The notes under the pieces: generated by a model
Database searches by the model: none
Seen by the model: only the letters and a program-made list of their open reading frames with translations
What the model was told of the DNA's origin: nothing
Position numbers and translations under genes: made by a program
Shown here: piece by piece, positions 1 to 64,000 of the stretch
Position numbering within the stretch: position 1 is the stretch's first letter
Layout of the letters: each line of letters begins with the position of its first letter
Source of the DNA: Sphaerobacter thermophilus DSM 20745
GTDB taxonomy: Bacteria > Chloroflexota > Chloroflexia > Thermomicrobiales > Thermomicrobiaceae
NCBI RefSeq assembly: GCF_000024985.1
Contig: NC_013523.1
Location: forward strand, 1,612,001-1,676,000
Reading direction: 5' to 3'
DNA length: 64,000 nt

Positions 1-1
1 G

Positions 2-634
2 TTCTTCGTCGATACCGCTACCGAGCAGGTGATGATCGACAGCACGCTCTGCGGCACCTGCCCCGGCCCCTGCGTGAACTTCTGCGACCGCTACGCGATC
101 CGCTACACCCCGGACCCGGATGAGTTCGAGGTCCTCAAGGCGCGTACCCTCGGCGAGATGACCGAGGCCGAAGCGGCAGAGGCACTGGCCAGGCGCAAGG
201 AGGAGCGCGCCGCGGCGAAAGCGGCGGAGGAAGCCGCGAAGAAGGCGGTCATCGAGGCCACGACCGCTACCTTCGACGACCAGGTCCTGAAGGCGGACCT
301 CCCGGTGGTCGTCGACTTCTGGGCACCGTGGTGCGGTCCCTGCAAGATGATGGCGCCGGTTTTCGAGCGGCTTGCCGAGCAGTACCGCGGTCTGGTGCGG
401 TTCGTCAAGGTGAACGTCGACCAGGAGCCGTCACTGGCGATGCGGTACCGTGTGCAGGGGATCCCGACCCTGGCCTTCTTCTGGCAGGGCAAGCTCGTCA
501 ACATCCACGTGGGCGCACTGCCGGAGTCCGCGTTGCAGACGGCCGTCTACCAGTTCCTCAGCGCGGTCCGTGCCCAGCAGCAACAGCAACAGGAGCAGCC
601 GGCTTCAACGGCGGAAACCGTCCAGGAGGGCTGA
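2..634 (+). CDS. Thioredoxin-domain protein with N-terminal cysteine cluster (5' end outside window)
   Basis: The frame is open from base 2, so the true start lies to the left. The visible C-terminal half is a thioredoxin fold with the redox motif WCGPC and the cis-proline motif GIPT, implying thiol-disulfide exchange in the cytoplasm. Before it sits CGTCPGPCVNFC (C-x2-C-x3-C-x3-C), which could bind metal or an Fe-S cluster, then an Ala/Glu/Lys-rich helix. The C-terminus is a glutamine-rich tail. The gene ends 1 base before the next gene, so the two are probably co-transcribed. The thioredoxin call is firm; the role of the cysteine cluster is inference. Confidence 0.85.
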   Translation, partial: FFVDTATEQVMIDSTLCGTCPGPCVNFCDRYAIRYTPDPDEFEVLKARTLGEMTEAEAAEALARRKEERAAAKAAEEAAKKAVIEATTATFDDQVLKADLPVVVDFWAPWCGPCKMMAPVFERLAEQYRGLVRFVKVNVDQEPSLAMRYRVQGIPTLAFFWQGKLVNIHVGALPESALQTAVYQFLSAVRAQQQQQQEQPASTAETVQEG

Positions 635-635
635 C

Positions 636-1346
636 GTGGCCGCGCCGGTGTTTCGCATCGCTCCCGAGGTGTTCGACCTCGTCCCCACGGCCCGGTTCTA
701 CGCCGTGGTCGTGCGTGGGATCGACAACACCCGCGGCGTCGCCGAAGCAGCCACGCGGCTGGCGGAAGCGACGGCCGCGGGCCGCGAGGCCTTCGTCGGC
801 CGTGACCCGAAGGCGGTCCCTGAGATCGCGGTCTGGCGCGACGCCTTCGGCGCCCGTGGCTGGACACCGAGCAAGTACCTGAGCTCCATCGAAGCCCTGG
901 TGCGACGCGCCGTTAAGACCGGGAGCATCCCCAGCATCAACCCGGCCGTCGACCTGGGCAACGCCGCATCCCTCACGTACCTCGTCCCCATCGGCGCGCA
1001 CGACCTCGGCTCCGCCCCCGACGGGCTCTCCGTCCGGCTCGCCGAACCGGACGACGTTTTCCGCCCGATGGGGGACGCGCCAGACGAAACCCCCGACCCG
1101 GGCGAGATCGTCTACGCCCACGGCAATGACATCCGGACGCGCCGCTGGGTCTGGCGCCAGAGCCGTACCGGCCTGGTGAACCCGGAGACGACCGACTTGC
1201 TCTACCCGATCGACGCCTTCGCCGGGACCACCGACACCGCCGCCCGACAGGCGGCGGAGATGCTCTGCGAGATGGTGCCGGCGATCCTGGGCGGGCACGC
1301 GACGCTGGCATCCCTCGACGCTTTTCACCCTGAACTCACGGAATGA
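636..1346 (+). CDS. B3/B4 tRNA-binding domain protein
   Basis: About 236 residues, start GTG at 636 preceded by CAGGAGGG. The sequence resembles stand-alone B3/4 domains, related to the editing region of phenylalanyl-tRNA synthetase beta: a helical N-terminal half, then NPAVDLGNAASLTYLVPIG and later a conserved DIRTRRWVWRQ stretch. Stand-alone members are thought to act on aminoacyl-tRNA or similar ligands, but no reaction is established. It follows the thioredoxin-domain gene with almost no spacing. Confidence 0.75.
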   Translation: MAAPVFRIAPEVFDLVPTARFYAVVVRGIDNTRGVAEAATRLAEATAAGREAFVGRDPKAVPEIAVWRDAFGARGWTPSKYLSSIEALVRRAVKTGSIPSINPAVDLGNAASLTYLVPIGAHDLGSAPDGLSVRLAEPDDVFRPMGDAPDETPDPGEIVYAHGNDIRTRRWVWRQSRTGLVNPETTDLLYPIDAFAGTTDTAARQAAEMLCEMVPAILGGHATLASLDAFHPELTE

Positions 1347-1399
1347 CCCGTCTGCGGCGGCGCGTCGACCACCCACTCCTCGTGCCATGAGACACGAGA

Positions 1400-1446
1400 A
1401 CGCCCCGGCACGTCGTTGGAGCATCACCGACGGCACGCCGGGGCGT
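1400..1446. terminator. Hairpin between convergent genes
   Basis: ACGCCCCGGC at 1400-1409 pairs perfectly with GCCGGGGCGT at 1437-1446, and an inner CGTCG/CGACG pair extends the structure. It lies between the rightward B3/4 gene and the leftward metQ. No long T-run follows, so termination is inferred from position and stem strength. Confidence 0.5.
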
Positions 1447-1462
1447 CGTGCTTCCAACCAAT

Positions 1463-2314
1463 CTAGAAGGCAGCCACCACCGAGCCCTCGTACTTCTCGT
1501 TGATGAAGTCCCGCACCTCGTCCCGGTTCAGGAGTTCAGCAAGAACCTTCACCGCCGGGTCGTTCTCATGGCCACGGAGGACCGCCAGCACGTTGGCATA
1601 GGGGTTGTCGATCGCGGACTCGCGGATGATGGCATCGTCCTTCGGCTTGAACCCGGCCGTCATCGCGTAGTTCCCGTTGATCACCGCCAGATCAACATCG
1701 TCGAGCGCGCGCGGGATCTGTGCCGCCTCCAACTCGCGTATGGTGAGGTTCTTCGGGTTGTCGACGATGTCCCGGACAGTCGGCGTCAGGCCGACGCCTT
1801 CTTTCAGCGTGATCAGCCCCTCGGACTGGAGCAGCAGCAGCGCCCGCCCACCGTTCGTGGCGTCGTTGGGAATTGCGATCTCGGCACCATCCGGCAGCTC
1901 GTCGATGCTCTTGATCTTCTTAGAGTACGCACCGATCGGGTTGATGTGGACCGGCACGACCGCCACGAGATCGATGCCATGCTGCTTCGCGAAGTCCTCC
2001 ATGTAGGGGACGTGCTGAAAGAAATTGGCGTCCAGCTCGCCGTCTCGGAGTGCGAGGTTCGGGGCCACGTAGTCGGTAAACTCGATGATCTCGAGTTCCA
2101 GTCCCGCCTGAGGCGCCAGGTTCTCCTGGACAAAGCGCAGGATGTCGCCGGCCGGAACCGGGGTGACACCCACCCGAAGCCGCAGCGGCGTGTTCTCGGC
2201 GGCCACGGCGGCGTTATCGCTCTGGTTCGATGTTGCGTCGTCGCCACCGCACGCTGTCAGGACCAGACTCACCACAAGAATCAGAGCGAGGACCGCGTTT
2301 CTTGTTCGACTCAT
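1463..2314 (-). CDS. metQ: D-methionine ABC transporter substrate-binding lipoprotein MetQ
   Basis: 283 residues from ATG at 2314. The start begins a classical lipoprotein signal: MSRTRN, a hydrophobic segment and the lipobox LTAC, so the mature protein is anchored outside the membrane. The body is NlpA/MetQ type: RVGVTPVPAGDILRF near the mature N-terminus, ANFFQHVPYM, IAIPNDATNGGRALLLLQ and a VINGNYA segment. It captures methionine for the MetNI permease. It is the last gene of metN-metI-metQ, under the SAM-I riboswitch upstream of metN. Confidence 0.95.
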   Translation of the reverse strand: MSRTRNAVLALILVVSLVLTACGGDDATSNQSDNAAVAAENTPLRLRVGVTPVPAGDILRFVQENLAPQAGLELEIIEFTDYVAPNLALRDGELDANFFQHVPYMEDFAKQHGIDLVAVVPVHINPIGAYSKKIKSIDELPDGAEIAIPNDATNGGRALLLLQSEGLITLKEGVGLTPTVRDIVDNPKNLTIRELEAAQIPRALDDVDLAVINGNYAMTAGFKPKDDAIIRESAIDNPYANVLAVLRGHENDPAVKVLAELLNRDEVRDFINEKYEGSVVAAF

Positions 2315-2392
2315 TGGAGAACTCACATCCCTCTCAAGTTCTTGACTTCCACCGTGCGCCGAGTCCCGCACGAGCACCCGGCGTCCGCCTCC

Positions 2393-3049
2393 TCAGCGGT
2401 GCTGGAGCCGCGCTGCGATTCGGTCTCCGACCCCCTGGACCACCTGCACCAGGATGATCAGCGTGACGACCGTGGCCACCATCACGTCGGTCTCGAAGCG
2501 TTGGTAGCCATAGCGGATCGCCAGGTCACCCAAGCCGCCGCCGCCGATCGCACCGGCCATGGCCGAGTGACCGATCAAGCCGATGAGTGTTATCGTCAGC
2601 CCGCGGACCAACCCGGGTAGCGCCTCGGGGATTAGCACTTTGGCCACGACTTGCCAGGAGTTGCAGCCCACCGCCTGCGCCATCTCGATCAGCCCCCGGT
2701 CCACCTCGCGCAGTGCGGTCTCTGCCACCCGCGCGTAGAAGGGGATCGCGGCGATGGAGAGCGGCACGATCGCGGCGGTACTGCCGAGCGACGTCTTGAC
2801 GATGGCCCGCGTGACCGGGATCAGCGCGACCATCAGGATGATGAAGGGGATTGAGCGCCCCAGGTTGACGATGCCGCTGAGCACACGGTTGACCAGGGGC
2901 GCCGGGAAGAGGCCACCGCGATCCGTAGCGATCAGCAGCACTCCGATCGGGAGCCCGCCGAGCACCGCAATCACGGCCGATACGCTGACCATGTAGAGCG
3001 TGGCGAACAGCGCTTCCCGGAGCGACGGCCACAGATCGAACCAGCCCAT
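2393..3049 (-). CDS. metI: Methionine ABC transporter permease MetI
   Basis: 218 residues from ATG at 3049, overlapping the metN stop by one base (TAATG), which suggests translational coupling. Several membrane segments are evident (LYMVSVSAVIAVLGG, SIPFIILMVALIPV, IGLIGHSAMAGAIGGGGLG). The EAA-type loop that contacts the ATPase is visible around IEMAQAVGCNSWQVV and the following helix. The length and motifs are typical of MetI. A longer in-frame start at 3088 would sit inside metN and is less likely. Confidence 0.95.
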   Translation of the reverse strand: MGWFDLWPSLREALFATLYMVSVSAVIAVLGGLPIGVLLIATDRGGLFPAPLVNRVLSGIVNLGRSIPFIILMVALIPVTRAIVKTSLGSTAAIVPLSIAAIPFYARVAETALREVDRGLIEMAQAVGCNSWQVVAKVLIPEALPGLVRGLTITLIGLIGHSAMAGAIGGGGLGDLAIRYGYQRFETDVMVATVVTLIILVQVVQGVGDRIAARLQHR

Positions 3050-4026
3050 TAGTGCACCTCCACGCCCAGGCCCTGGCCGCGGAGCCATTCCAGGGCTTCG
3101 TCGATCCGGTCCCCACTCAGCGCGACCTGGAGTTGACCGATCCGTTCGCCCTGCACCAGCTCAATGCTGCCACTCAGCACGTTCACGTCGACCGAGAACT
3201 GCCGGACGAGCGTCGTCATCACCGGCGCATCGGCGGCAGCCCCGACGAACGTCAACGTCGCGAGCAGACCATCGGGCCGATTGCCGTTGAGCGCCGGGCG
3301 TGGGAAGAGCGTCGTCGCCAGGTGCGATCCCGGTCGGCTCGCAAGTTCCGCCACAGTGCCGGACTCGACGATCCGACCGGCCTCGAGGACGGCCACGCGG
3401 TGGCAGATCTCCTTGACGACCCCCATCTCGTGGGTGATGAGGAGGATCGTCAAGCCGAGCCGCTGGTTCAGGTCACGCAGCAGTGCCAGGATCGACTGAG
3501 TCGTCTCGGGGTCGAGCGCCGACGTCGCCTCATCGGAGAGGAGCACCGCCGGCTCAGCCGCAAGCGCCCGCGCGATGCCGACCCGCTGCTTCTGGCCGCC
3601 GGAGAGTTGGGCTGGGTAGGCATCTGCCCGGTCCTCCAGCCCCACCAGGGCGAGCAGTTCCGCCACACGCCGTTGCCGCTCGCGGCGGGGATAGCCCATG
3701 ACTTCGAGCGGCAGCGCGACGTTCTCGGCGACCGTCCGCGAGCTGAGCAGGTTGAAGTGCTGGAAGATCATGCCAATGCGCTGGCGCGCACGGCGCAACT
3801 CAGCGCCCCGCAACCGGGTCATGTCCTGACCGTTGACCCGGACCACCCCGGAGGTCGGTCGCTCCAGGAGGTTGACGCAGCGGATCAGCGTGCTCTTTCC
3901 CGCGCCGCTCTGCCCGACGACGCCGAAGATCTCGCCGGGTCGGACCGTCAGGCTAACGCCGTCCAGCGCGACCACCGTCCGGTCCCGCTGGCGATACTCT
4001 TTCCGTAGGTTCTCGATTTCGATCAC
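3049..4026 (-). CDS. metN: Methionine import ATP-binding protein MetN
   Basis: 325 residues, start GTG at 4026 with GGGAGGAG upstream. ABC ATPase motifs in order: Walker [10 protein letters not shown], signature LSGGQKQR, Walker B in [12 protein letters not shown], and the switch histidine in [10 protein letters not shown]. The C-terminal ~80 residues form the NIL (ferredoxin-like) domain that senses methionine in MetN proteins. First gene of metN-metI-metQ; expression should fall when S-adenosylmethionine is abundant, because a SAM-I riboswitch and terminator lie upstream. Confidence 0.95.
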
Positions 4027-4183
4027 CGATAGCGGTCTCCTCCCTCAAACGCACACCAGACCCGTTCGCGGCACAGCACGGCCCTGCACGGCCGCGTGAC
4101 GCCTCCGCGAAGCTCGGTGCGATATTCGGTTCGGTCAGCGGGAACGACCGTTGTCGGCCGACGTGGAGCGCGGCCGATCGGGA

Positions 4184-4228
4184 TTAGGGCGGCGCTGGGG
4201 AGTGCGGAGCGCTGATCGAGGCGACCAC
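4184..4228 (-). CDS. Possible 14-codon leader ORF upstream of metN
   Basis: Downstream of the riboswitch terminator and before metN, a strong AGGAGGAGGT is followed at suitable distance by GTG at 4228, giving a 14-residue frame (VVASISAPHSPAPP) that stops at 4184. It has no methionine or cysteine codons after the start. It may be a chance or translated leader; nothing else supports it. The rest of 4027-4330 holds no recognisable gene. Confidence 0.2.
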   Translation of the reverse strand: MVASISAPHSPAPP

Positions 4229-4330
4229 GATTCCCCTACCTCCTCCTTAGGACACGAGGCAATACGCCAGCCTGCGCGGACGCGGCGCTGGAGTATCACC
4301 ACAACGCGGACACATCTTGTCGTGGGGTAC

Positions 4331-4357
4331 AAAAAACCCCACACAACGGTGGAGGGG
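4331..4357 (-). terminator. Riboswitch-controlled intrinsic terminator
   Basis: Read leftward, CCCCTCCAC (4357-4349) and GTGTGGGG (4344-4337) form an imperfect stem followed by six T residues (4336-4331). It lies just after the SAM-I aptamer, as expected for the expression platform of a SAM-off switch. Confidence 0.8.
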
Positions 4358-4368
4358 TAGCAGGACTT

Positions 4369-4480
4369 CTACGCTCATCGTGCGGACATCTCGTCCGCCG
4401 GCATTGGCACCTGGCGCGCCGAGCGCGCTGGTTGCCGGGCTTCGCAGGGCCGGTCCCTCCACCACTCTGGATGAGCGTAG
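4369..4480 (-). promoter_or_regulatory. SAM-I (S-box) riboswitch aptamer
   Basis: On the minus strand, P1 is a perfect 10-bp pair, CTACGCTCAT (4480-4471) with ATGAGCGTAG (4378-4369). Between them are the family hallmarks: CATCCAGAGTGGTGGAGGGA, CCCTGCGAAGCCCGGCAACC and GGTGCCAATGCC. S-adenosylmethionine binding should favour the downstream terminator and shut off metNIQ. The match to the S-box consensus is essentially complete. Confidence 0.97.
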
Positions 4481-4503
4481 GTGGTATTCACTTGTCGGCC
4501 GGG

Positions 4504-4532
4504 AGAATACTCCGGCGCGCCAGAATTGTCAA
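4504..4532 (-). promoter_or_regulatory. Sigma70-type promoter for metNIQ
   Basis: Minus-strand TTGACA (4532-4527), 17-base spacer, TATTCT (4509-4504). Transcription would begin about 15 bases before the SAM-I aptamer. The -35 box is a perfect consensus. Confidence 0.8.
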
Positions 4533-4689
4533 GGAGACAGGGACGGCAGGTGCGTGTTCCCGCACGACCGACGCCAGTAACATGCGCTCCTCGATGCCAC
4601 CGCGCCGACCGCCCCGACGCCTGCCGCCCCTGCCATCCCTGGCGGTTTGGCAACCGCAGGCTGCCCCGGCGGGACAGGCCCACTCGGGT

Positions 4690-6003
4690 CTAGTACGAAA
4701 GGTCGTCGACGTCCGGGACCTCGCCGATCACGACATTGCCGAGGCTGCCGTCCTCAAGCCGCTCCACCCGTCGGATAACCACTTTCATGATCACATGCTG
4801 CGTCTCGGGGTGGAAGCGGAACTCGCCCATAGGTCCAGTGAACTGGACGTTGCGCAGCGCCTCGAGGAAGGCCGGCTTGTCCTCGATCGCCCCACCCGTG
4901 GCATCGAGCGCCTCGGCGATGACGCGGATCGCGAGGTAGCCCTGGTACTCGAGCTGCCCCGGCAGATGCCCGTAGCGCTCCCGGAACTGCTCGACGAACG
5001 CCTTGTTCTCGGGCGAGTCGTAGAGCGGTGCGTAGTTGTTGGACGTGACGATGTCCAGCGCGGCATCGCCGATCTGATCGAGGTACGCCTCGTCGGTGAG
5101 CTCACCGCCGCCGAAGAGCGGGAAGGCATCCCGCACCCCGAACTCGGCGTACTGGGTCACAAAGCGCACCGCGTCGGCGCTGCCGTACCAAGCCCAGACG
5201 GCATCGGCGTCGGCTTGCAGGATCCGCTGCAGGTACGGTCCGTAGTCTTGCGTGTGCAGCGGCGCGAGCACCTCGTCCACCACGGTGCCGCCGGCTTCCT
5301 CGAAGTGGCGTCGGAAGACCTCCAACCGCTCCTGGCCTGCCGCGTAGTCGAGCGTCGTCAACACGATCCGCCGGTATCCCAGGTTCTCGTATGCCCACGG
5401 TGCCAGCGGTGCGTCGTACTGTCCGTTGGCGTAGGAGACACGGAAGATGTACGGGCTCCGCAGTGCCGGATCGCGGGTCAACGTGGAGAGCGCCGCGTTG
5501 GAGATCACCCAGGGCGTTTCGCTCTCGACAATGATGTCGCGGACCGCCGCGGCCTCGTTGCTGAGGGTCACGCCAGTGATAATGTGAACGTTCTCCCGCT
5601 GCAGCAGCTCGCGAACCTTATTGATCGCCTGCTCGGGGTTCCCGCTAGAATCCGCGGTGATGATCTCGATGGGTCGGCCGCCGGCCTCGCCACCGATTTC
5701 GTCCAGGGCGAACTCCATCCCCTCGGTCAAGCTCCGCCCAAGCGAGGCGAAGTCACCCGTCAGGATAAGGACGGCACCAACCCGCACCGGTTCCGAGCTC
5801 GAGGGCGTCGCCGGAGTGGGCGACCCGGTAGCTGCTGTCGGGCTGGCACTTGCTGCGGCAGCCGTGGTCGGGCTGGCACTTGCTGCGGCAGCCGTGGTCG
5901 GGCTGGGTGTCGTCTCCTCGCCTCCGCCACACGCCGTCAACAGCCCACCCAACGTGAGACCGGACAATCCGGCGATGAACTGGCGACGAGTGATCCGATT
6001 CAC
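4690..6003 (-). CDS. Branched-chain amino acid-type ABC transporter substrate-binding lipoprotein
   Basis: 437 residues, GTG start at 6003 directly before NRITRRQFIAG, a twin-arginine-like motif followed by a hydrophobic stretch and lipobox LTAC. After a Ser/Thr/Pro/Ala linker comes a LivK-type periplasmic-binding fold: VRVGAVLILTGDFASLGRS, PIEIITADSSGNPEQAINKV and FIFRVSYANG-like segments. No permease or ATPase genes for this family are adjacent, so it is an orphan binding protein here or is served by components elsewhere. The ligand cannot be told from sequence. Confidence 0.85.
   Translation of the reverse strand: MNRITRRQFIAGLSGLTLGGLLTACGGGEETTPSPTTAAAASASPTTAAAASASPTAATGSPTPATPSSSEPVRVGAVLILTGDFASLGRSLTEGMEFALDEIGGEAGGRPIEIITADSSGNPEQAINKVRELLQRENVHIITGVTLSNEAAAVRDIIVESETPWVISNAALSTLTRDPALRSPYIFRVSYANGQYDAPLAPWAYENLGYRRIVLTTLDYAAGQERLEVFRRHFEEAGGTVVDEVLAPLHTQDYGPYLQRILQADADAVWAWYGSADAVRFVTQYAEFGVRDAFPLFGGGELTDEAYLDQIGDAALDIVTSNNYAPLYDSPENKAFVEQFRERYGHLPGQLEYQGYLAIRVIAEALDATGGAIEDKPAFLEALRNVQFTGPMGEFRFHPETQHVIMKVVIRRVERLEDGSLGNVVIGEVPDVDDLSY
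5837..5906 (-). repeat. 30-bp tandem repeat in the lipoprotein linker
   Basis: A 30-base unit beginning GTCGGGCTGGCACTTGCTGC occurs twice in perfect tandem (5837-5866, 5867-5896) with a third partial copy to 5906. It encodes a repeated 10-residue Ser/Pro/Thr/Ala linker just after the lipobox and is a likely site of length variation by slippage. Confidence 0.9.
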
Positions 6004-6112
6004 AGTCCAATCCCCCCCTCTCACTGCTACCAATTCCCCGACTCTCGTGTCAGAAAACGGGAGCAGTGCGGCGCCCGAAGCACTGCACCAGCACGGGTCT
6101 GACAACCAGTCC

Positions 6113-6877
6113 TCAGGATGATCGACGCTGGCGCCGCTCGAGGAATGCCCGGATCGCGCCCTGCGCCTCTTCCGTCTCAAAGACGCGCAGGAAGTGCTCG
6201 CGCTCGAAGGCCACTCCGGCATCCCACGGCATTTCCCGCCCGAGCCGGATCGCTGCCTTGGCAGCCTTCGTCGCGGCGGGCGAGTAGCTCGCGATCTCAT
6301 TCGCGAGGGCCATCGCTTCGTCGAAGTACCGGTCCGCCGGCACGACACGGTTCACCAGCCCCAGGCGCAGCGCTTCCTCAGCCGAGACCTCTCGGCCGGT
6401 CAAGACCATCTCCATCGCCAGCGGCTTGCTCAAGCGTCGGGCCAGGTGCTGGGTCCCGCCAGCGCCGGGGATCAGCCCGAGGCGAACCTCGGGGCTTGCG
6501 AAGCGTGCCGTCTCCGATGCCACGATGAGGTCGCACGCGAGCGCGAGCTCGAAGCCGCCTCCGAAAACGTAGCCCGACACGGCGGCGATCATCGGCTTAT
6601 CGAAGCCCCAGATCGTCGCCCACTGCGGGCGATCGGAACTTGCCCCGGTCAGATCCCGGGTTGTCACGCTCGCGAAGACATCGACGTCGGCGCCGACAGA
6701 GAACGCGCGCTCGCTTCCGGCCAGTACGACGACACGCACCTCGTCGTCGGCGCGTGCGTCCTCCAGTGCGCCGGCGATCTCGCGCATCATCTGCGGGTTG
6801 ATCGCGTTCAGCTTCTCGGGCCGGTTCAGTCGAATGACGAGGACGTGTCCCGTTCGCTCCGTCAGGATCGTCTCCAT
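6113..6877 (-). CDS. Enoyl-CoA hydratase/isomerase family protein
   Basis: 254 residues, the standard length for a stand-alone crotonase. Signatures: RLNRPEKLNAI near the N-terminus, AFSVGADV for the first oxyanion-hole region, then AAVSGYVFGGGFELALACD and PEVRLGLIPGAGGTQ carrying the positions of the two catalytic glutamates. It would hydrate 2-enoyl-CoA in beta-oxidation. It follows the acyl-CoA synthetase and dehydrogenase genes in the same direction, which fits a fatty-acid degradation operon. Confidence 0.92.
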   Translation of the reverse strand: METILTERTGHVLVIRLNRPEKLNAINPQMMREIAGALEDARADDEVRVVVLAGSERAFSVGADVDVFASVTTRDLTGASSDRPQWATIWGFDKPMIAAVSGYVFGGGFELALACDLIVASETARFASPEVRLGLIPGAGGTQHLARRLSKPLAMEMVLTGREVSAEEALRLGLVNRVVPADRYFDEAMALANEIASYSPAATKAAKAAIRLGREMPWDAGVAFEREHFLRVFETEEAQGAIRAFLERRQRRSS

Positions 6878-6904
6878 CCTTCGCTCCCGCTCCTTGAGCC
6901 GGTT

Positions 6905-9154
6905 CTACCGTCGCCGTGCCGTGGCCTCGCGCACCACCGTTTGCAGTCGCGCCGGCACCTCGCCGTCGCGGAGCGCGCGTGTCCACGCCTCCCCCTCATG
7001 CGCCAGCGCCTCCGCGATTGAAACTCCACCCGCGAGGTGCGCGACAGCCTGTTCCCAGACCTCCCGGGTTGCAGGTGGGAGGTTGGCCTGAGCAGTGATT
7101 TCAGTCACCAGTGTGCGGAGGCTGGTCTGTCCACCTTCTCCCAGCGCCAGGAGCTTCACCGGCCGCGCCCGAACGCTGCTTGCCAGCGTTGCACCCACCG
7201 CGCGGGCCGTCTCCAGCAGGCCGTCGCGGTCCAGGCTCACTACATCACCGGGAGAGAGTACGCCCAACCGCTGCGCCCGGGCGGCCGACGGGATCGACAC
7301 AGCTTGCGCCGGGCTGAACCACTGAAGCCCGACAGGCTCCGACGTAGGCCGATCCTCCCCGGTTGTGGCACCTCCCACCGCCGGGCTCCCAGGAATGGTG
7401 ACCCCGCGTACCAGCAGACCGGTCACGCTGCCGAGTGGCGGCACCCCGCCCGCCAGCTCGGGGAAGCCGAGGACGCTCGTGACGTAGGCGACCGTCCGAT
7501 CCGCCCACAGCGCACAAGTGGTCGCGGCACCACGCACCTGTCCATCGAGTACGACGACGAACGGAATTCCCGACTCAGCGAGCGCCAGAATCCCGCGTCG
7601 CACCCCAGCGATGACGTCCTCAACCCCTTGCCAGTCGCCCGCCTCGGCAAGCTCCAGCATTCGGCCGTACGGATATCCCAGGCCCTCCAAACGTGGGACG
7701 AGGGCGAGCGCCTGCGGCCACGTCGCGCGGGTTGCCGAGTTGATCAGCTCCTGGAGCTGGTCGATAGCCGACACACGCACGGCGACCACACCGTCGCCCA
7801 GATCGTAGACCCCGCGCCGCTCTAGCTCTGCCCAGACACGCGCCTGCCGATCGCGACCAGCCGTCGAGACGGCATCGAGCGGGATCACGTCATCTCTCGC
7901 GATCTCCAAGACACCGCCCTCTGGGTAGAAGCCACCGTGCTTCCGCGCCCGCGTGAGCAGCCCAGGCTCACCGTGGTCCGCGCTCGCGATGAGTTCGGCA
8001 ACCAGATCAGGGCCAAGCGCGCTCATCTGACGATACGGACCGGCCGCCCAGCCGAAGCCCCACTCCAGGGCGCGATCGACTGCCGGCAGATCCACCGCGA
8101 CGTCTGGCGTCTTTTCGAGGACGTAGCGGTAGGTTCCGCCCAGAAGGGCACGGACGTAGGCGCCGTACGGGTCAGGCAGCCGGATCGCGGCCCGCAACCG
8201 CTCGGGGAAAGGCTGACTATGCACCTCCGCCAGCCCTGGGATCTCCGGCTCCCGGTACGGCCGATACGTGCCGGTCTCAACGTCGAGCGAGAGCTGACGA
8301 TCACCGTCACGGCGGAAGAAACCGCCGCCCGTCTTGTCCCCAAGGTGCCCTTCGTCGAACAGCCGCCTGACCCAGGGCGGCAGTGAGTAGTCGTCGCCGG
8401 TCGACTCGTGCAAGCTCCCAGTGCCCAGCACCAGGATGTCCAGACCCGTCAGGTCGATCGTGCGGAACGTCGCGGAGCGCGGACGACCGAGCAACGGTCC
8501 GGTGAGGGCATCGACCTCCTCCACCGTCAGACCGATCTCGCCGGTCAGGCGGATGGCGAGTGCCAGTGAGTAGATACCGAACCGGTTAGCCACGAAGCCC
8601 GGACTGTCGCGCACCACCAGAGCCCGGCGGCCGAGCCGGCGCTCCAGGAAGCGAACAAACCAGTCGAAGCGTGCTCGGTCAGCCTCCGGTAGACACGCCA
8701 CCTCAGTCAGCAACAGCGCGCGCGGCGGGTTGAAGAAGTGTGTGGCGAAGAAACGCTCGCGCCAGGAGGCCGCCTCCTCAGGGAAGAGCGACGCCAGGGC
8801 GAAGGTGGACGTATTCGTGGTGATGAGCGTGTCCGAACCGACAACGTCGATGAGGGACCGGAAGAACGCCCGCTTCGTCTCGCGATCCTCGACAATGGCC
8901 TCCAGGATCCAGTCGCAGTCAGCCAGCAGTGATAGGTGCTCGTCGGTGTTCCCCACCGTCACGCGCCCCACGGCGTCTGGGTCCAGGAACGCCCGGTTGG
9001 ACACGGCGCGTTCCAGTCCACGCTGCGCGGGCGCATTCGGCTCGTCGTCGCCACGGACATCGAGGAGCACGACTTCCAGGCCGGCCGACGCGACCAGCCC
9101 GGCGATCGCACCACCCATCGATCCGGCACCGACGATCCCGACTCGGCGAATCAC
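6905..9154 (-). CDS. 3-hydroxyacyl-CoA dehydrogenase with C-terminal crotonase-like domain
   Basis: 749 residues. Start GTG at 9154 follows GGGAGGAGGAC and overlaps the upstream gene's stop (GTGA). The N-terminus is a Rossmann fold, VGIVGAGSMGGAIAG, followed by the hydroxyacyl-CoA dehydrogenase motif TNTSTFALASL and FFATHFFNPP. A second dehydrogenase domain and a crotonase-like C-terminus give the FadN-type order. The crotonase part is divergent: the usual GGGxELAL segment reads GAATTCALWAD, so hydratase activity there is doubtful. A separate enoyl-CoA hydratase gene follows and may supply it. Confidence 0.88.
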   Translation of the reverse strand: MIRRVGIVGAGSMGGAIAGLVASAGLEVVLLDVRGDDEPNAPAQRGLERAVSNRAFLDPDAVGRVTVGNTDEHLSLLADCDWILEAIVEDRETKRAFFRSLIDVVGSDTLITTNTSTFALASLFPEEAASWRERFFATHFFNPPRALLLTEVACLPEADRARFDWFVRFLERRLGRRALVVRDSPGFVANRFGIYSLALAIRLTGEIGLTVEEVDALTGPLLGRPRSATFRTIDLTGLDILVLGTGSLHESTGDDYSLPPWVRRLFDEGHLGDKTGGGFFRRDGDRQLSLDVETGTYRPYREPEIPGLAEVHSQPFPERLRAAIRLPDPYGAYVRALLGGTYRYVLEKTPDVAVDLPAVDRALEWGFGWAAGPYRQMSALGPDLVAELIASADHGEPGLLTRARKHGGFYPEGGVLEIARDDVIPLDAVSTAGRDRQARVWAELERRGVYDLGDGVVAVRVSAIDQLQELINSATRATWPQALALVPRLEGLGYPYGRMLELAEAGDWQGVEDVIAGVRRGILALAESGIPFVVVLDGQVRGAATTCALWADRTVAYVTSVLGFPELAGGVPPLGSVTGLLVRGVTIPGSPAVGGATTGEDRPTSEPVGLQWFSPAQAVSIPSAARAQRLGVLSPGDVVSLDRDGLLETARAVGATLASSVRARPVKLLALGEGGQTSLRTLVTEITAQANLPPATREVWEQAVAHLAGGVSIAEALAHEGEAWTRALRDGEVPARLQTVVREATARRR

Positions 9155-10743
9155 GCGTCCTCCTCCCACACCTGATCCCGGTAACGTGCGCGGAGCTCCG
9201 CCTTCGCGAGCTTCCCGGTCGATGTCTTGGCGAGCTCATCTACAAAGAGGATCTTGTCCGGCAGCCACCACTTGACGAATCGCTCCGCCAGGAATGCACG
9301 TAGCTCCTCGGCCGTCGCCTGCTGCCCCTGTCGTACGACCACCAGCGCGATCGGTCGCTCCTGCCACCGCTCATGCGGGACGCCGATCACCGCCGCCTCC
9401 TCCACGGCGGGGTGCTCGACCAATGCGGCCTCGAGCTCGAGCGAGCTGATCCATTCGCCGCCCGACTTGATCAGGTCCTTGGCCCGGTCCACGATCTTGA
9501 TGTAGCCCTCTTCGTCGATGACCGCCACATCGCCCGTTGCCAGCCAGCCGTCGTGGAACGACTCAGCACTCTCACCCAGGTAGTAGCTCGTCGCGATCCA
9601 GGGACCACGGACTTGTAGCTCGCCGACGCTCTTCCCGTCCCACGGCGCCTCGCGACCATCGTCACCGACAACGCGGGCTTCGACAAAGGGAGCGGGCAGC
9701 CCCTGTTTGGCCAGCCAGGTGTAGCGCTCCTCGGGCGGGAACTGATCGAGCTTGACATGTGCCTGGAATCCAAGCAGCACCTCGGTCATACCCCACCCGT
9801 GGATGGCCGTCATGCCCAGCCGCTCCAGGCGGCGCAGAAGTGCCTCGGGAGCCGCGCTGCCACCGAGGACCGCACGCAGCCGCGGCGACAGGGACCATAG
9901 CCCCGGATTGGCCTCCATCAGGTTCGCGATGTCGTGCCACACCGTCGGGACACCGGCCGCGAAGGTTGCTTGCTCGCCGGACATCAGGTCGAGCATGTCC
10001 CGGGCGTGAGGTCGTGGACCGGGCATCACGACGCGCGCGCCGACCAGCAGCGCCGCGTACGGCAACGCCCAGCCGGCGACGTGGAACATCGGCACCGACA
10101 TCAGGATGCAATCGTCACGGCTGATGGCGAACGAAATGGTCGAGGTCAGCGCCAGCGACGCCATCGCCAGTTGGCCGTGCGTCCAGAGCACCCCCTTCGG
10201 CCGACCCGTCGTGCCCGACGTATAGCAGAGGAACGCCGGCGTATCGGGAGCCATCCGTTCCCTGCCCACGTCGGCGCTCCCGACGGTCAGCAGATCGTCG
10301 TATCGCTCGTACCCCGCGCCGTTGGGCGGCTCCCCGACGACGAACACACGCTCCAGCCGCACCTCGTCGCGGAAGGCCTCGAACACGGGGAGAAGCGACG
10401 CGTCCACGATCAGGAACCGGTCCTCGGCATGGTTGACGACATGTGCCAGATCCGGTGGGTTCAGCCGCAGATTCAGGGTATGGATAACCCCGCCGACCGC
10501 CGGGATGGCGTAATAAGCCTCAAGGTGAGCCGTGCGATTCCACAGGAGCGTGGCAACTCGATCCCCGGGTTGCAACCCGGCACGACGTAGCCTCTCGGCC
10601 AGTTGCGCAGCGCGCCCCAGCGTCTCGCGATACGTGCTCTGGCGGATACTCCCGTCGTCAAGGCGTTCGACGATCTCCTGTTTCGGAAACAGTCGCGCCG
10701 CCCGGTCGAATACAGCATTGACCGTCAACGTCGGCCCAAGCAT
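9151..10743 (-). CDS. AMP-dependent acyl-CoA synthetase (fatty-acid-CoA ligase)
   Basis: 530 residues, ATG at 10743 with GGGAGGAA upstream. The adenylate-forming motif YTSGTTGRPKG, the HGWGMTE segment, and the hinge/core motif WLATGDVAVIDEEGYIKIVDR are intact. The C-terminal lysine region reads AKTSTGKLAKAELR. It activates a fatty acid to its CoA ester with ATP. First gene of a leftward acyl-CoA synthetase, hydroxyacyl-CoA dehydrogenase, enoyl-CoA hydratase cluster. Chain-length preference is not readable. Confidence 0.93.
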   Translation of the reverse strand: MLGPTLTVNAVFDRAARLFPKQEIVERLDDGSIRQSTYRETLGRAAQLAERLRRAGLQPGDRVATLLWNRTAHLEAYYAIPAVGGVIHTLNLRLNPPDLAHVVNHAEDRFLIVDASLLPVFEAFRDEVRLERVFVVGEPPNGAGYERYDDLLTVGSADVGRERMAPDTPAFLCYTSGTTGRPKGVLWTHGQLAMASLALTSTISFAISRDDCILMSVPMFHVAGWALPYAALLVGARVVMPGPRPHARDMLDLMSGEQATFAAGVPTVWHDIANLMEANPGLWSLSPRLRAVLGGSAAPEALLRRLERLGMTAIHGWGMTEVLLGFQAHVKLDQFPPEERYTWLAKQGLPAPFVEARVVGDDGREAPWDGKSVGELQVRGPWIATSYYLGESAESFHDGWLATGDVAVIDEEGYIKIVDRAKDLIKSGGEWISSLELEAALVEHPAVEEAAVIGVPHERWQERPIALVVVRQGQQATAEELRAFLAERFVKWWLPDKILFVDELAKTSTGKLAKAELRARYRDQVWEEDA

Positions 10744-11043
10744 CCGCGTTCCTCCCGCGATCCGTGTCGGTCACCTCTCGATGATTTCATAGTAGTGCAA
10801 CTCGCTAATCCGGTCCACCACCGAGCGGCGACGCACGCGGCGCCCAGGCTCCACCCGATAGCTGTCCTGAGTGCGGCGACGTATAGGTCTCGGGGGATCG
10901 TCGTTCCCCAACGCGCTGAGGACTGCGCTGAGCGTTTCGCACCTGTCGCTCGGCACCTGTGCCGAATGCGCAGGGCACGACGTTCGGCGAGAGAGGGGCT
11001 TGATGCCCCGGACGCTGAGAAGGGAACTCCCGGAACGAAGACA
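10744..11043. other. Intergenic stretch left of the integrated element
   Basis: About 300 bases between the start of the acyl-CoA synthetase gene and the old secA terminator. I see no gene with a convincing start and no clear promoter pair. It must contain the promoter of the leftward acyl-CoA synthetase operon. Confidence 0.4.
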
Positions 11044-11073
11044 AATCGCGGCGGGGCTTACCCCGCCGCGATT
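11044..11073 (-). terminator. Original secA terminator, now separated from secA
   Basis: AATCGCGGCGGGG (11044-11056) and CCCCGCCGCGATT (11061-11073) form a perfect 13-bp stem with a 4-base loop. Read leftward the stem is followed by TTGTCTTCG. It lies 25 bases beyond the stop codon of the displaced secA 3' end at 11098, the position expected of the original secA terminator before insertion. Confidence 0.75.
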
Positions 11074-11097
11074 GCCCGATTATCCCGTTCGCCGGTA

Positions 11098-11156
11098 CTA
11101 CCCGCGAGCCGCGGCGGCGCGACGGACGGCTTCCGGTGCGCCGTGGCAGTTCTTGT
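11098..11156 (-). pseudogene. Displaced original 3' end of secA
   Basis: Read leftward from the shared core, the codons are AAC TGC CAC GGC GCA ..., i.e. NCHGAPEAVRRAAAARG and a TAG stop at 11100-11098. Joined to the secA sequence right of the core at 18859, this gives GSGKKYK followed by NCHG, the usual SecA zinc-motif ending. The fragment is followed at once by a strong terminator. It therefore looks like the original C-terminal 17 codons of secA, cut off from the gene by the integrated element. Confidence 0.85.
11146..11156. other. attL: left attachment-site repeat
   Basis: GCAGTTCTTGT, matching GCAGTACTTGT at 18853-18863 with one mismatch (position 11151 versus 18858). The exact shared core is CTTGT (11152-11156). 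The strand exchange of the serine recombinase must lie in this 11-bp segment. Confidence 0.8.
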
Positions 11157-11229
11157 CGTGTTGGACACAATACGCTCGTGCTGCGATGGACGGACCGCGA
11201 CCTGGCCGCTGCGGACTAGAACATGCGTC

Positions 11230-11258
11230 TTGCACGTACACAGTGTGCGTGCTATAAT
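11230..11258 (+). promoter_or_regulatory. Consensus promoter with operator-like palindrome in its spacer
   Basis: TTGCAC (11230-11235), 17-base spacer, TATAAT (11253-11258). The spacer is filled by an imperfect palindrome at 11232-11252, GCACGTACAC-A-GTGTGCGTGC, with 9 of 10 pairs matching. A dimeric repressor bound there would block RNA polymerase. The promoter faces the nine-gene operon beginning at 11411. The leader 11259-11410 has no gene I recognise. Confidence 0.85.
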
Positions 11259-11410
11259 GACCCATAACGTAGTGTGTGCGCGGTCCCAACCGGAGATACG
11301 CGCGGGCCGATGCTACTGCCGTGAGGGGGCCGCAAGCGCACCGACCGTAACCGGATACTGCCAGGTTCCCGCGGGCGGTTGACGGCGGTCGGGCATGGTG
11401 GAGGTCTGCC

Positions 11411-11668
11411 ATGTCCGATCGACTGTCGGCTGCCCGCGCTGCGCTAGAGTCCCTGCCCCCCGACGAGCTCCGCGCGCGCAAGCAGCGCGCCGCCTACGCC
11501 TCTCGCGCGGCCCGTCGCCAGATGCGCGACGAGGCCATCACCGTCACGATCCGCCCCGCCCACATGCTGACCCCGGCCCAGCTCGCTGCGTGGCGGGAGC
11601 TGTGGCGCGTGCTGCTCGCGCCGGAGCCCGAGTCCGAGCGCGGAGGGGAGGGCCGGGGCGATGCCTAG
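11411..11668 (+). CDS. Small Arg/Ala-rich element protein, unknown function
   Basis: 85 residues, ATG at 11411 with GTGGAGGT upstream. Highly charged helical protein (ELRARKQRAAYASRAARRQ) with a second helix TPAQLAAWRELWRVLL. No family recognised; it could be a small DNA- or protein-binding factor. First gene of the operon behind the 11230 promoter; its end overlaps the start of the primase-polymerase gene by 8 bases. Confidence 0.6.
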   Translation: MSDRLSAARAALESLPPDELRARKQRAAYASRAARRQMRDEAITVTIRPAHMLTPAQLAAWRELWRVLLAPEPESERGGEGRGDA

Positions 11669-13037
11669 ACACGCCGGCGCCCCGGCCGGGACTCCGGGGC
11701 GCGCGCGCTGCGACGGTCTGCTGGGGGATCGTCGCGACGATGATACCACATCCGCTGTCCTGCCCACCACCGGCATGGTGCGTCATGCCCTGGCCTACGC
11801 GGCTCGGGGCTGGCCCGTCTTCGCGCTGGCGCCGCGCGCGAAGGTGCCGCTAGCGCGCTCGCGCGGGCACCACGACGCGACTACCGACGCGCGGGCGGTG
11901 CGCGAGTGGTGGGCGCTGTGGCCCGACGCCAACATCGGTATCGCGCTCGGGGGCGGGCGCCTGGTGGTGCTGGACGTCGACCGCCGCCATGGCGGAGACG
12001 CCACGCTCGCGGCCGTGGAGCGCGAGTACGAGCCGCTGCCGCCCGCGCCCGCGGTGCGGACCGGGGACGGGCTGCATCTCTATTACGCGGCGGGCGGGCG
12101 GCCCGTCCCCACGCGCGTACTCGGGCCGGGGCTAGAGCTGCGGGGCGACGGCGCGTACGTCGTCGCCCCGCCGTCCATCCACCCGAGCGGCACCCGGTAC
12201 CAGTGGGCCGATGGGCGGATGCCCGACGCGCTGCCGCCGCTGCCGCTGTGGCTGCTGGCGCTGACGCGACACAACCTGACCGTGCCGGCAGGCGAGCGGG
12301 ACACCGAGCCAGCAGCGGGGACGGGCGCGGTGACGGGGCTGGGGGCGGCCCTCGCGCGCCTCCTGAGCGACCCGGCCGTCCTGCCGCGCGTGCTCCCGCT
12401 GCTGGGGATCCCGCCCGACGCCAACCCCGACCGGTCCCGGGCGTTCCGCTGCCCGCTCGGGTGCGACGACCGGCATCCGAGCGCGTCCCTCTGGCGGCAT
12501 CCCGAGACGGGCACGGTGCTGGTCAGGTCCTGGCACCGCTGCCGGGGGCTGGAGTACCTGACGCTGCCGATGGTCTACGCCGGGCAGCGCGGCCGGGGCT
12601 GGCGCTGGCTCCGTGGGGCGGCGTTGGCGGCGTGGTCGCTGCGTCTCTTGCGCGACGCTGGCGTCGTCTGGGTACCGGCTCCCCCGCCACACCTGCTGCA
12701 CGCACCGGCCGCGGCGGCGGCCGTCTGGCACGCCTTCGGGCTCACCGTGGCGGCCGCCGAGATGGCAGGCGACACCGGCGGCGTGGCGTTCGCGCGCCGC
12801 TACGGCGTGGAGCTGACCGGGCTGCCGGAGCACGAGTATCGGGCCGGGTGGGACTGGCTCCGCGCGCATGGGTACGTCGTGCAGGCGTCCGCGCGCGCCG
12901 GCCGCCGCCCCGCATTGTGGGCGCCCGCTACCACCACCACCCCCACCACACGGAGAGAGACGGGCCTCGCCCTAAGGGAATATTCTCTTAGGGTGGAGCC
13001 TCGTGATGCTGGATGGCCTGCGGGTGGTGTGGCGTGA
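11661..13037 (+). CDS. Bifunctional DNA primase/polymerase (Prim-Pol family)
   Basis: 458 residues from ATG at 11661; an alternative start is Met39 at 11775. The N-terminal Prim-Pol domain is clear: AYAARGWPVFALAPRAKVPL, VVLDVDRRHGG (metal-binding D105, D107 with H110), TGDGLHLYY (D136, H139) and APPSIHPSGTRYQW. A CHC2-like zinc motif follows (C264, C268 in CPLGCDDRHPSASL, then a WHRC pair). The C-terminal ~190 residues are Ala/Arg-rich with a winged-helix-like end and no helicase motifs. Such proteins prime plasmid and phage replication, so the element probably replicates after excision. Confidence 0.88.
   Translation: MPRHAGAPAGTPGRARCDGLLGDRRDDDTTSAVLPTTGMVRHALAYAARGWPVFALAPRAKVPLARSRGHHDATTDARAVREWWALWPDANIGIALGGGRLVVLDVDRRHGGDATLAAVEREYEPLPPAPAVRTGDGLHLYYAAGGRPVPTRVLGPGLELRGDGAYVVAPPSIHPSGTRYQWADGRMPDALPPLPLWLLALTRHNLTVPAGERDTEPAAGTGAVTGLGAALARLLSDPAVLPRVLPLLGIPPDANPDRSRAFRCPLGCDDRHPSASLWRHPETGTVLVRSWHRCRGLEYLTLPMVYAGQRGRGWRWLRGAALAAWSLRLLRDAGVVWVPAPPPHLLHAPAAAAAVWHAFGLTVAAAEMAGDTGGVAFARRYGVELTGLPEHEYRAGWDWLRAHGYVVQASARAGRRPALWAPATTTTPTTRRETGLALREYSLRVEPRDAGWPAGGVA
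12970..12993. repeat. 24-bp AT-rich palindrome inside the primase-polymerase gene
   Basis: CCCTAAGGGAAT (12970-12981) and ATTCTCTTAGGG (12982-12993) are complementary except for one pair (977/986). The centre GAATATTC is strikingly AT-rich in a >70% GC context. It is coding (end of the primase-polymerase gene), so the symmetry is likely selected at the DNA level, for example as a replication or regulatory site. Confidence 0.8.
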
Positions 13038-13108
13038 GCGGCGGCGGGCGCGGCGCAAGGGTGACGCTGGCGAGCGCGACGCGGCGCAACGGTGAGGAGG
13101 TGAGGACG

Positions 13109-13297
13109 GTGGTCTGTGTGATTCGCGCTGAACACGACCCGAAGCGGCCGGACGGGGAGCGCGGCACCGGCCGCGGCTGGGTGGTGGCCTGTCCGACGTG
13201 CGGCAAGTCGCGCGTCGTGACCCGCGCGGAGATCGTGAGCGGCGACTGGATGCGCTGCCCGCACTGCGAGGATGCGCGAGAGGAGGGCGGGGCGTGA
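13109..13297 (+). CDS. Small zinc-ribbon protein of the element
   Basis: About 62 residues from GTG at 13109, 8 bases after GGAGG; earlier in-frame starts (13013, 13100) are possible. Two CxxC knuckles, CPTCGKSR and CPHCED, about 25 residues apart make a zinc ribbon, as in small transcription or replication accessory proteins. Overlaps the next gene by four bases (GTGA). Confidence 0.65.
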   Translation: MVCVIRAEHDPKRPDGERGTGRGWVVACPTCGKSRVVTRAEIVSGDWMRCPHCEDAREEGGA

Positions 13298-13602
13298 GCC
13301 GGGGACCGGGCGCGCTGGACGCGATCCACCGCGTGGCCGCGCTGTCGCCGGAGCGGGCGCTGCTGGCGGCCGTGATCCGGCAGGCGGCCCAAGATGCCGC
13401 ACGGGGCGATGCTGAGGCGGCGGCCTGGCTGCGTTCCGAGACGTGCCGGGCGTGGCTTCAGCTGATCGCCCCGGACGGGGTCGACGTCGACCAGGTGCAT
13501 GCGCGGCTGCTGGCCCGGCTGCCCACGCGGGCGCCGCCGGGGGCCCCCACGCAGCGGGGCTACGGATGGGCGTTGGCAACGACTAGCGACCGAAAGGGGT
13601 GA
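13294..13602 (+). CDS. Hypothetical element protein
   Basis: 102 residues from GTG at 13294, whose GTGA overlaps the previous stop, indicating coupled translation. Helical, Ala-rich (SPERALLAAVIRQAAQDAARG), one Cys and several Trp residues. No family recognised. The arrangement resembles small early-region genes of temperate phages. Confidence 0.6.
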   Translation: MSRGPGALDAIHRVAALSPERALLAAVIRQAAQDAARGDAEAAAWLRSETCRAWLQLIAPDGVDVDQVHARLLARLPTRAPPGAPTQRGYGWALATTSDRKG

Positions 13603-13605
13603 GTC

Positions 13606-14175
13606 ATGGACCTCGACACGTTGGTGGAGCAGGCGAAGGAGCTGCGGGCCACGTACCAGACCAAGGCGAACGAGATCCGCCGGGATCGGGACCTGACGCC
13701 GGAGGCGCAGCGGCGGCAACTCAAGCAGCTGCACGAGGCCCACGCTGAGGCGATGGCCGCCCTGCGACGCCAGGCCGACGCGGCGATCCAAGCCGCGCGC
13801 CAGCGTCTGCGGCGGGCGGCGTTCGGGGCGGATCCCGGCCAGGTGGATAGCTACCGCGGCGCGATCCAGATTGCCGAGCGGGCGGCCGATCAGAACGAGC
13901 TGCAACGCACCTTGCGCCGGGCGGAAGACACCGGCGACGAGGTCCTGGCGAAGGCGGCCGCCCTGATCGCCGCCGAACGGGGCTACCGCGCCGTGCTGGA
14001 CGCCTACCTCACCACCCGGCCGCAGATGGCCCAGGCCGTCGGCGAGCTGGCCGACTTCGAGGAGAGGGTCGGCGATCCGGGCTGGCGGTTCGCCCTCCGG
14101 AGCAACTTCGCGGCCGCGCCGCGCCCGGTCGAGCTGGACCAGCCGGCGCCCGTCGTGGAGATGCGACCGGCGTAA
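13606..14175 (+). CDS. Coiled-coil element protein, unknown function
   Basis: 189 residues, ATG 13606 preceded by AAAGGGGTGA. Long charged heptad-rich helices cover residues ~1-130 (TLVEQAKELRATYQTKANEI and following), consistent with a coiled coil. The C-terminal 60 residues are less charged and end PVVEMRPA. It is the largest protein of unknown function in the element; a scaffold-like or DNA-coating role would fit but is not shown. Confidence 0.65.
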   Translation: MDLDTLVEQAKELRATYQTKANEIRRDRDLTPEAQRRQLKQLHEAHAEAMAALRRQADAAIQAARQRLRRAAFGADPGQVDSYRGAIQIAERAADQNELQRTLRRAEDTGDEVLAKAAALIAAERGYRAVLDAYLTTRPQMAQAVGELADFEERVGDPGWRFALRSNFAAAPRPVELDQPAPVVEMRPA

Positions 14176-14242
14176 CCCACGGTGCCGGGCGCCTCCGCCA
14201 TGGGGCGCCCGGCGTCACCGGGCGGAAGCACAGGAGGAAGCA

Positions 14243-14632
14243 ATGGCTACTAGATCCGACCAATGCACGGCAACCCGCCGGGACGGCGGGCGCTGCACGG
14301 CCCGCGCACTGCCCGGGCGGCCGTACTGCTTCGCGCACGACCCCGAGCTGCAAGCGGAGCGGACCGAGGCGCGCCGGCGGGGCGGCCGCAACCGGGCGAA
14401 GGTCGTGCGGCTGCGGCGCCTCGTGCCGCCGCGCCTGCTGCCCGTCTTCGACCAGCTCGAACAGGCGCTGAGGGACGTGCTAGGCGGCTCGCTGGAACCG
14501 CGCCGGGCGATGGCCGCGGCCAGCGTGGCGCGGGCGCTGGTAGACGTGCTGCAGGCGGGCGAGCTCGAAGAGCGGTTGCGCAAGCTGGAAGAGGCCGCTC
14601 AGGGCGAGGACGTGGGGCGCCGTGTCTCGTGA
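14243..14632 (+). CDS. Putative zinc-binding protein with CTAT...C...C..H motif
   Basis: 129 residues, ATG at 14243 after AGGAGG. The N-terminus has CTATRRDGGRCTARA followed by GRPYCFAHDPE, giving a Cys-Cys-Cys-His set often seen in small phage and integrative-element proteins. A basic segment (RRRGGRNRAKVVRLRRL) and a helical C-terminus follow. Function unknown; likely nucleic-acid binding. Confidence 0.65.
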   Translation: MATRSDQCTATRRDGGRCTARALPGRPYCFAHDPELQAERTEARRRGGRNRAKVVRLRRLVPPRLLPVFDQLEQALRDVLGGSLEPRRAMAAASVARALVDVLQAGELEERLRKLEEAAQGEDVGRRVS

Positions 14633-14915
14633 TCTGCGTCGTCGGCTTGAGCGGCTGGAGGCGGCGCTGGAGCACCGGCCGGGCGTCTACATCCTGCTGC
14701 TCCCGGGCGGCCGCCGGCGCGCGGTGGATGTGGGGGCGCTCCTGGACGTCGGGGAGGCCCTGATGGCCTTGCGTTCCGGCGATGCCGAGTGGGCGGAGCA
14801 GGCCCCACTGGACCTGGGCCTCGCGCGGGACCTGGCCGCGTCGGAGGCTGAACCGGGCGAGGGCGCGCTCTTCGGCGCGATTCGGCAGTGGTGTCGCGAG
14901 GAGGTGGAGAAGTGA
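14622..14915 (+). CDS. Hypothetical element protein
   Basis: 97 residues, overlapping the upstream gene by 11 bases. A basic N-terminal helix (SRDLRRRLERLEAAL) precedes a short strand-rich part (YILLLPGGRRRAVDVGALL) and an acidic end. No family recognised. The overlap on both sides supports translation as part of the operon. Confidence 0.55.
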   Translation: MSRDLRRRLERLEAALEHRPGVYILLLPGGRRRAVDVGALLDVGEALMALRSGDAEWAEQAPLDLGLARDLAASEAEPGEGALFGAIRQWCREEVEK

Positions 14916-15331
14916 GTGCAGCGCCTGAGCCGGCCGCGACCCGGGACCCGTACTGGTCGCTACAGCGGGTGCGTCGGGCGCTCCTGGACTATCACTACTT
15001 CCGGCTTAGGATCCGACCGCCGCGCCCGGACCGTCCCGTCCGACGGGGGCGTCGGCCCGCTTACGACGGTGAGAAAGTCCGCGTCGAGATCAAGGCGGAC
15101 CTTGACCGCGCGCTGGCCTGGCTCGCCCAGGTCGATAACGACCCGGAAGCGGCCGCGGCGATCTGGGCCGTCTTCTGCGATCCCGCGCTGATGCGGGAGA
15201 GCCTCTTCATCCGGATCAACGCCGTGGGCGACGCGGAGGGCGTCGGCTGGCGCGACGTCTACCAGCGCATCGCGCGGGGAATCGAGCAGATGACCCGCTT
15301 CCTGGCTGAGGACGAAGGAGGGGCACCATGA
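14912..15331 (+). CDS. Hypothetical element protein with C-terminal HTH-like helices
   Basis: 139 residues from GTG at 14912 (GTGA overlap with the preceding stop). The N-terminus is basic and Pro/Arg-rich. The C-terminus, GVGWRDVYQRIARGIEQM, resembles the sigma-like helix-turn-helix of small phage late-gene activators such as ArpU/RinA types, a weak resemblance only. It could control late genes of a helper or of the element itself. Confidence 0.5.
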   Translation: MSAAPEPAATRDPYWSLQRVRRALLDYHYFRLRIRPPRPDRPVRRGRRPAYDGEKVRVEIKADLDRALAWLAQVDNDPEAAAAIWAVFCDPALMRESLFIRINAVGDAEGVGWRDVYQRIARGIEQMTRFLAEDEGGAP

Positions 15332-15627
15332 GTGACACCGACGTGCAGATCGACCGCGCGATCGACGCCGCCCTGGCGGCCGCTGAGGGCAATGTCGGGC
15401 CGTACGACGCGCTGGCACCGGCAGAGCAGGACCTGGCCCTGACGCTGAGCTGCCGGCTGCTGCGGGCGGTCTGCGACGACGTGGCGCGGCGCCTGGCCGA
15501 GGGCACGCTCGCACCGGACCCGGCCTGGCCGGCGGTGCTGGCGGGCGCTCGGCAGGTGATCGCCCAGGCGGCCGCCCTCGGGCTGCCAGTCGGTGAACAG
15601 CCGAATCCGGCGGCCGATGCGGCCTGA
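15328..15627 (+). CDS. Hypothetical element protein
   Basis: 99 residues, ATG at 15328 overlapping the preceding stop (ATGA) with AAGGAGG just upstream. Acidic, Ala-rich helical protein (IDRAIDAALAAAEG) with two cysteines. No family recognised. It is the last gene of the rightward operon. Confidence 0.55.
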   Translation: MSDTDVQIDRAIDAALAAAEGNVGPYDALAPAEQDLALTLSCRLLRAVCDDVARRLAEGTLAPDPAWPAVLAGARQVIAQAAALGLPVGEQPNPAADAA

Positions 15628-15740
15628 CGGGCGCGGGCTGGTTCGGCTGCGTTCCCGGCCATTCGTGCCGACATGCGCAGGAAGGCGGCCAAAGTGCGGC
15701 CGATTGCGACGACGGCGATGGGCGGGGAAGGGGAGGTCGT

Positions 15741-15762
15741 GCGGATAAGAGTTGTTATCCGC
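15741..15762. repeat. Inverted repeat after the element operon
   Basis: GCGGATAA (15741-15748), six-base spacer, TTATCCGC (15755-15762), perfect. AT-rich within GC-rich surroundings. It could be an operator or a weak terminator between the convergent transcription units. Nothing else is recognised in 15628-15877. Confidence 0.55.
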
Positions 15763-15877
15763 AAATCCCGGCCGGCGGCCGCTGCCCGAGTGACCGCGGC
15801 CTGGCCGATTGGACATTCAGTACGCGCGTCGGGGCTCCCCTTTTTTGATTGCGACAGATGCCGCCACTTGACACGCG

Positions 15878-16168
15878 TTATTTGGCCCCAGGACGGGCGA
15901 TCGCGGGGCTACGAGACTGTTTACCTTGCGCGCTCAGATCGCGGCGTATCGGGCCGCCTGGCGCGTTGTACGGCCCGCGCGCGCCGGCGCGCTCAGTCGT
16001 GGCCGGGCGGCGGGCGGGGTACTGCTTACCGTCCCGGCCGGTGATGGTGGCGGCAGGTGGCGAAATTTCGCCAATGCTCATGAGGTCGTTTCGCACCGTG
16101 TCCTTATGCACCCCCACCGCCTTCGCGATCCGGCGCGTGCTCCAGCCCATCCGTCGTAGCTCCCCCAC
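15878..16168 (-). CDS. ParB-like helix-turn-helix protein, probably N-terminally truncated
   Basis: 96 residues if GTG at 16168 is used. The HTH reads WSTRRIAKAVGVHKDTVRND, followed by a TITGRDGKQYPARRP motif common to ParB-like proteins of phages and mobile elements. The normal N-terminal partition-like domain is absent; instead a second damaged copy of the same module lies immediately upstream. Possibly a DNA-binding remnant. Confidence 0.5.
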   Translation of the reverse strand: MGELRRMGWSTRRIAKAVGVHKDTVRNDLMSIGEISPPAATITGRDGKQYPARRPATTERAGARGPYNAPGGPIRRDLSAQGKQSRSPAIARPGAK

Positions 16169-16329
16169 GAGTTCCCGTCCCGGCCGGTGATGGTTTCGTT
16201 CGAGGAAGGTGAGAAATCTTGCTCACCTGATTTCAGGTCGTTCACTACGGTTCGTTGGCTCACCCCCACCGCCTCTGCGATCCGCCGCGTGCTCCAGCCC
16301 GTGCGCCCACGCGTGGGGGAGGCAGGTGG
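16078..16329 (-). pseudogene. Decayed upstream copy of the HTH module
   Basis: In the open frame from 16329, WSTRRIAEAVGVSQRTVVND and ITGRDGN are seen, matching the downstream copy (STRRIAKAVGVHKDTV, ITGRDGK). After ITGRDGN the frame runs out of register with the second copy. The DNA shows a tandem duplication with a period of about 146-152 bases (for example CACCCCCACCGCCT at 16109 and 16261). There is no start codon with its usual N-terminal domain. Confidence 0.6.
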
Positions 16330-16376
16330 TCAAGACTTTCCACCTGCCCAGGTGCATTGATGCAGATGCATCAATG
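16321..16376. repeat. Two adjacent perfect inverted repeats
   Basis: First, GGCAGGTGG (16321-16329) and CCACCTGCC (16340-16348), 9-bp stem with a 10-base loop. Second, CATTGATGCA (16355-16364), GA, TGCATCAATG (16367-16376), 10-bp arms. They separate the 101-aa gene from the HTH module. The second looks like an operator; the first could attenuate leftward transcription. Confidence 0.7.
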
Positions 16377-16444
16377 TGGGGCGTCCCGGCGTCACCCCAC
16401 GACGCCGGGCCGCTGCGGGGGGAGAGGATGGGGGGCTGTGGGGG

Positions 16445-16750
16445 CTAGTCCGGCAGCCGCAGGCAGTAGAACCGGCCGGGCGCCAGGTCCGGGCCGTAGG
16501 ACGCGGCCACGCACTGGTACACGTAGTCTGCGACCTCCTGCCAGTGCTGGTCGAGCAGCGCGCGCGAGGCCGCCGCGTAGGCCCAGTCGCCCCCGGGCGG
16601 GGTGTAGCACGCCTGCAAGCCGGTCTCGTTCAGGAGCGAGGGCGGCGCGCCCGGCTCGCGCTCGTACCAGCACAGCGACCAGCCGAGCCGCAGGAGGGCG
16701 TGCGCCACGACCTCACCGACCGTGGCCACGGGCGCGGCGTCCCGACTCAC
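16445..16750 (-). CDS. Hypothetical element protein (101 aa)
   Basis: GTG start at 16750 overlaps the stop of a 35-codon ORF (GTGA). Tryptophan- and tyrosine-rich: LRLGWSLCWYEREPG, YAAASRALLDQHWQEVADYV. No family recognised. Second gene of the leftward unit controlled by the promoter at 16893-16921, so likely expressed when the divergent repressor is off. Confidence 0.55.
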   Translation of the reverse strand: MSRDAAPVATVGEVVAHALLRLGWSLCWYEREPGAPPSLLNETGLQACYTPPGGDWAYAAASRALLDQHWQEVADYVYQCVAASYGPDLAPGRFYCLRLPD

Positions 16751-16854
16751 GCCACACGCTCCGGGGCGATGCCGGCGGCCGCGAGCAGCGCGTCGAGCAG
16801 CATGGATGCATGGAGTAGCCCCGTATCCTGCGTCATCGGCGTTGTTCCCGCCAT
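16747..16854 (-). CDS. 35-codon small ORF, first of the leftward unit
   Basis: ATG at 16854 with GGACGGAG upstream; the sequence begins MAGTTPMTQDTGLLHASMLL and ends PERVA. Its TGA overlaps the GTG of the next gene, typical of translational coupling. It starts about 32 bases after the predicted transcription start of a consensus promoter. No homologue recognised. Confidence 0.5.
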   Translation of the reverse strand: MAGTTPMTQDTGLLHASMLLDALLAAAGIAPERVA

Positions 16855-16892
16855 CACTCCGTCCTTCCCCTAATCACCGCTCCGGTGACGGC

Positions 16893-16921
16893 ATTGTAAT
16901 GTGTACCTAGTGACATGTCAA
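16893..16921 (-). promoter_or_regulatory. Consensus leftward promoter of the element
   Basis: Minus-strand TTGACA (16921-16916), 17-base spacer, TACAAT (16898-16893): a near-perfect sigma70 promoter. It drives the 35-aa and 101-aa genes. The -35 box overlaps repeated TAGTGACATGT operators, so a repressor there would silence it. Confidence 0.85.
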
Positions 16922-16932
16922 TAGTGACATGT
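16908..16932. promoter_or_regulatory. Putative operator: repeated TAGTGACATGT
   Basis: TAGTGACATGT occurs at 16908-16918 and 16922-16932, a 14-bp direct repeat; the first contains the perfect palindrome TGACATGTCA (16911-16920). The copies cover the -35 boxes of both divergent promoters. The neighbouring Cro/C1-type gene is the natural candidate ligand. Confidence 0.7.
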
Positions 16933-16952
16933 GGCGCGGGACCTGCTACGCT
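16924..16952 (+). promoter_or_regulatory. Rightward promoter for the regulator and recombinase
   Basis: GTGACA (16924-16929), 17-base spacer, TACGCT (16947-16952). Weaker than the divergent leftward promoter. Its -35 lies within the second operator repeat, which would allow autoregulation. Confidence 0.5.
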
Positions 16953-16989
16953 GTGTGGGGTGAACGTGTGGCAGTGGGAGGAAGATCCG

Positions 16990-17214
16990 ATGCCGACGAT
17001 TCGCGAACTCCGTGAGGCGCGCGGGTGGACACAGCAAGATCTTGCCGTGAAGCTGGACGTGGCGGTGTCAACCGTGAGCCTATGGGAGCGGGGCGGCGCG
17101 CTGCCACAAGTGACCCAGCTACGGGCGATGGCCGCGCTCTTTGGCCTCGAGAGTAGCGATGAAATCGACCTGGTGGTGCGACCAGAGGCACGCCGCCGGC
17201 GGCGCGCTAAGTAA
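16990..17214 (+). CDS. XRE (Cro/C1)-family transcriptional regulator
   Basis: 74 residues. ATG at 16990 is chosen over the frame's upstream codons because GGGAGGAAG precedes it and the HTH starts at once. A single helix-turn-helix fills the protein: IRELREARGWTQQDLAVKLD and VSTVSLWERGGALP; the C-terminus is basic (RRRRRAK). It is probably the element's repressor, acting on the TGACATGT sites upstream of its own gene, and is followed 65 bases later by the recombinase. Confidence 0.88.
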   Translation: MPTIRELREARGWTQQDLAVKLDVAVSTVSLWERGGALPQVTQLRAMAALFGLESSDEIDLVVRPEARRRRRAK

Positions 17215-18801
17215 GAAAGATGCCTCGCGCGGTGCCGGCCGCCGAGGCGATGGCAGACACCTGAGCAGGAGGTGCTGCGTTGACCAGTGTAACCGGTCTC
17301 ACGACTAACCGACAGCCCCGGCGCGCGGCGGTCTATCCGCGCGTTTCGTCCAAGCAGCAAGAGGACAACTACTCGCTCGATACGCAACTCGCGGCGTGCA
17401 TCGCCCATGCCGAGCGGCTGGGCTACGTCGTGGAAGAGCGCCACGTCTTCCGCGAGGTCTACACCGGCGTGGATTATTGGGAGCGGCCGCAGATGACGCG
17501 GCTTCGCGAGGCGATCCGGAACGGCGAGATTGACGCGGTTGTGTTCTACAGTGTGGACCGCTTCGCGCGTGACCCGGTTTTCCACATGCTCGGCCTAGCC
17601 GAAGCTCGCCAGTTCGGGGTGAAGTTCCACATCGTTACGGACGATCTAGACCTCTCGGACGATGACGACGTGCTCATGTTCTTCCTGCGCGGCTACGCGG
17701 CCAAACGCGAGTGGCGCGACCTGGCCGAGCGCACGCAACGCGGCCGCCGGGCACGCGCCGCGAAGGGCAAGCCGATCATCGGCCCGAAAGCCCCGTACGG
17801 CCTCGTCTGGAACGAGGAGGAGGGGCGGTATCACGTCAACGAGTCGGAAGCCGTCATTCTCCGCCGCATCGTGCGGGAGCTGCTGGGTGGTGCAACCCTC
17901 CGGCAGGTCAAGAACGGCCTGAACGCCGACGGCATCCCCAGCCCCAGTGGGAAGACGTGGCAGACCTCGACAATCAAGTACCTCGTCTCCCAGCAGCGCT
18001 ATACCGGTGTTGGCGTCGCCTACCAGTACAAGACGACCCGGAAGGGGGATCGCTGGCTCCGCACCGAGGTACCAGACGGCTGGGAAGTCCCGCTGCCGGA
18101 CGGGGTGTATCCGCAGATCATCACGCCGGACGAGTTCGCGGCGATTCAGTCCCGACTCGCGGCCAATCGTGCGCAGGCCACGCGCAACAACCGAGAGCCG
18201 GAAGCCTTCTTGCTGCGCGCCGGCTTCATCCGCTGTGGCCTGTGCGGCCACGTCATGGCGGCATCATCGGCCGGCGGCCGGCGCCGCTATCGTTGTGCGA
18301 CACGCGACAAGGTGGACCCGCCATGCCCACAGACGGTGATAGAGCAGCACGTGATTGATAACGCGGTGTGGGAGCGCGTGGTGACGGTGCTCAAGAACCC
18401 GGAGATCATCGCGCGCGAGCTCGCGCGGTTGCAGGCCGATGACCCGACCGCTCAAGACCTCGACATTGTCGAGCGTGCGCTGAAGGACGTTGAGCGGCAG
18501 CGGGACAACCTGACGCGCCACCTGGCCCTCTTCAGCGACCCAGAGGCTGCCGCGCCGCTCGTGCGGCAGATCGAAGCGCTTGGTGCGCAGATCGCCCAAC
18601 TGAAGCAGCAGCGGGAACACATCCTCGAGCGGCGGCGGGGCTGGGAGACGGCGCAGGACCGGCTCGCAGACCTCGAGTCCTGGTGTCGCCAGGTGGCCGG
18701 CCGTGTGGACACACTCACCTATGAGCAGCGGCGGCTTGCCCTCGAGGCCCTAGGGGTAGAAGTGCGGGTCTTCCCAAAGGGGCACGACCCGCGCTACTGC
18801 A

Positions 18802-21411
<2,610 letters not shown>

Positions 21412-21519
21412 GAGCGGGAACCCCCGTTGTTCGCTTCCATCGTGGTCGCAATGCAGACCATGCTACAGCGCCATTCTACCCCTGGGGCGCCTATCGCGTC
21501 GAACGAGACTAACGATCCC

Positions 21520-23181
21520 CTAGCCGGCGCCCGACCGCAGGTACTCCTCGTATCCGGGGTAGACGCGAGCAGTACCCCGTTCCAGGGCCACGATGCGCCC
21601 GCCGAACGAGCGGAGGAAGGCCCGGTCGTGCACGACCGCGATCACCGTCCCGCCGAAGGCGTCCAGCGCGGCGGCAAAGTGCTCCCGTCCCTCGATGTCC
21701 AGGTGGTTCAACGGCTCGTCGAGCAGCAGGACCGTGCATCCCCGCAGCACCAGCAGCGCGAGTTGGAGGCGTGCTCGCTCACCCAACGAGCACTGCCCCA
21801 CCGGCCGGAGCGCCGCGTCGCCGCTGAACAAGAAGTAGTGCAGGAAGCTCCGCGCCTCCGTCTCGCTCATGGCTCGCTCGCGCAGCGCTGTCTCCAGCAC
21901 CGTGCGCTCCGGGTCGAGCGTCTCCTGTTCCTGAGCCAGAACCCCAAGGCGCACGGTCGAACCTAGCCGCACGGTCCCTGCCGTCGGCGATAGCGTTCCC
22001 TCGATCAGGCGCAGCAGTGTCGTCTTGCCGGAGCCGTTGGGCCCGACCACGGCGATGCGGTCGCCGTGCTGGACATCGAAGCTGACGCCTTCGAAGAGCG
22101 GCGCCTGACCGGGGTAACCGAAGGCGACATCCTCCAGCGACAGGACCGCGCGCCCACCCGGCGGAGCCTCACCGAAGTCGAGCTTGAGCCCCCATCGCGG
22201 CCGCGGCTTCTCCACCCGCTCCTCCGACTCCAGGAACCGCTCGAGCTTCTTCTCGCGTGCCTTCGCGAGTGCGGCCTTCTTGCGCGCCAGGACCCGAACC
22301 CCCGGCTGCCGCGGCGTGGTGGATCGCTCGATCGCCCGCGCCTCCCCCTTGAGACGGCCGACGTCGCTCCGGACGCGATTGATGTACTCCTGTTGCCGCA
22401 CCCACGCTTCTCGCTGCTGCTCAGCCTCCTGTCGGCGCGCTTCCGCGAAGGCGGTGTAGTTCCCAGGGTAGGACCGGACCTGATGGGTCTCCGGGTCGAG
22501 GAACAGGATACGCTCGACCGTCCGGTCGAGGAACTCCCGGTCGTGCGAGACGATGAGCACGGCGCCCGGGAAGCTGGTGAGGAAGCCTTCAAGCCAGACG
22601 AGCGCCTCCACGTCCAGGTGGTTGGTCGGCTCGTCCAGTACCAACATGTCCGGCTCTCGGAGCAGCAGGAGCGCGACACCGAGCCGGGTCTTCTGGCCGC
22701 CGCTCAGGCTGGCGACCGGACGCTGGTGGTCCACCGTACCCAACCCGAGCCCGTCCAGAATGGCCGCCGCACGCTGTTCCCGGTCGTAGCCGCCGAGTGC
22801 TTCGAAGCGAGCCAGGGCCGCGTCGTACGCTTCGAGCGCGCCGTCGCTCGCGTCCTCCGCCAAGCGCGCCCCGGCCTCCGCCAGCGCACGCTCGGCCTCC
22901 ACCCACTCGCGCTGCACCGCGGCGACCGCGTCCGCGATGGTCCACGCTTCCGTCTCTCGCAGCGCCTGCGGCAGGTAGCCGATCTCAGCGTCCCGCGGCG
23001 AGCGGACAACCTCGCCCCGGTCCGGAGTCTCCTCGCCGACGATGCAGCGGAGCAGCGTCGTCTTCCCGGCACCATTCGGGCCGATCAGACCCACCCGCTC
23101 GCCCGTGTTCACCACGAACGAGACATCGTCGAGAATGACCTGTGATCCGTATGACTTGGAGAGATGCTTGACGTGCAGCAC
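21520..23181 (-). CDS. ABC-F family ATPase (ribosome-associated)
   Basis: 553 residues with two ABC domains and no membrane segments. First Walker A GPNGAGKTT with signature LSGGQKTR; second GPNGSGKTT with signature CSLGERARLQ. The domains are joined by a charged linker rich in Arg/Lys/Glu (residues ~240-320), as in EttA/Uup-type translation factors. GTG start at 23181. It lies upstream of secA in the same direction with 108 bases between. Which ABC-F subtype, and whether it confers antibiotic protection, cannot be said. Confidence 0.92.
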   Translation of the reverse strand: MLHVKHLSKSYGSQVILDDVSFVVNTGERVGLIGPNGAGKTTLLRCIVGEETPDRGEVVRSPRDAEIGYLPQALRETEAWTIADAVAAVQREWVEAERALAEAGARLAEDASDGALEAYDAALARFEALGGYDREQRAAAILDGLGLGTVDHQRPVASLSGGQKTRLGVALLLLREPDMLVLDEPTNHLDVEALVWLEGFLTSFPGAVLIVSHDREFLDRTVERILFLDPETHQVRSYPGNYTAFAEARRQEAEQQREAWVRQQEYINRVRSDVGRLKGEARAIERSTTPRQPGVRVLARKKAALAKAREKKLERFLESEERVEKPRPRWGLKLDFGEAPPGGRAVLSLEDVAFGYPGQAPLFEGVSFDVQHGDRIAVVGPNGSGKTTLLRLIEGTLSPTAGTVRLGSTVRLGVLAQEQETLDPERTVLETALRERAMSETEARSFLHYFLFSGDAALRPVGQCSLGERARLQLALLVLRGCTVLLLDEPLNHLDIEGREHFAAALDAFGGTVIAVVHDRAFLRSFGGRIVALERGTARVYPGYEEYLRSGAG

Positions 23182-23418
23182 GACACGCCACCCTTCATCA
23201 TTGAGGCCGATCCGGCTTCATGACGAAGGCTACTGGCGCATCCACTGCTCCCTGAGGGTCCACGTCGCGTCGCACTCGCGACGGTGAAGATCGGTCACGA
23301 TGGTCGCGCAAGGCGCAACAGGGCGAGTATAGACCAGTGCCCCGACCGCGGACAAGCCGTATGATGACACCAGGCACGCGCGGTATCCGCAGCCGCGGGA
23401 CAGCGAGGGCTGGGAGCG

Positions 23419-23829
23419 ATGCAGCGGCGACGTAAGACAGGGACAGAGCGACGAGATGGCCGGGCGGCGACGCCGCGGACCGACTTCCTCGAACGCGTCT
23501 ACGCGGTGGTTCGGCAGATACCACCCGGCCGCGTGACGACCTACGGCCGCATTGCCCGGGCGGTCGGTGCGGCCCGCTCCGCCCGGATGGTCGGCTGGGC
23601 CCTACACCGCTGCCCGCCCGACGTCTCCGACGTGGCTCACCGTGTCGTCAACCGCAACGGGGAGCTGACAGGCGGCTGGGCGTGGGGGCACCCGGCCATC
23701 ATGCGTGCGTTGCTCGAGGATGAGGGGGTCACCTTCGTCGACGAGTTCCAGGTCGATCTGGCGCGGCACCTCTGGGACCCGATGGAGGCAGAGGACACGC
23801 CAGATTCGCGAGGCATCCCAGAGCCCTAG
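23419..23829 (+). CDS. MGMT-family DNA-binding protein lacking the acceptor cysteine
   Basis: 136 residues. Contains the O6-alkylguanine methyltransferase C-terminal fold: [44 protein letters not shown] and a terminal [15 protein letters not shown]. The active-site PCHR is replaced by VAHR, so it cannot accept alkyl groups. It resembles alkyltransferase-like proteins, which bind damaged bases and recruit excision repair. It converges with thiS, overlapping by four bases. Confidence 0.85.
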
Positions 23830-24029
23830 CCGCCCCCAACGAAGTGGACGATCTCGAGAGTGTCACCGGGCTCGATCGTGCGCGTCTCGAACTCGGCGCG
23901 CGGCACGATGGACCCGTTGTGCTCCACCGCCACCAGGATCGGCTTGATCCCCTGACGCTTCAGCAGGTCGGCGACGGTCCGGACCCCGTCGACCTGCATC
24001 GGCTTTCCGTTGACGCGAATCTCCATCAT
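23826..24029 (-). CDS. thiS: Sulfur carrier protein ThiS
   Basis: 67 residues, ubiquitin-like fold ([26 protein letters not shown]). It ends in glycines, as needed for adenylation and thiocarboxylation before sulfur donation to ThiG. The natural ending is GG; here it is GGG, a small variation. Last gene of the thi operon, overlapping tenI by four bases. No thiF is in the window. Confidence 0.9.
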
Positions 24030-24664
24030 GCCTGAATGGATCCTCCTGTTTCGAGCGCTCGGCGGTACGCCGCTGCCGCCGCGCCGGGGTCGGCCGCGGC
24101 CAGCACCCCGGTGATCACCGCGACTCCGTACGCACCGGCCGCGATGACCTCCGGCACACGCTCTGGCGTGATCCCGCCGACGGCAATCACCGGTAGCGGC
24201 GTGGCAGCGGTGACCGCCGCCAGGAAGTCGAGACCGCGTGGCGGCTGACCGGGTTTGCTCCCTGTGGCGTAGATGTGCCCGGCCAGGACGAAGTCGGCAC
24301 CCTCCACCGCAGCGCGCTCGGCCCCCTCGATGTCGTGAACCGAGCGCCCGATCAGCAGGCTCTGCCCGGCGAGGGCGCGCACGTCGCGCGGGCTCAGTGC
24401 CGTCTCGCCGAGCTGGACACCCGCTGCGCCTACGATGAGGGCCACATCGACACGGTCGTTGATGAACAGCGCCGCCCGGTCACCGATCACCCGGTTAAGC
24501 GCCCGCGCCGCCTCGATCAGATCCGCCGCGGGGAGATCCTTCTCCCGCAGATGCACAGCATCGAACCCGGCCTTGACCGCCGCCCACGCGACGTCGGGGA
24601 ACCGGTCCAGCGGGCATCGGCGCCGGTCGCTGACCAGGTGCAAGCGCGGTACGGCCCGGCTCAT
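24026..24664 (-). CDS. tenI: TenI-type thiazole tautomerase / ThiE paralogue
   Basis: 212 residues, TIM-barrel of the ThiE/TenI superfamily: [34 protein letters not shown]. The segment [18 protein letters not shown] is the TenI pattern rather than the GxGPIYPTGTK of ThiE, so it more likely isomerises the thiazole carboxylate product of ThiG. Stop and start codons overlap with its neighbours on both sides. A second thiamine-phosphate synthase cannot be excluded. Confidence 0.8.
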
Positions 24665-25338
24665 GCCCGCGACCTCAACCCCGCCTCGACCGCCTGCCGG
24701 AGCGCTCGTGCGGCCGCTTCCACGTCGTCGGCCGCCACGACGGCCGAGATCACCGCGACACCGACCGCACCGGCGGCGACGACCGGGGTGGCATTGCTCG
24801 CGTTGATCCCGCCGATGCCGACGACGGGGATGCCGACCGCCTCAACGATGCGCGCCAGGTGCTCGACGCCGACGGCCCCCCCGGCGTCGGCCTTGGTGCC
24901 GGTGGGATAGATTGGACCGACGCCCAGGTAGTCGGCGCCGTCCCGCTCGGCAGCGAGCGCCGCCTCGAGCGTCGGCGGCGAGTAGCCGACGATCATCCGT
25001 TCACCAACGAGCGCCCGCGTCTCGGCCACGGGAAGGTCGTCGACGCCGACGTGGACCCCATCCGCGTCGAGGGCCAACGCCAGGTCCACCCGGTCGTTGA
25101 CGATGAACAGCACCCCGGCGTCGCGGCACACCTGCCGCACCTCCCGACCGACCCGCAGCGCCTCCGCCAGCGGGCCCTGCTTCCAGCGCAGTTGAATCGC
25201 CGTCGCACCGCCCGCGATCGCGTCGGCCACGATCCGCGCCTCGTCCCGGCCACGGGCCAGTCTACGGTCGGTCAGCACGTAGAGGCGCAGCGCGTCCGGC
25301 AGGCGCTCCCGCAACTCTGCGCGTCGATTCGCCGCCAC
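24661..25338 (-). CDS. thiE: Thiamine-phosphate synthase ThiE
   Basis: 225 residues. Canonical ThiE motifs: LYVLTDRR, IQLRWKQG (diphosphate/substrate region), FIVNDRVDLALALDADGVHV, VGYSPPT, YLGVGPIYPTGTK and VVGIGGINASNA. It couples HMP-pyrophosphate with thiazole phosphate to give thiamine phosphate. It starts at 25338, one base after the thiG stop. Confidence 0.93.
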   Translation of the reverse strand: MAANRRAELRERLPDALRLYVLTDRRLARGRDEARIVADAIAGGATAIQLRWKQGPLAEALRVGREVRQVCRDAGVLFIVNDRVDLALALDADGVHVGVDDLPVAETRALVGERMIVGYSPPTLEAALAAERDGADYLGVGPIYPTGTKADAGGAVGVEHLARIVEAVGIPVVGIGGINASNATPVVAAGAVGVAVISAVVAADDVEAAARALRQAVEAGLRSRA

Positions 25339-25339
25339 G

Positions 25340-26137
25340 TCAGCGCACCACTCCCTCCAGCGGGCTGCTGGCCGACGCGTACGGCTTCTTCGGGATGCGG
25401 CCGGAGAGATACGCCAGCCGGCCCGCTTCGATCCCCAGGCGCATCGCGCGCGCCATTCCGGCCGGGTTCTTCGCCTGCGCGATGGCGGTGTTGATCAGGC
25501 AGGCGTCCGCCCCAAGCTCCATGGCGAGCGCCGCATCCGACGGCGCACCGATCCCGGCATCCACGATGACCGGCACGTTCGCTTGCTCGATGATGATCTG
25601 GATCTGCCGGAAGTCGGGTAGCCCCTGTCCGGAGCCGATGGGCGATCCCAGCGGCATGACCGTGGCAGTGCCGATCTCTTCCAGCCGCTTCGCCAGCACC
25701 GGGTCGGCGTTGATGTACGGGAGGACGACGAAGCCCTCATCCACCAGCACCCGAGCCGCTTCCAACGTGCCCACGGGATCTGGAAGGAGGTACTTCGGGT
25801 CGGGGATGACCTCCAGCTTGATCCAATCGGACAGGCCCATCGACCGCGCGAGCCGCGCAACTCGGATCGCCTCCTCCGCCGTGGCGCATCCCGCCGTGTT
25901 CGGGAGGATGTGGTACCGCGACCAGTCGATGTCCTCCAGGATGCTGCGACTCTTCGGATCGTCGAAGTCGATCCGGCGGAGCGCTACGGTAATCATCTCG
26001 CAGCCCGACGCCTCGATCGCGGCTTGCATCTCCTCCGTGTTGCGGTACTTGCCGGTACCCAGAATGAGGCGGGAGTTGAAGGTCTTCCCCGCGATGGTCA
26101 GCGGGGTGTCGACGATGGTCGGTTCGGTCTGCATCAC
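25340..26137 (-). CDS. thiG: Thiazole synthase ThiG
   Basis: 265 residues; ATG at 26137 or, equally plausible, at 26134. [10 protein letters not shown] is the N-terminal signature; [11 protein letters not shown] contains the region around the Schiff-base lysine of the family; [21 protein letters not shown] is the phosphate-binding end. ThiG builds the thiazole ring from DXP, an imine and ThiS thiocarboxylate. Overlaps thiD by four bases. Confidence 0.95.
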
Positions 26138-26973
26138 TCGACCTCCTCCGCACCCTGAACGCCGAGCGGGCGCCAGAGCGCGTAGAAATGGTGGACCGGC
26201 GAGTGCCCGGCGCCGACGGTGTAGCTGTTGATGAGGGCCTGGTACAGGTAGTCCTTGGCTTCGGCAATCGCCTCCAGCGCCGAGGTCCCCGCCGCGAGCC
26301 GCGCCGCGATCGCGGCGGCGAAGGTGCAGCCGGTCCCGTGCGTGTTGCGGGTCTCGATCCGCGGGCTGCGGAGCCGCTCGAACGTGGCGCCGTCGTAGAT
26401 GACGTCGATCGCGTCGCCCTCCCGGTGGCCGCCTTTGACAACCACGTAGCGCGCACCCAGCGCGGCGATCGCCCGGGCTGCCTCCTCCATATCCGCCAGC
26501 GAGCGGATCTCCCTCCCGGTCAGCACCTCAGCCTCCGGGATGTTCGGCGTCACGACGTACGCGACCGGGAGCAGAAGGTCCCGGACGGCCGCGACCGCGT
26601 CCTCACGGAGCAGCCGGTCACCACTCTTCGCCACCATGACCGGGTCGACCACGAGGCGCTCAATGTTATGTCGCCGAACACCGTCGACCACCACGCGGAC
26701 GATCTCAGCCGAGGCGAGCATGCCGGTCTTGGCCGCGTCGGCGCCGATATCCTCCATGACGGCGTCCAACTGCGCCGCCACGATCTCCGGCGGGATCTCA
26801 TGGACCGCGCGGACACCGATCGTGTTCTGCGCCGTGATCGCGGTGATCACGCTCGACCCGTAGACGTTGAGCGCGGCGAAGGTCTTGAGGTCGGCCTGAA
26901 TCCCAGCGCCGCCCCCGGAGTCGGAGCCGGCGATGGTCAGAGCCTTGGGTGGCGCAATGGGGCTCGTCGCCAC
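26134..26973 (-). CDS. thiD: Hydroxymethylpyrimidine/phosphomethylpyrimidine kinase ThiD
   Basis: 279 residues from GTG at 26973, chosen because AAGGAGCAG precedes it and [21 protein letters not shown] is the usual start. [17 protein letters not shown] binds substrate; [11 protein letters not shown] and [14 protein letters not shown] (catalytic/anion-hole GTGC) are intact. It phosphorylates HMP twice. First gene of thiD-thiG-thiE-tenI-thiS, controlled by the TPP riboswitch upstream. Confidence 0.95.
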
Positions 26974-27029
26974 GGCTGCTCCTTCCAAGTCACGCAGGGA
27001 CGCGCGGCGCAGGCCGGGCGGCGACCAAG

Positions 27030-27058
27030 AAAAAACCGCCGACCCGACGGTGCGGCGG
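27030..27058 (-). terminator. TPP-riboswitch terminator
   Basis: Read leftward, CCGCCG (27058-27053), an 11-base loop region, CGGCGG (27041-27036), then six T residues (27035-27030). It lies between the TPP aptamer and thiD, as expected for transcriptional control. Confidence 0.8.
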
Positions 27059-27082
27059 TACGGTGGGTTCGCTGTACCTCCC

Positions 27083-27173
27083 GGTGCCGTCCCTTCGCTG
27101 GTATTACCCAGATCAGGTTCGGAGGGTTGGTGGGGCAATCCCCACACTCTCAGCGCCACGCGCACCCCTGGCA
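27083..27173 (-). promoter_or_regulatory. TPP (THI-box) riboswitch
   Basis: Minus strand: CCAGGGGTGCGCG, then GCTGAGAG, then CCCTCCGAACCTGATCTGGG followed by TAATACCAGCGAAGGGA. These are the invariant blocks of the thiamine pyrophosphate aptamer. Thiamine pyrophosphate should promote the downstream terminator and repress the thi operon. Confidence 0.97.
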
Positions 27174-27185
27174 TCCGTCAAGTCC

Positions 27186-27214
27186 AGCATATCATGCGGG
27201 GTACCCGGACTCAA
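27186..27214 (-). promoter_or_regulatory. Promoter of the thi operon
   Basis: Minus-strand TTGAGT (27214-27209), 17-base spacer, TATGCT (27191-27186). The start point would fall just before the TPP aptamer. Four of six bases match in each box; position gives most of the support. Confidence 0.6.
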
Positions 27215-27335
27215 CTGCTGGGACGCGCGAGCCGATCGCGAGGGGCTCGCCCCATTCTGCGAGAGCAGCGCCTCAACCGAACAGGCAACGCCCGTGGCGC
27301 TCTCCGGTCCCGGAGGGACGGCCCTGGTCGAGAAC

Positions 27336-28433
27336 CTACCCTGACCAGTTCCGTGCCTGCTCACGGACGGCATCGGCGTCGAAGTCGTTGATGGTGTCGA
27401 GCAGCTCGTTGGTGTACAGATCCTCCGAGTTAACCGGCTCGGTGATCAGCCCCTGCTCCGCCATAAAGTCGACGAAGGCATGATACACCTCCGGATCGCT
27501 GTACCCCCACTGCGTCACGCCCTCTTCCAACCAAAGACGCTCCGATCGCGCTTCGAGGATGTGCTTGGCTTGCGCAAACGCTTCTTCCTCGGGCATGCCG
27601 GCGGGCTTGGTGTCCGGGTGGCGCTTCCAGACGATGCGTACAGCCGCGTCCGGATTCTCCAGCGTGAAGATGGTGCCCTTGGCGACAGCTCTCGCTACCC
27701 GTGCGAAGAGGTCCGGATCCTTCTCCAGGTCCTCATCGCGCGCCAGGAGGCTGTTGCTGGGGAGTTTCGTGAGACTCGGCGTGTCCAGGTAGCGTAGGGC
27801 AATCCCCTGGTTCTCCAGGATCGCGTACTGGGCGTCCCAGAGCGACAGGGCGTCCACTTCCCCCTTCTGCACCGCCGCCGCAGCCTGGCCCGACTCACCG
27901 ATAGCGACAACCGTGGCATCTTCCGGATCCAGGCCGGCTTCCTTGAGTACGGCTTTGATGTTGATCACCCCGGCGCTACCCATGCTGGTCACACCGACGC
28001 GCTTCCCTTTGAGGTCGGCGGCAGTCTGAATCGGGCTGTCGGCCGGCACGGCGATCGAATAGATATTCCGCCGGTAGAGCGTGTAGAAGTACCGAATCTG
28101 CATGCCCTGGCTTGCCTGGTGCCCGATGATGACCGGTTCTGGGCTCGGTGCACCGATCATCCCGCTCCCCGACGCGACCTGCTTGGTAACGTCGGTGCTG
28201 CCAGCGACCATCACCCAGTCAGGTTCGATACCCTCTTCCTCGAAGTAGCCCATCTCTTCGGCAACGACCCAGGGCGCGAAGGACACGTTCCACGCCTGGG
28301 CCGCCAGGAGGATCTGGACCCGACGTTTCTCGGTACCGCCCTCACTGCCCGCAGCACCACCACACGCCACCGCGAACACCAGAGCAAGTGAGAGAAGGAA
28401 GTACAACTTCGAGGTTCGGGCACGCCGTAGCAT
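27336..28433 (-). CDS. NMT1/SsuA-type ABC transporter substrate-binding lipoprotein
   Basis: 365 residues, ATG 28433 after GAGGAGCGGAG. Lipobox VFAVAC, then an NMT1/ThiY/TauA-like periplasmic fold: AQAWNVSFAPWVVAEEMGYF, KGKRVGVTSMGSAG, GEVDALSLWDAQYA. Members bind nitrate, sulfonates, taurine or thiamine pyrimidine precursors. It sits 120 bases upstream of the thi riboswitch promoter, hinting at a pyrimidine ligand, but there is no riboswitch on this operon. Confidence 0.85.
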   Translation of the reverse strand: MLRRARTSKLYFLLSLALVFAVACGGAAGSEGGTEKRRVQILLAAQAWNVSFAPWVVAEEMGYFEEEGIEPDWVMVAGSTDVTKQVASGSGMIGAPSPEPVIIGHQASQGMQIRYFYTLYRRNIYSIAVPADSPIQTAADLKGKRVGVTSMGSAGVINIKAVLKEAGLDPEDATVVAIGESGQAAAAVQKGEVDALSLWDAQYAILENQGIALRYLDTPSLTKLPSNSLLARDEDLEKDPDLFARVARAVAKGTIFTLENPDAAVRIVWKRHPDTKPAGMPEEEAFAQAKHILEARSERLWLEEGVTQWGYSDPEVYHAFVDFMAEQGLITEPVNSEDLYTNELLDTINDFDADAVREQARNWSG

Positions 28434-28507
28434 CTCCGCTCCTCCTCACTATCAATCGGGGCTACACCATGCCTGGCGAGGGACCACGCTACCCCTCCGG
28501 CTGGTGC

Positions 28508-29347
28508 CTAGGCACCGACCACGGAACCCCTGTCGTCCCGTTGCCAGAAGACCACCCTGCGATTGACCCACTGAACCACCAGGTGCAGCGTGAGGCCCAT
28601 CACCGAGAGCACGACGAGAACTGCGAACGTACCGGAGACGTTCAGGTTGTAGTTGTTGACCTGAATGAGGTAGCCGAGTCCCGCACGGGCGCCGACGAAC
28701 TCGCTGACGATCGCCCCGATGACGCTGAAGACGATGGCCACGTCCAGTCCGGCGAAGATGAAGGGCAGCGCGCTGGGGAAGCGCACCATTCGGAAGATCT
28801 GCCACTCGCTGGCATTCACCGAGCGCAGCAGGTCGATCCGATCCTGATCAACGGACTGTAGACCCGCAATCACATTGACGAGCAGCGGAAAGAACGCGAT
28901 CAGGGCCGTCGTCACGACCTTCGACGTCATGCCGAATCCGAACCACGTGACGATGAGGGGTGCGAGCGCCACTTTCGGGACCGTCTGGAAGGCCACGACA
29001 TACGGGTACACCGTCCGCTCCACCAGGCGGAACCGGGTGACGATCACCCCCACCACCAGGCCAGCTACGCTGCCGACTGCGAACCCGAGCAGCACTTCCT
29101 GAAGCGTCACCCAGGTGTGCTCGACGAGCGATCCGCTCCCGAGCCCGTCGCGGAACGCTCGCCAGATCTCCGTAGGCGGTGGAAGGATATAAATCGGCAC
29201 CGCCAGGAGCTTGACCAAGAGTTCCCAGACAGCCACGATCAGGACGAAGATCGTCGGGACAAGGAGGATCTCCGGCCTGTTACGGAGCATGTACCGACGC
29301 AGAGAGGCTGCGCGTCTCGGCTGCTCAGCCAGGCTTCGGCTTGCCAT
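28508..29347 (-). CDS. NitT/TauT-type ABC transporter permease
   Basis: 279 residues with about six membrane helices (LLVPTIFVLIVAVWELLVKL, FAVGSVAGLVVGVIV, VISNFVIGAIVSEFVGA-like region). The EAA-type loop is around LLRSVNASEWQIFRMVRFPSALPF. Middle gene of a leftward ATPase-permease-binding protein importer. Confidence 0.9.
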   Translation of the reverse strand: MASRSLAEQPRRAASLRRYMLRNRPEILLVPTIFVLIVAVWELLVKLLAVPIYILPPPTEIWRAFRDGLGSGSLVEHTWVTLQEVLLGFAVGSVAGLVVGVIVTRFRLVERTVYPYVVAFQTVPKVALAPLIVTWFGFGMTSKVVTTALIAFFPLLVNVIAGLQSVDQDRIDLLRSVNASEWQIFRMVRFPSALPFIFAGLDVAIVFSVIGAIVSEFVGARAGLGYLIQVNNYNLNVSGTFAVLVVLSVMGLTLHLVVQWVNRRVVFWQRDDRGSVVGA

Positions 29348-29380
29348 ACCTCCCCCTCCGTGGATGGCACGAGCGGTACG

Positions 29381-30166
29381 TCAGTCGAGTCCACCGCGCG
29401 CGTTCAGGAGCGCACGGATGTGCGAGACGTATCGGCCGAACTCCGGCGTGTTCATCAGCGCCAGGTCACGGGGACGAGGAAGGTCGATCGTCACCACCTC
29501 CGCAACACGTCCGGGTCGTGCCGTCATCGTCACCACTCGGTCGGCGAGGAACACCGCCTCGGCGATGCTATGTGTCACGAAGAGGACCGTCTTCCGGTAC
29601 GCGCTCCAGATATTGAGCAGCTCGAGGGTCATGTGCTCACGCGTCATGGCGTCGAGCGCCCCGAACGGCTCGTCCATCAACAAGAGGACCGGATCATGAA
29701 CGAGCGCCCGTGCGATGCCGACGCGCTGCTGCATCCCCCCGGACAGCTCCATCGGGTAGTGATTCGCGAAGTTGGATAGGCCGACGGTTTCCAGCAAGTC
29801 GGCGGCGCGGCGCTCTCCATCCCGGCGGTCAAGCTTGAGCACCTCGACCGGGAGCATGACGTTCGCCTTGACGGTCCGCCATGGCAGCAGAACCGGTTGC
29901 TGGAAGACGAAGCCGATGTCTGATCGCGGGCCGGCTACGGGCTGCCCCCCGATCAACACATGACCGGCACTCGCTGGGATCAAGCCCGCGATGATTTTGA
30001 GCAGCGTGCTCTTGCCGCAACCACTTGGACCCACAATGCTGACGAACTCGCCCTCGTCGACGTCGAACGAGATGTGATCCAGCGCTTGTACGGTCTCACC
30101 GCGTTTGGAGACGAACGTCCGCGAGACACCATCAATCCGAATCGCGGCCTGGGTGGTGACTGTCAC
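29381..30166 (-). CDS. NitT/TauT-type ABC transporter ATP-binding protein
   Basis: 261 residues, GTG start at 30166 with GGGGAGGTC upstream. Walker A GPSGCGKST, signature [15 protein letters not shown], Walker B LLLMDEPFGALD and switch FVTHSIAEAV. The sequence is of the SsuB/TauB/ThiZ class. First gene of the importer operon. Confidence 0.92.
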   Translation of the reverse strand: MTVTTQAAIRIDGVSRTFVSKRGETVQALDHISFDVDEGEFVSIVGPSGCGKSTLLKIIAGLIPASAGHVLIGGQPVAGPRSDIGFVFQQPVLLPWRTVKANVMLPVEVLKLDRRDGERRAADLLETVGLSNFANHYPMELSGGMQQRVGIARALVHDPVLLLMDEPFGALDAMTREHMTLELLNIWSAYRKTVLFVTHSIAEAVFLADRVVTMTARPGRVAEVVTIDLPRPRDLALMNTPEFGRYVSHIRALLNARGGLD

Positions 30167-30538
30167 ATGACCTCCCCGCTAGCTGGGACCTCAACCCTTC
30201 AACCCGCCCGTCGAAAGTACGCACGGTGGATGGTCGAGGATGGTTCGACGTGCGCTCGGGCCAATGCGTCAGGACGGCCTACGGGAGAAGGCCGACAATT
30301 CCGCACGGTGAGCCACTCCGCCAATCCGTACTGCTCGACGCAGTAGACATCGCGGGTGGCACACCGATATGGGGCGGAGGTGCGCCGCTGAGGGCACGGT
30401 GGAATGGACCGCCCATGGCAGGAAAAGAACCCGCCACAGAGACTATAAGCATCTCGCAACACAAACGATGTCTGGAGCTCATCATAGCACGCTGCGGAAT
30501 AGTGCGCAAGCGCGCCTCGTCCCCCCTCCCCCGCCCCG
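30167..30538. other. Divergent intergenic region
   Basis: 372 bases between the leftward importer and the rightward promoter at 30539. I see no TPP or other known riboswitch and no gene with a convincing start. A leftward TATAGT lies near 30440 without a good -35 box. Confidence 0.35.
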
Positions 30539-30568
30539 TTGACACCGGCGCAGGGGAGTGCCTATAGT
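30539..30568 (+). promoter_or_regulatory. Sigma70-type promoter
   Basis: TTGACA (30539-30544), 18-base spacer, TATAGT (30563-30568). It faces the aminotransferase-creatininase pair and leaves a leader of about 195 bases. Confidence 0.75.
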
Positions 30569-30730
30569 CGCTCGGCAGCCTGTCACCAACACCGTGCACC
30601 TCAGCAGGTGGGAGACCAGGCTGTTGCATGTTTCGACTAGAGTACGTCGCAATCCGTCGCTCCCGCTCCCGGCATCCAGCGGCATGCCGCACATGGACGC
30701 CCGGGAAGCGTCAATGACGGGAAGGGAAAA

Positions 30731-30747
30731 CTGCGCGCTGCGCGCAG
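30731..30747. repeat. 17-bp palindrome in the leader of the aminotransferase gene
   Basis: CTGCGCGC-T-GCGCGCAG, 8-bp arms around one base, about 25 bases before the start codon and its Shine-Dalgarno. It could be an operator or an RNA hairpin limiting translation. Confidence 0.5.
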
Positions 30748-30770
30748 GACGAACGAGAGGGGGCCATCCG

Positions 30771-31952
30771 GTGAGTGCGGTCGAAGATCAGGCCAAGAGC
30801 GCGATGATCCGTGAGGCAATGCCGGCAACCTTGCAGTACGCCTATCTCAACACCGGGACGTTCGGCCCACTGCCGCGCGTCGCGATCGAGGCAATGCAGG
30901 CGCACCAGGCGGATGAACTGAACAGCGGTCGTATCCTCCGCGACGGGTACATCCGCGCGGCGGAGACGAAGGACCGCGCCCGCGCTGCTCTGGCCCGCCT
31001 CTTCAACTGTTCACCCGCCAACATTGCCCTCACGCGGCACACTACCGACGGGATGAACATCGGCATCTTCGGACTGAACTGGCGGTCCGGCGATGAGCTG
31101 ATCATCAGCGACCTCGAGCATCCCGGCGGCCAACTCCCGGCCTACAACGTCGCGCGGCGCTTCGGCGTCACACTTCGCGTGGCCCGGCTGGGCAACGGCA
31201 GTGGCGATGTGGTCGGCAGGATCGAGCGGCTCGTCACCCCGCGCACCCGCATGATCGTCATCTCGCATCTCACCTGGGGGACGGGCGCGGTGTTGCCGCT
31301 CGCGGACATCGTGGAGATGGCGCACCGGCACCACATCCTCGTCGTCGTGGATGCCGCGCAGTCGGCCGGGTCGGTACCGATCGACCTGCCCGCGACCGGC
31401 GTCGACGTCTACGCCTTCCCCGGCCAGAAGTGGCTCTGTGGCCCGGAGGGAACTGGCGGTGTCTACGTCTCCGACGAGGCGCTCGACGTGATCCAGCCCA
31501 CGATCATGGGCTACGCATCGATGGGCGGCCCGATGGACCACCACGGTGGGTATTTCATCCCGGCTCCCGGTGCACGCCGCTACGAGGTGGGCGGGGCGAA
31601 CGCTCCGCAGATCATGGGGATGGCGACGAGCGTCGAATTCATCCTGGACACAGTCGGCCTCGACTGGGCCTACCGCCGCATCGCCCAGCTCGGCCGGTAC
31701 GCCTGGGACCGCCTGGCCGCGATCGACGGGGTCAACGTCATCACTCCGAAGGAGTGCATGGCCGGACTCGTGAGCTTCACCGTTGACGGTATTGAGCCAC
31801 CCGATGTCGTCGAACGACTCGCGGAGTATGGCGTCATCATCCGTCACCTGAACACGCCGACCTGCGCGCGAGTCTCCACCGGCTTCTACAACAATGAGGA
31901 GGACATTGACCGGCTCGCCGCCGCGCTTGAGGAGATCCGGCGGGCCGAATAG
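30771..31952 (+). CDS. Class V aminotransferase family PLP enzyme
   Basis: 393 residues from GTG at 30771, after GAGAGGGGG. YLNTGTFGPLP is the N-terminal motif; ALTRHTTDGMNIG and VVVDAAQSAGSVPIDL bind PLP (Asp), and YAFPGQKWLCGPEGTGGVYV carries the Schiff-base lysine. It resembles the isopenicillin-N-epimerase/cysteine-desulfurase-like branch. No SufS-type catalytic Cys loop is seen, so it is probably not a desulfurase. Co-directional with a creatininase-family gene 43 bases later, suggesting a shared pathway for an amino compound. Confidence 0.85.
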   Translation: MSAVEDQAKSAMIREAMPATLQYAYLNTGTFGPLPRVAIEAMQAHQADELNSGRILRDGYIRAAETKDRARAALARLFNCSPANIALTRHTTDGMNIGIFGLNWRSGDELIISDLEHPGGQLPAYNVARRFGVTLRVARLGNGSGDVVGRIERLVTPRTRMIVISHLTWGTGAVLPLADIVEMAHRHHILVVVDAAQSAGSVPIDLPATGVDVYAFPGQKWLCGPEGTGGVYVSDEALDVIQPTIMGYASMGGPMDHHGGYFIPAPGARRYEVGGANAPQIMGMATSVEFILDTVGLDWAYRRIAQLGRYAWDRLAAIDGVNVITPKECMAGLVSFTVDGIEPPDVVERLAEYGVIIRHLNTPTCARVSTGFYNNEEDIDRLAAALEEIRRAE

Positions 31953-31995
31953 CGCGAACGGCGCACCCGAAGACCTTGAGAGGAAGGAGCCATTG

Positions 31996-32778
31996 ATGGC
32001 CCAAGATAGTGGTGCTCTGATGCTGGCTGACCTGTCCTGGCCCGAGATCCGGGACATTCGCAATCAGGTCGAGCTGGTGCTACTCCCGGTCGGCTCGAAC
32101 GAGCAGCATGGACCGAACCTGGCCGTGAAGATGGACATCGCCGCGTCCACGGAGTTCTGCCGTCGCGCCTCAGCCCGCATGGCACCGCGGGTGGCCGTCG
32201 CCCCGCCCGTGCCGTGGGGCGTCTCGTTCCACCACATGAACTTCCCGGGCACCATCACCCTCTCGACTGAGACGTTTGTCCAGGTGCTGGTCGAGGTCAT
32301 CGCCTCGCTCCACCACCACGGGTTCGAGCGATTCCTGATCGTCAACGGCCACGGCGGCAACATCCCCGCGATGGGCGTCGCCGTCGTCCGCGCCCGCGAG
32401 GAGCTGGATGTCCCATTCGTCGGGGCCTGCTCCTATTTCTCGTTCCCCGACCCGGAGATCGCCAAGCGCCACGTCACCTCGGAGGTCACCGGACACGCCT
32501 GCGAGGTCGAGGTCGCGACGGCGATGGAGTTGGTGCCCGACGTGGTCAAGCGGGACGCCCTGGCGCCTGGGGAACTGACGGAGTTGGCCCGGGAGTTCCG
32601 CCGCGAGGCGCAGAAGTACAACGTCAGCATCCCGTACCGCTTCGATCAGATCACGCGTAACGGTGCGCTCGGAGACGCCACCAAGGCCACGCCCGAGTTC
32701 GGCCGAGAGCTCGTCGAGAGCGCGCTCGACAACTTCGTCCGCTTCTGCGAGAACCTGATCGCGGCTAACCCGGTCTAG
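31996..32778 (+). CDS. Creatininase-family amidohydrolase
   Basis: 260 residues, ATG at 31996 after AGGAAGGAG. Metal-binding motifs of the family: LLPVGSNEQHGPNL, AVKMDIAAST, VNGHGGNIPAM and GHACEVEVATAME. Members hydrolyse cyclic or linear amides (creatinine, formamides) or process peptides (MftE). Substrate here is unknown; the adjacent class V aminotransferase suggests catabolism of a small nitrogen compound. Confidence 0.88.
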   Translation: MAQDSGALMLADLSWPEIRDIRNQVELVLLPVGSNEQHGPNLAVKMDIAASTEFCRRASARMAPRVAVAPPVPWGVSFHHMNFPGTITLSTETFVQVLVEVIASLHHHGFERFLIVNGHGGNIPAMGVAVVRAREELDVPFVGACSYFSFPDPEIAKRHVTSEVTGHACEVEVATAMELVPDVVKRDALAPGELTELAREFRREAQKYNVSIPYRFDQITRNGALGDATKATPEFGRELVESALDNFVRFCENLIAANPV

Positions 32779-32795
32779 CGTAACGGAGCCATCCC

Positions 32796-32825
32796 GGCGC
32801 GGGCGGGCTGCAACCCGCCCGCGCC
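32796..32825 (+). terminator. Strong hairpin after the creatininase-family gene
   Basis: GGCGCGGGCGGG (32796-32807) and CCCGCCCGCGCC (32814-32825): perfect 12-bp stem, 6-base loop. No T-run, but it lies 18 bases after the stop codon. Confidence 0.55.
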
Positions 32826-32881
32826 CGGACGAGGCACTCAGGCGCCGGGCCAACTACGGGTTCTGAAAACCCCTCGTTTCC

Positions 32882-33028
32882 ATGTCATTCTGAGCGACAC
32901 CGGGACCGGCTGTACAGCCGGTCCCGGCGGAGTCGATGGATCTCTCCATCGTGCACTGGGTCCGATGCGAGATCCTTCGACTTCGCTGCCCGCCGCACCG
33001 CGGCGGACAGCTTCGCTCAGGATGACAT
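32882..33028. repeat. 147-bp MITE/REP-like inverted-repeat element
   Basis: Terminal repeats ATGTCATTCTGAGCGA (32882-32897) and TCGCTCAGGATGACAT (33013-33028) are complementary with one mismatch. Inside is a perfect 28-bp palindrome (32899-32926, CCGGGACCGGCTGT and its complement) and further inverted segments around GATCCTTCGACTTCG. It encodes nothing and looks like a non-autonomous mobile or palindromic intergenic repeat. Confidence 0.8.
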
Positions 33029-33094
33029 CACCCCTGAACCGCTCGCCTTGCCCGATCAGGGGGCGCGGAGCGGGTTCCACGGGGTGCCCCGGAC

Positions 33095-34060
33095 TCAGTC
33101 AATCAGTTCGATCTCTACCTCGGGAACAAAGCCGAAGGTGGCTTCGACCGCCGCCTGGATGCGCGCGATGATCGCGCGGACGTCAGCGGCACGGGCGCCA
33201 CCGAGGTTCACGATGAAGTTGTTGTGCTTCTCAGAGACGCGCGCTCGCCCGACCTGGTAGCCGGCCAAACCGAGCCGGGAGATGATGTAGCCCATCGACA
33301 CCTTGCCGTGCCAGTCGTTCCGCACGCGCTCCTCGATATCGGGCCAGACCGCCAGCACCCGCTCCACCTGCTCTCGCCGGTGGATGTTCTTGAAGACCGA
33401 GCCGCAGTTCGGCAGCTCCATCGGATGCCGGCTGTGGCGGTACCGGACATTCGCTTCATACGTTTCCCGCGCCGAGGCGAGGCGCGCGGGGTCGGCCGGT
33501 TCGAGCGCCAGGGTGGCGGAGAGAACGATCAAGTTGCCGGCACGTTTGACGTAGCTGTCCCGGTACGCGAACGCGAGATCGGCGTGGGACAACGTGCGGA
33601 CCGCGTCCCCCGGCTCGCCGAGGGCGACGACTTCGGCCGATTCGAGGCAGTCGGTCATCTCCCCGCCGAAGGCCCCGACGTTGCCCCGGACCGCGGCACC
33701 GAGCGTGCCGGGCAGGCCCCCTGCCCATTCCAGGCCCACCAGCCCCTCATCGAAGGCGAAGCGGATCACGCGGTCGAGCACCTCGCCGCCGTAGCCTTCG
33801 ATCCGACCGTCACCCAGGTGGCAGAGCGACCCGCCGTCGTCGCGCACGACCCGGATCACCGCGCCGTCGAAGTAGCCATCGGGGAAGACGAGATTCGATC
33901 CCAGCCCGATCACGAAGACGCGATCCGGGCGCTGGGCGGCAACCCACTCGACGGCACGGCACAGGTCGTCCCGCCCGCGCGCTTCCAGCAGATAGCGGGC
34001 CGTCCCGCCGATCCGATACCAGAGCAACTCCGACAGCGCCACGTCGCGCAGGACTTGCAT
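33095..34060 (-). CDS. murB: UDP-N-acetylenolpyruvoylglucosamine reductase MurB
   Basis: 321 residues from ATG at 34060 (AGGAGAT upstream). FAD-binding segments GLGSNLVFPDGYFDGAVI and LEWAGGLPGTLGAAVRGNVGAFGGE are typical, as are RHSRHPMELPNCGSVFKN with the catalytic Ser-bearing loop and VSEKHNNFIVN at the C-terminus. It reduces the enolpyruvyl group in peptidoglycan precursor synthesis using NADPH. It stands alone here, without other mur genes. Confidence 0.93.
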   Translation of the reverse strand: MQVLRDVALSELLWYRIGGTARYLLEARGRDDLCRAVEWVAAQRPDRVFVIGLGSNLVFPDGYFDGAVIRVVRDDGGSLCHLGDGRIEGYGGEVLDRVIRFAFDEGLVGLEWAGGLPGTLGAAVRGNVGAFGGEMTDCLESAEVVALGEPGDAVRTLSHADLAFAYRDSYVKRAGNLIVLSATLALEPADPARLASARETYEANVRYRHSRHPMELPNCGSVFKNIHRREQVERVLAVWPDIEERVRNDWHGKVSMGYIISRLGLAGYQVGRARVSEKHNNFIVNLGGARAADVRAIIARIQAAVEATFGFVPEVEIELID

Positions 34061-34422
34061 GTGATCTCCTGGCCCGATCGATCCAACCCCATCCCCACCG
34101 CGCACCGCCCGCGCCCGGCGCGGGCACGGACGAAAGCATAGCGCAGCCCACCGGGCGTCGTCGCCCTCAGTGCCCGCGCGGCAACCGCGGTGCCGCACTA
34201 GATAGGCGGTGCAATCGGGCAAGCTCGATGCGGTGACTTTCCGTCGTGCCTTCCGGCATCCGCCCAGCACCTGGGACACGATCCGGACGCCGCAGGCGAT
34301 CCGCCCCTGAGCCTTCGGTCACGTTCCGATGGGGCACAGGCATCGGTCAGCGGATCACGACGGTCCACCGGTGAAACCGGCAGCGCATCGCAGACAGAGA
34401 GCAGTGGAGGAGTGGATAGACC
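34061..34422. other. Intergenic region upstream of murB and the CorA/ZntB remnant
   Basis: 362 bases between divergent genes. I recognise no RNA element, promoter pair or gene here. Confidence 0.35.
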
Positions 34423-35178
34423 GTGAGCACACCCTCTCCCAACGACGCATACGCCCCGACGGCGTGGCTGCTTGACGGACGCGGTGGGGCACGCCGCCTG
34501 AACGCCCATGAGTTGACTGCGTGGCGCCCGTCGGACGGCGTGCTGTGGATCTGTCTCGCTGACTCCAGCGAGCGCGACCACGCATGGCTTGAGGCCGACA
34601 GCGGCCTGGATTCGGACCAGCGAGCGGCGTTCCTGCGCAGCCGGACGTGGTCTCGCGTCTTGCTCTCCGGCCGGGAGCAGGTTCTCCTCCTGATGCGCGT
34701 GCCCGTCTCGGGCGCGGCGCCCGGACACAGCTCGGTGCTTCGTTTCTGGATCGAGCCGACGCGCATCATCACCATGGCCGCGTCAGCCCGACCGGAACTG
34801 CGGCACATTCAGGACGACCTTGCGGCCGGCCGTGGGCCGCGAAGCGTCGATGATCTCCTGCGCTCGCGGTGATCGACTATGTCGACGAGGGGAGCCGGGA
34901 ACTCCGACTGGATCGCCAGCCGTGTCGACGCCATGCGCGACGCCCTCGACAGCCGCACCTCCGACCAGATCAACCGCCGGGTGTATGTCCTGACGATCGT
35001 TTCCACCATCGTCTTGCCGCTGTCCCTCGTCACGGGTCTGTTCGGATCCAATATCGGCGTACGGGATGGGAATGTCCTCAGCGCCGGCCATCCGGTCTGG
35101 TTCCTCGCCCTGTGCGGCAGGCTCGCGCTCCTGGGCTGGGCAACCTCGGCCTCCGTCCACCGCATCCGCTATCTTTGA
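34423..35178 (+). pseudogene. CorA/ZntB-family metal transporter, internally deleted
   Basis: The frame begins at GTG 34423 with an N-terminal ZntB-like domain (VLWICLADSSERDHAWLEAD, VLLSGREQVLLLMRVPV) and ends at a TGA at 34870-34872. In the same frame from 34879 come the last coiled-coil turns and both membrane helices (RRVYVLTIVSTIVLPLSLVT, PVWFLALCGRLALLGW). Roughly 90-100 residues normally between them are absent, and the family GMN-type loop reads GLFGSNIG. The gene is therefore broken by a deletion plus a stop codon. Confidence 0.8.
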
Positions 35179-35230
35179 GGCGCCCATATGGTGCCCCGGA
35201 AGGCCGGCGGTAGCCCAACGTCGAACCCGG

Positions 35231-35947
35231 TTACAGCCCCGAGCACTGGCCCTCCCGCTCGCCGTTCACGGTGTTACCGCCGCCAGTCGGTGGGGGCGTG
35301 TTCTCCTCACACTCGAGCTTGCCACCGACCGTGTTCCCGCTGATTTCCACGCCGCCCGTGTTCTCCTCGATCTCGATGCTACCGTCGACCACGCTGTTGT
35401 TGATGACGATCATCCCGGTGTTGTGTTCGAGGTGGATGTTGCCGTCGACACGCGCGTCGATCACCTGCACGCCGCCGCTCCGCTCGACATGGATGTTGCC
35501 ACCGACTGTCGTCCCATCGAGAAGATTCACCGCCGCAGCCCCCTCGGACAGTACGTTGCCTCCGATGCTGGACCCACGCGCGTGGAGTGTCGCGTCGCGG
35601 GCGAGGATGACGTCGGGGCCAACCCGGGCGTTGTCCAGCGTACAGGTCGCCCCGGCGGGCACGCGGACATCAGCGTCTGTCGAACCGCCGGATAGGTCGG
35701 CGCAGTAGTCCTCCCCACCGCCCGTGGCCGTCCCGGGGGTGGCTGTACCGCTGGCTGCGCTTGTCGGCGTCGTAGCAGTTGCGGCTTCCGTTGACGCGGT
35801 GGTGGCCGTCGCGGGTGCGCTGGTCGGGGTTGGAGTCACTCCCCCATCGTCGCCGTTGCCGCCCGCGTTGGGACCGGAGCAAGCAGCCAGCACGACAGCA
35901 GCGATCACCAACACGACGGCGCGAGACGTGACCCATGACCTCACCAT
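35231..35947 (-). CDS. Secreted lipoprotein with beta-helix-like repeats
   Basis: 238 residues. Signal peptide and lipobox VLAAC, then a long Thr/Ala/Pro linker. From residue ~90 onward about six imperfect repeats of ~21 residues, each with G-x-I-x-x-E/H-x-N-x-G and V-x-G turns (GNIHLEHNTGMIVINNSVVD, GSIEIEENTGGVEISGNTV). This pattern suggests a right-handed parallel beta-helix displayed outside the membrane. Function unknown. Confidence 0.75.
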   Translation of the reverse strand: MVRSWVTSRAVVLVIAAVVLAACSGPNAGGNGDDGGVTPTPTSAPATATTASTEAATATTPTSAASGTATPGTATGGGEDYCADLSGGSTDADVRVPAGATCTLDNARVGPDVILARDATLHARGSSIGGNVLSEGAAAVNLLDGTTVGGNIHVERSGGVQVIDARVDGNIHLEHNTGMIVINNSVVDGSIEIEENTGGVEISGNTVGGKLECEENTPPPTGGGNTVNGEREGQCSGL

Positions 35948-36372
35948 CGTGGAGTCCTCCTCACACGGGCGCGGGGTGCGGAGCGGTCAGGGACCCCTCG
36001 CGCGCCGCCGACGGCAGCCTTGGCATCCTGCCACTTCCGGCTCTCCGCTCTGCCCGGAGGCTCCAGGGGTCCACCTGCCCTCCGAAACCTCAGTGGTAGA
36101 GCCGGCAGTGCAACGCGGAACACCTGGCAGTCGTCGCAGAATTGCGACCAACGGGGCCGACCCAGAGGTATCCAGGAATCTCGCTCCTAGCCCCGCCGGG
36201 CCCGAGGCGCCGCGGCTCTTGCCCCTGTGCCGCTCGTGTGTTGTCATTCGCCCAGTCCACGGGGCCCGGCGCTGCCGGGGAGCGTCTTCTAGGTAGGCAT
36301 CCGACCCTCCCGGCATGCGCGGCCCATGCGTGGCAGGCGACCAACGATTGACCTGAAGACGGAGGCGATTCG
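35948..36372. other. Intergenic region
   Basis: 425 bases between the divergent lipoprotein and amidohydrolase genes. GACGGAGGCG near 36360 is the ribosome-binding site of the latter. No clear promoter pair, RNA element or gene recognised. Confidence 0.35.
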
Positions 36373-38034
36373 ATGCAGACTGGCGATCAGCACGCTGGTA
36401 TGGGTGCGCCCCACTCTGACCGATCCACCGGCGGCGATGTCGTGCTCGTCAACGGCCACGTCATGACCGGCTCGGGTTCGCCGAGTGCCGCCACGGCCGT
36501 GGCGGTCCGTGGTGGGCGCATCGTCGCGGTCGGCCAGGATGCCGACGTCCGCGAGTGGATGGGCCGGGGCGTCGAGGTGATCGACCTCCGCGGCCGCACG
36601 ATCACCCCGGGCTTCAACGACGCCCACTGTCACCCGATGTACCTCGGCTTCGGGCTCCAGCAGGTGGACGCGGCCACCCCGCCGAACCGGTCGATCGCGG
36701 ACATCGTCGCGCGAGTGGCTGAGCGGGTGCGGTCGGTCCCGCCGGGCACCTGGGTGCGCGCCCGCGGCTACGATCAGGCCCGATTGGCGGAACAGCGCCA
36801 CCCCACCCGGCACGACCTCGACCCGGTGTCACCCGAGCACCCGGTCCTCGTCGTCCGCGCCTGCGGGCATATCGGCGTGGCCAACAGCCGGGCGCTGGCC
36901 CTGGCCGGCATCGACCGCAACACGCCGGACCCGGAGGGCGGCACGATCGACCGCGACGCCCACGGTGAGCCGACCGGTGTCGTGCGTGAGGCGGCCCTGA
37001 CTCTGGTGCAGCAGGCGATCGGGGCCCCGACCCGTGAGCAGATCGCCGACGCCCTGCGCGCGGCCGGGCGCCAGTTCCTCTCCGAGGGCATCACCAGCGT
37101 GGCCGAGGCCGGCATCCGCACCAGTGACGAGATGGGCGCCTACCTCGACCTGGCCCAGGCCGGCGAATTGCCGGTGCGGACGTATCTCATGATGATGATC
37201 GACGAGACGCTCGGCCCGCTGTCCGACCTTGGGCTGCGCACCGGCTTTGGCGACGCGTGGCTCCGGATCGGTCCGGCCAAGATCTTCCTCGACGGGAGCA
37301 TCGGCGGGCGCACCGCCCGCATGTCCCAGCCCTACGAGGGGGAGGACGACAACATCGGCCTCTGGATGCAGGACCCGCAGGTGATGAAGGAGAAGATCAA
37401 GGCGGCGCACCGGGCCGGCTTCCAGTGTTGCGCCCATGCCATCGGCGACGCCGCCATCGAACTGCTCGTCATGGCGTTTGAAGAGGCGCTGGCGGAGCAA
37501 CCCCGCCCCAACCACCGCCATCGCATCGAGCACAGCAGCATCCTGCGGCCGGACCTGATCGACCGCATCCAGCGACTTGGGGCGATCCCGGTGCCTGGCA
37601 CGACCTTCCTCTGGGCGTTCCACAAGGCCTACGTCCAGAACCTCGGCATGGACCGCATCCGCTACGCGTACGCCATGCGCACCTTCTTCGACCGTGGCAT
37701 CATCGCGCCCGCCAGCAGCGACGCGCCGGTGGACCCGACCAATCCGATGATCGGGATCCAGACCATGGTCACCCGCCGCAGCGAGGAAGGGGTCGAGATC
37801 TGGCCGGAGGAGCGCATCACGCTGGAGGAAGCGATCCGCGCCTACACCTACAACGGCGCCTACGCCTCGTTTGAGGAGGACATCAAGGGGACCATCGAGG
37901 TCGGGAAGCTCGCGGACCTGGCCGTCCTCGAAACCGACCTTCGCACGGTCCCTCCCGAAAACCTGGCTCAGGTGCGGGTCGACCTCACCATCGTCGAGGG
38001 TCGCATCGTCTACGACCGCGGCGCCGCGGTCTGA
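36373..38034 (+). CDS. Amidohydrolase (YtcJ-like, amidohydrolase_3 family)
   Basis: 553 residues. N-terminal metal motif FNDAHCHPMYLGFG, a central GPAKIFLDGSIGGRTARM, histidine-bearing CAHAIGDAAIELLV, HRIEHSSIL and the aspartate in ASSDAPVDPTNP: the metal-dependent hydrolase barrel of the YtcJ type. Substrate unknown; amides, carbamates and related imides are typical. A closely similar paralogue lies at 45449-47044 (compare VRTYLMMMIDETL and VRVYLMMIIDNTL). Confidence 0.9.
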   Translation: MQTGDQHAGMGAPHSDRSTGGDVVLVNGHVMTGSGSPSAATAVAVRGGRIVAVGQDADVREWMGRGVEVIDLRGRTITPGFNDAHCHPMYLGFGLQQVDAATPPNRSIADIVARVAERVRSVPPGTWVRARGYDQARLAEQRHPTRHDLDPVSPEHPVLVVRACGHIGVANSRALALAGIDRNTPDPEGGTIDRDAHGEPTGVVREAALTLVQQAIGAPTREQIADALRAAGRQFLSEGITSVAEAGIRTSDEMGAYLDLAQAGELPVRTYLMMMIDETLGPLSDLGLRTGFGDAWLRIGPAKIFLDGSIGGRTARMSQPYEGEDDNIGLWMQDPQVMKEKIKAAHRAGFQCCAHAIGDAAIELLVMAFEEALAEQPRPNHRHRIEHSSILRPDLIDRIQRLGAIPVPGTTFLWAFHKAYVQNLGMDRIRYAYAMRTFFDRGIIAPASSDAPVDPTNPMIGIQTMVTRRSEEGVEIWPEERITLEEAIRAYTYNGAYASFEEDIKGTIEVGKLADLAVLETDLRTVPPENLAQVRVDLTIVEGRIVYDRGAAV

Positions 38035-38055
38035 GCGGCCGGAGGGTTCGTTACC

Positions 38056-38129
38056 AGGAGCGCCGGCACCTTGCCGGCCCCCGTGCTCGCTGAGCAGCAC
38101 ACAGGGGCCGGCGAGATGCCGGCGCTCCT
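38056..38129. repeat. Palindromic GGAGCGCCGGC repeat, left copy
   Basis: AGGAGCGCCGGCA (38056-38068) and TGCCGGCGCTCCT (38117-38129) are exact complements, with inner GCCGGCCCC/GGGGCCGGC arms. It separates the convergent amidohydrolase and MFS genes and could act as a bidirectional terminator. Confidence 0.75.
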
Positions 38130-39396
38130 AACACGGCTCACCCTCCTTCGCCACTTCCTCCGGCGGCTTTACGCGGGAGAACATCGCGAGCAGCAGCAGG
38201 TCGTACACACCCTTCAGCACCCCGGCGATCAAGAGCGGCCAGCCGAATGTGGAAAGGCTCAGCAGGTACCCGGCCAGGAACGGGCTCCCGGCCGAGGCCA
38301 GGCTGCGGGGCACAGACGTAACGCTGGCCGCGGCCGGTCGCTCCGCGGGCGTCACGACCGCCATCACGTACGAATTCCGCGCGGGGACGTCCATGTGGGA
38401 CAGCAGGCTCCGCAGCAGCAGGAACAGTACGGCCAGCGGCAGGTTCGGCATGAACGGCACCAGCGCCAGGAACACGTTCGCCGGCAGGTGGGTGAACACC
38501 ATCGTCTTGACCAGACCGATCCGCTCGGCGAGCCACGCCGAGACCAGGTAGGACAGCGAGGCCAGGACGCCGGTCCAGAAAAAGATCGCCCCGGCAGTCG
38601 CGGCCGACAGGCCGAACCGCTCGAAGAGCCAGAGCGCCAGCAGCGACTGGACGACGAATCCGCCACCGAACGAGTCAAGGCTGAACAGGGCGGCCAGCCG
38701 GAGCACGGTCTTCCTTGACTCCCGCAGCGGCGAGTGCGTCACGCCGGGTGGCGCCTCGACGCCGGGCGACAGCCGCCGGTAGAGCATCAGGGCCACGAGC
38801 GCCAAGAGCGCGTAGAGCAGGAACATCCCTTCCAGCGCGTGCAGGAAGCCGAGTCCGGTCTGGTCCGAAACCACTCCCGGCAGCCCCGCAGCCAGCGCGC
38901 CGACCGCCCCGACGAGTGAGGCGACGAGGCTGTAGCGGGCGAAGAGTGCGGTGCGCTGCCGGTTGCTGACCGTCTGGGGCAGCAGCGACTGCTCCAGCGG
39001 GAGGAACACGCTCACGTCGCCCGCAGACGGGTTGAGCGTGCCCACGAAGGCAATGAGGAGCAGCGGCCAGAAGTCGTGCACGAACGCGAACGCCACCCCG
39101 GTCGCCGCCATGACCAGGGTGCCCGCCATCAGGAGCGGGCGCCGCCGCAGGCGGTAGCTCACGAACCCGACGAGCAGTGTCGAGATGGCCGACCCCACCA
39201 GCGTCGCCGTGGTCAGAGCACCGATGCGGACCGCTGAGAACCCCAGTTCGCCCAGGTAGAGGGGCAGGAGCACGCTGACGAAGCCGTCGCCGAAGGCCCT
39301 CACGCCCCGCGCCGCGATCAGCAGCGCCGCATCCTGCGTCGCGTCCGCCGGTAGGAATCGCACTCGCGAACCCTGCGCCGCCTGCCCGACCCTCAT
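38128..39396 (-). CDS. MFS transporter
   Basis: 422 residues with about twelve hydrophobic segments. LSYRLRRRPLLMAGT-like cytoplasmic loop after the second/third helix and a long central loop (RRLSPGVEAPPGVTHSPLR) between two six-helix halves are typical of major facilitator proteins. Substrate unknown. It lies between two copies of a GGAGCGCCGGC palindrome. Confidence 0.88.
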   Translation of the reverse strand: MRVGQAAQGSRVRFLPADATQDAALLIAARGVRAFGDGFVSVLLPLYLGELGFSAVRIGALTTATLVGSAISTLLVGFVSYRLRRRPLLMAGTLVMAATGVAFAFVHDFWPLLLIAFVGTLNPSAGDVSVFLPLEQSLLPQTVSNRQRTALFARYSLVASLVGAVGALAAGLPGVVSDQTGLGFLHALEGMFLLYALLALVALMLYRRLSPGVEAPPGVTHSPLRESRKTVLRLAALFSLDSFGGGFVVQSLLALWLFERFGLSAATAGAIFFWTGVLASLSYLVSAWLAERIGLVKTMVFTHLPANVFLALVPFMPNLPLAVLFLLLRSLLSHMDVPARNSYVMAVVTPAERPAAASVTSVPRSLASAGSPFLAGYLLSLSTFGWPLLIAGVLKGVYDLLLLAMFSRVKPPEEVAKEGEPC

Positions 39397-39444
39397 CGTC
39401 CGCTACCCCGCGACAATCTCCACGGCTCCGACTGCGGTTATGTG

Positions 39445-39487
39445 TTGCACCGACTGGCCCGGTGCAAGCCAGGAGCGCCGGCGCTCC
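39445..39487. repeat. Palindromic GGAGCGCCGGC repeat, right copy
   Basis: TTGCACCG and CGGTGCAA (39445-39467) form one hairpin, followed by the perfect 16-bp palindrome GGAGCGCCGGCGCTCC (39472-39487). The latter matches the arms of the repeat at 38056-38129 at the other end of the MFS gene. Confidence 0.7.
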
Positions 39488-39523
39488 GTGCACCGCGAGC
39501 AAGTCTTCTTATTCAAACGATTC

Positions 39524-40513
39524 CTAGTCCGCCGCCCGCTCCTCCAGGGCGTTGGCCCCGAGCAACTCAATCAAGCGGGAGCGGCAGCGGGCGACGTGCA
39601 GGACAAACCGCCGGTCGCCGATGAGGGGGCGCAGGATCGCATCGGGAGCGGGGATCGGTCCCTGAGCGACCAGCGCAACATCTCGGTCGTAGACTCGGTC
39701 GATGAAGCGGACGAAGCGCAGGGCGTGGTCGACGTCGTCCAGCACGTCGACGCGGTCAACCTCGATCGTGTCGACCTGATCCAGCCAGGCGGCGTCGTAC
39801 ATCGGGTGGGTGGCGATCAGGAACTGGAGGAGCTGTTCCCAGGTGACACGGAGACAACGCGGCTCGCCACCTCGACGCCCCCGTTGTCGGTTCCCCAAGG
39901 TGAGCCGCCGGTCGACGCCGTCCACCCGCAGGATAGTGAAGGCGCTCGCGATCTCCCCCACTTCTCTCCGGAAGTCGTCGCCCGTCAGCGCACTGTTTGA
40001 GCTGCCCAGGGGGTCGGCGTTGGCAGTGGCGATGATGCGCGGGGACCCGGCCAGCATGGCGCGCAGGAGGGACACGAGCAGCATGATGTTCGCCGGGTCG
40101 CGCAGGTCGATTTCGTCGATGCAGACCAGGCGCTGGTTGGCCAGGAGGCGGCTGAGCCCCGACATACCCAGCGTGCCGGCGGCCGCCGAGAGCTCATCGA
40201 AGGTGACGAACAGGCGCGGCTCGGACGCGGAGTTGAACGCCGCGGCCATCAGGTGCGTCTTGCCCACACCAGGCGGGCCGTCCAGGTAGAGACCGCGCGG
40301 CGTGGAGTCCGGAGCACGGCGGAACAGCCGCCGACGGGGCGGCTCCGGGTCAAGCATGGCGCGGACCCGCGTGAGCGCTTCCGCCTGTCCGGGGTATGCC
40401 GGGTCAGGGCGGTAGTCATCGAGCGACGCCGCGAAGCGCGCCGGCAGCCGGAACTGTGGCCCGCGCACCGCGGCGACGTGCGCTCGTAACTCCGCCAGGC
40501 TCACCTCGGGCAC
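39524..40513 (-). CDS. zapE: ZapE/AFG1-family ATPase
   Basis: 329 residues, GTG start at 40513. Walker A GPPGVGKTHLMAA, Walker B RLVCIDEIDL and sensor IIATANADP. The N-terminal region with PRGLYLDGPPGVGKTH is the AFG1/ZapE pattern. ZapE interacts with the division ring; homologues act in protein quality control. Upstream PfpI-family gene is in the same direction 40 bases away. Confidence 0.85.
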   Translation of the reverse strand: MPEVSLAELRAHVAAVRGPQFRLPARFAASLDDYRPDPAYPGQAEALTRVRAMLDPEPPRRRLFRRAPDSTPRGLYLDGPPGVGKTHLMAAAFNSASEPRLFVTFDELSAAAGTLGMSGLSRLLANQRLVCIDEIDLRDPANIMLLVSLLRAMLAGSPRIIATANADPLGSSNSALTGDDFRREVGEIASAFTILRVDGVDRRLTLGNRQRGRRGGEPRCLRVTWEQLLQFLIATHPMYDAAWLDQVDTIEVDRVDVLDDVDHALRFVRFIDRVYDRDVALVAQGPIPAPDAILRPLIGDRRFVLHVARCRSRLIELLGANALEERAAD

Positions 40514-40553
40514 GCGGCCCCCCGTGGCTCAGCGTCGGTTGCCACGACCTGAT

Positions 40554-41090
40554 CTACCGCTCGCTCGCGACCGCGGCGAGGTGCCGCGTGATCGCCTCGT
40601 TGAACTGCGGCAGGTCGGAGGGGATGCGCGAGGTAATGAGGTTGCCGTCCTCCACCAGCGCCTGGTCAACGTAGGTCGCACCGGCGTTCTTGACATCGTC
40701 GCGGATGCCGGCCACGCAGGTGACGGTCCGACCCCGCAGGACGTCGGCGGAGATCAGGAGCTGCGGCCCGTGGCAGATCGCCGCCACCGGCTTGCCCGAC
40801 TCAACGAATGCGCGGGCGAACGCCACCGGCGCCTCGTGAATGCGCAGGCGCTCCGGGGAACCCCCGCCCGGGATCACCAGCGCGTCGAACTGATCGACGC
40901 TCACCTCGTCGAAGGTCGCATCGACCTCAAGGGTCGCGCCCTTCTTGCCCTCGACCGTCCCGCGCTGGAGGCCGATGACCGTCACCTTCGCACCCTGGCT
41001 TTCCAGGTGCTGCTTCGGCTCGATCGCCTCGGAGTCCTCAAAGCCGGCCGCGACCACCATTGCTACTCGCTTGCCATCGAGCGTGCTCAT
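40554..41090 (-). CDS. DJ-1/PfpI family protein
   Basis: 178 residues, ATG after AAAGGAGGATCTATCG. Glutamate in GFEDSE and nucleophilic cysteine in AAICHGPQLLI match the PfpI protease/deglycase active site. TVTCVAGIRDDVKNAGA is a further family segment. Likely repairs glycated or damaged proteins or acts in stress response. Confidence 0.92.
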   Translation of the reverse strand: MSTLDGKRVAMVVAAGFEDSEAIEPKQHLESQGAKVTVIGLQRGTVEGKKGATLEVDATFDEVSVDQFDALVIPGGGSPERLRIHEAPVAFARAFVESGKPVAAICHGPQLLISADVLRGRTVTCVAGIRDDVKNAGATYVDQALVEDGNLITSRIPSDLPQFNEAITRHLAAVASER

Positions 41091-41288
41091 CGATAGATCC
41101 TCCTTTGGTTGCTACGTCGCACCGGGCCGCGCCGTCGCGCAGCCACCTCCCAGCATAGCAGAGGCGACGGACAGGGTAACTAGCTGCACCCGGCGTGCCG
41201 GCATACCGTCGCACCATTGAGGGCACCCGGGGGAGGCCACCCACTGGCCAACCCGACCCGACAACAGTCGCCTCTGCGTACTTGTGAA

Positions 41289-41320
41289 CACGCCCACCCC
41301 CTGGCACGGGGATGGGCGTG
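41289..41320 (-). terminator. Hairpin after the dipeptide-type importer operon
   Basis: CACGCCCA (41289-41296) pairs with TGGGCGTG (41313-41320), with inner CCCC/GGGG. It is about 50 bases beyond the stop codon of the binding protein gene. No T-run. Confidence 0.5.
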
Positions 41321-41368
41321 CGCACAGCAGTGCCGTTCTCGGTCAACCCAACGGCAGAAGCCGCGGCC

Positions 41369-43096
41369 TTACTTGTCGAGCCACGTCTCGCGCAGGTAGA
41401 TGCGCGAGAGCGACGGAATCGCCTTGTATCCCTTCACGTAGGTCTGGGACGGCAGGTACTGGTAGTAGCAGTAGTAGGCCAGCACCGGCACCAGCTCGTC
41501 CGCCAGCAGCTTCTGGACCTCGTCGTAGATCTTCTTACGCTCCGCCTGATCCGTCTCGGCGCGGCCGCGGTCGAGCAGCTCATCGACACGGGCATCAGCG
41601 AGTCCCGAGGCGTTGTTGAGCGACTGGCTGTGGAAGAAGTTGTAGGTGTAGCCGTCCGGGTCCGGCTGGAACGTGTAGATGATGTTCAGCAGGTCGAAGT
41701 CGCGGGTCTGGTTGATCGTGTTCAGCAGGTTGCCCCACTCCACCTGCTGGATCTCGACGTTGATTCCCAGAGGCCGGAGCTGGCTCTGCAGCACCTGCGC
41801 GTTAGACACGTCGAACTGGTACTGCGGCGAGACGGTCAGCGTGACGTTGAAGCCATCCGGATAACCCGCCTCGGCGAGCAACTGCTTGGCCTTCTCGATG
41901 TCCTGCTTGTAGCTCGCGTACTCCGAGACGGGCAGCGCCCAGTTCTTCTCGGCCGCCGGGATGACACCGGAGATCTCGCCGTCACCGAACACCGCCGTGT
42001 CGAGGAACTGCTGGCGATCGATCGCGTACGAGAGTGCCTGCCGCACCCGTGGGTCGTTCAGCGGCTCGCGGCGGCAGTTGATGAAGGTGAGGGTGTACGA
42101 GGTGCTCAGCCCCTTGTACATCTGGTACCCCTCACCCTCCAGCAGGTCGGCGTTGGTCTTATCGAACAAGCGGGTCATGTCGATCTGCTGGGCCCGGATC
42201 GCCGCCATTCGGGACGCCTCGTCCGTGGTGATCTGGAGCACGAGCTCGTCCACCAGCGGCACATCCCCGCGCCAGTGGTCGGCGAAGCGGGTGAAGTTCC
42301 CCTGCTGGTTCGTGATGTACTCCTGCAACTGGAACGGACCGGTGCCCATGGCGACGGCCGTCAGGTCGTTGTTGTTCGCCTCGGTGAACGCCTTGGACAC
42401 GATGGCGGCACCCGGCATCGCCATGAACCCGATCAACGGGGCGAACGGGTTCTTCAGGTAGACGACCAGCGTGCTGTCGTCCTTCGCCTCCAGGCCGTCG
42501 ATCTGGTTGAACCACACACCACGCGTGCTCTTGACCTCGGGGTCGATCATCCGCTCATAGGAGAAGATGACGTCCTCGACGGTCAGCGGCGAGCCGTCCT
42601 GGAACTTGCCCCCCTGCCGGATCTTGAACTCGTACGTCTTCTCATCGATGACGTCGAACGACTCGGCCAGCGAGGGAACCACCTGCAGGTCCGGCGTGAA
42701 GTGGAACAGCGTGTCGTAGATGTGCTCGTAGAACATCTGCGACGAGAAGGCGGTAGCCAGGTGCGGGTCCAGGCCCACCGGGGCCGTGTCGATGGCGAAC
42801 GTCAGCCGGCCGCCCCGCTTGACCTCACCGCTGGACTCTTCCGTCGAGCCGCCCCCGGCGTCCGGCGTGCCGCTGGGCGCCTCAGTGGCACTGCTCCCGC
42901 CGCTCGACTGGCCACCGCCAGAACCGCCCTGTTGCGGCGGTGGGGTCGGCTCGGAACCGCAGGCCGCGATGAACGCGCTAATAGCCGCCAGGCCGACCCC
43001 GCCACCGGTCAGCCGAGCAAACTGGCGCCGGCTGATCCGGCCCTCCTTGCGGAGCCGGACGAGCTGGTCGAGCAATGCTGTCGTACGGTCTTCCAC
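41369..43096 (-). CDS. Peptide/nickel-type (family 5) ABC transporter substrate-binding lipoprotein
   Basis: 575 residues from GTG at 43096, preceded by GGAGGAGATG. Twin-arginine-like RISRRQFARL, then a hydrophobic stretch ending in lipobox FIAAC. The mature part is family 5: RGGRLTFAIDTAPVGLDPHL, DGSPLTVEDVIFSYERM, NCRREPLNDPRVRQALSYAI. It delivers a peptide or other ligand to the two permeases upstream in the same operon. No ATPase gene is adjacent. Confidence 0.92.
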   Translation of the reverse strand: MEDRTTALLDQLVRLRKEGRISRRQFARLTGGGVGLAAISAFIAACGSEPTPPPQQGGSGGGQSSGGSSATEAPSGTPDAGGGSTEESSGEVKRGGRLTFAIDTAPVGLDPHLATAFSSQMFYEHIYDTLFHFTPDLQVVPSLAESFDVIDEKTYEFKIRQGGKFQDGSPLTVEDVIFSYERMIDPEVKSTRGVWFNQIDGLEAKDDSTLVVYLKNPFAPLIGFMAMPGAAIVSKAFTEANNNDLTAVAMGTGPFQLQEYITNQQGNFTRFADHWRGDVPLVDELVLQITTDEASRMAAIRAQQIDMTRLFDKTNADLLEGEGYQMYKGLSTSYTLTFINCRREPLNDPRVRQALSYAIDRQQFLDTAVFGDGEISGVIPAAEKNWALPVSEYASYKQDIEKAKQLLAEAGYPDGFNVTLTVSPQYQFDVSNAQVLQSQLRPLGINVEIQQVEWGNLLNTINQTRDFDLLNIIYTFQPDPDGYTYNFFHSQSLNNASGLADARVDELLDRGRAETDQAERKKIYDEVQKLLADELVPVLAYYCYYQYLPSQTYVKGYKAIPSLSRIYLRETWLDK

Positions 43097-43199
43097 CGAA
43101 TCATCTCCTCCACGGGTGACTTCGATACCACTTCGCGGCAAGGTCGTCCATCACTCCTCGCCGCGCCCGGCGCTGACGCGCCTGGTGCCCACGTTTGGA

Positions 43200-44111
43200 T
43201 CAACGGACGGTCCGCGGGTCGAGCACGTCCCGCAGCCAGTCCCCCAACAGGTTGAACCCCAGGACCGCGATCATGATGGCGAGCCCGGGGAAGATCGCCG
43301 TCCACGGCGCGATCTCGACGAAGCGCCGGCCGCCGCTGAGCATCGCGCCCCAGGAGGGCGTCGGCGGCTGCGCGCCGAGGCCCAGGAAGGAGAGCGCTGC
43401 CTCGGACAGGATCGCGAACGAGAGCGCGATCGTCGTCTGGACAATCAACGGCGCCGTCACGTTCGGCAGAATGTGCCGGAAGAGCGTGCGCAGCGGGCGA
43501 GCCCCGATCACCCGGCTCGCCTCGACGTACTCGTTGTGCTTTGCCGAGAGGACCGGGCCGCGCACGATGCGCGCGAAGGAAGGCATGTAGACGATGCCGA
43601 TCGCGATCATGACGTTGTGCAGCGCGGGCCCGAGTACCGCCAGCAGCGCCAGAGCCAGAAGGATGTCCGGGAAGGCGAAGACAATGTCGAGGATCCGGCT
43701 GATGACGGCGTCGACCCATCCCTCGGCGTAACCCGCGACAAGGCCGAGCACCCCGCCCACGACCAGTGCGATCGCGACCGCGATCAGGCCCACCTGGAGC
43801 GAGACGCGCGCGCCGTAGATCACCCGGCTCATCACGTCGCGCCCGAACTCGTCGGTGCCGAACGGGAAATAGAAGCTCGGCCCGTAGAGACGATACACGG
43901 ACTGCTCGTACGGGTCGTGCGGCGAGATGAGCGGCGCGACGAGCGCCATGAGCAGCACCAGGGCCACCAGGACCAGCCCGACCTTCCCGCTGGTGCTGCG
44001 CGCCAGGTGGCGTCGCGCCCGCGCCCAGACGCTGCGCGAGCGGACACGGTCCTGCGCCCCGAGGGCTGTTACCCCCTTCTGCAGCGTCATCGACTGCCGC
44101 ACTTCACTCAT
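43200..44111 (-). CDS. DppC-like ABC transporter permease
   Basis: 303 residues, ATG at 44111. Five to six membrane helices; FPFGTDEFGRDVMSRVIYGAR and EYVEASRVIGARPLRTLFRHILPN (EAA-type loop) are DppC/OppC hallmarks. Follows the DppB-like gene. Confidence 0.93.
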   Translation of the reverse strand: MSEVRQSMTLQKGVTALGAQDRVRSRSVWARARRHLARSTSGKVGLVLVALVLLMALVAPLISPHDPYEQSVYRLYGPSFYFPFGTDEFGRDVMSRVIYGARVSLQVGLIAVAIALVVGGVLGLVAGYAEGWVDAVISRILDIVFAFPDILLALALLAVLGPALHNVMIAIGIVYMPSFARIVRGPVLSAKHNEYVEASRVIGARPLRTLFRHILPNVTAPLIVQTTIALSFAILSEAALSFLGLGAQPPTPSWGAMLSGGRRFVEIAPWTAIFPGLAIMIAVLGFNLLGDWLRDVLDPRTVR

Positions 44112-44180
44112 TGCTCCACCTCGCCTCGCGCGCCCCATCCCCAAGCGGTCGCATCGTTGCGCCCCGACCCGAACGGACGA

Positions 44181-45128
44181 TCATGAGTATCGAATGCGGG
44201 GGTCAATGAAGGCATAGAGAAGATCGACCAGCAGGTTGATCACGACGAACGCGAACGTCGTGAAGAGCACGACCCCCTGGATCATCGTGTAGTCGCGCTG
44301 CTGGATCGCGTCGATCGCCAGCCGGCCGATGCCCGGTAGGTTGAACACCTGCTCGATGATGATCGCCCCGCCGAGCAGCCTCCCAATCTGGATACCCACC
44401 ACGGTCACGACCGGAATCATCGCATTCTTCATGGCGTGGCGCAGGATCACCTGGCGCTCCGCCACCCCCTTGGCGCGTGCCGTGTTGATGTACTCGCGGT
44501 TCAGCACTTCCAGCAGGGACGAGCGGGTCATGCGCATGGTGATCGCGGCCAGCGCCGCGCCGAGGGCGATCCCCGGCAGAATGAAGATCTGGATGTTACG
44601 CCACGGATCGTCGGTGAAGGACACGTACGTCGCCGCGGGGAACCAGCCGAGATAGCGGGAGGTCACCAGGATCAGCAGCGTCCCCAGCCAGAAGTTCGGG
44701 ACCGACAGTCCGAGCAGGCCCAGTGTCTGAACCCCGGCCTCGGTTCGGGTTCCCGTCTTGAGCGCGGCGATGATGCCCGCCGGGATGGCGATGAGCAGGG
44801 CGAAGACGACCGAGAAGGCAGCAAGCTCGATGGTGGTGGGGAGTCGCCCGAGAATCTCGTCCAATACCGGCTTCCCGGTGCGCATTGAATGCCCCAGGTC
44901 GCCGCGAACCACGTCACCGGCCCAGAGCAGGTACTGCTTGTACAGCGGCTGGTCGAGCCCGAACAGCCGTCGCAACTCGTCCGCCCGCTCACCACCGGCC
45001 ACCTCTGTTCCGAGGATCATGTCCACGACGTCGCCGGGGATCAGGCGGATGAGCGCGAATGTGACGATCGAGATGCCCAGCAACACCGGAATCAGTGCCA
45101 CTAACCGCCGGAGCACGTACCGCAGCAT
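44181..45128 (-). CDS. DppB-like ABC transporter permease
   Basis: 315 residues from ATG at 45128; GTG at 45134 is an alternative. LRYVLRRLVALIPVLLGIS and the downstream FALIRLIPGD give the typical DppB/OppB N-terminus; NREYINTARAKGVAERQVIL is the EAA-type loop. First gene of the permease-permease-binding protein operon. Confidence 0.93.
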   Translation of the reverse strand: MLRYVLRRLVALIPVLLGISIVTFALIRLIPGDVVDMILGTEVAGGERADELRRLFGLDQPLYKQYLLWAGDVVRGDLGHSMRTGKPVLDEILGRLPTTIELAAFSVVFALLIAIPAGIIAALKTGTRTEAGVQTLGLLGLSVPNFWLGTLLILVTSRYLGWFPAATYVSFTDDPWRNIQIFILPGIALGAALAAITMRMTRSSLLEVLNREYINTARAKGVAERQVILRHAMKNAMIPVVTVVGIQIGRLLGGAIIIEQVFNLPGIGRLAIDAIQQRDYTMIQGVVLFTTFAFVVINLLVDLLYAFIDPRIRYS

Positions 45129-45331
45129 CGCCACCCCACCCGAGAGCCTTCATGGCCGGTGCGCCGTGTCTCGCTTGCACTGGAATGCGGGAGTCTTGCG
45201 AGGAAACGAACGCCCTGATGCCGAATAGCCTAACTGGTCCCGTACGGTTCCGGCGGGGATCCTACTACGTGCATCCTCGATCGACAAGCCACGAGCGTGC
45301 CGGGTTTCGCTGTTGCGTGGCGCCGCGCTTC

Positions 45332-45360
45332 TTGCCGGGTGGTGGGAACCACCCTATCAT
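45332..45360 (+). promoter_or_regulatory. Promoter with embedded inverted repeat upstream of the second amidohydrolase
   Basis: TTGCCG (45332-45337), 17-base spacer, TATCAT (45355-45360). The spacer contains GGGTGGT-GGGA-ACCACCC (45337-45354), a perfect 7-bp inverted repeat between the -35 and -10 boxes, well placed for repression. The rest of 45129-45448 shows no gene. Confidence 0.55.
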
Positions 45361-45448
45361 GCAGCGGGGGGTGCCGATACCGTGACAAACCAGCGGGGCT
45401 CACGGGACGAATCCGGCGCCCGGGGATGACACCATGAGGGGAGAACCG

Positions 45449-47044
45449 ATGGCAGCGGATGTCGTATTCCTGAATGGACGCGTGGTGACGATGGACCCGG
45501 CGCAGCCACGGGCCAGCGGCGTCGCCGTGCTCGGCAACCGGATTCTTGCCGTGGGCGACGATGAGACGATCCGGGCCGCGGTCGGCCCCAACACACGCGT
45601 GATCGACCTCGGTGGTCGCACCCTGCTGCCGGGCTTGAACGACAACCACTGCCACCCGGTCTACTACGGTTTCAACCTGGCCAAGATCGACGCCAGCCCG
45701 TCCGCAACGCCCACGCTCGACAGCCTGCTGGAGCGCTTCGCCGAGGCCGCGGCGAAGGAGCCCGCCGGGAACTGGATTCAGGGGCGGGGTTACGATGACA
45801 CGCGTCTCGACGTCAAGCGCCACCCGACTCGCTGGGATCTCGACCGCGTGACGCCCAACCACCCGGCCATCCTGACGCGCACCTGCGGGCACATGTCCGT
45901 CGTCAACTCGGTCGCCCTTCGCATGGCCGGGATCACGGCCGAGACGCCGGATCCGCCCGGGGGCCGCATCGTCCGCGACGAGCACGGCGAGCCCACCGGC
46001 CTCCTCCAGGAACACGCCCAGGATCTGGTGCGCAAGTTGATCGCGCCGCCCACCGTCGCGGATATCAAGGAGGCGCTGGTCGCCGCCGGTGAGCGCTTCC
46101 TCTCGATGGGGATCACCAGCGTGGCCGAGGCCAGCCTACGCACCTCGGACGAGCTGGCTGCGTACCAGGAGCTGCGGCGCGAGGGACGCCTCCCGGTCCG
46201 CGTCTACCTCATGATGATCATCGACAACACCCTCGATGCCATGGAGCAGCTCGGGGTGCGCACGGGCTTCGGCGATGAGTGGCTGCGGATCGGCCCCGCC
46301 AAGCTCCTGCAAGACGGCAGCGGCGGCGGGCGCACCGCGCTCATGAGCTATCCGTACCCGGACGAGCCGGACAATTACGGCATCGCGGTCTATACCCAGG
46401 AGTACCTTGATGAGGCGTTCCGCCGGGCCGCGGCCGCCGGATTCCAGGGTGCGGCTCACGCCATCGGTGACCGCGCCATCGACATGATTCTGACCGCCTT
46501 CGAACGGGCGCTCGAAGCACACCCCCAGCCGGATCCCCGCTGGCGCATCGAGCACTGCGGCCTGCTCCGGCCGGATCTGCTGGAGCGCATGCGCCGCCTA
46601 AACGTGATCGCCGTGCCGCAGCCCTCGTTCGTCTATTACCTGGGTGACTCGTACATCCGGAACTTCACCAAGGAGGCCCTGGCGCTCTCCTACCCGGCCC
46701 GCACTTGGTTCGACATGGGGATCACCGCCGTCGGCAGCTCCGACACGCCGGTCGTTCCGGCCGACCCGTGGGTGAACATCCGCTCGGCGGTGACGCGGCT
46801 GACCCAGGACGGCCAGGAGATGGGCGCCGGACAGGCGGTCACGCTGGACGAAGCTCTCCAGATGTTCACCATCAACGGCGCCTACGCCTCCTTCGAGGAG
46901 AACATCAAGGGGAGCATCACCCCGGGCAAGCTCGCCGACCTGATCGTGGTCGACCTCGACCCGTACGAAGTCGAGGCCGTGGATTTGCACACGGTCCAGA
47001 ACGACCTGACCATGGTCGACGGCCGGATCGTCTACGAGCGATAA
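45449..47044 (+). CDS. Amidohydrolase (YtcJ-like), paralogue
   Basis: 531 residues from ATG at 45449 after GAGGGGAGAA; an upstream ATG at 45434 is possible. LNDNHCHPVYYGFN, GPAKLLQDGSGGGRTALM, AAHAIGDRAIDMIL, WRIEHCGLL and SSDTPVVPADPW match the metal-binding barrel of the family. The central KIFLDGS of the paralogue at 36373 is KLLQDGS here. Its position divergent from a dipeptide-type importer suggests that the importer feeds it. Confidence 0.9.
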   Translation: MAADVVFLNGRVVTMDPAQPRASGVAVLGNRILAVGDDETIRAAVGPNTRVIDLGGRTLLPGLNDNHCHPVYYGFNLAKIDASPSATPTLDSLLERFAEAAAKEPAGNWIQGRGYDDTRLDVKRHPTRWDLDRVTPNHPAILTRTCGHMSVVNSVALRMAGITAETPDPPGGRIVRDEHGEPTGLLQEHAQDLVRKLIAPPTVADIKEALVAAGERFLSMGITSVAEASLRTSDELAAYQELRREGRLPVRVYLMMIIDNTLDAMEQLGVRTGFGDEWLRIGPAKLLQDGSGGGRTALMSYPYPDEPDNYGIAVYTQEYLDEAFRRAAAAGFQGAAHAIGDRAIDMILTAFERALEAHPQPDPRWRIEHCGLLRPDLLERMRRLNVIAVPQPSFVYYLGDSYIRNFTKEALALSYPARTWFDMGITAVGSSDTPVVPADPWVNIRSAVTRLTQDGQEMGAGQAVTLDEALQMFTINGAYASFEENIKGSITPGKLADLIVVDLDPYEVEAVDLHTVQNDLTMVDGRIVYER

Positions 47045-47101
47045 CGGCACAATTTCATCGGAGCCGAGCGAAGCGCAACCGCGTTGAGGGAAGGAGGACG
47101 C

Positions 47102-47794
47102 ATGCTAACCATCCGCTATCTGGGCCACTCGGCGTTCGCCCTGGAGGCTGACGGCAAACAGGTGCTGGTTGATCCCTTCCTGACGGGCAACCCCGCGGGT
47201 GCCGTCACGGCCGACGAGGTCAATCCGACGACTATCCTCCTCACCCACGCGCACAACGACCACGTCGGGGATACCGTCGAGCTCTCGAAGCGCACCGGCG
47301 CCACCGTCTTCGCCACGCACGAGTTGGCCACGTACCTCGGGCAGAAGGGCGCCAACGCGGTCGGCGCCAACCACGGCGGCACGGTCGCCTTCGACGGCGG
47401 CACGGCCAAGTTCGTTCCGGCCTGGCACACGTCGTCATACCTGGATGGGGACACATTCGTCGCGCCGGGTGTCCCGGCGGGCTTCGTGGTCCGCTTCGGC
47501 GGCCAGACGGTGTACATCGCTGGGGACACGTGCCTCTTCGGCGACATGGCGCTGATCGGGGAGGAAGGACTGGATATCGCGATCCTTCCCATCGGTGACC
47601 ACTTCACGATGGGCCCCGCCGACGCCGTCCGGGCCGTCAAGCTGCTCAAGCCCAAGGTGGTGATCCCGTGTCACTACAACACGTTCCCACCGATTCAGCA
47701 GGATCCGGAGCAGTTCAAGCGGGACGTGGAGGAGCAGACCGGGGCGACCTGCGTGATCCTGAAGCCAGGGGAGGCTTACCAGGCGGGTTCGTAA
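47102..47794 (+). CDS. MBL-fold metal-dependent hydrolase (UPF0173 type)
   Basis: 230 residues from ATG at 47102. Short metallo-beta-lactamase fold: IRYLGHSAFALEADGKQVLV, LTHAHNDHVGD (HxHxDH), VYIAGDTCLFGDM and VVIPCHYNTFP. These small enzymes are widely conserved with unknown substrate. Follows the amidohydrolase and precedes a dehydrogenase-like gene by 13 bases, so the three are probably co-transcribed. Confidence 0.92.
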   Translation: MLTIRYLGHSAFALEADGKQVLVDPFLTGNPAGAVTADEVNPTTILLTHAHNDHVGDTVELSKRTGATVFATHELATYLGQKGANAVGANHGGTVAFDGGTAKFVPAWHTSSYLDGDTFVAPGVPAGFVVRFGGQTVYIAGDTCLFGDMALIGEEGLDIAILPIGDHFTMGPADAVRAVKLLKPKVVIPCHYNTFPPIQQDPEQFKRDVEEQTGATCVILKPGEAYQAGS

Positions 47795-47807
47795 AGGAGC
47801 GACGTCC

Positions 47808-48758
47808 ATGGAGGGGGCCGGTCAGCCGCGCATCCTCGTTTGCGATCCGATCGACGATGGTGCCCTCGACCTCCTGCGGCGACATGCCCGCGTGGACGTG
47901 CGCACCTCGCTCGCCCCTGACGAGCTAGTCGATATCGTCGGCGGCTACGACGGCCTGGTCGTGCGCGGCACCACCCAGATCACCAGCGAGGTGATCGAAG
48001 CCGCAACCGCGCTGCGCGGCATCGCCCGCGTCGGCTTCGCCGTCGACAACATCGACATCGACGCCGCCACCGAACGCGGCATCGTCGTGGTGCACTCGCC
48101 CGGAGCACGCACGTACGCGGTGGCGGAAATGACCATCGGATTGATACTCGCCGTCCTGCGGCACATCCCGGCGGCCGACCGCTCGGTCAAGGCCGGCCGC
48201 TGGGAGCGCCGCGCCTTCCGCGGCCGGCAACTGCGGGGTGCCACGGTAGGCGTCATCGGCTATGGGCGCATCGGCCGCGAGGTGGCTAGGCTCGCCCACG
48301 CCTTCGGCGCCACGGTGAAGGCGTACACCCAGACGCCCCGCCCCCTGGAGCACGCCAAGCAGGTCGATTTCCAGGCACTGCTCGCCTCGAGCGACATCAT
48401 CACCCTGCACGCAACCCTGACATCCGCCACCCGGCAGCTGATCAACCGGGAAGCAATCGAGCAGATGCGCGACGGGGTGGTGATCGTGAACACGGCCTCG
48501 GGCGGACTGATCGACGAGGCTGCCCTGCTGGAGGCACTCGACCGTGGTAAGGTAGCAGGGGCGGGGCTCGATGTCTTCGCCGACGAACCGCCGTCCCTGC
48601 GGGCACTCGTCGAACACCCTCGCGTCGTGACGACGCCGCGGATCGGCGGCAGCACCCAGGAGGCCGACCGAGCCGTCAGCGAGCTGGCCCTCCAGAGCCT
48701 GCTCGCGGTGCTGCGCGGCGAGCAACCCGCGGTCGCGGTCAACCCGCAAGGGCGCTGA
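47808..48758 (+). CDS. D-2-hydroxyacid dehydrogenase-fold protein with catalytic Arg and His missing
   Basis: 316 residues. Overall it is a D-3-phosphoglycerate dehydrogenase homologue: NAD-binding GVIGYGRIGREVARLAHAFG, DIITLHATL, LDVFADEPP with the glutamate intact. But the catalytic-arginine motif NxARGG reads NTASGG (codon TCG), and the catalytic histidine of TPHxGxST is arginine, TPRIGGST (codon CGG). The normal hydride-transfer chemistry should therefore be lost or altered. No ACT domain follows. Confidence 0.85.
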   Translation: MEGAGQPRILVCDPIDDGALDLLRRHARVDVRTSLAPDELVDIVGGYDGLVVRGTTQITSEVIEAATALRGIARVGFAVDNIDIDAATERGIVVVHSPGARTYAVAEMTIGLILAVLRHIPAADRSVKAGRWERRAFRGRQLRGATVGVIGYGRIGREVARLAHAFGATVKAYTQTPRPLEHAKQVDFQALLASSDIITLHATLTSATRQLINREAIEQMRDGVVIVNTASGGLIDEAALLEALDRGKVAGAGLDVFADEPPSLRALVEHPRVVTTPRIGGSTQEADRAVSELALQSLLAVLRGEQPAVAVNPQGR

Positions 48759-48799
48759 CGGCGGCCACCCCGCCACGACATCGAGCGGGAGCGCATCCG

Positions 48800-49186
48800 A
48801 TGGACGAGACGAATGGGACGCGGGAGCAGGCCCGGGTCGACCGGGCTACGCTCACTGCCGAGATGACACGCACCGCGTTCCAGCGCAAGGCTGTGTCTCA
48901 CCTTTCGCCTGATGAGGCGCTGGAAGACGCGATAGCGTTCTTCAAGGCCCGCGGCTACCGGGCGGGCCGCACCGGTCGTCCGAACCAGATCTACATCATG
49001 GGTGGCCGGGAAGGGATTCTGCCGCGGGTCACCGCGGAGATCCTGGCGCAGGGGAACGTGGGCAAGGCCAAGACCACGATGCTCACGATCAGCGGCTTCG
49101 GCGAGCACCTGCGCAACCACCTGCAGGCGTACACCGAGCACGTCCGCGAGCAGCGCCGTCTCGCTCGCCAGCGCGACGCTGGCTGA
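48800..49186 (+). CDS. Conserved-looking hypothetical protein
   Basis: 128 residues, ATG 48800 with GAGCGGGAG upstream. Mixed alpha/beta with LEDAIAFFKARGYRAGRTG, QIYIMGGREGILPRVTAEI and a charged C-terminal helix. No family recognised. It is the last gene before an intergenic repeat and shares direction and close spacing with the dehydrogenase-fold gene. Confidence 0.6.
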   Translation: MDETNGTREQARVDRATLTAEMTRTAFQRKAVSHLSPDEALEDAIAFFKARGYRAGRTGRPNQIYIMGGREGILPRVTAEILAQGNVGKAKTTMLTISGFGEHLRNHLQAYTEHVREQRRLARQRDAG

Positions 49187-49248
49187 ACCCACGTGCAACC
49201 CGGGAGTACTGGCGCTGTACCGAGCCGCACCCCTTCCTGTCACGAATC

Positions 49249-49368
49249 ACCCCTCTCCCAACTTTGGGAGAGGGGTCGGGCGTGAGGGCCTTCTCACCGA
49301 CCGGGGCCGGGCGCCTCTTCGTGGAACGCCCGAGCCCCTGACGCATGACGCATGACGGGTGACGGAGG
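49249..49368. repeat. Composite repeat: GC hairpin plus ACGCATG heptads
   Basis: ACCCCTCTCCC (49249-49259) and GGGAGAGGGGT (49266-49276) make a perfect 11-bp stem. About 65 bases later ACGCATG repeats at 49341-49354 and degenerates as ACGGGTG, ACGGAGG to 49368. The same two ingredients recur at 63101-63288. Confidence 0.75.
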
Positions 49369-49379
49369 ACTCTGGACGC

Positions 49380-50762
49380 CTAGTCCCCCGCCGCGGCGTA
49401 CAACTCGGCCGCGGACCGGGCGGTCTTCCAGCCGACCACACCGGCCAGTCGTTGCGTGAACTCGCCCCTCACGTCGGTGCCGCACAGCTCGTCGATCAGG
49501 CCCGCTGCGTGGAGGGCGGAACGCACGCCGTAGGCCGCTTCGAGGCGGGTCAGATCCTCCCAGTAGAAGGCGCAACTCGCGTACATGGCGAGGCGGCTCT
49601 GCTGCGCCCGCATCAGCGTTGCGATGATCTCTGCGTCCGGTCCCGTCTCGGGCAGCCCATGCGACCGCAGCCACGCCGGGAGTTCCACCGCGCCGATAAC
49701 GACATCGACGTAGCGATCGCGCAGCGCCCAGATGTCGGGGACGATCCCGGCGGCCTGCTGATCCGTCAGCGCGTCGATCCGCTCGGCAAGCGCGTCGAAG
49801 GCCGCACGGAGCCCGGCCTTCCAGTGCCCGCCGCCCGGCGTGCAGGCGCAGTCACCCCGCCAGCGCAGCAACTCGTGCGGGCAGCCCCATGAGCTCCGCT
49901 CCCGGATGCCGGTCTCCCGCCGGGGCGGGTTCAGCGCGAGGTAGTGCTCGAGCGACACCGGTTCGATCCCGGCCTCACCCGCGCGCCGGTAGAGCAGATC
50001 CTGGAGGAAGTAGTCCTTGAACCGGTGGTGGTGGCCGTAGACCTCGCCGTCGCTGGCGATCAGCACCAGCGGATCACCGCTCCCCGCCGGCACATCGACG
50101 AAGCGCGGCAGGATGAAGCGGTCGACGAAGGCCGGCGCCGAGTCGGTCGAGATCGGATCGAACGATACGGTGCCCGACAGCGGCCCCTCGTAGAAGACCA
50201 CCGTGAAGGTGCGGCCGCTCGGCAGTGGTACCCGGTAGGCGAAGCGCGTATCGACCGGGCCGGCCGCCTGCTCCGGGCTCAGGATCGTGAACTCCAGCCC
50301 GGCGTCGGCACACGCCTCCAGCGTCGCCAGATCGACCGCCGTTTCGGGCAGCCAGATCCCCTTTGGGTGACGGCCGAAGGTGTGCTCGAACCAGCGAACG
50401 CCCCAGGCGATCTCGGTGTGCCGGTCGCGCTCAGTCGCCAACGGCAGGATCGTGTGGTGGAAACTCTGCATGACCGCGTTGCCGTGCCCGGTGCGCCGCA
50501 CCGCGTCGCGGTCGGCCTCGACGATCCGCTCCAGCACCGCCGGATGGTGGCGGGCCATCCAGAGCCCGAGCGTCGGCCCCAGATCAAAGCTCATGCGGTC
50601 GAAGTTGCCGTGCTCAGCGTTCGGCCGGTAGCACTCAGCCAGGATCTTCTCGTTGAAATCGTGGAATGGCTCAGCGCCCGGCTCGCGCGGCACCTGTCCG
50701 GTCGCCGGGTCCTCGCGCGGGGGCTGATAGAAGTGACCATGAACCGTCAGAAAGCGTCGCAT
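49380..50762 (-). CDS. DUF3536/GH57-related glycoside hydrolase-like protein
   Basis: 460 residues from ATG at 50762. MRRFLTVHGHFYQPPREDP resembles the GH57 N-terminal HGHFYQP motif; GIWLPETAVDLATLEACADA and IASDGEVYGHHHRFKDYF match the DUF3536 catalytic region. Four cysteines cluster in SSWGCPHELLRWRGDCACTPGGG-like sequence (split by a Trp pair), perhaps metal-binding. GH57 enzymes act on alpha-glucans; activity here is inference. Confidence 0.8.
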   Translation of the reverse strand: MRRFLTVHGHFYQPPREDPATGQVPREPGAEPFHDFNEKILAECYRPNAEHGNFDRMSFDLGPTLGLWMARHHPAVLERIVEADRDAVRRTGHGNAVMQSFHHTILPLATERDRHTEIAWGVRWFEHTFGRHPKGIWLPETAVDLATLEACADAGLEFTILSPEQAAGPVDTRFAYRVPLPSGRTFTVVFYEGPLSGTVSFDPISTDSAPAFVDRFILPRFVDVPAGSGDPLVLIASDGEVYGHHHRFKDYFLQDLLYRRAGEAGIEPVSLEHYLALNPPRRETGIRERSSWGCPHELLRWRGDCACTPGGGHWKAGLRAAFDALAERIDALTDQQAAGIVPDIWALRDRYVDVVIGAVELPAWLRSHGLPETGPDAEIIATLMRAQQSRLAMYASCAFYWEDLTRLEAAYGVRSALHAAGLIDELCGTDVRGEFTQRLAGVVGWKTARSAAELYAAAGD

Positions 50763-50963
50763 CGCGTAAAGGTCCTCGGTGTCCTTAGTCCGGAGTTCGC
50801 AGCGTGGCACTCCAGCCACTTGTCCGGTCTAAGTGTACATCCAAGTGCCCGCGATCACGCCCCCTATTCGTCCCGGTCGGTGCGTCCACGTCCGTTCGCG
50901 GTAGAGTGCTCCCGCTGACGCGACGCACGTCGCCACATCCCCGGCGGTGGTCGTTGATATCGC

Positions 50964-51038
50964 GAAATCCGCGCCGGGGTTGTTCCCGGCGCGGATTTCA
51001 CCTGACGGGCGGTGGGTGATCGAGGATCGACCCACCGC
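50964..51038. terminator. Two strong hairpins downstream of ilvD
   Basis: First, GAAATCCGCGCCGGG (50964-50978) and its exact complement (50985-50999), 15-bp stem with 6-base loop. Second, GCGGTGGGT (51009-51017) and ACCCACCGC (51030-51038). They follow the leftward ilvD and probably end its transcription. The remainder of 50763-51057 shows no gene. Confidence 0.7.
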
Positions 51039-51057
51039 GGTCACCATGGACGCGTGG

Positions 51058-52779
51058 CTAGTCCGCCGGCGTGGCAACCGGTGCGGGCTCCTCCGCTTCC
51101 GCGTAGGGGTCGCGGAGCACCGCGCCGGTGTTAGCCGAAGTCACGAGGTGCGCGTACCGCCGGAGGAAGCGGCTGTCGATCGGCTTGCGCAGCGGCCGAT
51201 GCGCCTTCCGGCGCAGAGCCAGATCCAGCTCATCAAGCTCGACGTCCAGGCGGTTGTTCGGGATGTCGATGCTGATGATGTCGCCGTCGCGCAGCAGGCC
51301 GATCGGCCCCCCGGCCGCCGCCTCGGGAGAGACGTGCCCGATGCACGCGCCGCGGGTCCCGCCGGAGAAGCGTCCGTCGGTGATGAGCGCCACGTCCTTG
51401 CCCAGGCCCATCCCCATCAGGTTGGCCGTCGGGGCGAGCATCTCCTGCATACCCGGCCCGCCCTTGGGCCCCTCGTAGCGGATGACCACTACGTCCCCGG
51501 GGACGATCTTGCCCGAGAGGATCGCGCTGCAGGCGTCCTCCATCGACTCGAACACACGCGCCGGGCCACGATGCGTCAGCATCTCCGGATCGACTCCGGC
51601 CGTCTTCACCACGGCGCCGTCCGGCGCGAGGTTGCCGAACAGGATCGCCAGGCCACCGCGCTCGCTGTACGCGTTCTCCAGCGGCCGGATGACCTCCGGG
51701 TCGCGAATCTCAGCGCCTTCGATGTTCTCGCCCAGCGTCTTCAGGGTGACTGTCATCTGGTCCAGATCGAGCACGCCAGGCTTGCGCGAGATCTCCTTCA
51801 AGATGGCGCTGATCCCGCCTGCCCGGTGCACGTCCTCGATGTGCCAGTGCGACGCCGGGCTGACCTTGCAGATATGCGGCACCCGCGCCGAGACCTCATT
51901 GATCCGCTGCAGCGGGTAGTCCAGCCCCGCCTCGTGCGCCAGCGCCAGGCCGTGCAGCACCGTGTTCGTCGAGCCACCCATCGCCATATCGAGCGCGAAG
52001 GCGTTGTCGAGCGCCTCTTGGGTGACGATCTTCCGCGGGGTCAGGTCCGCTTCCAGCACCGCCATCACCTGCCGCGCCGCCGCCCGCGCCAGTTCGTCAC
52101 GCTCCGGCGTGTTCGCGAGGATCGTCCCGTTGCCGGGTAGCGCCAGGCCCAGCGCCTCCAGCAGGCAGTTCATCGAGTTGGCGGTGAACATCCCGGAGCA
52201 CGACCCGCAGCTCGGGCAGCCGTACTGCTCCAGCAGGCGCAGCTCCGCGTCGTCGATCTTCCCCGCCTGGTAGGCGCCGACCCCTTCGAACACCGAGATC
52301 AGGTCCACCTTGCGCCCGTCCGGCATCGTCCCGGCGGGCATCGGGCCGCCGCTGATGAACACCGTCGGGATGTCGAGCCGCATGGCGGCCATGAGCATCC
52401 CGGGCACGATCTTGTCGCAGTTGGGAATGCAAATCATGGCGTCGAACTGATGGGCCCGGATCATCGCCTCCACCGAGTCGGCGATGATCTCCCGGCTCGG
52501 CAGCGAGAACTTCATCCCGATGTGGCCCATAGCGATGCCGTCGTCGACGCCGATGGTGTTGAACTCGAACGGCACGCCACCCGCCTCGCGCACCGCCTCC
52601 TTCACCACCTGTCCAAAGCGCTGGAGATGCACGTGGCCCGGGACGATATCGACGTAGGAGTTCACGATGGCGATGAACGGCTTACCGAAGTCCTCCTCCG
52701 ACCGGATCGCACCGGTGGCGCGCAGCAGACTCCGGTGCGGCGCTCGCTCGAACCCTCGCTTGATGATGTCGGACCGCAT
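51058..52779 (-). CDS. ilvD: Dihydroxy-acid dehydratase IlvD
   Basis: 573 residues from ATG at 52779; GTG at 52785 is equally supported by GGGGAGGAATGC. Fe-S cysteines in [12 protein letters not shown] and [18 protein letters not shown], and the C-terminal [16 protein letters not shown], are intact. It dehydrates dihydroxy acids in isoleucine and valine synthesis. Stands alone, with the SUF genes nearby probably supplying its cluster. Confidence 0.96.
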
Positions 52780-53015
52780 TCTCACGCATTCCTCCCCAGC
52801 GCATGCGGGCGGGCACGACCCTCCTCAGGCGCTCCTCCGACGAGGTTCAATCCACCGCCGCAATGCATCGGCGCGACAAGTGCAGTGATTATAGCGGGAC
52901 ACCGAGCGGAGACAATCGGCCGCCGACAGACGGAAGCGGCACTCGGCGGCGTACGGGCAGGTTGGACCGTGAAATCGTGAGCGCGGGCGTCCTCAGCCGC
53001 CCCTGATAAACAACA

Positions 53016-53041
53016 CCCCTCTCCCGACGTCGGGAGAGGGG
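53016..53041. repeat. Perfect 26-bp palindrome (hairpin repeat family)
   Basis: CCCCTCTCCCGAC (53016-53028) and its exact complement (53029-53041). It is the same hairpin as in the composite repeats at 49.25 and 63.17 kb, here without the heptad array. It separates ilvD from the U-type scaffold gene. Confidence 0.75.
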
Positions 53042-53080
53042 CTGGAGGTGACGGCCGTCTTATCAGCCGTTGGAGCATTC

Positions 53081-53584
53081 CTAATGTGATCGGGCTGCTT
53101 CGTCGTCGGCCTGTTCCAGAGCCGCCTCGCCAGTGACGATGCCCATTTCCTCGTTCTCGGCCTCGATGGCATCGAGCCGCGCATCGGCTAGCATCCGATC
53201 CCGCAGGTACTTCTGGACCGCCGCCTTGAGCGTCCCGAGGGCCAGCGTGGCGCACTTGGGTCGAGACTGCACCGCCTCCGCGCCCAGGATGTCCATCATG
53301 GCGTGGTAGTCCGTGTTGACGATCGTGTCGAGATCCCACTTCTCGTCGTGGATCATCTCCATCAGGATGGAGGCAGCCGCCTGGCTGATGGTGCAGCCCT
53401 CACCGACGAACGACACGTCCTTCACCGACTTGCCGTCCTCATCCACCGTCAGGTAGACCGTGATCACGTCGCCACAGCCCGGGTTACCACCCGGCATCAC
53501 GACGTCGGCCCCTTCGTCGGCGTGACGGTGCCGCGGGTGCTCGTAGTGATCCAACAGCATCTCGATCTGTTCCTGACGGTCCAT
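53081..53584 (-). CDS. SufU/IscU-like iron-sulfur scaffold protein (second copy)
   Basis: 167 residues. The three conserved cysteines occur in NPGCGD, GEGCTISQAA and RPKCATLALGTL. A C-terminal acidic extension (~35 residues, EAENEEMG...) is not seen in the SufU encoded at 60270. It may be a scaffold or a zinc-dependent sulfur acceptor; separated from the suf operon, so possibly condition-specific. Confidence 0.85.
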   Translation of the reverse strand: MDRQEQIEMLLDHYEHPRHRHADEGADVVMPGGNPGCGDVITVYLTVDEDGKSVKDVSFVGEGCTISQAAASILMEMIHDEKWDLDTIVNTDYHAMMDILGAEAVQSRPKCATLALGTLKAAVQKYLRDRMLADARLDAIEAENEEMGIVTGEAALEQADDEAARSH

Positions 53585-53687
53585 CGGTGTCCTCTCTGTC
53601 GGCCTGGCCGCTCGTCGCTCTCATCCCCGACGGGCAGGGCGCCGGTCGGCGCCCTGCCGTGATTCTGTAATCCTATCAGGCCAGACG

Positions 53688-54596
53688 CTATTTCTCGATC
53701 GGCACGCCCACGACGTTGCCCCACTCCGTCCAGGAGCCGTCGTAGTTGCGCACCTTCGGGTAACCCAGCAGCTCGTGGAGGACGAACCAGCTATGCGCCG
53801 AGCGCTCGCCGATCCGGCAGTAGACCACGATGTCCTTGTCGGGCGTGATCCCCTCGTTGCGGTACAGCTCGCGCAGCTCGTCCCCCGTCTTGAAGGTGCC
53901 GTCCTCGTTGACTGCGCGGGCCCAGGGGATGTTCTTCGCCCCGGGGATGTGGCCACCGCGCTGCGCCCCTTCTTGCGGGTAATCCGCCATGTGGAGCAGC
54001 TCGCCGCTGTACTCGGCCGGGGAGCGGACGTCAACGAGCGGCAGGCTCGGCCCGACCTTCCGCCGACCCTCGTAGCCGATGTGCTTCAGCACGTCGTCGC
54101 GGAAGGCGCGCAGTTCCTCTCGGATCGCCCGCGGCGTCCACTTCGCCGGCGGGTAGCTCGGCACCTCACGGGTGAGCGGGCGTCCCTCGGCCTCCCACTT
54201 CTTGCGGCCCCCGTCCATGATCTTCAGGTGATCGTGCCCCATGTACTTGAAGAACCAGTAGGCGTAGGCGGCCCACCAGTTGTTCTTGTCGCCGTAAAAG
54301 ACCACGGTCGTGTCGTCGCCGATCCCCAACCGCGACATCAGCGCGGCAAACGCCTCGGGGCCAATGAAATCGCGCACCACCGGATCTTGTAGGTCCTGAT
54401 GCCAGTCGATCTTCACCGCCCCTGGGATGTGCCCGATGTCGTAGAGCAAGACGTCCTCGTCCGACTCAACGATCCGGATCGACGGGTCGTTGAGGTGCTG
54501 CGCGACCCATTCGGTCGTCACCAGCACGTCGGGATTGGCATAGCCCCGCGCTGCGATCTCCTCCGAGACGGCGGGGGGCACCGACGATTGAGACAT
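53688..54596 (-). CDS. Tandem-rhodanese sulfurtransferase
   Basis: 302 residues, ATG after GGAGGCCAAG. Two rhodanese domains: an inactive N-terminal one ([23 protein letters not shown]) and an active C-terminal one with [12 protein letters not shown] and active-site CRIGERS. It moves sulfur from thiosulfate or mercaptopyruvate to thiol acceptors. Its position next to U-type scaffold and SUF genes suggests a role in sulfur supply. Divergent from the Fur-family gene. Confidence 0.93.
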
Positions 54597-54741
54597 CTTG
54601 GCCTCCTTACGCTAACACGCGGCACGGCCGGCGCGAACGGTACCTCGGCCCGGGAACGCCGGTTCTTGACTCTGACAACCACGCCGGCACCCGGTCCTAT
54701 TCCCACCCGGCCCGTCGCCGCAACAGTCGCACCAAGAGTGG

Positions 54742-54770
54742 TTGACGAATCCCGACTACCAGAGTATGGT
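54742..54770 (+). promoter_or_regulatory. Promoter of the Fur-family gene
   Basis: TTGACG (54742-54747), 17-base spacer, TATGGT (54765-54770). The -10 overlaps the palindrome TGGTATACCA. Start would be near 54777, just before a 7-1-7 inverted repeat. Confidence 0.65.
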
Positions 54771-54785
54771 ATACCACGGTGGCAG

Positions 54786-54800
54786 TAGGAATCATTCCTA
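54786..54800. promoter_or_regulatory. Fur-family-like 7-1-7 operator
   Basis: TAGGAAT-C-ATTCCTA, a perfect inverted repeat with the 7-1-7 geometry of Fur/PerR/Zur boxes. It lies just downstream of the predicted promoter of the Fur-family gene and would allow autoregulation. Confidence 0.6.
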
Positions 54801-54818
54801 GCTAGGAGTCAGTCTCAG

Positions 54819-55247
54819 GTGCGGGGCGACCCGGGAATCCGGATGACAACCCAGCGGGCAGCGATCTTGGCCGAGGTGCAGGCTGCCGATGAGCATCTCA
54901 CCGCGGGCGAGATCTTCGAGCGCGTCCGCCGCAAATACCCGACCATCGCGTACGGGACGGTGTACCGCACGCTGCACCTGCTGGCGGAGCGCGGCCTGAT
55001 CCAGGAGTTCCCCTTCGGTGACCAGGCCAGTCGCTTCGACCGCCGCACCGACCGCCACGATCACGTCCACTGCACCTCCTGCGGGGCGCTGGTGGACGTC
55101 GACGTTCCGAGCGCAATCCTCGCGCGCCAGGTGGCGGCAGACCAGACCGGCTACGAGATCCACGGCCACCAAACCGTCTTCACCGGGATTTGTCCCGATT
55201 GCCAACGGTCGCGCCAGGACGGCAGAGACGGACGGGACAACGACTAG
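54819..55247 (+). CDS. Fur/PerR-family metalloregulator
   Basis: 142 residues from GTG at 54819; ATG at 54843 is alternative. Winged helix with MTTQRAAILAEVQAADEHLT and YPTIAYGTVYRTLHLLAERGL, then a metal-binding part: DRHDHVHCTSCGALVDV and a terminal CPDC, giving the CxxC...CxxC structural zinc site. Whether it senses iron, peroxide or zinc is not clear. Its gene directly precedes sufC, so it may control iron-sulfur cluster assembly. Confidence 0.9.
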   Translation: MRGDPGIRMTTQRAAILAEVQAADEHLTAGEIFERVRRKYPTIAYGTVYRTLHLLAERGLIQEFPFGDQASRFDRRTDRHDHVHCTSCGALVDVDVPSAILARQVAADQTGYEIHGHQTVFTGICPDCQRSRQDGRDGRDND

Positions 55248-55301
55248 CGTCCCCACCGCCTGCCGCGGGTTCTGTGTGCGCCGATGGTATCGCATTTCGA
55301 A

Positions 55302-55316
55302 ACCAATTGGTAGACT
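55302..55316 (+). promoter_or_regulatory. Possible extended -10 promoter and palindrome upstream of sufC
   Basis: The palindrome ACCAATTGGT (55302-55311) runs into TGGTAGACT, an extended -10 (TGn-TAGACT) with no good -35. It lies 59 bases before sufC. Could be the suf promoter with an overlapping operator; weak evidence. Confidence 0.35.
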
Positions 55317-55374
55317 AATGGGGGAGCATCCGGCACGGGCCGGGGCGAGACAGTAGGAGGTATGAGGCGAGCCA

Positions 55375-56163
55375 ATGAGCGACGCAAGCCCGCTGTTTGT
55401 CATTGAGAATCTCCACGCCGGGATCGAAGGGCAGGAGATCCTGCGCGGCGTCAACCTGACGATCAACCGGGGCGAGATCCACGCCCTGATGGGCCCGAAC
55501 GGCTCGGGAAAGAGCACCCTGGCCTATGCGGTTGCCGGGCACCCCAACTACGAGGTGTACGAGGGCCGCGTCCTGTTCAAGGGCGAGAACGTCCTGGAGA
55601 TGGGGCCGGACGAGCGGGCCCAGCTCGGCATGTTCCTCGCCTTCCAGTACCCGACCGCGATCCCTGGCGTCACGATGGCCAACTTCCTCCGCCTAGCCGT
55701 CAACTCGGTGCGCCAGGCGCGGGGGAACGGCGAGGGCAAGCCGCTCACGCCGCGCGAGTTCCGTCGCCTGCTGCGCGAGAAGATGGAGCTCCTGCGCATC
55801 GACGAGTCCTTCGCCAGCCGCTACCTGAACGAGGGCTTCTCCGGCGGCGAGAAGAAGCGGGCTGAGATCCTCCAGATGGCGATGCTCGAGCCGGAGTTCG
55901 CCATCCTGGACGAGACCGACTCCGGCCTCGACATCGACGCCCTGCGCACGGTGTCGGAGGGCGTGAACTCGATCTTCAACCCCAACATGGCCATGCTGCT
56001 GATCACGCACTACCAGCGCCTCCTGAACTACATCAAGCCGCACTTCGTGCACGTCATGCTCGACGGCCGCATCGTCGAGTCGGGCGGGCCGGAGCTGGCG
56101 GAGGCGCTCGAGGAGCGCGGGTACGACTGGCTCAAGGAGGAGTCCGAGGCGGTCGGCAGCTAG
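55375..56163 (+). CDS. sufC: SUF ATPase SufC
   Basis: 262 residues. [10 protein letters not shown] Walker [15 protein letters not shown] signature and [13 protein letters not shown] Walker B are those of SufC. It forms the SufBCD complex and hydrolyses ATP during cluster assembly. First gene of sufCBDSU. Confidence 0.97.
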
Positions 56164-56190
56164 CCGTCGCTGCACCCATCAGAAGGGACG

Positions 56191-57594
56191 ATGTTCATGG
56201 TTGCCAAGCCAGAGCTCGAATTCGAATACAAGTACGGATTCCGCGACGACGCCGAGCCGGTCTTCCGCTCCCGCAAGGGTCTGGACCGTGAGGTCGTGAT
56301 CCAGATCTCGGAGATGAAGGGCGAGCCGGAGTGGATGCGGGACTTCCGGCTCAAGGCGCTGGAGTACTTCGAGAAGCGCCCGGTGCCCACCTGGGGCGCT
56401 GACCTGAGCGGCCTCAACTTCGACGATATCTACTACTACGTCCGCGCCAGCGAGCGCCAGGGCCGGAGCTGGGACGAGGTCCCCGAGTACATCAAGAAGA
56501 CCTTCGACCGCCTGGGCATCCCCGAGGCCGAGCGGAAGTTCCTCGCCGGCGTCGGCGCGCAGTACGAGTCCGAGGTCGTCTATCACTCGCTGCGCGAGGA
56601 CCTCGAGAAGATGGGCGTCATCTTCCTCGACATGGACTCGGCAGTGCGTGAGCACCCGGATCTGGTCAAGCAGTACTTCGGCACGATCATTCCGCCGAAC
56701 GACAACAAGTTCGCCGCGCTCAACTCCGCGGTCTGGTCGGGCGGCTCCTTCGTCTACGTGCCGAAGGGCGTCAAGGTCGAGGTGCCGCTCCAGGCTTACT
56801 TCCGCATCAACTCGGAGAACATGGGCCAGTTCGAGCGGACGCTGATCATCGTCGACGAGGGCGCCTACGTCCACTACGTGGAGGGCTGCACCGCGCCGAC
56901 CTACAGCACCGCCTCGCTGCACAGCGCAGTCGTCGAGATCATCGTCAAGGAAGGCGGTCGCTGCCGCTACACCACCATCCAGAACTGGTCGAAGAATGTC
57001 TACAACCTGGTGACCAAGCGCGCTGCGGCCTACAAGAACGCCACGATGGAGTGGGTCGACGGCAACCTCGGCTCGAAGGTCACCATGAAGTACCCGGCCG
57101 TGTGGCTGATGGAGCCGGGCGCCCGCGGTGAGGTCCTCTCGGTCGCCTTCGCGGCCGACGGCCAGCACCAGGACACCGGCGCCAAGATGGTGCACGTCGC
57201 GCCGCACACCTCCTCGCAGATCATCTCCAAGTCGATCTCGAAGGAGAGCGGGCGAGCCTCCTACCGAGGTCTGGTCAAGGTCCACAAGGGCGCGCACGAC
57301 GTCAAGTCCAATGTGGTCTGCGACGCCTTGCTGCTCGATGAGACCAGCCGGACCGACACCTACCCCTACATGGAGATCGAGGAGGAGCGCGTCTCGATCG
57401 GCCACGAGGCCACGGTGAGCAAGGTCGCCGAGGAGCAGCTCTTCTACCTCCAGAGCCGCGGCATCAGCGAGGCCGATGCCATGAGCATGATCGTCAGCGG
57501 GTTCATCGAGCCGATCGCCAAGGAACTCCCGCTGGAGTACGCGGTCGAGCTGAACCGGCTGATCCAGCTCGAGATGGAGGGCTCCGTCGGGTAG
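56191..57594 (+). CDS. sufB: SUF scaffold SufB
   Basis: 467 residues, ATG at 56191 or 56197 after [58 protein letters not shown] and [20 protein letters not shown] are SufB hallmarks, including the conserved Cys in the VEGC segment. It builds the nascent cluster in the SufBCD complex. Confidence 0.97.
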
Positions 57595-57675
57595 GCGGCG
57601 CCGCTCGGTATCGACGACGCGGCATTCTGGCCCGGGGGCGGGCACCGCGGCCCGCCTCCGGACGTGAGGGAGAGC

Positions 57676-59007
57676 ATGGAAGCAGTCAAGGACGTAACGA
57701 GAGGATTCACGCGCCGCGCGGTCGAGGAGCTCTCCTCGCTGCGCGGTGAGCCGGACTGGGTGCGCGAGAAGCGCCTGGCCGCATGGGAGGCCTACGAGGC
57801 CATCCCGATGCCCACCCGCACCGACGAGGAGTGGCGCTGCACCGACATTCGCCGCCTGCCCATTGGCGATGTCGCTCCCTACGCGACCCCCAACGGGCGG
57901 GTCGACTCGGTAGCGGCGCTGCAGCCGGAGGTGGCGGCCGTCCTCGGCGACGAGGAGCGCCGGGCCGGACTGACCGTCCAGGTCGACTCGAGCAGCGTCT
58001 TCAGCGAGCTCAGCGCCGACCTGGCCGAGCAGGGCGTTATCTTCTGCGACCTGGCCACCGCCATTGAGAAGTACCCGGACCTGGTCAAGCAGCACTTCAT
58101 GACCGAGGCCGTTCCGGTCGACGACAATAAGTTCGCCGCGCTGCACGGGGCCTTCTGGAGCGGCGGCACGTTCGTCTACGTCCCGGCCGGGGTCCAGGTC
58201 GAGGTGCCGCTCTGGGCTCAGGTTTACGCCCATGCCGGTGTGGGCGTCTTCCCCCACACGCTGGTCGTGGCCGAGCAGGGCGCAAGCGTGGTGGTGATCG
58301 ACGCCTGGAACTCCGAGACAAGCGACGAACCGACCATCGCCGCCGGGGTGGTCGAGATCATCGCCCGCGAGGAGGCGCAGGTCCGCTACATCCAGCTACA
58401 GGACTGGGGCCGCAACGTCTGGAACTTCGTCACCCAGCGCTCGCTGATCGCCCAGGACGCGGTGGTCAACAGCCTCAACGTCGGGCTCGGCTCCAAGCTG
58501 AGCAAGTCGTTCATCGCCGGACACCTCGTCGGCGCCGGTGCGTTGGCGGAGATGCTGGGTCTCTACTTCGCCGACGAGACGCAGCACCTCGACTTCCAGA
58601 CGCGCCAGTGGCACATCTCTCCCTACGCCCAGAGCGACCTGCTCTTCAAGGGCGCCATCAAGGACCGGGCGCGCACCGTCTACTCGGGCATCATCAAGGT
58701 GTTCGAGGGAGCGCAGCGCACCGACGCGTACCAGGCGAACCGGAACCTCATCCTGAGCCGCACCGCACGAGCTGACACGATCCCCAACCTGGAGATCGGT
58801 GCCAACGATGTGCGCTGCACGCACGGCGCGACCGTCGGCCAGGTCGAGGAAGAGTACATCTTCTACCTGATGAGCCGCGGTATCGGCCGCACTGAGGCGG
58901 TCAAGCTCATCGTGGACGGCTTCTTCGACGAGGTGATCGAGCGGGTACCGGTACCCGAGGTCCAGGAGACCGTTCGGGCGGCGATCGCCCGGAAGATCGG
59001 GCTATGA
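57676..59007 (+). CDS. sufD: SUF protein SufD
   Basis: 443 residues from ATG at 57676. Shares the beta-helical core with SufB: FVYVPAGVQVEVPLWAQVY, GLYFADETQHLDFQTRQWHI, NLEIGANDVRCTHGATVGQV. The histidine-bearing HGATVG segment and the C-terminal RGIGRTEAVKLIVDGFF match SufD. Its stop overlaps the sufS start (ATGA). Confidence 0.95.
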   Translation: MEAVKDVTRGFTRRAVEELSSLRGEPDWVREKRLAAWEAYEAIPMPTRTDEEWRCTDIRRLPIGDVAPYATPNGRVDSVAALQPEVAAVLGDEERRAGLTVQVDSSSVFSELSADLAEQGVIFCDLATAIEKYPDLVKQHFMTEAVPVDDNKFAALHGAFWSGGTFVYVPAGVQVEVPLWAQVYAHAGVGVFPHTLVVAEQGASVVVIDAWNSETSDEPTIAAGVVEIIAREEAQVRYIQLQDWGRNVWNFVTQRSLIAQDAVVNSLNVGLGSKLSKSFIAGHLVGAGALAEMLGLYFADETQHLDFQTRQWHISPYAQSDLLFKGAIKDRARTVYSGIIKVFEGAQRTDAYQANRNLILSRTARADTIPNLEIGANDVRCTHGATVGQVEEEYIFYLMSRGIGRTEAVKLIVDGFFDEVIERVPVPEVQETVRAAIARKIGL

Positions 59008-60266
59008 CAACCCAGTCGACGACCCCGCCAGGCACGTTCGATGCACGGAAGGTCAAGCAGGACTTCCCGATCCTGCAGCAGACCATCCACGGGAAGCCGC
59101 TGACCTACCTCGACAGTGCCGCGAGCTCGCAGAAGCCTTCGGTCGTCATCGAGGCGTTGGACGCGTACTACCGCGCGTCCAACGCCAACATCCACCGCGG
59201 CGTCTACTGGCTCAGCGAGCGAGCCACCGCGCTCTACGACGAGGCACGCGAGAAGGTCGCCCGCTTCATCAACGCTCCCGACGCCCGGAGCTGCGTCTTC
59301 GTCCGCAACGCAACCGAGGCGCTCAACCTGGTCGCCTACTCCTGGGGACGCGCCAATCTCGGCCCCGGAGACACGGTGGTCCTGACGCTCCTGGAGCACC
59401 ACAGCAACATCGTCCCCTGGCAGATCATCACCGCCGAGCGCGGCGCCACGATCCGTTACGTCGACATCGACGACGACGGCCGGCTGCGCCTTGACCAGCT
59501 CGACCACTACCTGCGCACCGAGCGGGTCAAGCTCGTCGGCGTGACCCACGTCGCGAACGCGCTGGGGACGATCAACCCGGTCGCGGAGATCGCCGCCCGC
59601 GCCCACGCCGCCGGGGCGTTGGTGCTGGTCGATGGCGCGCAGAGCGTGCCGCACATGCCGGTCGACGTTCAGGCGCTCGACATCGACTTCCTGGTCTTCT
59701 CCGGCCATAAAATGCTCGGCCCCATGGGCATCGGCGTCCTCTGGGGTCGCCGGGAGATCCTGGAGGCCATGCCGCCCTTCCTCGGCGGCGGCGACATGAT
59801 CCGTGAGGTCACCACCTGCGGCTCCACCTGGGCCGACCTGCCCGCCAAGTTCGAGGCAGGCACGCCCAGCGTCGGCGACGCCGTGGGGCTGGGTGCCGCC
59901 ATCGACTACCTCACCGCGCTCGGCATGGACGCCGTCCGTGCCCACGAGCGGGAGATCGTCGCCTACGCCCTGGAGCGACTGGCGCAGGTGCCGGGCATCA
60001 CCCTCTACGGCCCCACGGGCGAGGATCGCGCCGGGGTGGTCAGCTTCACTCTGGACGACATCCACCCCCACGACATCGCCAGCATCCTTGACAGCGAAGG
60101 GGTCGCCATCCGCGCCGGGCATCACTGTGCCCAGCCGCTCATGGACCGGCTCGGCGTGGTCGCCACGGCGCGCGCCAGCTTCTACGTTTACAATAGCGAG
60201 GAAGACGTCGACCGCCTGGCCGACGCGCTGCAGACCGTTCGGCGCATCTTTGGTCCAGGAGCGTGA
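59004..60266 (+). CDS. sufS: Cysteine desulfurase SufS
   Basis: 420 residues. TYLDSAASSQKP, NATEALNLVAYS, DGAQSVPHMPVDVQ, SGHKMLGPMGIGVLWG (PLP lysine) and RAGHHCAQPLMDRLG (nucleophilic cysteine) are all present. It takes sulfur from L-cysteine and passes it to SufU or SufBCD. Start codon overlaps sufD. Confidence 0.97.
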   Translation: MTTQSTTPPGTFDARKVKQDFPILQQTIHGKPLTYLDSAASSQKPSVVIEALDAYYRASNANIHRGVYWLSERATALYDEAREKVARFINAPDARSCVFVRNATEALNLVAYSWGRANLGPGDTVVLTLLEHHSNIVPWQIITAERGATIRYVDIDDDGRLRLDQLDHYLRTERVKLVGVTHVANALGTINPVAEIAARAHAAGALVLVDGAQSVPHMPVDVQALDIDFLVFSGHKMLGPMGIGVLWGRREILEAMPPFLGGGDMIREVTTCGSTWADLPAKFEAGTPSVGDAVGLGAAIDYLTALGMDAVRAHEREIVAYALERLAQVPGITLYGPTGEDRAGVVSFTLDDIHPHDIASILDSEGVAIRAGHHCAQPLMDRLGVVATARASFYVYNSEEDVDRLADALQTVRRIFGPGA

Positions 60267-60269
60267 GCC

Positions 60270-60653
60270 GTGGCAGATCTCTACCGCGAGAACATTCTCG
60301 ACCACTACCGCAACCCGCGGAACTACGGCACCATCGAGAACGCCGACATCTCGTACGAGGACTCCAACCCCCTCTGCGGCGACCGCGTGCGCATCGACAT
60401 GCGCATCGAAGACGGCAAGATCGTCGAGATCAAGTTCAGCGGGCGCGGGTGCGCCATCAGCCAGGCATCCGCGTCGATGCTCACCGAGATGGTAGAGGGC
60501 GCGGACCTCGACGAGATCCGCGAACTGAGCGCCCAGGACATCCTGGATGAACTCGGGGTGCCGATCAGCCCGGCCCGCGTCAAGTGCGCGCTGCTGGGAC
60601 TCAAGGTGCTCAAGTCCGCCGCCTACGGGATCACCGACTGGCCGGAGCACTGA
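60270..60653 (+). CDS. sufU: SufU iron-sulfur assembly protein
   Basis: 127 residues, GTG at 60270. Three conserved cysteines: NPLCGD, GRGCAISQAS and ARVKCALLG, with the Asp of CGD giving a zinc-binding set as in SufU. It accepts sulfur from SufS. Four bases after sufS. Confidence 0.95.
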   Translation: MADLYRENILDHYRNPRNYGTIENADISYEDSNPLCGDRVRIDMRIEDGKIVEIKFSGRGCAISQASASMLTEMVEGADLDEIRELSAQDILDELGVPISPARVKCALLGLKVLKSAAYGITDWPEH

Positions 60654-60712
60654 GCCACCACGCGACCCACGGGCGGCCACCGGGCTCGCCCTGAGGAACA
60701 GAGGAGCAGATC

Positions 60713-61030
60713 ATGCCACACTTCACCGCCGACGACGTGCGCGAGCACCTGAAGACCGTGTACGACCCCGAGATCGGCATCAACATCGTCGATCTCGGCC
60801 TGATCTACGACATCGACCTCACCGAGCGCGACGATAAGACCGACGTGCTGGTGACCATGACCCTCACGTCAATGGGCTGCCCGCTCGGCCCGATCATCAT
60901 GCAGGAACTCACACGCGCCCTCGACGGGCTACCCAACCTGGGCGAGGTCGATGTCAACCTCGTCTGGAGCCCGCCCTGGACCCCGGACATGATGTCCGAG
61001 GAAGCCAAGGACGAGCTCGGCATCTGGTAG
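60713..61030 (+). CDS. MIP18/DUF59-family (SufT/PaaD-like) protein
   Basis: 105 residues after GAGGAGC. HLKTVYDPEIGINIVDLGLIY is the MIP18 signature; MTLTSMGCPLGPIIMQEL contains its conserved cysteine. Members assist Fe-S cluster delivery. Last gene of the suf operon. Confidence 0.93.
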   Translation: MPHFTADDVREHLKTVYDPEIGINIVDLGLIYDIDLTERDDKTDVLVTMTLTSMGCPLGPIIMQELTRALDGLPNLGEVDVNLVWSPPWTPDMMSEEAKDELGIW

Positions 61031-61057
61031 CCCGACACGTACGCCGGCACTCCACAC

Positions 61058-61079
61058 CGCCCGGCCGCGTGGCCGGGCG
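61058..61079 (+). terminator. Terminator of the suf operon
   Basis: CGCCCGGCC (61058-61066), loop GCGT, GGCCGGGCG (61071-61079), followed by TTCCC. It lies 28 bases after the last stop codon. Confidence 0.7.
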
Positions 61080-61286
61080 TTCCCGTGCCCGCAGCCCACG
61101 CCACTTCGCCTGAGAGCAACCGTGCCGGCCTCGAGTGGCGTCCGCAGGCACAGGAGCCGGCAACGATACTGGCGCTCATTGGTGCGGCCTCCGCGCAACG
61201 TTCTTGCGAGCCCATGCGTCGAAGACGTAGCGGCCGGTGTGGGTCCACCGAGACCGACCGCGTCGCCGCCCTGGGAAGGGATCACG

Positions 61287-62165
61287 ATGTCGATTCGCAC
61301 GCGCACCATCGCTCTCGCCCTGTTCCTGGCACTCCTGGGCACCGCCCTCGCCGCCTGCAGCACTCCCGGCGGGACCGAACCCACGCCCACCGTGTCCCCG
61401 GCCGCGACGGCAACAGCCGAGCCTACCAGCGCGGCGCAGCCCAGCCCAACGCCGGAGCCGACCCCGTCACCTACCGCGACCCTGGCGCCCACCCCAACGC
61501 CGAGCCCGTTCCCGACGCCGACACCGCCCCAACCGGCCGAGCCGATCACCATCGCGCGTGCCGACACCACCGAGAAGATCGTCGCGCTCACCTTCGACGC
61601 CGGGGCTGATAGCGGGTATGTCGACGAGATCCTCGACACACTCGCACGCGAGGGGATCCACGCCACCTTCGGCATGACCGGCGCCTGGGCCGAGCAGTAC
61701 CCCGACGCGGTCCGCCGCATCGTGGCCGAAGGCCATCAGATGATCAATCACACCTACGACCATCCCTCCTTCACTGGCTTCTCCACCAACCAGCCGCCGC
61801 TGAGCCGCGAGGAGCGAATCGCCACCCTCCAGCGCACCGAAGACGTGATCCGGCAGATCGTCGACTACGACATGCGGCCCTACTTCCGCCCACCCTACGG
61901 CGACTACGACGACTCGGTCATGGCCGACATCGCCGAGGCGGGTTACACCGTCAATGTCCTCTGGAGCGTGGACAGCCTGGGGTGGAACGGCCTGACGGCG
62001 GAGGAGATCGCGGAGCGCTGCGTCACGATGACCGAGCCCGGCGGGATCATCCTGATGCACGTCGGCTCCCAGTCGCAGGACGCCGCCGCGCTGCCCGACA
62101 TCATTGCCCGCCTCCGCGCCGACGGCTACCGCTTCGTCACCATCCGGGACATGGTCGGGCGATAG
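61287..62165 (+). CDS. Polysaccharide deacetylase-family lipoprotein
   Basis: 292 residues from ATG at 61287 with GGGAAGGGA upstream. Signal peptide MSIRTRTIALALFLALLG and lipobox LAAC, a Pro/Thr linker, then a NodB domain: LTFDAGADSGY, NHTYDHPSF (Zn histidines), YFRPPYGDYD and LMHVGSQS. It probably removes acetyl groups from a cell-wall or surface polysaccharide at the membrane face. Confidence 0.9.
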   Translation: MSIRTRTIALALFLALLGTALAACSTPGGTEPTPTVSPAATATAEPTSAAQPSPTPEPTPSPTATLAPTPTPSPFPTPTPPQPAEPITIARADTTEKIVALTFDAGADSGYVDEILDTLAREGIHATFGMTGAWAEQYPDAVRRIVAEGHQMINHTYDHPSFTGFSTNQPPLSREERIATLQRTEDVIRQIVDYDMRPYFRPPYGDYDDSVMADIAEAGYTVNVLWSVDSLGWNGLTAEEIAERCVTMTEPGGIILMHVGSQSQDAAALPDIIARLRADGYRFVTIRDMVGR

Positions 62166-62269
62166 GCACGCTCCGCCGCCGGGAGGGGACGCTGCCGCCA
62201 TCTATCCCCGCTCGGCGGACATCGCCCGGCAGGGATGGGGCTCCACGCTTCGATGGAGTCAGCGGCGGT

Positions 62270-62305
62270 GGCAGGTGCCCGGGGGTTCACCCCCGGGCAC
62301 CTGCC
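62270..62305. repeat. Perfect 17-bp-stem hairpin
   Basis: GGCAGGTGCCCGGGGGT (62270-62286), two-base TC loop, and its exact complement (62289-62305). It lies between the convergent deacetylase and coiled-coil genes, where it could terminate both; it may also belong to the palindromic intergenic repeats. Nothing else recognised in 62166-62477. Confidence 0.7.
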
Positions 62306-62477
62306 GGGCGGCCGGGCCGCTACGCCCGGCGGCTCTCGTCCCAAGGCCGTTACAACGGCAAGGCGGCGGTCGGCGGAAGCGAAAGATCTCGGACGAGAAC
62401 GGAGTGGTTGCTCCCGACAAGCAGCAGTGGCGGCTCACACCGAGTGAACCGCCACCGTGAGGTTCCGAGTCGGCACG

Positions 62478-63017
62478 CTAGCCGTGCTGCTCCGGATGCT
62501 CCTCGGACGCGGCGCTCGGCTGCTGCGTGGTCCCGGTCGGCTCGGGGCCGCCCTCGGGCTGCTCGGCACCGGAGCGGCCGGTCTCCTGCTCCAGCCGCTG
62601 GACCAGCGTGTCCAACTGCCGGTTCAGCGTGCGCAGCGCCTGCAACGCCGCCACACGCGCCTCGGCGAGCGACCGCTCCGACGCTTCCCGCGTTACCTGC
62701 GCCGCCCGCGTCCGCTGCTCCTCTGTCTCCGACGCCACGCGCCGCAGCACGCGGTCCAGCCGATCGGCTGCATCGCGCAGGTCGTCGCGCAGGTTGCGGA
62801 CCGCTGCCTCTTCTTCCGCGCCACGCTCGCTGCCCCACGCGGCGCGGAACGCCATCGCCAGCCGATTGGCCAATTCCCGGAGCTGCTCACCCACCTCGCG
62901 CCAGGCTTCCGATAGGCTGCGACCCTCATCTCCGCGCGTCGCCGGCTCAGGTGTAGCGGGCGTCGCAGGTACCGGCATCTGCTCCTCACCCTGCTGCTCT
63001 CGTCGCTCTTCGTCCAT
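62478..63017 (-). CDS. Coiled-coil protein, unknown function
   Basis: 179 residues, ATG at 63017. A disordered charged N-terminus (~35 residues) is followed by an almost uninterrupted amphipathic helix (EAWREVGEQLRELANRLAMA, RDDLRDAADRLDRVLRRVAS), then a Pro/Glu/Thr tail. No signal peptide. Could associate with membranes or structural partners; no family recognised. Confidence 0.7.
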   Translation of the reverse strand: MDEERREQQGEEQMPVPATPATPEPATRGDEGRSLSEAWREVGEQLRELANRLAMAFRAAWGSERGAEEEAAVRNLRDDLRDAADRLDRVLRRVASETEEQRTRAAQVTREASERSLAEARVAALQALRTLNRQLDTLVQRLEQETGRSGAEQPEGGPEPTGTTQQPSAASEEHPEQHG

Positions 63018-63100
63018 GTGTTACCTCCTGGATGTGAACCCGCGACGAAACTCGTTCCTACGCAGGGAATCGCACACTCCCGGCCAGCGTTTGTGGGGAC

Positions 63101-63288
63101 CATGCGTCATACGTCATGCGTGATGCGTGATCCGTGTTCCGTGTTCCGTGTTCCGTGATCTGTTCTGCTCCCCTCTCCCCTGGTGGGCTCCGTTCGAGAG
63201 GGGCCAGGGGTGAGGGGGACGCATGACGCATGACGCATGACGACTCATGCACTACGCACTAGGCACCACGCAACACGCATCTCGCCTC
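63101..63288. repeat. Composite repeat: opposed heptad arrays around a GC hairpin
   Basis: Left array 63101-63163: nine heptads beginning CATGCGT, CATACGT, CATGCGT and ending in GTTCCGT copies. Centre: CCCCTCTCCCC to GAGGGGCCAGGGG. Right array 63219-63288: ten heptads beginning ACGCATG three times and then drifting (ACGCACT, ACGCAAC). ACGCATG is the complement of CATGCGT, so the arrays are inverted. The right array reaches the stop codon of the oxidoreductase gene. Confidence 0.8.
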
Positions 63289-64000
63289 ACACCATCTCCT
63301 TCACCCGCGGCGCGACCTCGGTCGCGAACAGGCGGATCGTGCGCTCGACCCGTTCTGGCTCGACGGAGGTAAGCCACGGGTTGGCCAGGAAGACGTCGAG
63401 CATGAGCGTCCGCGCGGTTTCGGCGATGACCCGCGCGCACGTCTCCGGCCCGCCGCCGATGACGACCTGCCGCTCCTTCAGCCGCGCGACCGCCTGCCGC
63501 GCCTCGCCGCGCGTCATTCTCGTCTTCTGTACCTGCGCGATCTGCCGAGGGCTGGCCGCGAACGCCTCTCCGGCCGCCATCACGTCGCGTGTCATCTCCT
63601 CATCGGCCGCGGCGTCGTTCTCGGCGATGTACAGGTGCCGCATCAACGCCAGCCGCTGGGACGGCTTCGGCTCCGGCTGCTTCTTCAACGTCGCGCGATA
63701 GACGGCGCAGGGACCGAGGAGCTGGTCGGCCGGCTGGAAGCCGACCGCGAGCGACAGCCCGTTGTTGGCGCACCATTGGGCTGCCATCGGGTCGTTTCCG
63801 GCGTACCAGAGGGGTGGATGTGGGCGCTGTACCGGTGGATCGACGTACAGTCCATGGAACCGGTACGCCGTGCCGGGATGGTCGAACGGCTCTCCACGCC
63901 AAGCCCGCTGCATCAGGACGATGCCCTCCATCATGAGGAGCTGGCGCCGGTTTGGGTCGATCCCGAGCGCGACCAGCTCCTCCGGCCGGTGGCCCAGCCC
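63287..64000 (-). CDS. LLM-class flavin-dependent oxidoreductase (5' end outside window)
   Basis: C-terminal 237 residues visible; the frame stays open to the right edge (upstream residues GLGHRPEELVALGIDPNRRQ). PVQRPHPPLWYAGNDPMAAQ is the LLM-family barrel segment, and RQVVIGGGPETCARVIAE a late helix. These enzymes use FMN or F420 as cofactor. Cofactor and substrate cannot be told from this part. Confidence 0.85.
   Translation of the reverse strand, partial: GLGHRPEELVALGIDPNRRQLLMMEGIVLMQRAWRGEPFDHPGTAYRFHGLYVDPPVQRPHPPLWYAGNDPMAAQWCANNGLSLAVGFQPADQLLGPCAVYRATLKKQPEPKPSQRLALMRHLYIAENDAAADEEMTRDVMAAGEAFAASPRQIAQVQKTRMTRGEARQAVARLKERQVVIGGGPETCARVIAETARTLMLDVFLANPWLTSVEPERVERTIRLFATEVAPRVKEMV

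What the first reader, a model, noticed from the sequence alone, without database searches (positions are those of the whole stretch)
11411..17214. Compact element with a primase-polymerase but no virion or mating genes: satellite-like candidate
Nine tightly overlapping rightward genes (ATGA/GTGA junctions) include a Prim-Pol with DxD and zinc motifs, a zinc ribbon, a Cys/His protein with a basic segment, and a protein with weak resemblance to small phage activators. A Cro/C1-type regulator and a serine recombinase complete it. This set (integration, regulation, replication, small unknowns) resembles phage satellites rather than a full prophage or ICE. Most of the proteins match no family I recognise.
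Basis: partly seen in the sequence, partly recalled or inferred. Interest (0 to 1): 0.7.

Follow-up and report, generated by a model that had tools for sequence, protein, structure and literature searches.

The report
Small satellite-like element inside secA
A 7.7-kb mobile DNA element has inserted itself into the end of the essential secA gene of a heat-loving bacterium; it belongs to a family of small, phage-satellite-like elements of the Chloroflexota phylum, and its attachment site lies inside its own integrase gene, so that inserting and leaving swaps the tail of that enzyme.

Summary
The feature is a complete integrated element of 7,707 bp at 11146-18863, not 11411-17214. Two congeneric genomes carry the empty site at secA. 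The 11-bp target repeat (GCAGTwCTTGT) lies in the SEC-C codons of secA. The element replaces the SecA tail and supplies a Cys in place of the last zinc-ligand His.

The same genome holds three sister elements at other sites. E2 (8.6 kb) and E3 (8.8 kb) have proven empty sites; E4 was not bounded. E1 and E2 share an almost identical 1.8-kb cassette. E3 and E4 carry a small terminase and a capsid protein but no detected portal, large terminase or tail gene. Gene 6 (zinc knuckle plus helices) recurs in small integrative elements across Chloroflexota, and in Rubrobacter and Akkermansia contigs. It has no match in 50,697 phage records.

Satellite-like is therefore the best reading (about 0.6). Packaging, excision and helper use are unshown. 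A related cassette in a congener lies next to a tape-measure gene, so descent from a phage is open.

Unexpected: attP lies inside the 3' end of the serine-integrase gene in E1, E2 and E3. Circularised in silico, E1 and E2 gain a shared tail, LRWTDRD(A)LAA, which integration cuts off.

The parts
11146..11156 (.). attL core GCAGTTCTTGT; left edge of the element
   Evidence: Homology to the empty sites of G400 and G401 ends at 11156; alignment of attL/attR/attB
11157..11226 (+). severed 3' end of the integrase gene (attP side): encodes ...RVGHNTLVLRWTDRDLAAAD* in frame when joined to the integrase across attP
   Evidence: homologous tail at the same place in E2 and in a G401 element
11411..11668 (+). 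g1, 85 aa, unknown; homologues at the left end of elements in G401, G316, G365
11661..13037 (+). Prim-Pol (AEP primase-polymerase) with downstream Cys/His cluster, no helicase domain
   Evidence: PF09250 5.7e-44; PHROG DNA primase 1.4e-33
13109..13297 (+). Zn-ribbon protein, 62 aa (longer ORF from 13013); homologues in E2 and G401
   Evidence: Weak Zn_ribbon hits
13294..13602 (+). g4, 102 aa; the one small gene of this set found in all four elements (E1-E4)
   Evidence: Alignment A1
13606..14175 (+). g5, 189 aa, coiled-coil-like helical protein; in E2 and G401
   Evidence: no match in phage records
14243..14632 (+). g6, 129 aa, C-x2-H zinc knuckle + basic GG segment + helices; TerS-like candidate (unproven)
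   Evidence: Homologues in 20 of 400 Chloroflexota genomes at E<1e-6, own included; other phyla; AF2 pLDDT 82; no phage-record match
14622..14915 (+). g7, 97 aa, RRLERLE protein; similar short proteins follow g6 in several elements
14912..15331 (+). g8, 139 aa, helical, sigma-region-4/ArpU-like by eye only
   Evidence: No phage-regulator family hit; single-sequence model of low confidence
15328..15627 (+). g9, 99 aa, unknown
   Evidence: identical in E2
13131..15764 (+). cassette shared with E2 (95% DNA identity overall; about 99-100% over roughly 13800-15600)
15878..16360 (-). tandem HTH-type repeats in two frames, probably a decayed regulator
   Evidence: Repeat D1; translation
16445..16750 (-). 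leftward ORF, 101 aa, unknown
   Evidence: no PADLOC hit
16990..17214 (+). Xre/C1-type regulator, 74 aa
   Evidence: PHROG transcriptional repressor 4e-11 for the longer ORF; NCBIfam HTH hits
17280..18959 (+). large serine integrase; ORF crosses attR into the chromosome (559 aa integrated, 548 aa circular in silico)
18853..18863 (.). attR core GCAGTACTTGT; right edge, inside the SEC-C codons of secA
18802..18852 (-). element-encoded 3' end of secA ([16 protein letters not shown]) replacing the host tail (HGAPEAVRRAAAARG*)
   Evidence: Translations; secA ORF

Best explanation
E1 is a 7.7-kb integrative element that its own large serine integrase inserted into the 3' end of secA. It most likely lives as a helper-dependent phage satellite: quiet under the Xre-type repressor, excised and circularised when a phage enters, copied through its Prim-Pol with host or helper helicase, and packaged by a helper phage. 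g6 (TerS-like by layout only) and g8 (possible late regulator) are candidate packaging and timing genes. SHOWN: boundaries, empty sites, sister elements at different sites, the shared cassette, a Prim-Pol without helicase, no virion or mating gene detected in E1. INFERRED: helper dependence, packaging, the roles of g4-g9. Its attP lies inside the integrase gene, so integration trades the conserved tail for chromosomal codons and gives SecA a new C-terminus that keeps a Cys/His at the last zinc-ligand position.
For: Empty sites at secA in G400 and G401, with an 11-bp overlap. Sister elements E2 (C1:2,488,047-2,496,655; macro-domain gene) and E3 (C1:2,508,157-2,516,997; msrA-type gene), each with its own serine integrase and an empty site; E4 on C2. 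All three bounded elements are 7.7-8.8 kb although replication and late modules differ. E3/E4 carry Terminase_7 TerS (1.1e-22) and an HK97-type capsid protein (phrog_10 1.3e-9; PF05065 1.7e-4) with no portal, TerL or tail gene seen in them. No Phage_portal or TerL_ATPase match anywhere in this genome. g6 recurs beside primase/ATPase and an integrase in small elements of other classes and phyla, and g5, g6 and g8 match no phage record. Open frames are kept at 30-60% amino-acid divergence, dN/dS mostly 0.4-0.9.
Against: No helper, cos/pac site or excision evidence. In G401 part of the cassette precedes a tape-measure gene, and E2 keeps a truncated copy of the gene that stands two genes before it, as expected if E2 lost a structural module. 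g6 cannot be tied to terminase small subunits: weak PHROG hits (best 0.017) in 5 of 19 members, fold search without a significant hit, hhalign probability 7%. dN/dS is not low.
Confidence: 0.6

Rival explanations
1. Deleted prophage: E1 and E2 are remnants of temperate phages whose head, tail and lysis modules were lost, leaving integration, immunity, replication and the genes before the packaging module.
For: G401 contig C21 has AlpA-primase-ATPase-Zn-g4-g5-g7 followed by a few small genes and a tape-measure protein (phrog_58 3.2e-39). E2 holds a truncated copy of one of those small genes (96% over 167 bp). The HTH region of E1 looks frameshifted.
Against: Two bounded elements without virion genes plus one with only TerS and capsid, all 7.7-8.8 kb, with different integrases and replication modules, would each have to lose nearly the same modules. 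The same slim plan exists in other phyla. In G401 no head or terminase gene precedes the tape-measure gene.
Confidence: 0.22
2. Integrative mobilizable element moved by a conjugative helper through an oriT, or a non-transferring cryptic element.
For: No virion gene in E1. AEP-type primases are also common in conjugative and cryptic integrated elements (PMC5862659).
Against: No relaxase or transfer gene among the E1 proteins scanned. Sister elements carry TerS and capsid, which point to phage packaging.
Confidence: 0.13
3. Ordinary genomic island with chance gene neighbours, not a unit.
For: Most proteins match no named family.
Against: Two independent empty sites give the same edges to the base.
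Confidence: 0.01

Closest known systems
Phage-inducible chromosomal islands (PICIs; PMC6092414)
   Same: Integrase, regulator, primase/replication gene, small unknown genes, no structural or lytic genes, own att site
   Different: 7.7 kb instead of about 12-15 kb; serine integrase; no shared signature genes found; no helper known; Chloroflexota host
[quoted passage not shown] PMC10803314)
   Same: Very small; integrase, regulator and primase as core; insertion at the end of a host gene; no capsid remodelling gene known
   Different: PICMIs sit next to fis in Vibrionaceae and have an AlpA regulator (six genes in the type element); E1 has Xre, Prim-Pol and a larger set of small genes
Candidate mycobacterial PICIs, including serine-integrase ones, and phiRv1/phiRv2 (PMC10654092)
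   Same: Small integrated elements, some with a serine integrase; candidates are defined there by integrase plus capsid gene, as in sister elements E3/E4
   Different: E1 itself lacks a capsid gene; no direct sequence comparison with them was made here
Capsid-forming PICIs (as described in PMC10690885)
   Same: E3/E4 carry capsid and small terminase
   Different: cfPICIs encode the full head and packaging set (portal, protease, connectors, TerL); that set is not in E1, E3 or E4
Integration-dependent immunity of mycobacteriophages (PMC9262239)
   Same: attP inside a coding gene; integration removes a C-terminal tail ending in -LAA
   Different: There the repressor gene is cut by a tyrosine integrase; here the serine-integrase gene itself is cut
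SSV-type archaeal virus integrases (own knowledge)
   Same: att site within the integrase gene, which integration disrupts
   Different: Tyrosine integrase split into two parts; here only the last 20 or so codons of a serine integrase are exchanged

Membership tests
PICI | Integrase + replication module + master regulator organisation | tested here: met
   Serine integrase, Prim-Pol, Xre regulator
PICI | No phage structural or lytic genes | tested here: met
   No such hit in Pfam or PHROGs for the E1 proteins scanned
PICI | att site never used by prophages | tested here: inconclusive
   secA site empty in the two congeners examined; prophage use not surveyed
PICI | Size around 12-15 kb | tested here: not met
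   7,707 bp
PICI | Genes unique to PICIs / interference with a helper phage | not testable with these tools
   No helper known; no interference gene recognised
PICMI | Insertion next to fis, AlpA-type regulator, primase | tested here: not met
   Inserted in secA; Xre instead of AlpA
cfPICI | Encodes capsid, portal, protease, TerS and TerL | tested here: not met
   None in E1; only TerS and capsid in E3/E4
IME / AICE | Relaxase with oriT, or TraB-type translocase | tested here: inconclusive
   No such protein among the ORFs scanned; oriT not searched
Large-serine-recombinase integrative element | LSR domains, short direct att overlap, empty attB | tested here: met
Phage satellite (functional definition) | Excision, replication and packaging by a helper phage | not testable with these tools
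   Needs experiments

The most novel reading that the evidence does not exclude
A family of satellite-like elements uses its attachment site as a state switch for its own serine integrase. In the circle the integrase carries a conserved LRWTDRD(A)LAA tail; integration cuts it off and replaces it with chromosomal codons, so integrating and excising enzymes differ in their C-terminus (stability, or direction of recombination). In E1 the same site also re-codes the zinc-binding end of SecA.
Probability: 0.35. Interest if true: 0.75.

Novelty: new variant of a known kind. Interest (0 to 1): 0.58.

Why it matters
It would extend small phage-satellite-like elements to Chloroflexota, where a literature search found none reported, and provides one genome with four related elements, three with proven empty sites, as a test bed. 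The hallmark gene g6 gives a handle for finding more. An attP inside a serine-integrase gene, with a conserved tail cut off by integration, would be a simple way to tell integrated from free state. It could be tested directly and would be of use for serine-integrase tools, where control of direction is a central question.

Tried and rejected
(1) Finding att sites from repeats within the window alone failed: the best shared word was 11 bp in the wrong place; the empty sites solved it. (2) g5, g6, g8 and the G401 116-aa protein gave no relatives in viral contigs, and g5, g6, g8 none in phage records. (3) g6 as a proven terminase small subunit: rejected for now. (4) g8 as an ArpU/RinA-like regulator: no profile or PDB support, model pLDDT 59. 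(5) Defence function: only weak PADLOC hits (ZorA 0.001 to g5, Cas11e 0.0035 to g6), taken as chance matches of helical proteins. (6) Joining G401 contigs C21, C106 and C128 by end overlaps: none found. (7) The RWTDRD tail in the third element (G401) is, by my reading, out of frame with the integrase end by one base as assembled, so only E1 and E2 support the in-frame fusion; L109/L110 give a weaker parallel (31 nt, E 0.076).
Full report
WHERE IT LIES. The window is C1:1,612,001-1,676,000 of a two-contig genome of 3,993,764 bp (contig lengths 2,741,033 and 1,252,731). These sizes match, from memory, Sphaerobacter thermophilus DSM 20745; that name is inference. Below, E1 is the element of the finding.

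CHECK OF THE OBSERVATION. Nine rightward ORFs at 11411-15627, an Xre-type regulator and a large serine integrase are there. Prim-Pol is certain (PF09250, E 5.7e-44). Several gene pairs overlap, but there are gaps before the zinc gene, of 3 bp at g4/g5 and of 67 bp at g5/g6. No virion gene was found among the E1 proteins scanned.

BOUNDARIES. Repeats within the window did not show the ends. Comparison with two genomes of the same genus did. In G400 and G401 the left flank of E1 matches up to window 11156 and the right flank from 18853, and the two matches overlap by 11 bp in the relatives. attL is GCAGTTCTTGT (11146-11156), attR GCAGTACTTGT (18853-18863), and the empty site of G400 reads GGCAGTTCTTGTACTTC. 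The T/A difference places the crossover in CTTGT. E1 is 7,707 bp long.

EFFECT ON secA. attB lies in the last codons of secA. The empty-site SecA of G400 ends ...[27 protein letters not shown]; with E1 it ends ...[28 protein letters not shown] (ORF). The element thus supplies a Cys where the host has the last His of the C-x-C-x8-C-[CH] zinc motif. A Cys or His there by chance would be about 1 in 16 (4 of 64 codons), so selection is suggested, not proven.

SISTER ELEMENTS. A DNA and protein search of the same genome found three more. E2 lies at C1:2,488,047-2,496,655, interrupts a macro-domain gene that is intact in G400, and has a core AACTsTGGATGGG. E3 lies at C1:2,508,157-2,516,997 in an msrA-type gene, with empty sites in G400 and G401. 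E4 lies near C2:452,600-460,400 and was not bounded. E1 and E2 share window 13131-15764 at 95%, with roughly 13800-15600 at 99-100%, which points to recent exchange, while their replication genes differ: Prim-Pol in E1; a CHC2-type primase zinc-domain protein plus an AAA_25 (RepA-like) ATPase in E2. E3 and E4 have a CHC2-type primase protein, a large putative ATPase without profile hits, g4, a terminase small subunit (Terminase_7, 1.1e-22) and a capsid protein (phrog_10 1.3e-9 in E3; PF05065 1.7e-4 in E4), and no portal, large terminase or tail gene was seen there. PHROG files the TerS-like protein under 'minor tail protein' (phrog_226); the Pfam name is preferred here because Terminase_7 is a curated family. 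g4 is common to all four. The whole genome has no match to Phage_portal or TerL_ATPase; other terminase or portal families were not searched.

RELATIVES ELSEWHERE. g6 has a clear family: C-x(9)-C-x(10)-C-x2-H in E1, then a GG segment, helices and GELExR. At E<1e-6 it is in 20 of 400 Chloroflexota genomes searched, this one included, and in contigs labelled Rubrobacter, Actinomycetota, Isosphaeraceae, Acidimicrobiales and Akkermansia. Several of these loci are small units of primase or ATPase, g6, a short partner gene and an integrase: L050, L054, L058, L066, L127, L130. Other g6 copies sit beside ParB-like proteins with P27-type TerS-like genes (L063, L065, named by eye) or near a neck-type protein (L052, phrog_5 1.1e-17). 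In the phage collection g5, g6 and g8 have no match.

THE COUNTER-EVIDENCE. In G401 contig C21 a homologous run (AlpA-like HTH, primase, ATPase, Zn, g4, g5, a g6-like short protein, g7) is followed by a few small genes and a tape-measure protein (phrog_58 3.2e-39), and then the contig ends. E2 keeps a truncated copy of one of those small genes. So part of the cassette is shared with something that carries tail genes. No head or terminase gene stands between the cassette and the tape-measure gene. Two other G401 contigs hold portal-containing phage pieces, but no end overlap joins them to C21.

FUNCTION OF THE SMALL GENES. g6 was modelled with 17 sequences (pLDDT 82): zinc knuckle and four helices. 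Foldseek gave no significant match in PDB or BFVD. Five of 19 members touch a PHROG terminase small subunit weakly (best 0.017), and comparison with the Cys/His protein that precedes TerL in G401 C106 gave probability 7%. A TerS role is a guess from layout. g8 looks like a sigma-region-4 type regulator by eye only. dN/dS across E1, E2 and G401 is mostly 0.4-0.9 (NG86): open frames are kept, constraint is moderate.

THE INTEGRASE TAIL. In E1, E2 and E3 the integrase ORF runs past the att core into the chromosome by roughly 60-100 bp. Joined in silico at the core, E1 gives ...AYSSTCRVGHNTLVLRWTDRDLAAAD (548 aa instead of 559) and E2 gives ...PSTVGWVHNHLTLRWTDRDALAA (529 instead of 524). These two tails come from the far ends of elements with different att sites. 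A third copy, NTVTFRWTDRDALAAAD, stands at the left end of an element in G401 at the same site as E2, but is one base out of frame with the integrase end as assembled (my reading of the cores). In the RWTDRD(A)LAA block all codon differences are synonymous (4/4, 2/2, 4/4 in the three pairs) against 27% expected, and the only indel is one whole codon. The comparisons are not independent, but this argues for coding. E3 gives an unrelated tail ending RVAAD. A parallel in another clade (L109 with integrase and left end contiguous, L110 with a severed QKQIRVRM tail) rests on 31 nt and is weak.

MECHANISM. Most likely: helper-dependent satellite life, with the regulator holding the element quiet, integrase-driven excision, Prim-Pol replication and packaging by a helper. 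Only integration is shown. The tail swap may separate integrating from excising integrase, by stability (-LAA ends resemble ssrA-type tags, compare PMC9262239) or by direction; untested.

COMPARISON. PICI criteria (PMC6092414): organisation and lack of structural genes met, size not met, helper criteria untestable. PICMI (PMC10803314): site and regulator not met. cfPICI (as described in PMC10690885): not met. Candidate serine-integrase PICIs in mycobacteria (PMC10654092) are the nearest described kind for E3/E4. Attachment sites of phage integration systems normally lie adjacent to int (PMC5311408); nine paper searches found no report of attP inside a serine-integrase gene or of satellites in Chloroflexota, but the library is partial.

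VERDICT. A real, precisely bounded mobile element of a mosaic family; satellite-like is the best but unproven reading; the tail swap is the most interesting lead.

Noticed in passing
L013:6683-6846 (C1:2,486,683-2,486,846): A dispersed repeat of about 160 bp: most of the 77 matches in this genome and 76 in G400 to the E2 region fall on it. Looks like a REP/MITE-type family.
   Followed up: no
window 15741-15762: Palindrome GCGGATAA-GAGTTG-TTATCCGC at the end of the E1/E2 shared cassette; it may be a regulatory or recombination site.
   Followed up: no
window 15878-16360, minus strand: Tandem HTH repeats with an ITGRDGK motif in two frames; short matches to the E4 region on C2; probably a frameshifted immunity regulator.
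   Followed up: partly
L059, L061-L063, L065, L131, L138: g6 relatives in Chloroflexota and an Acidimicrobiales contig lie next to a ParB-like protein of about 400-450 aa, some with P27-type TerS-like genes, and no structural genes nearby: another small island type.
   Followed up: no
L132 (contig labelled Akkermansia muciniphila): Small element with tyrosine integrase, HTH, endonuclease-like gene, coiled-coil gene, g6, g7-like gene and no recognised virion gene.
   Followed up: no
C1:2,488,047 and C1:2,508,157: E2 interrupts a macro-domain gene and E3 an msrA-type gene, so integration here breaks host genes, unlike E1 in secA.
   Followed up: partly
L014:1936-4129: Two transposase-like genes lie between E2 and E3.
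   Followed up: no
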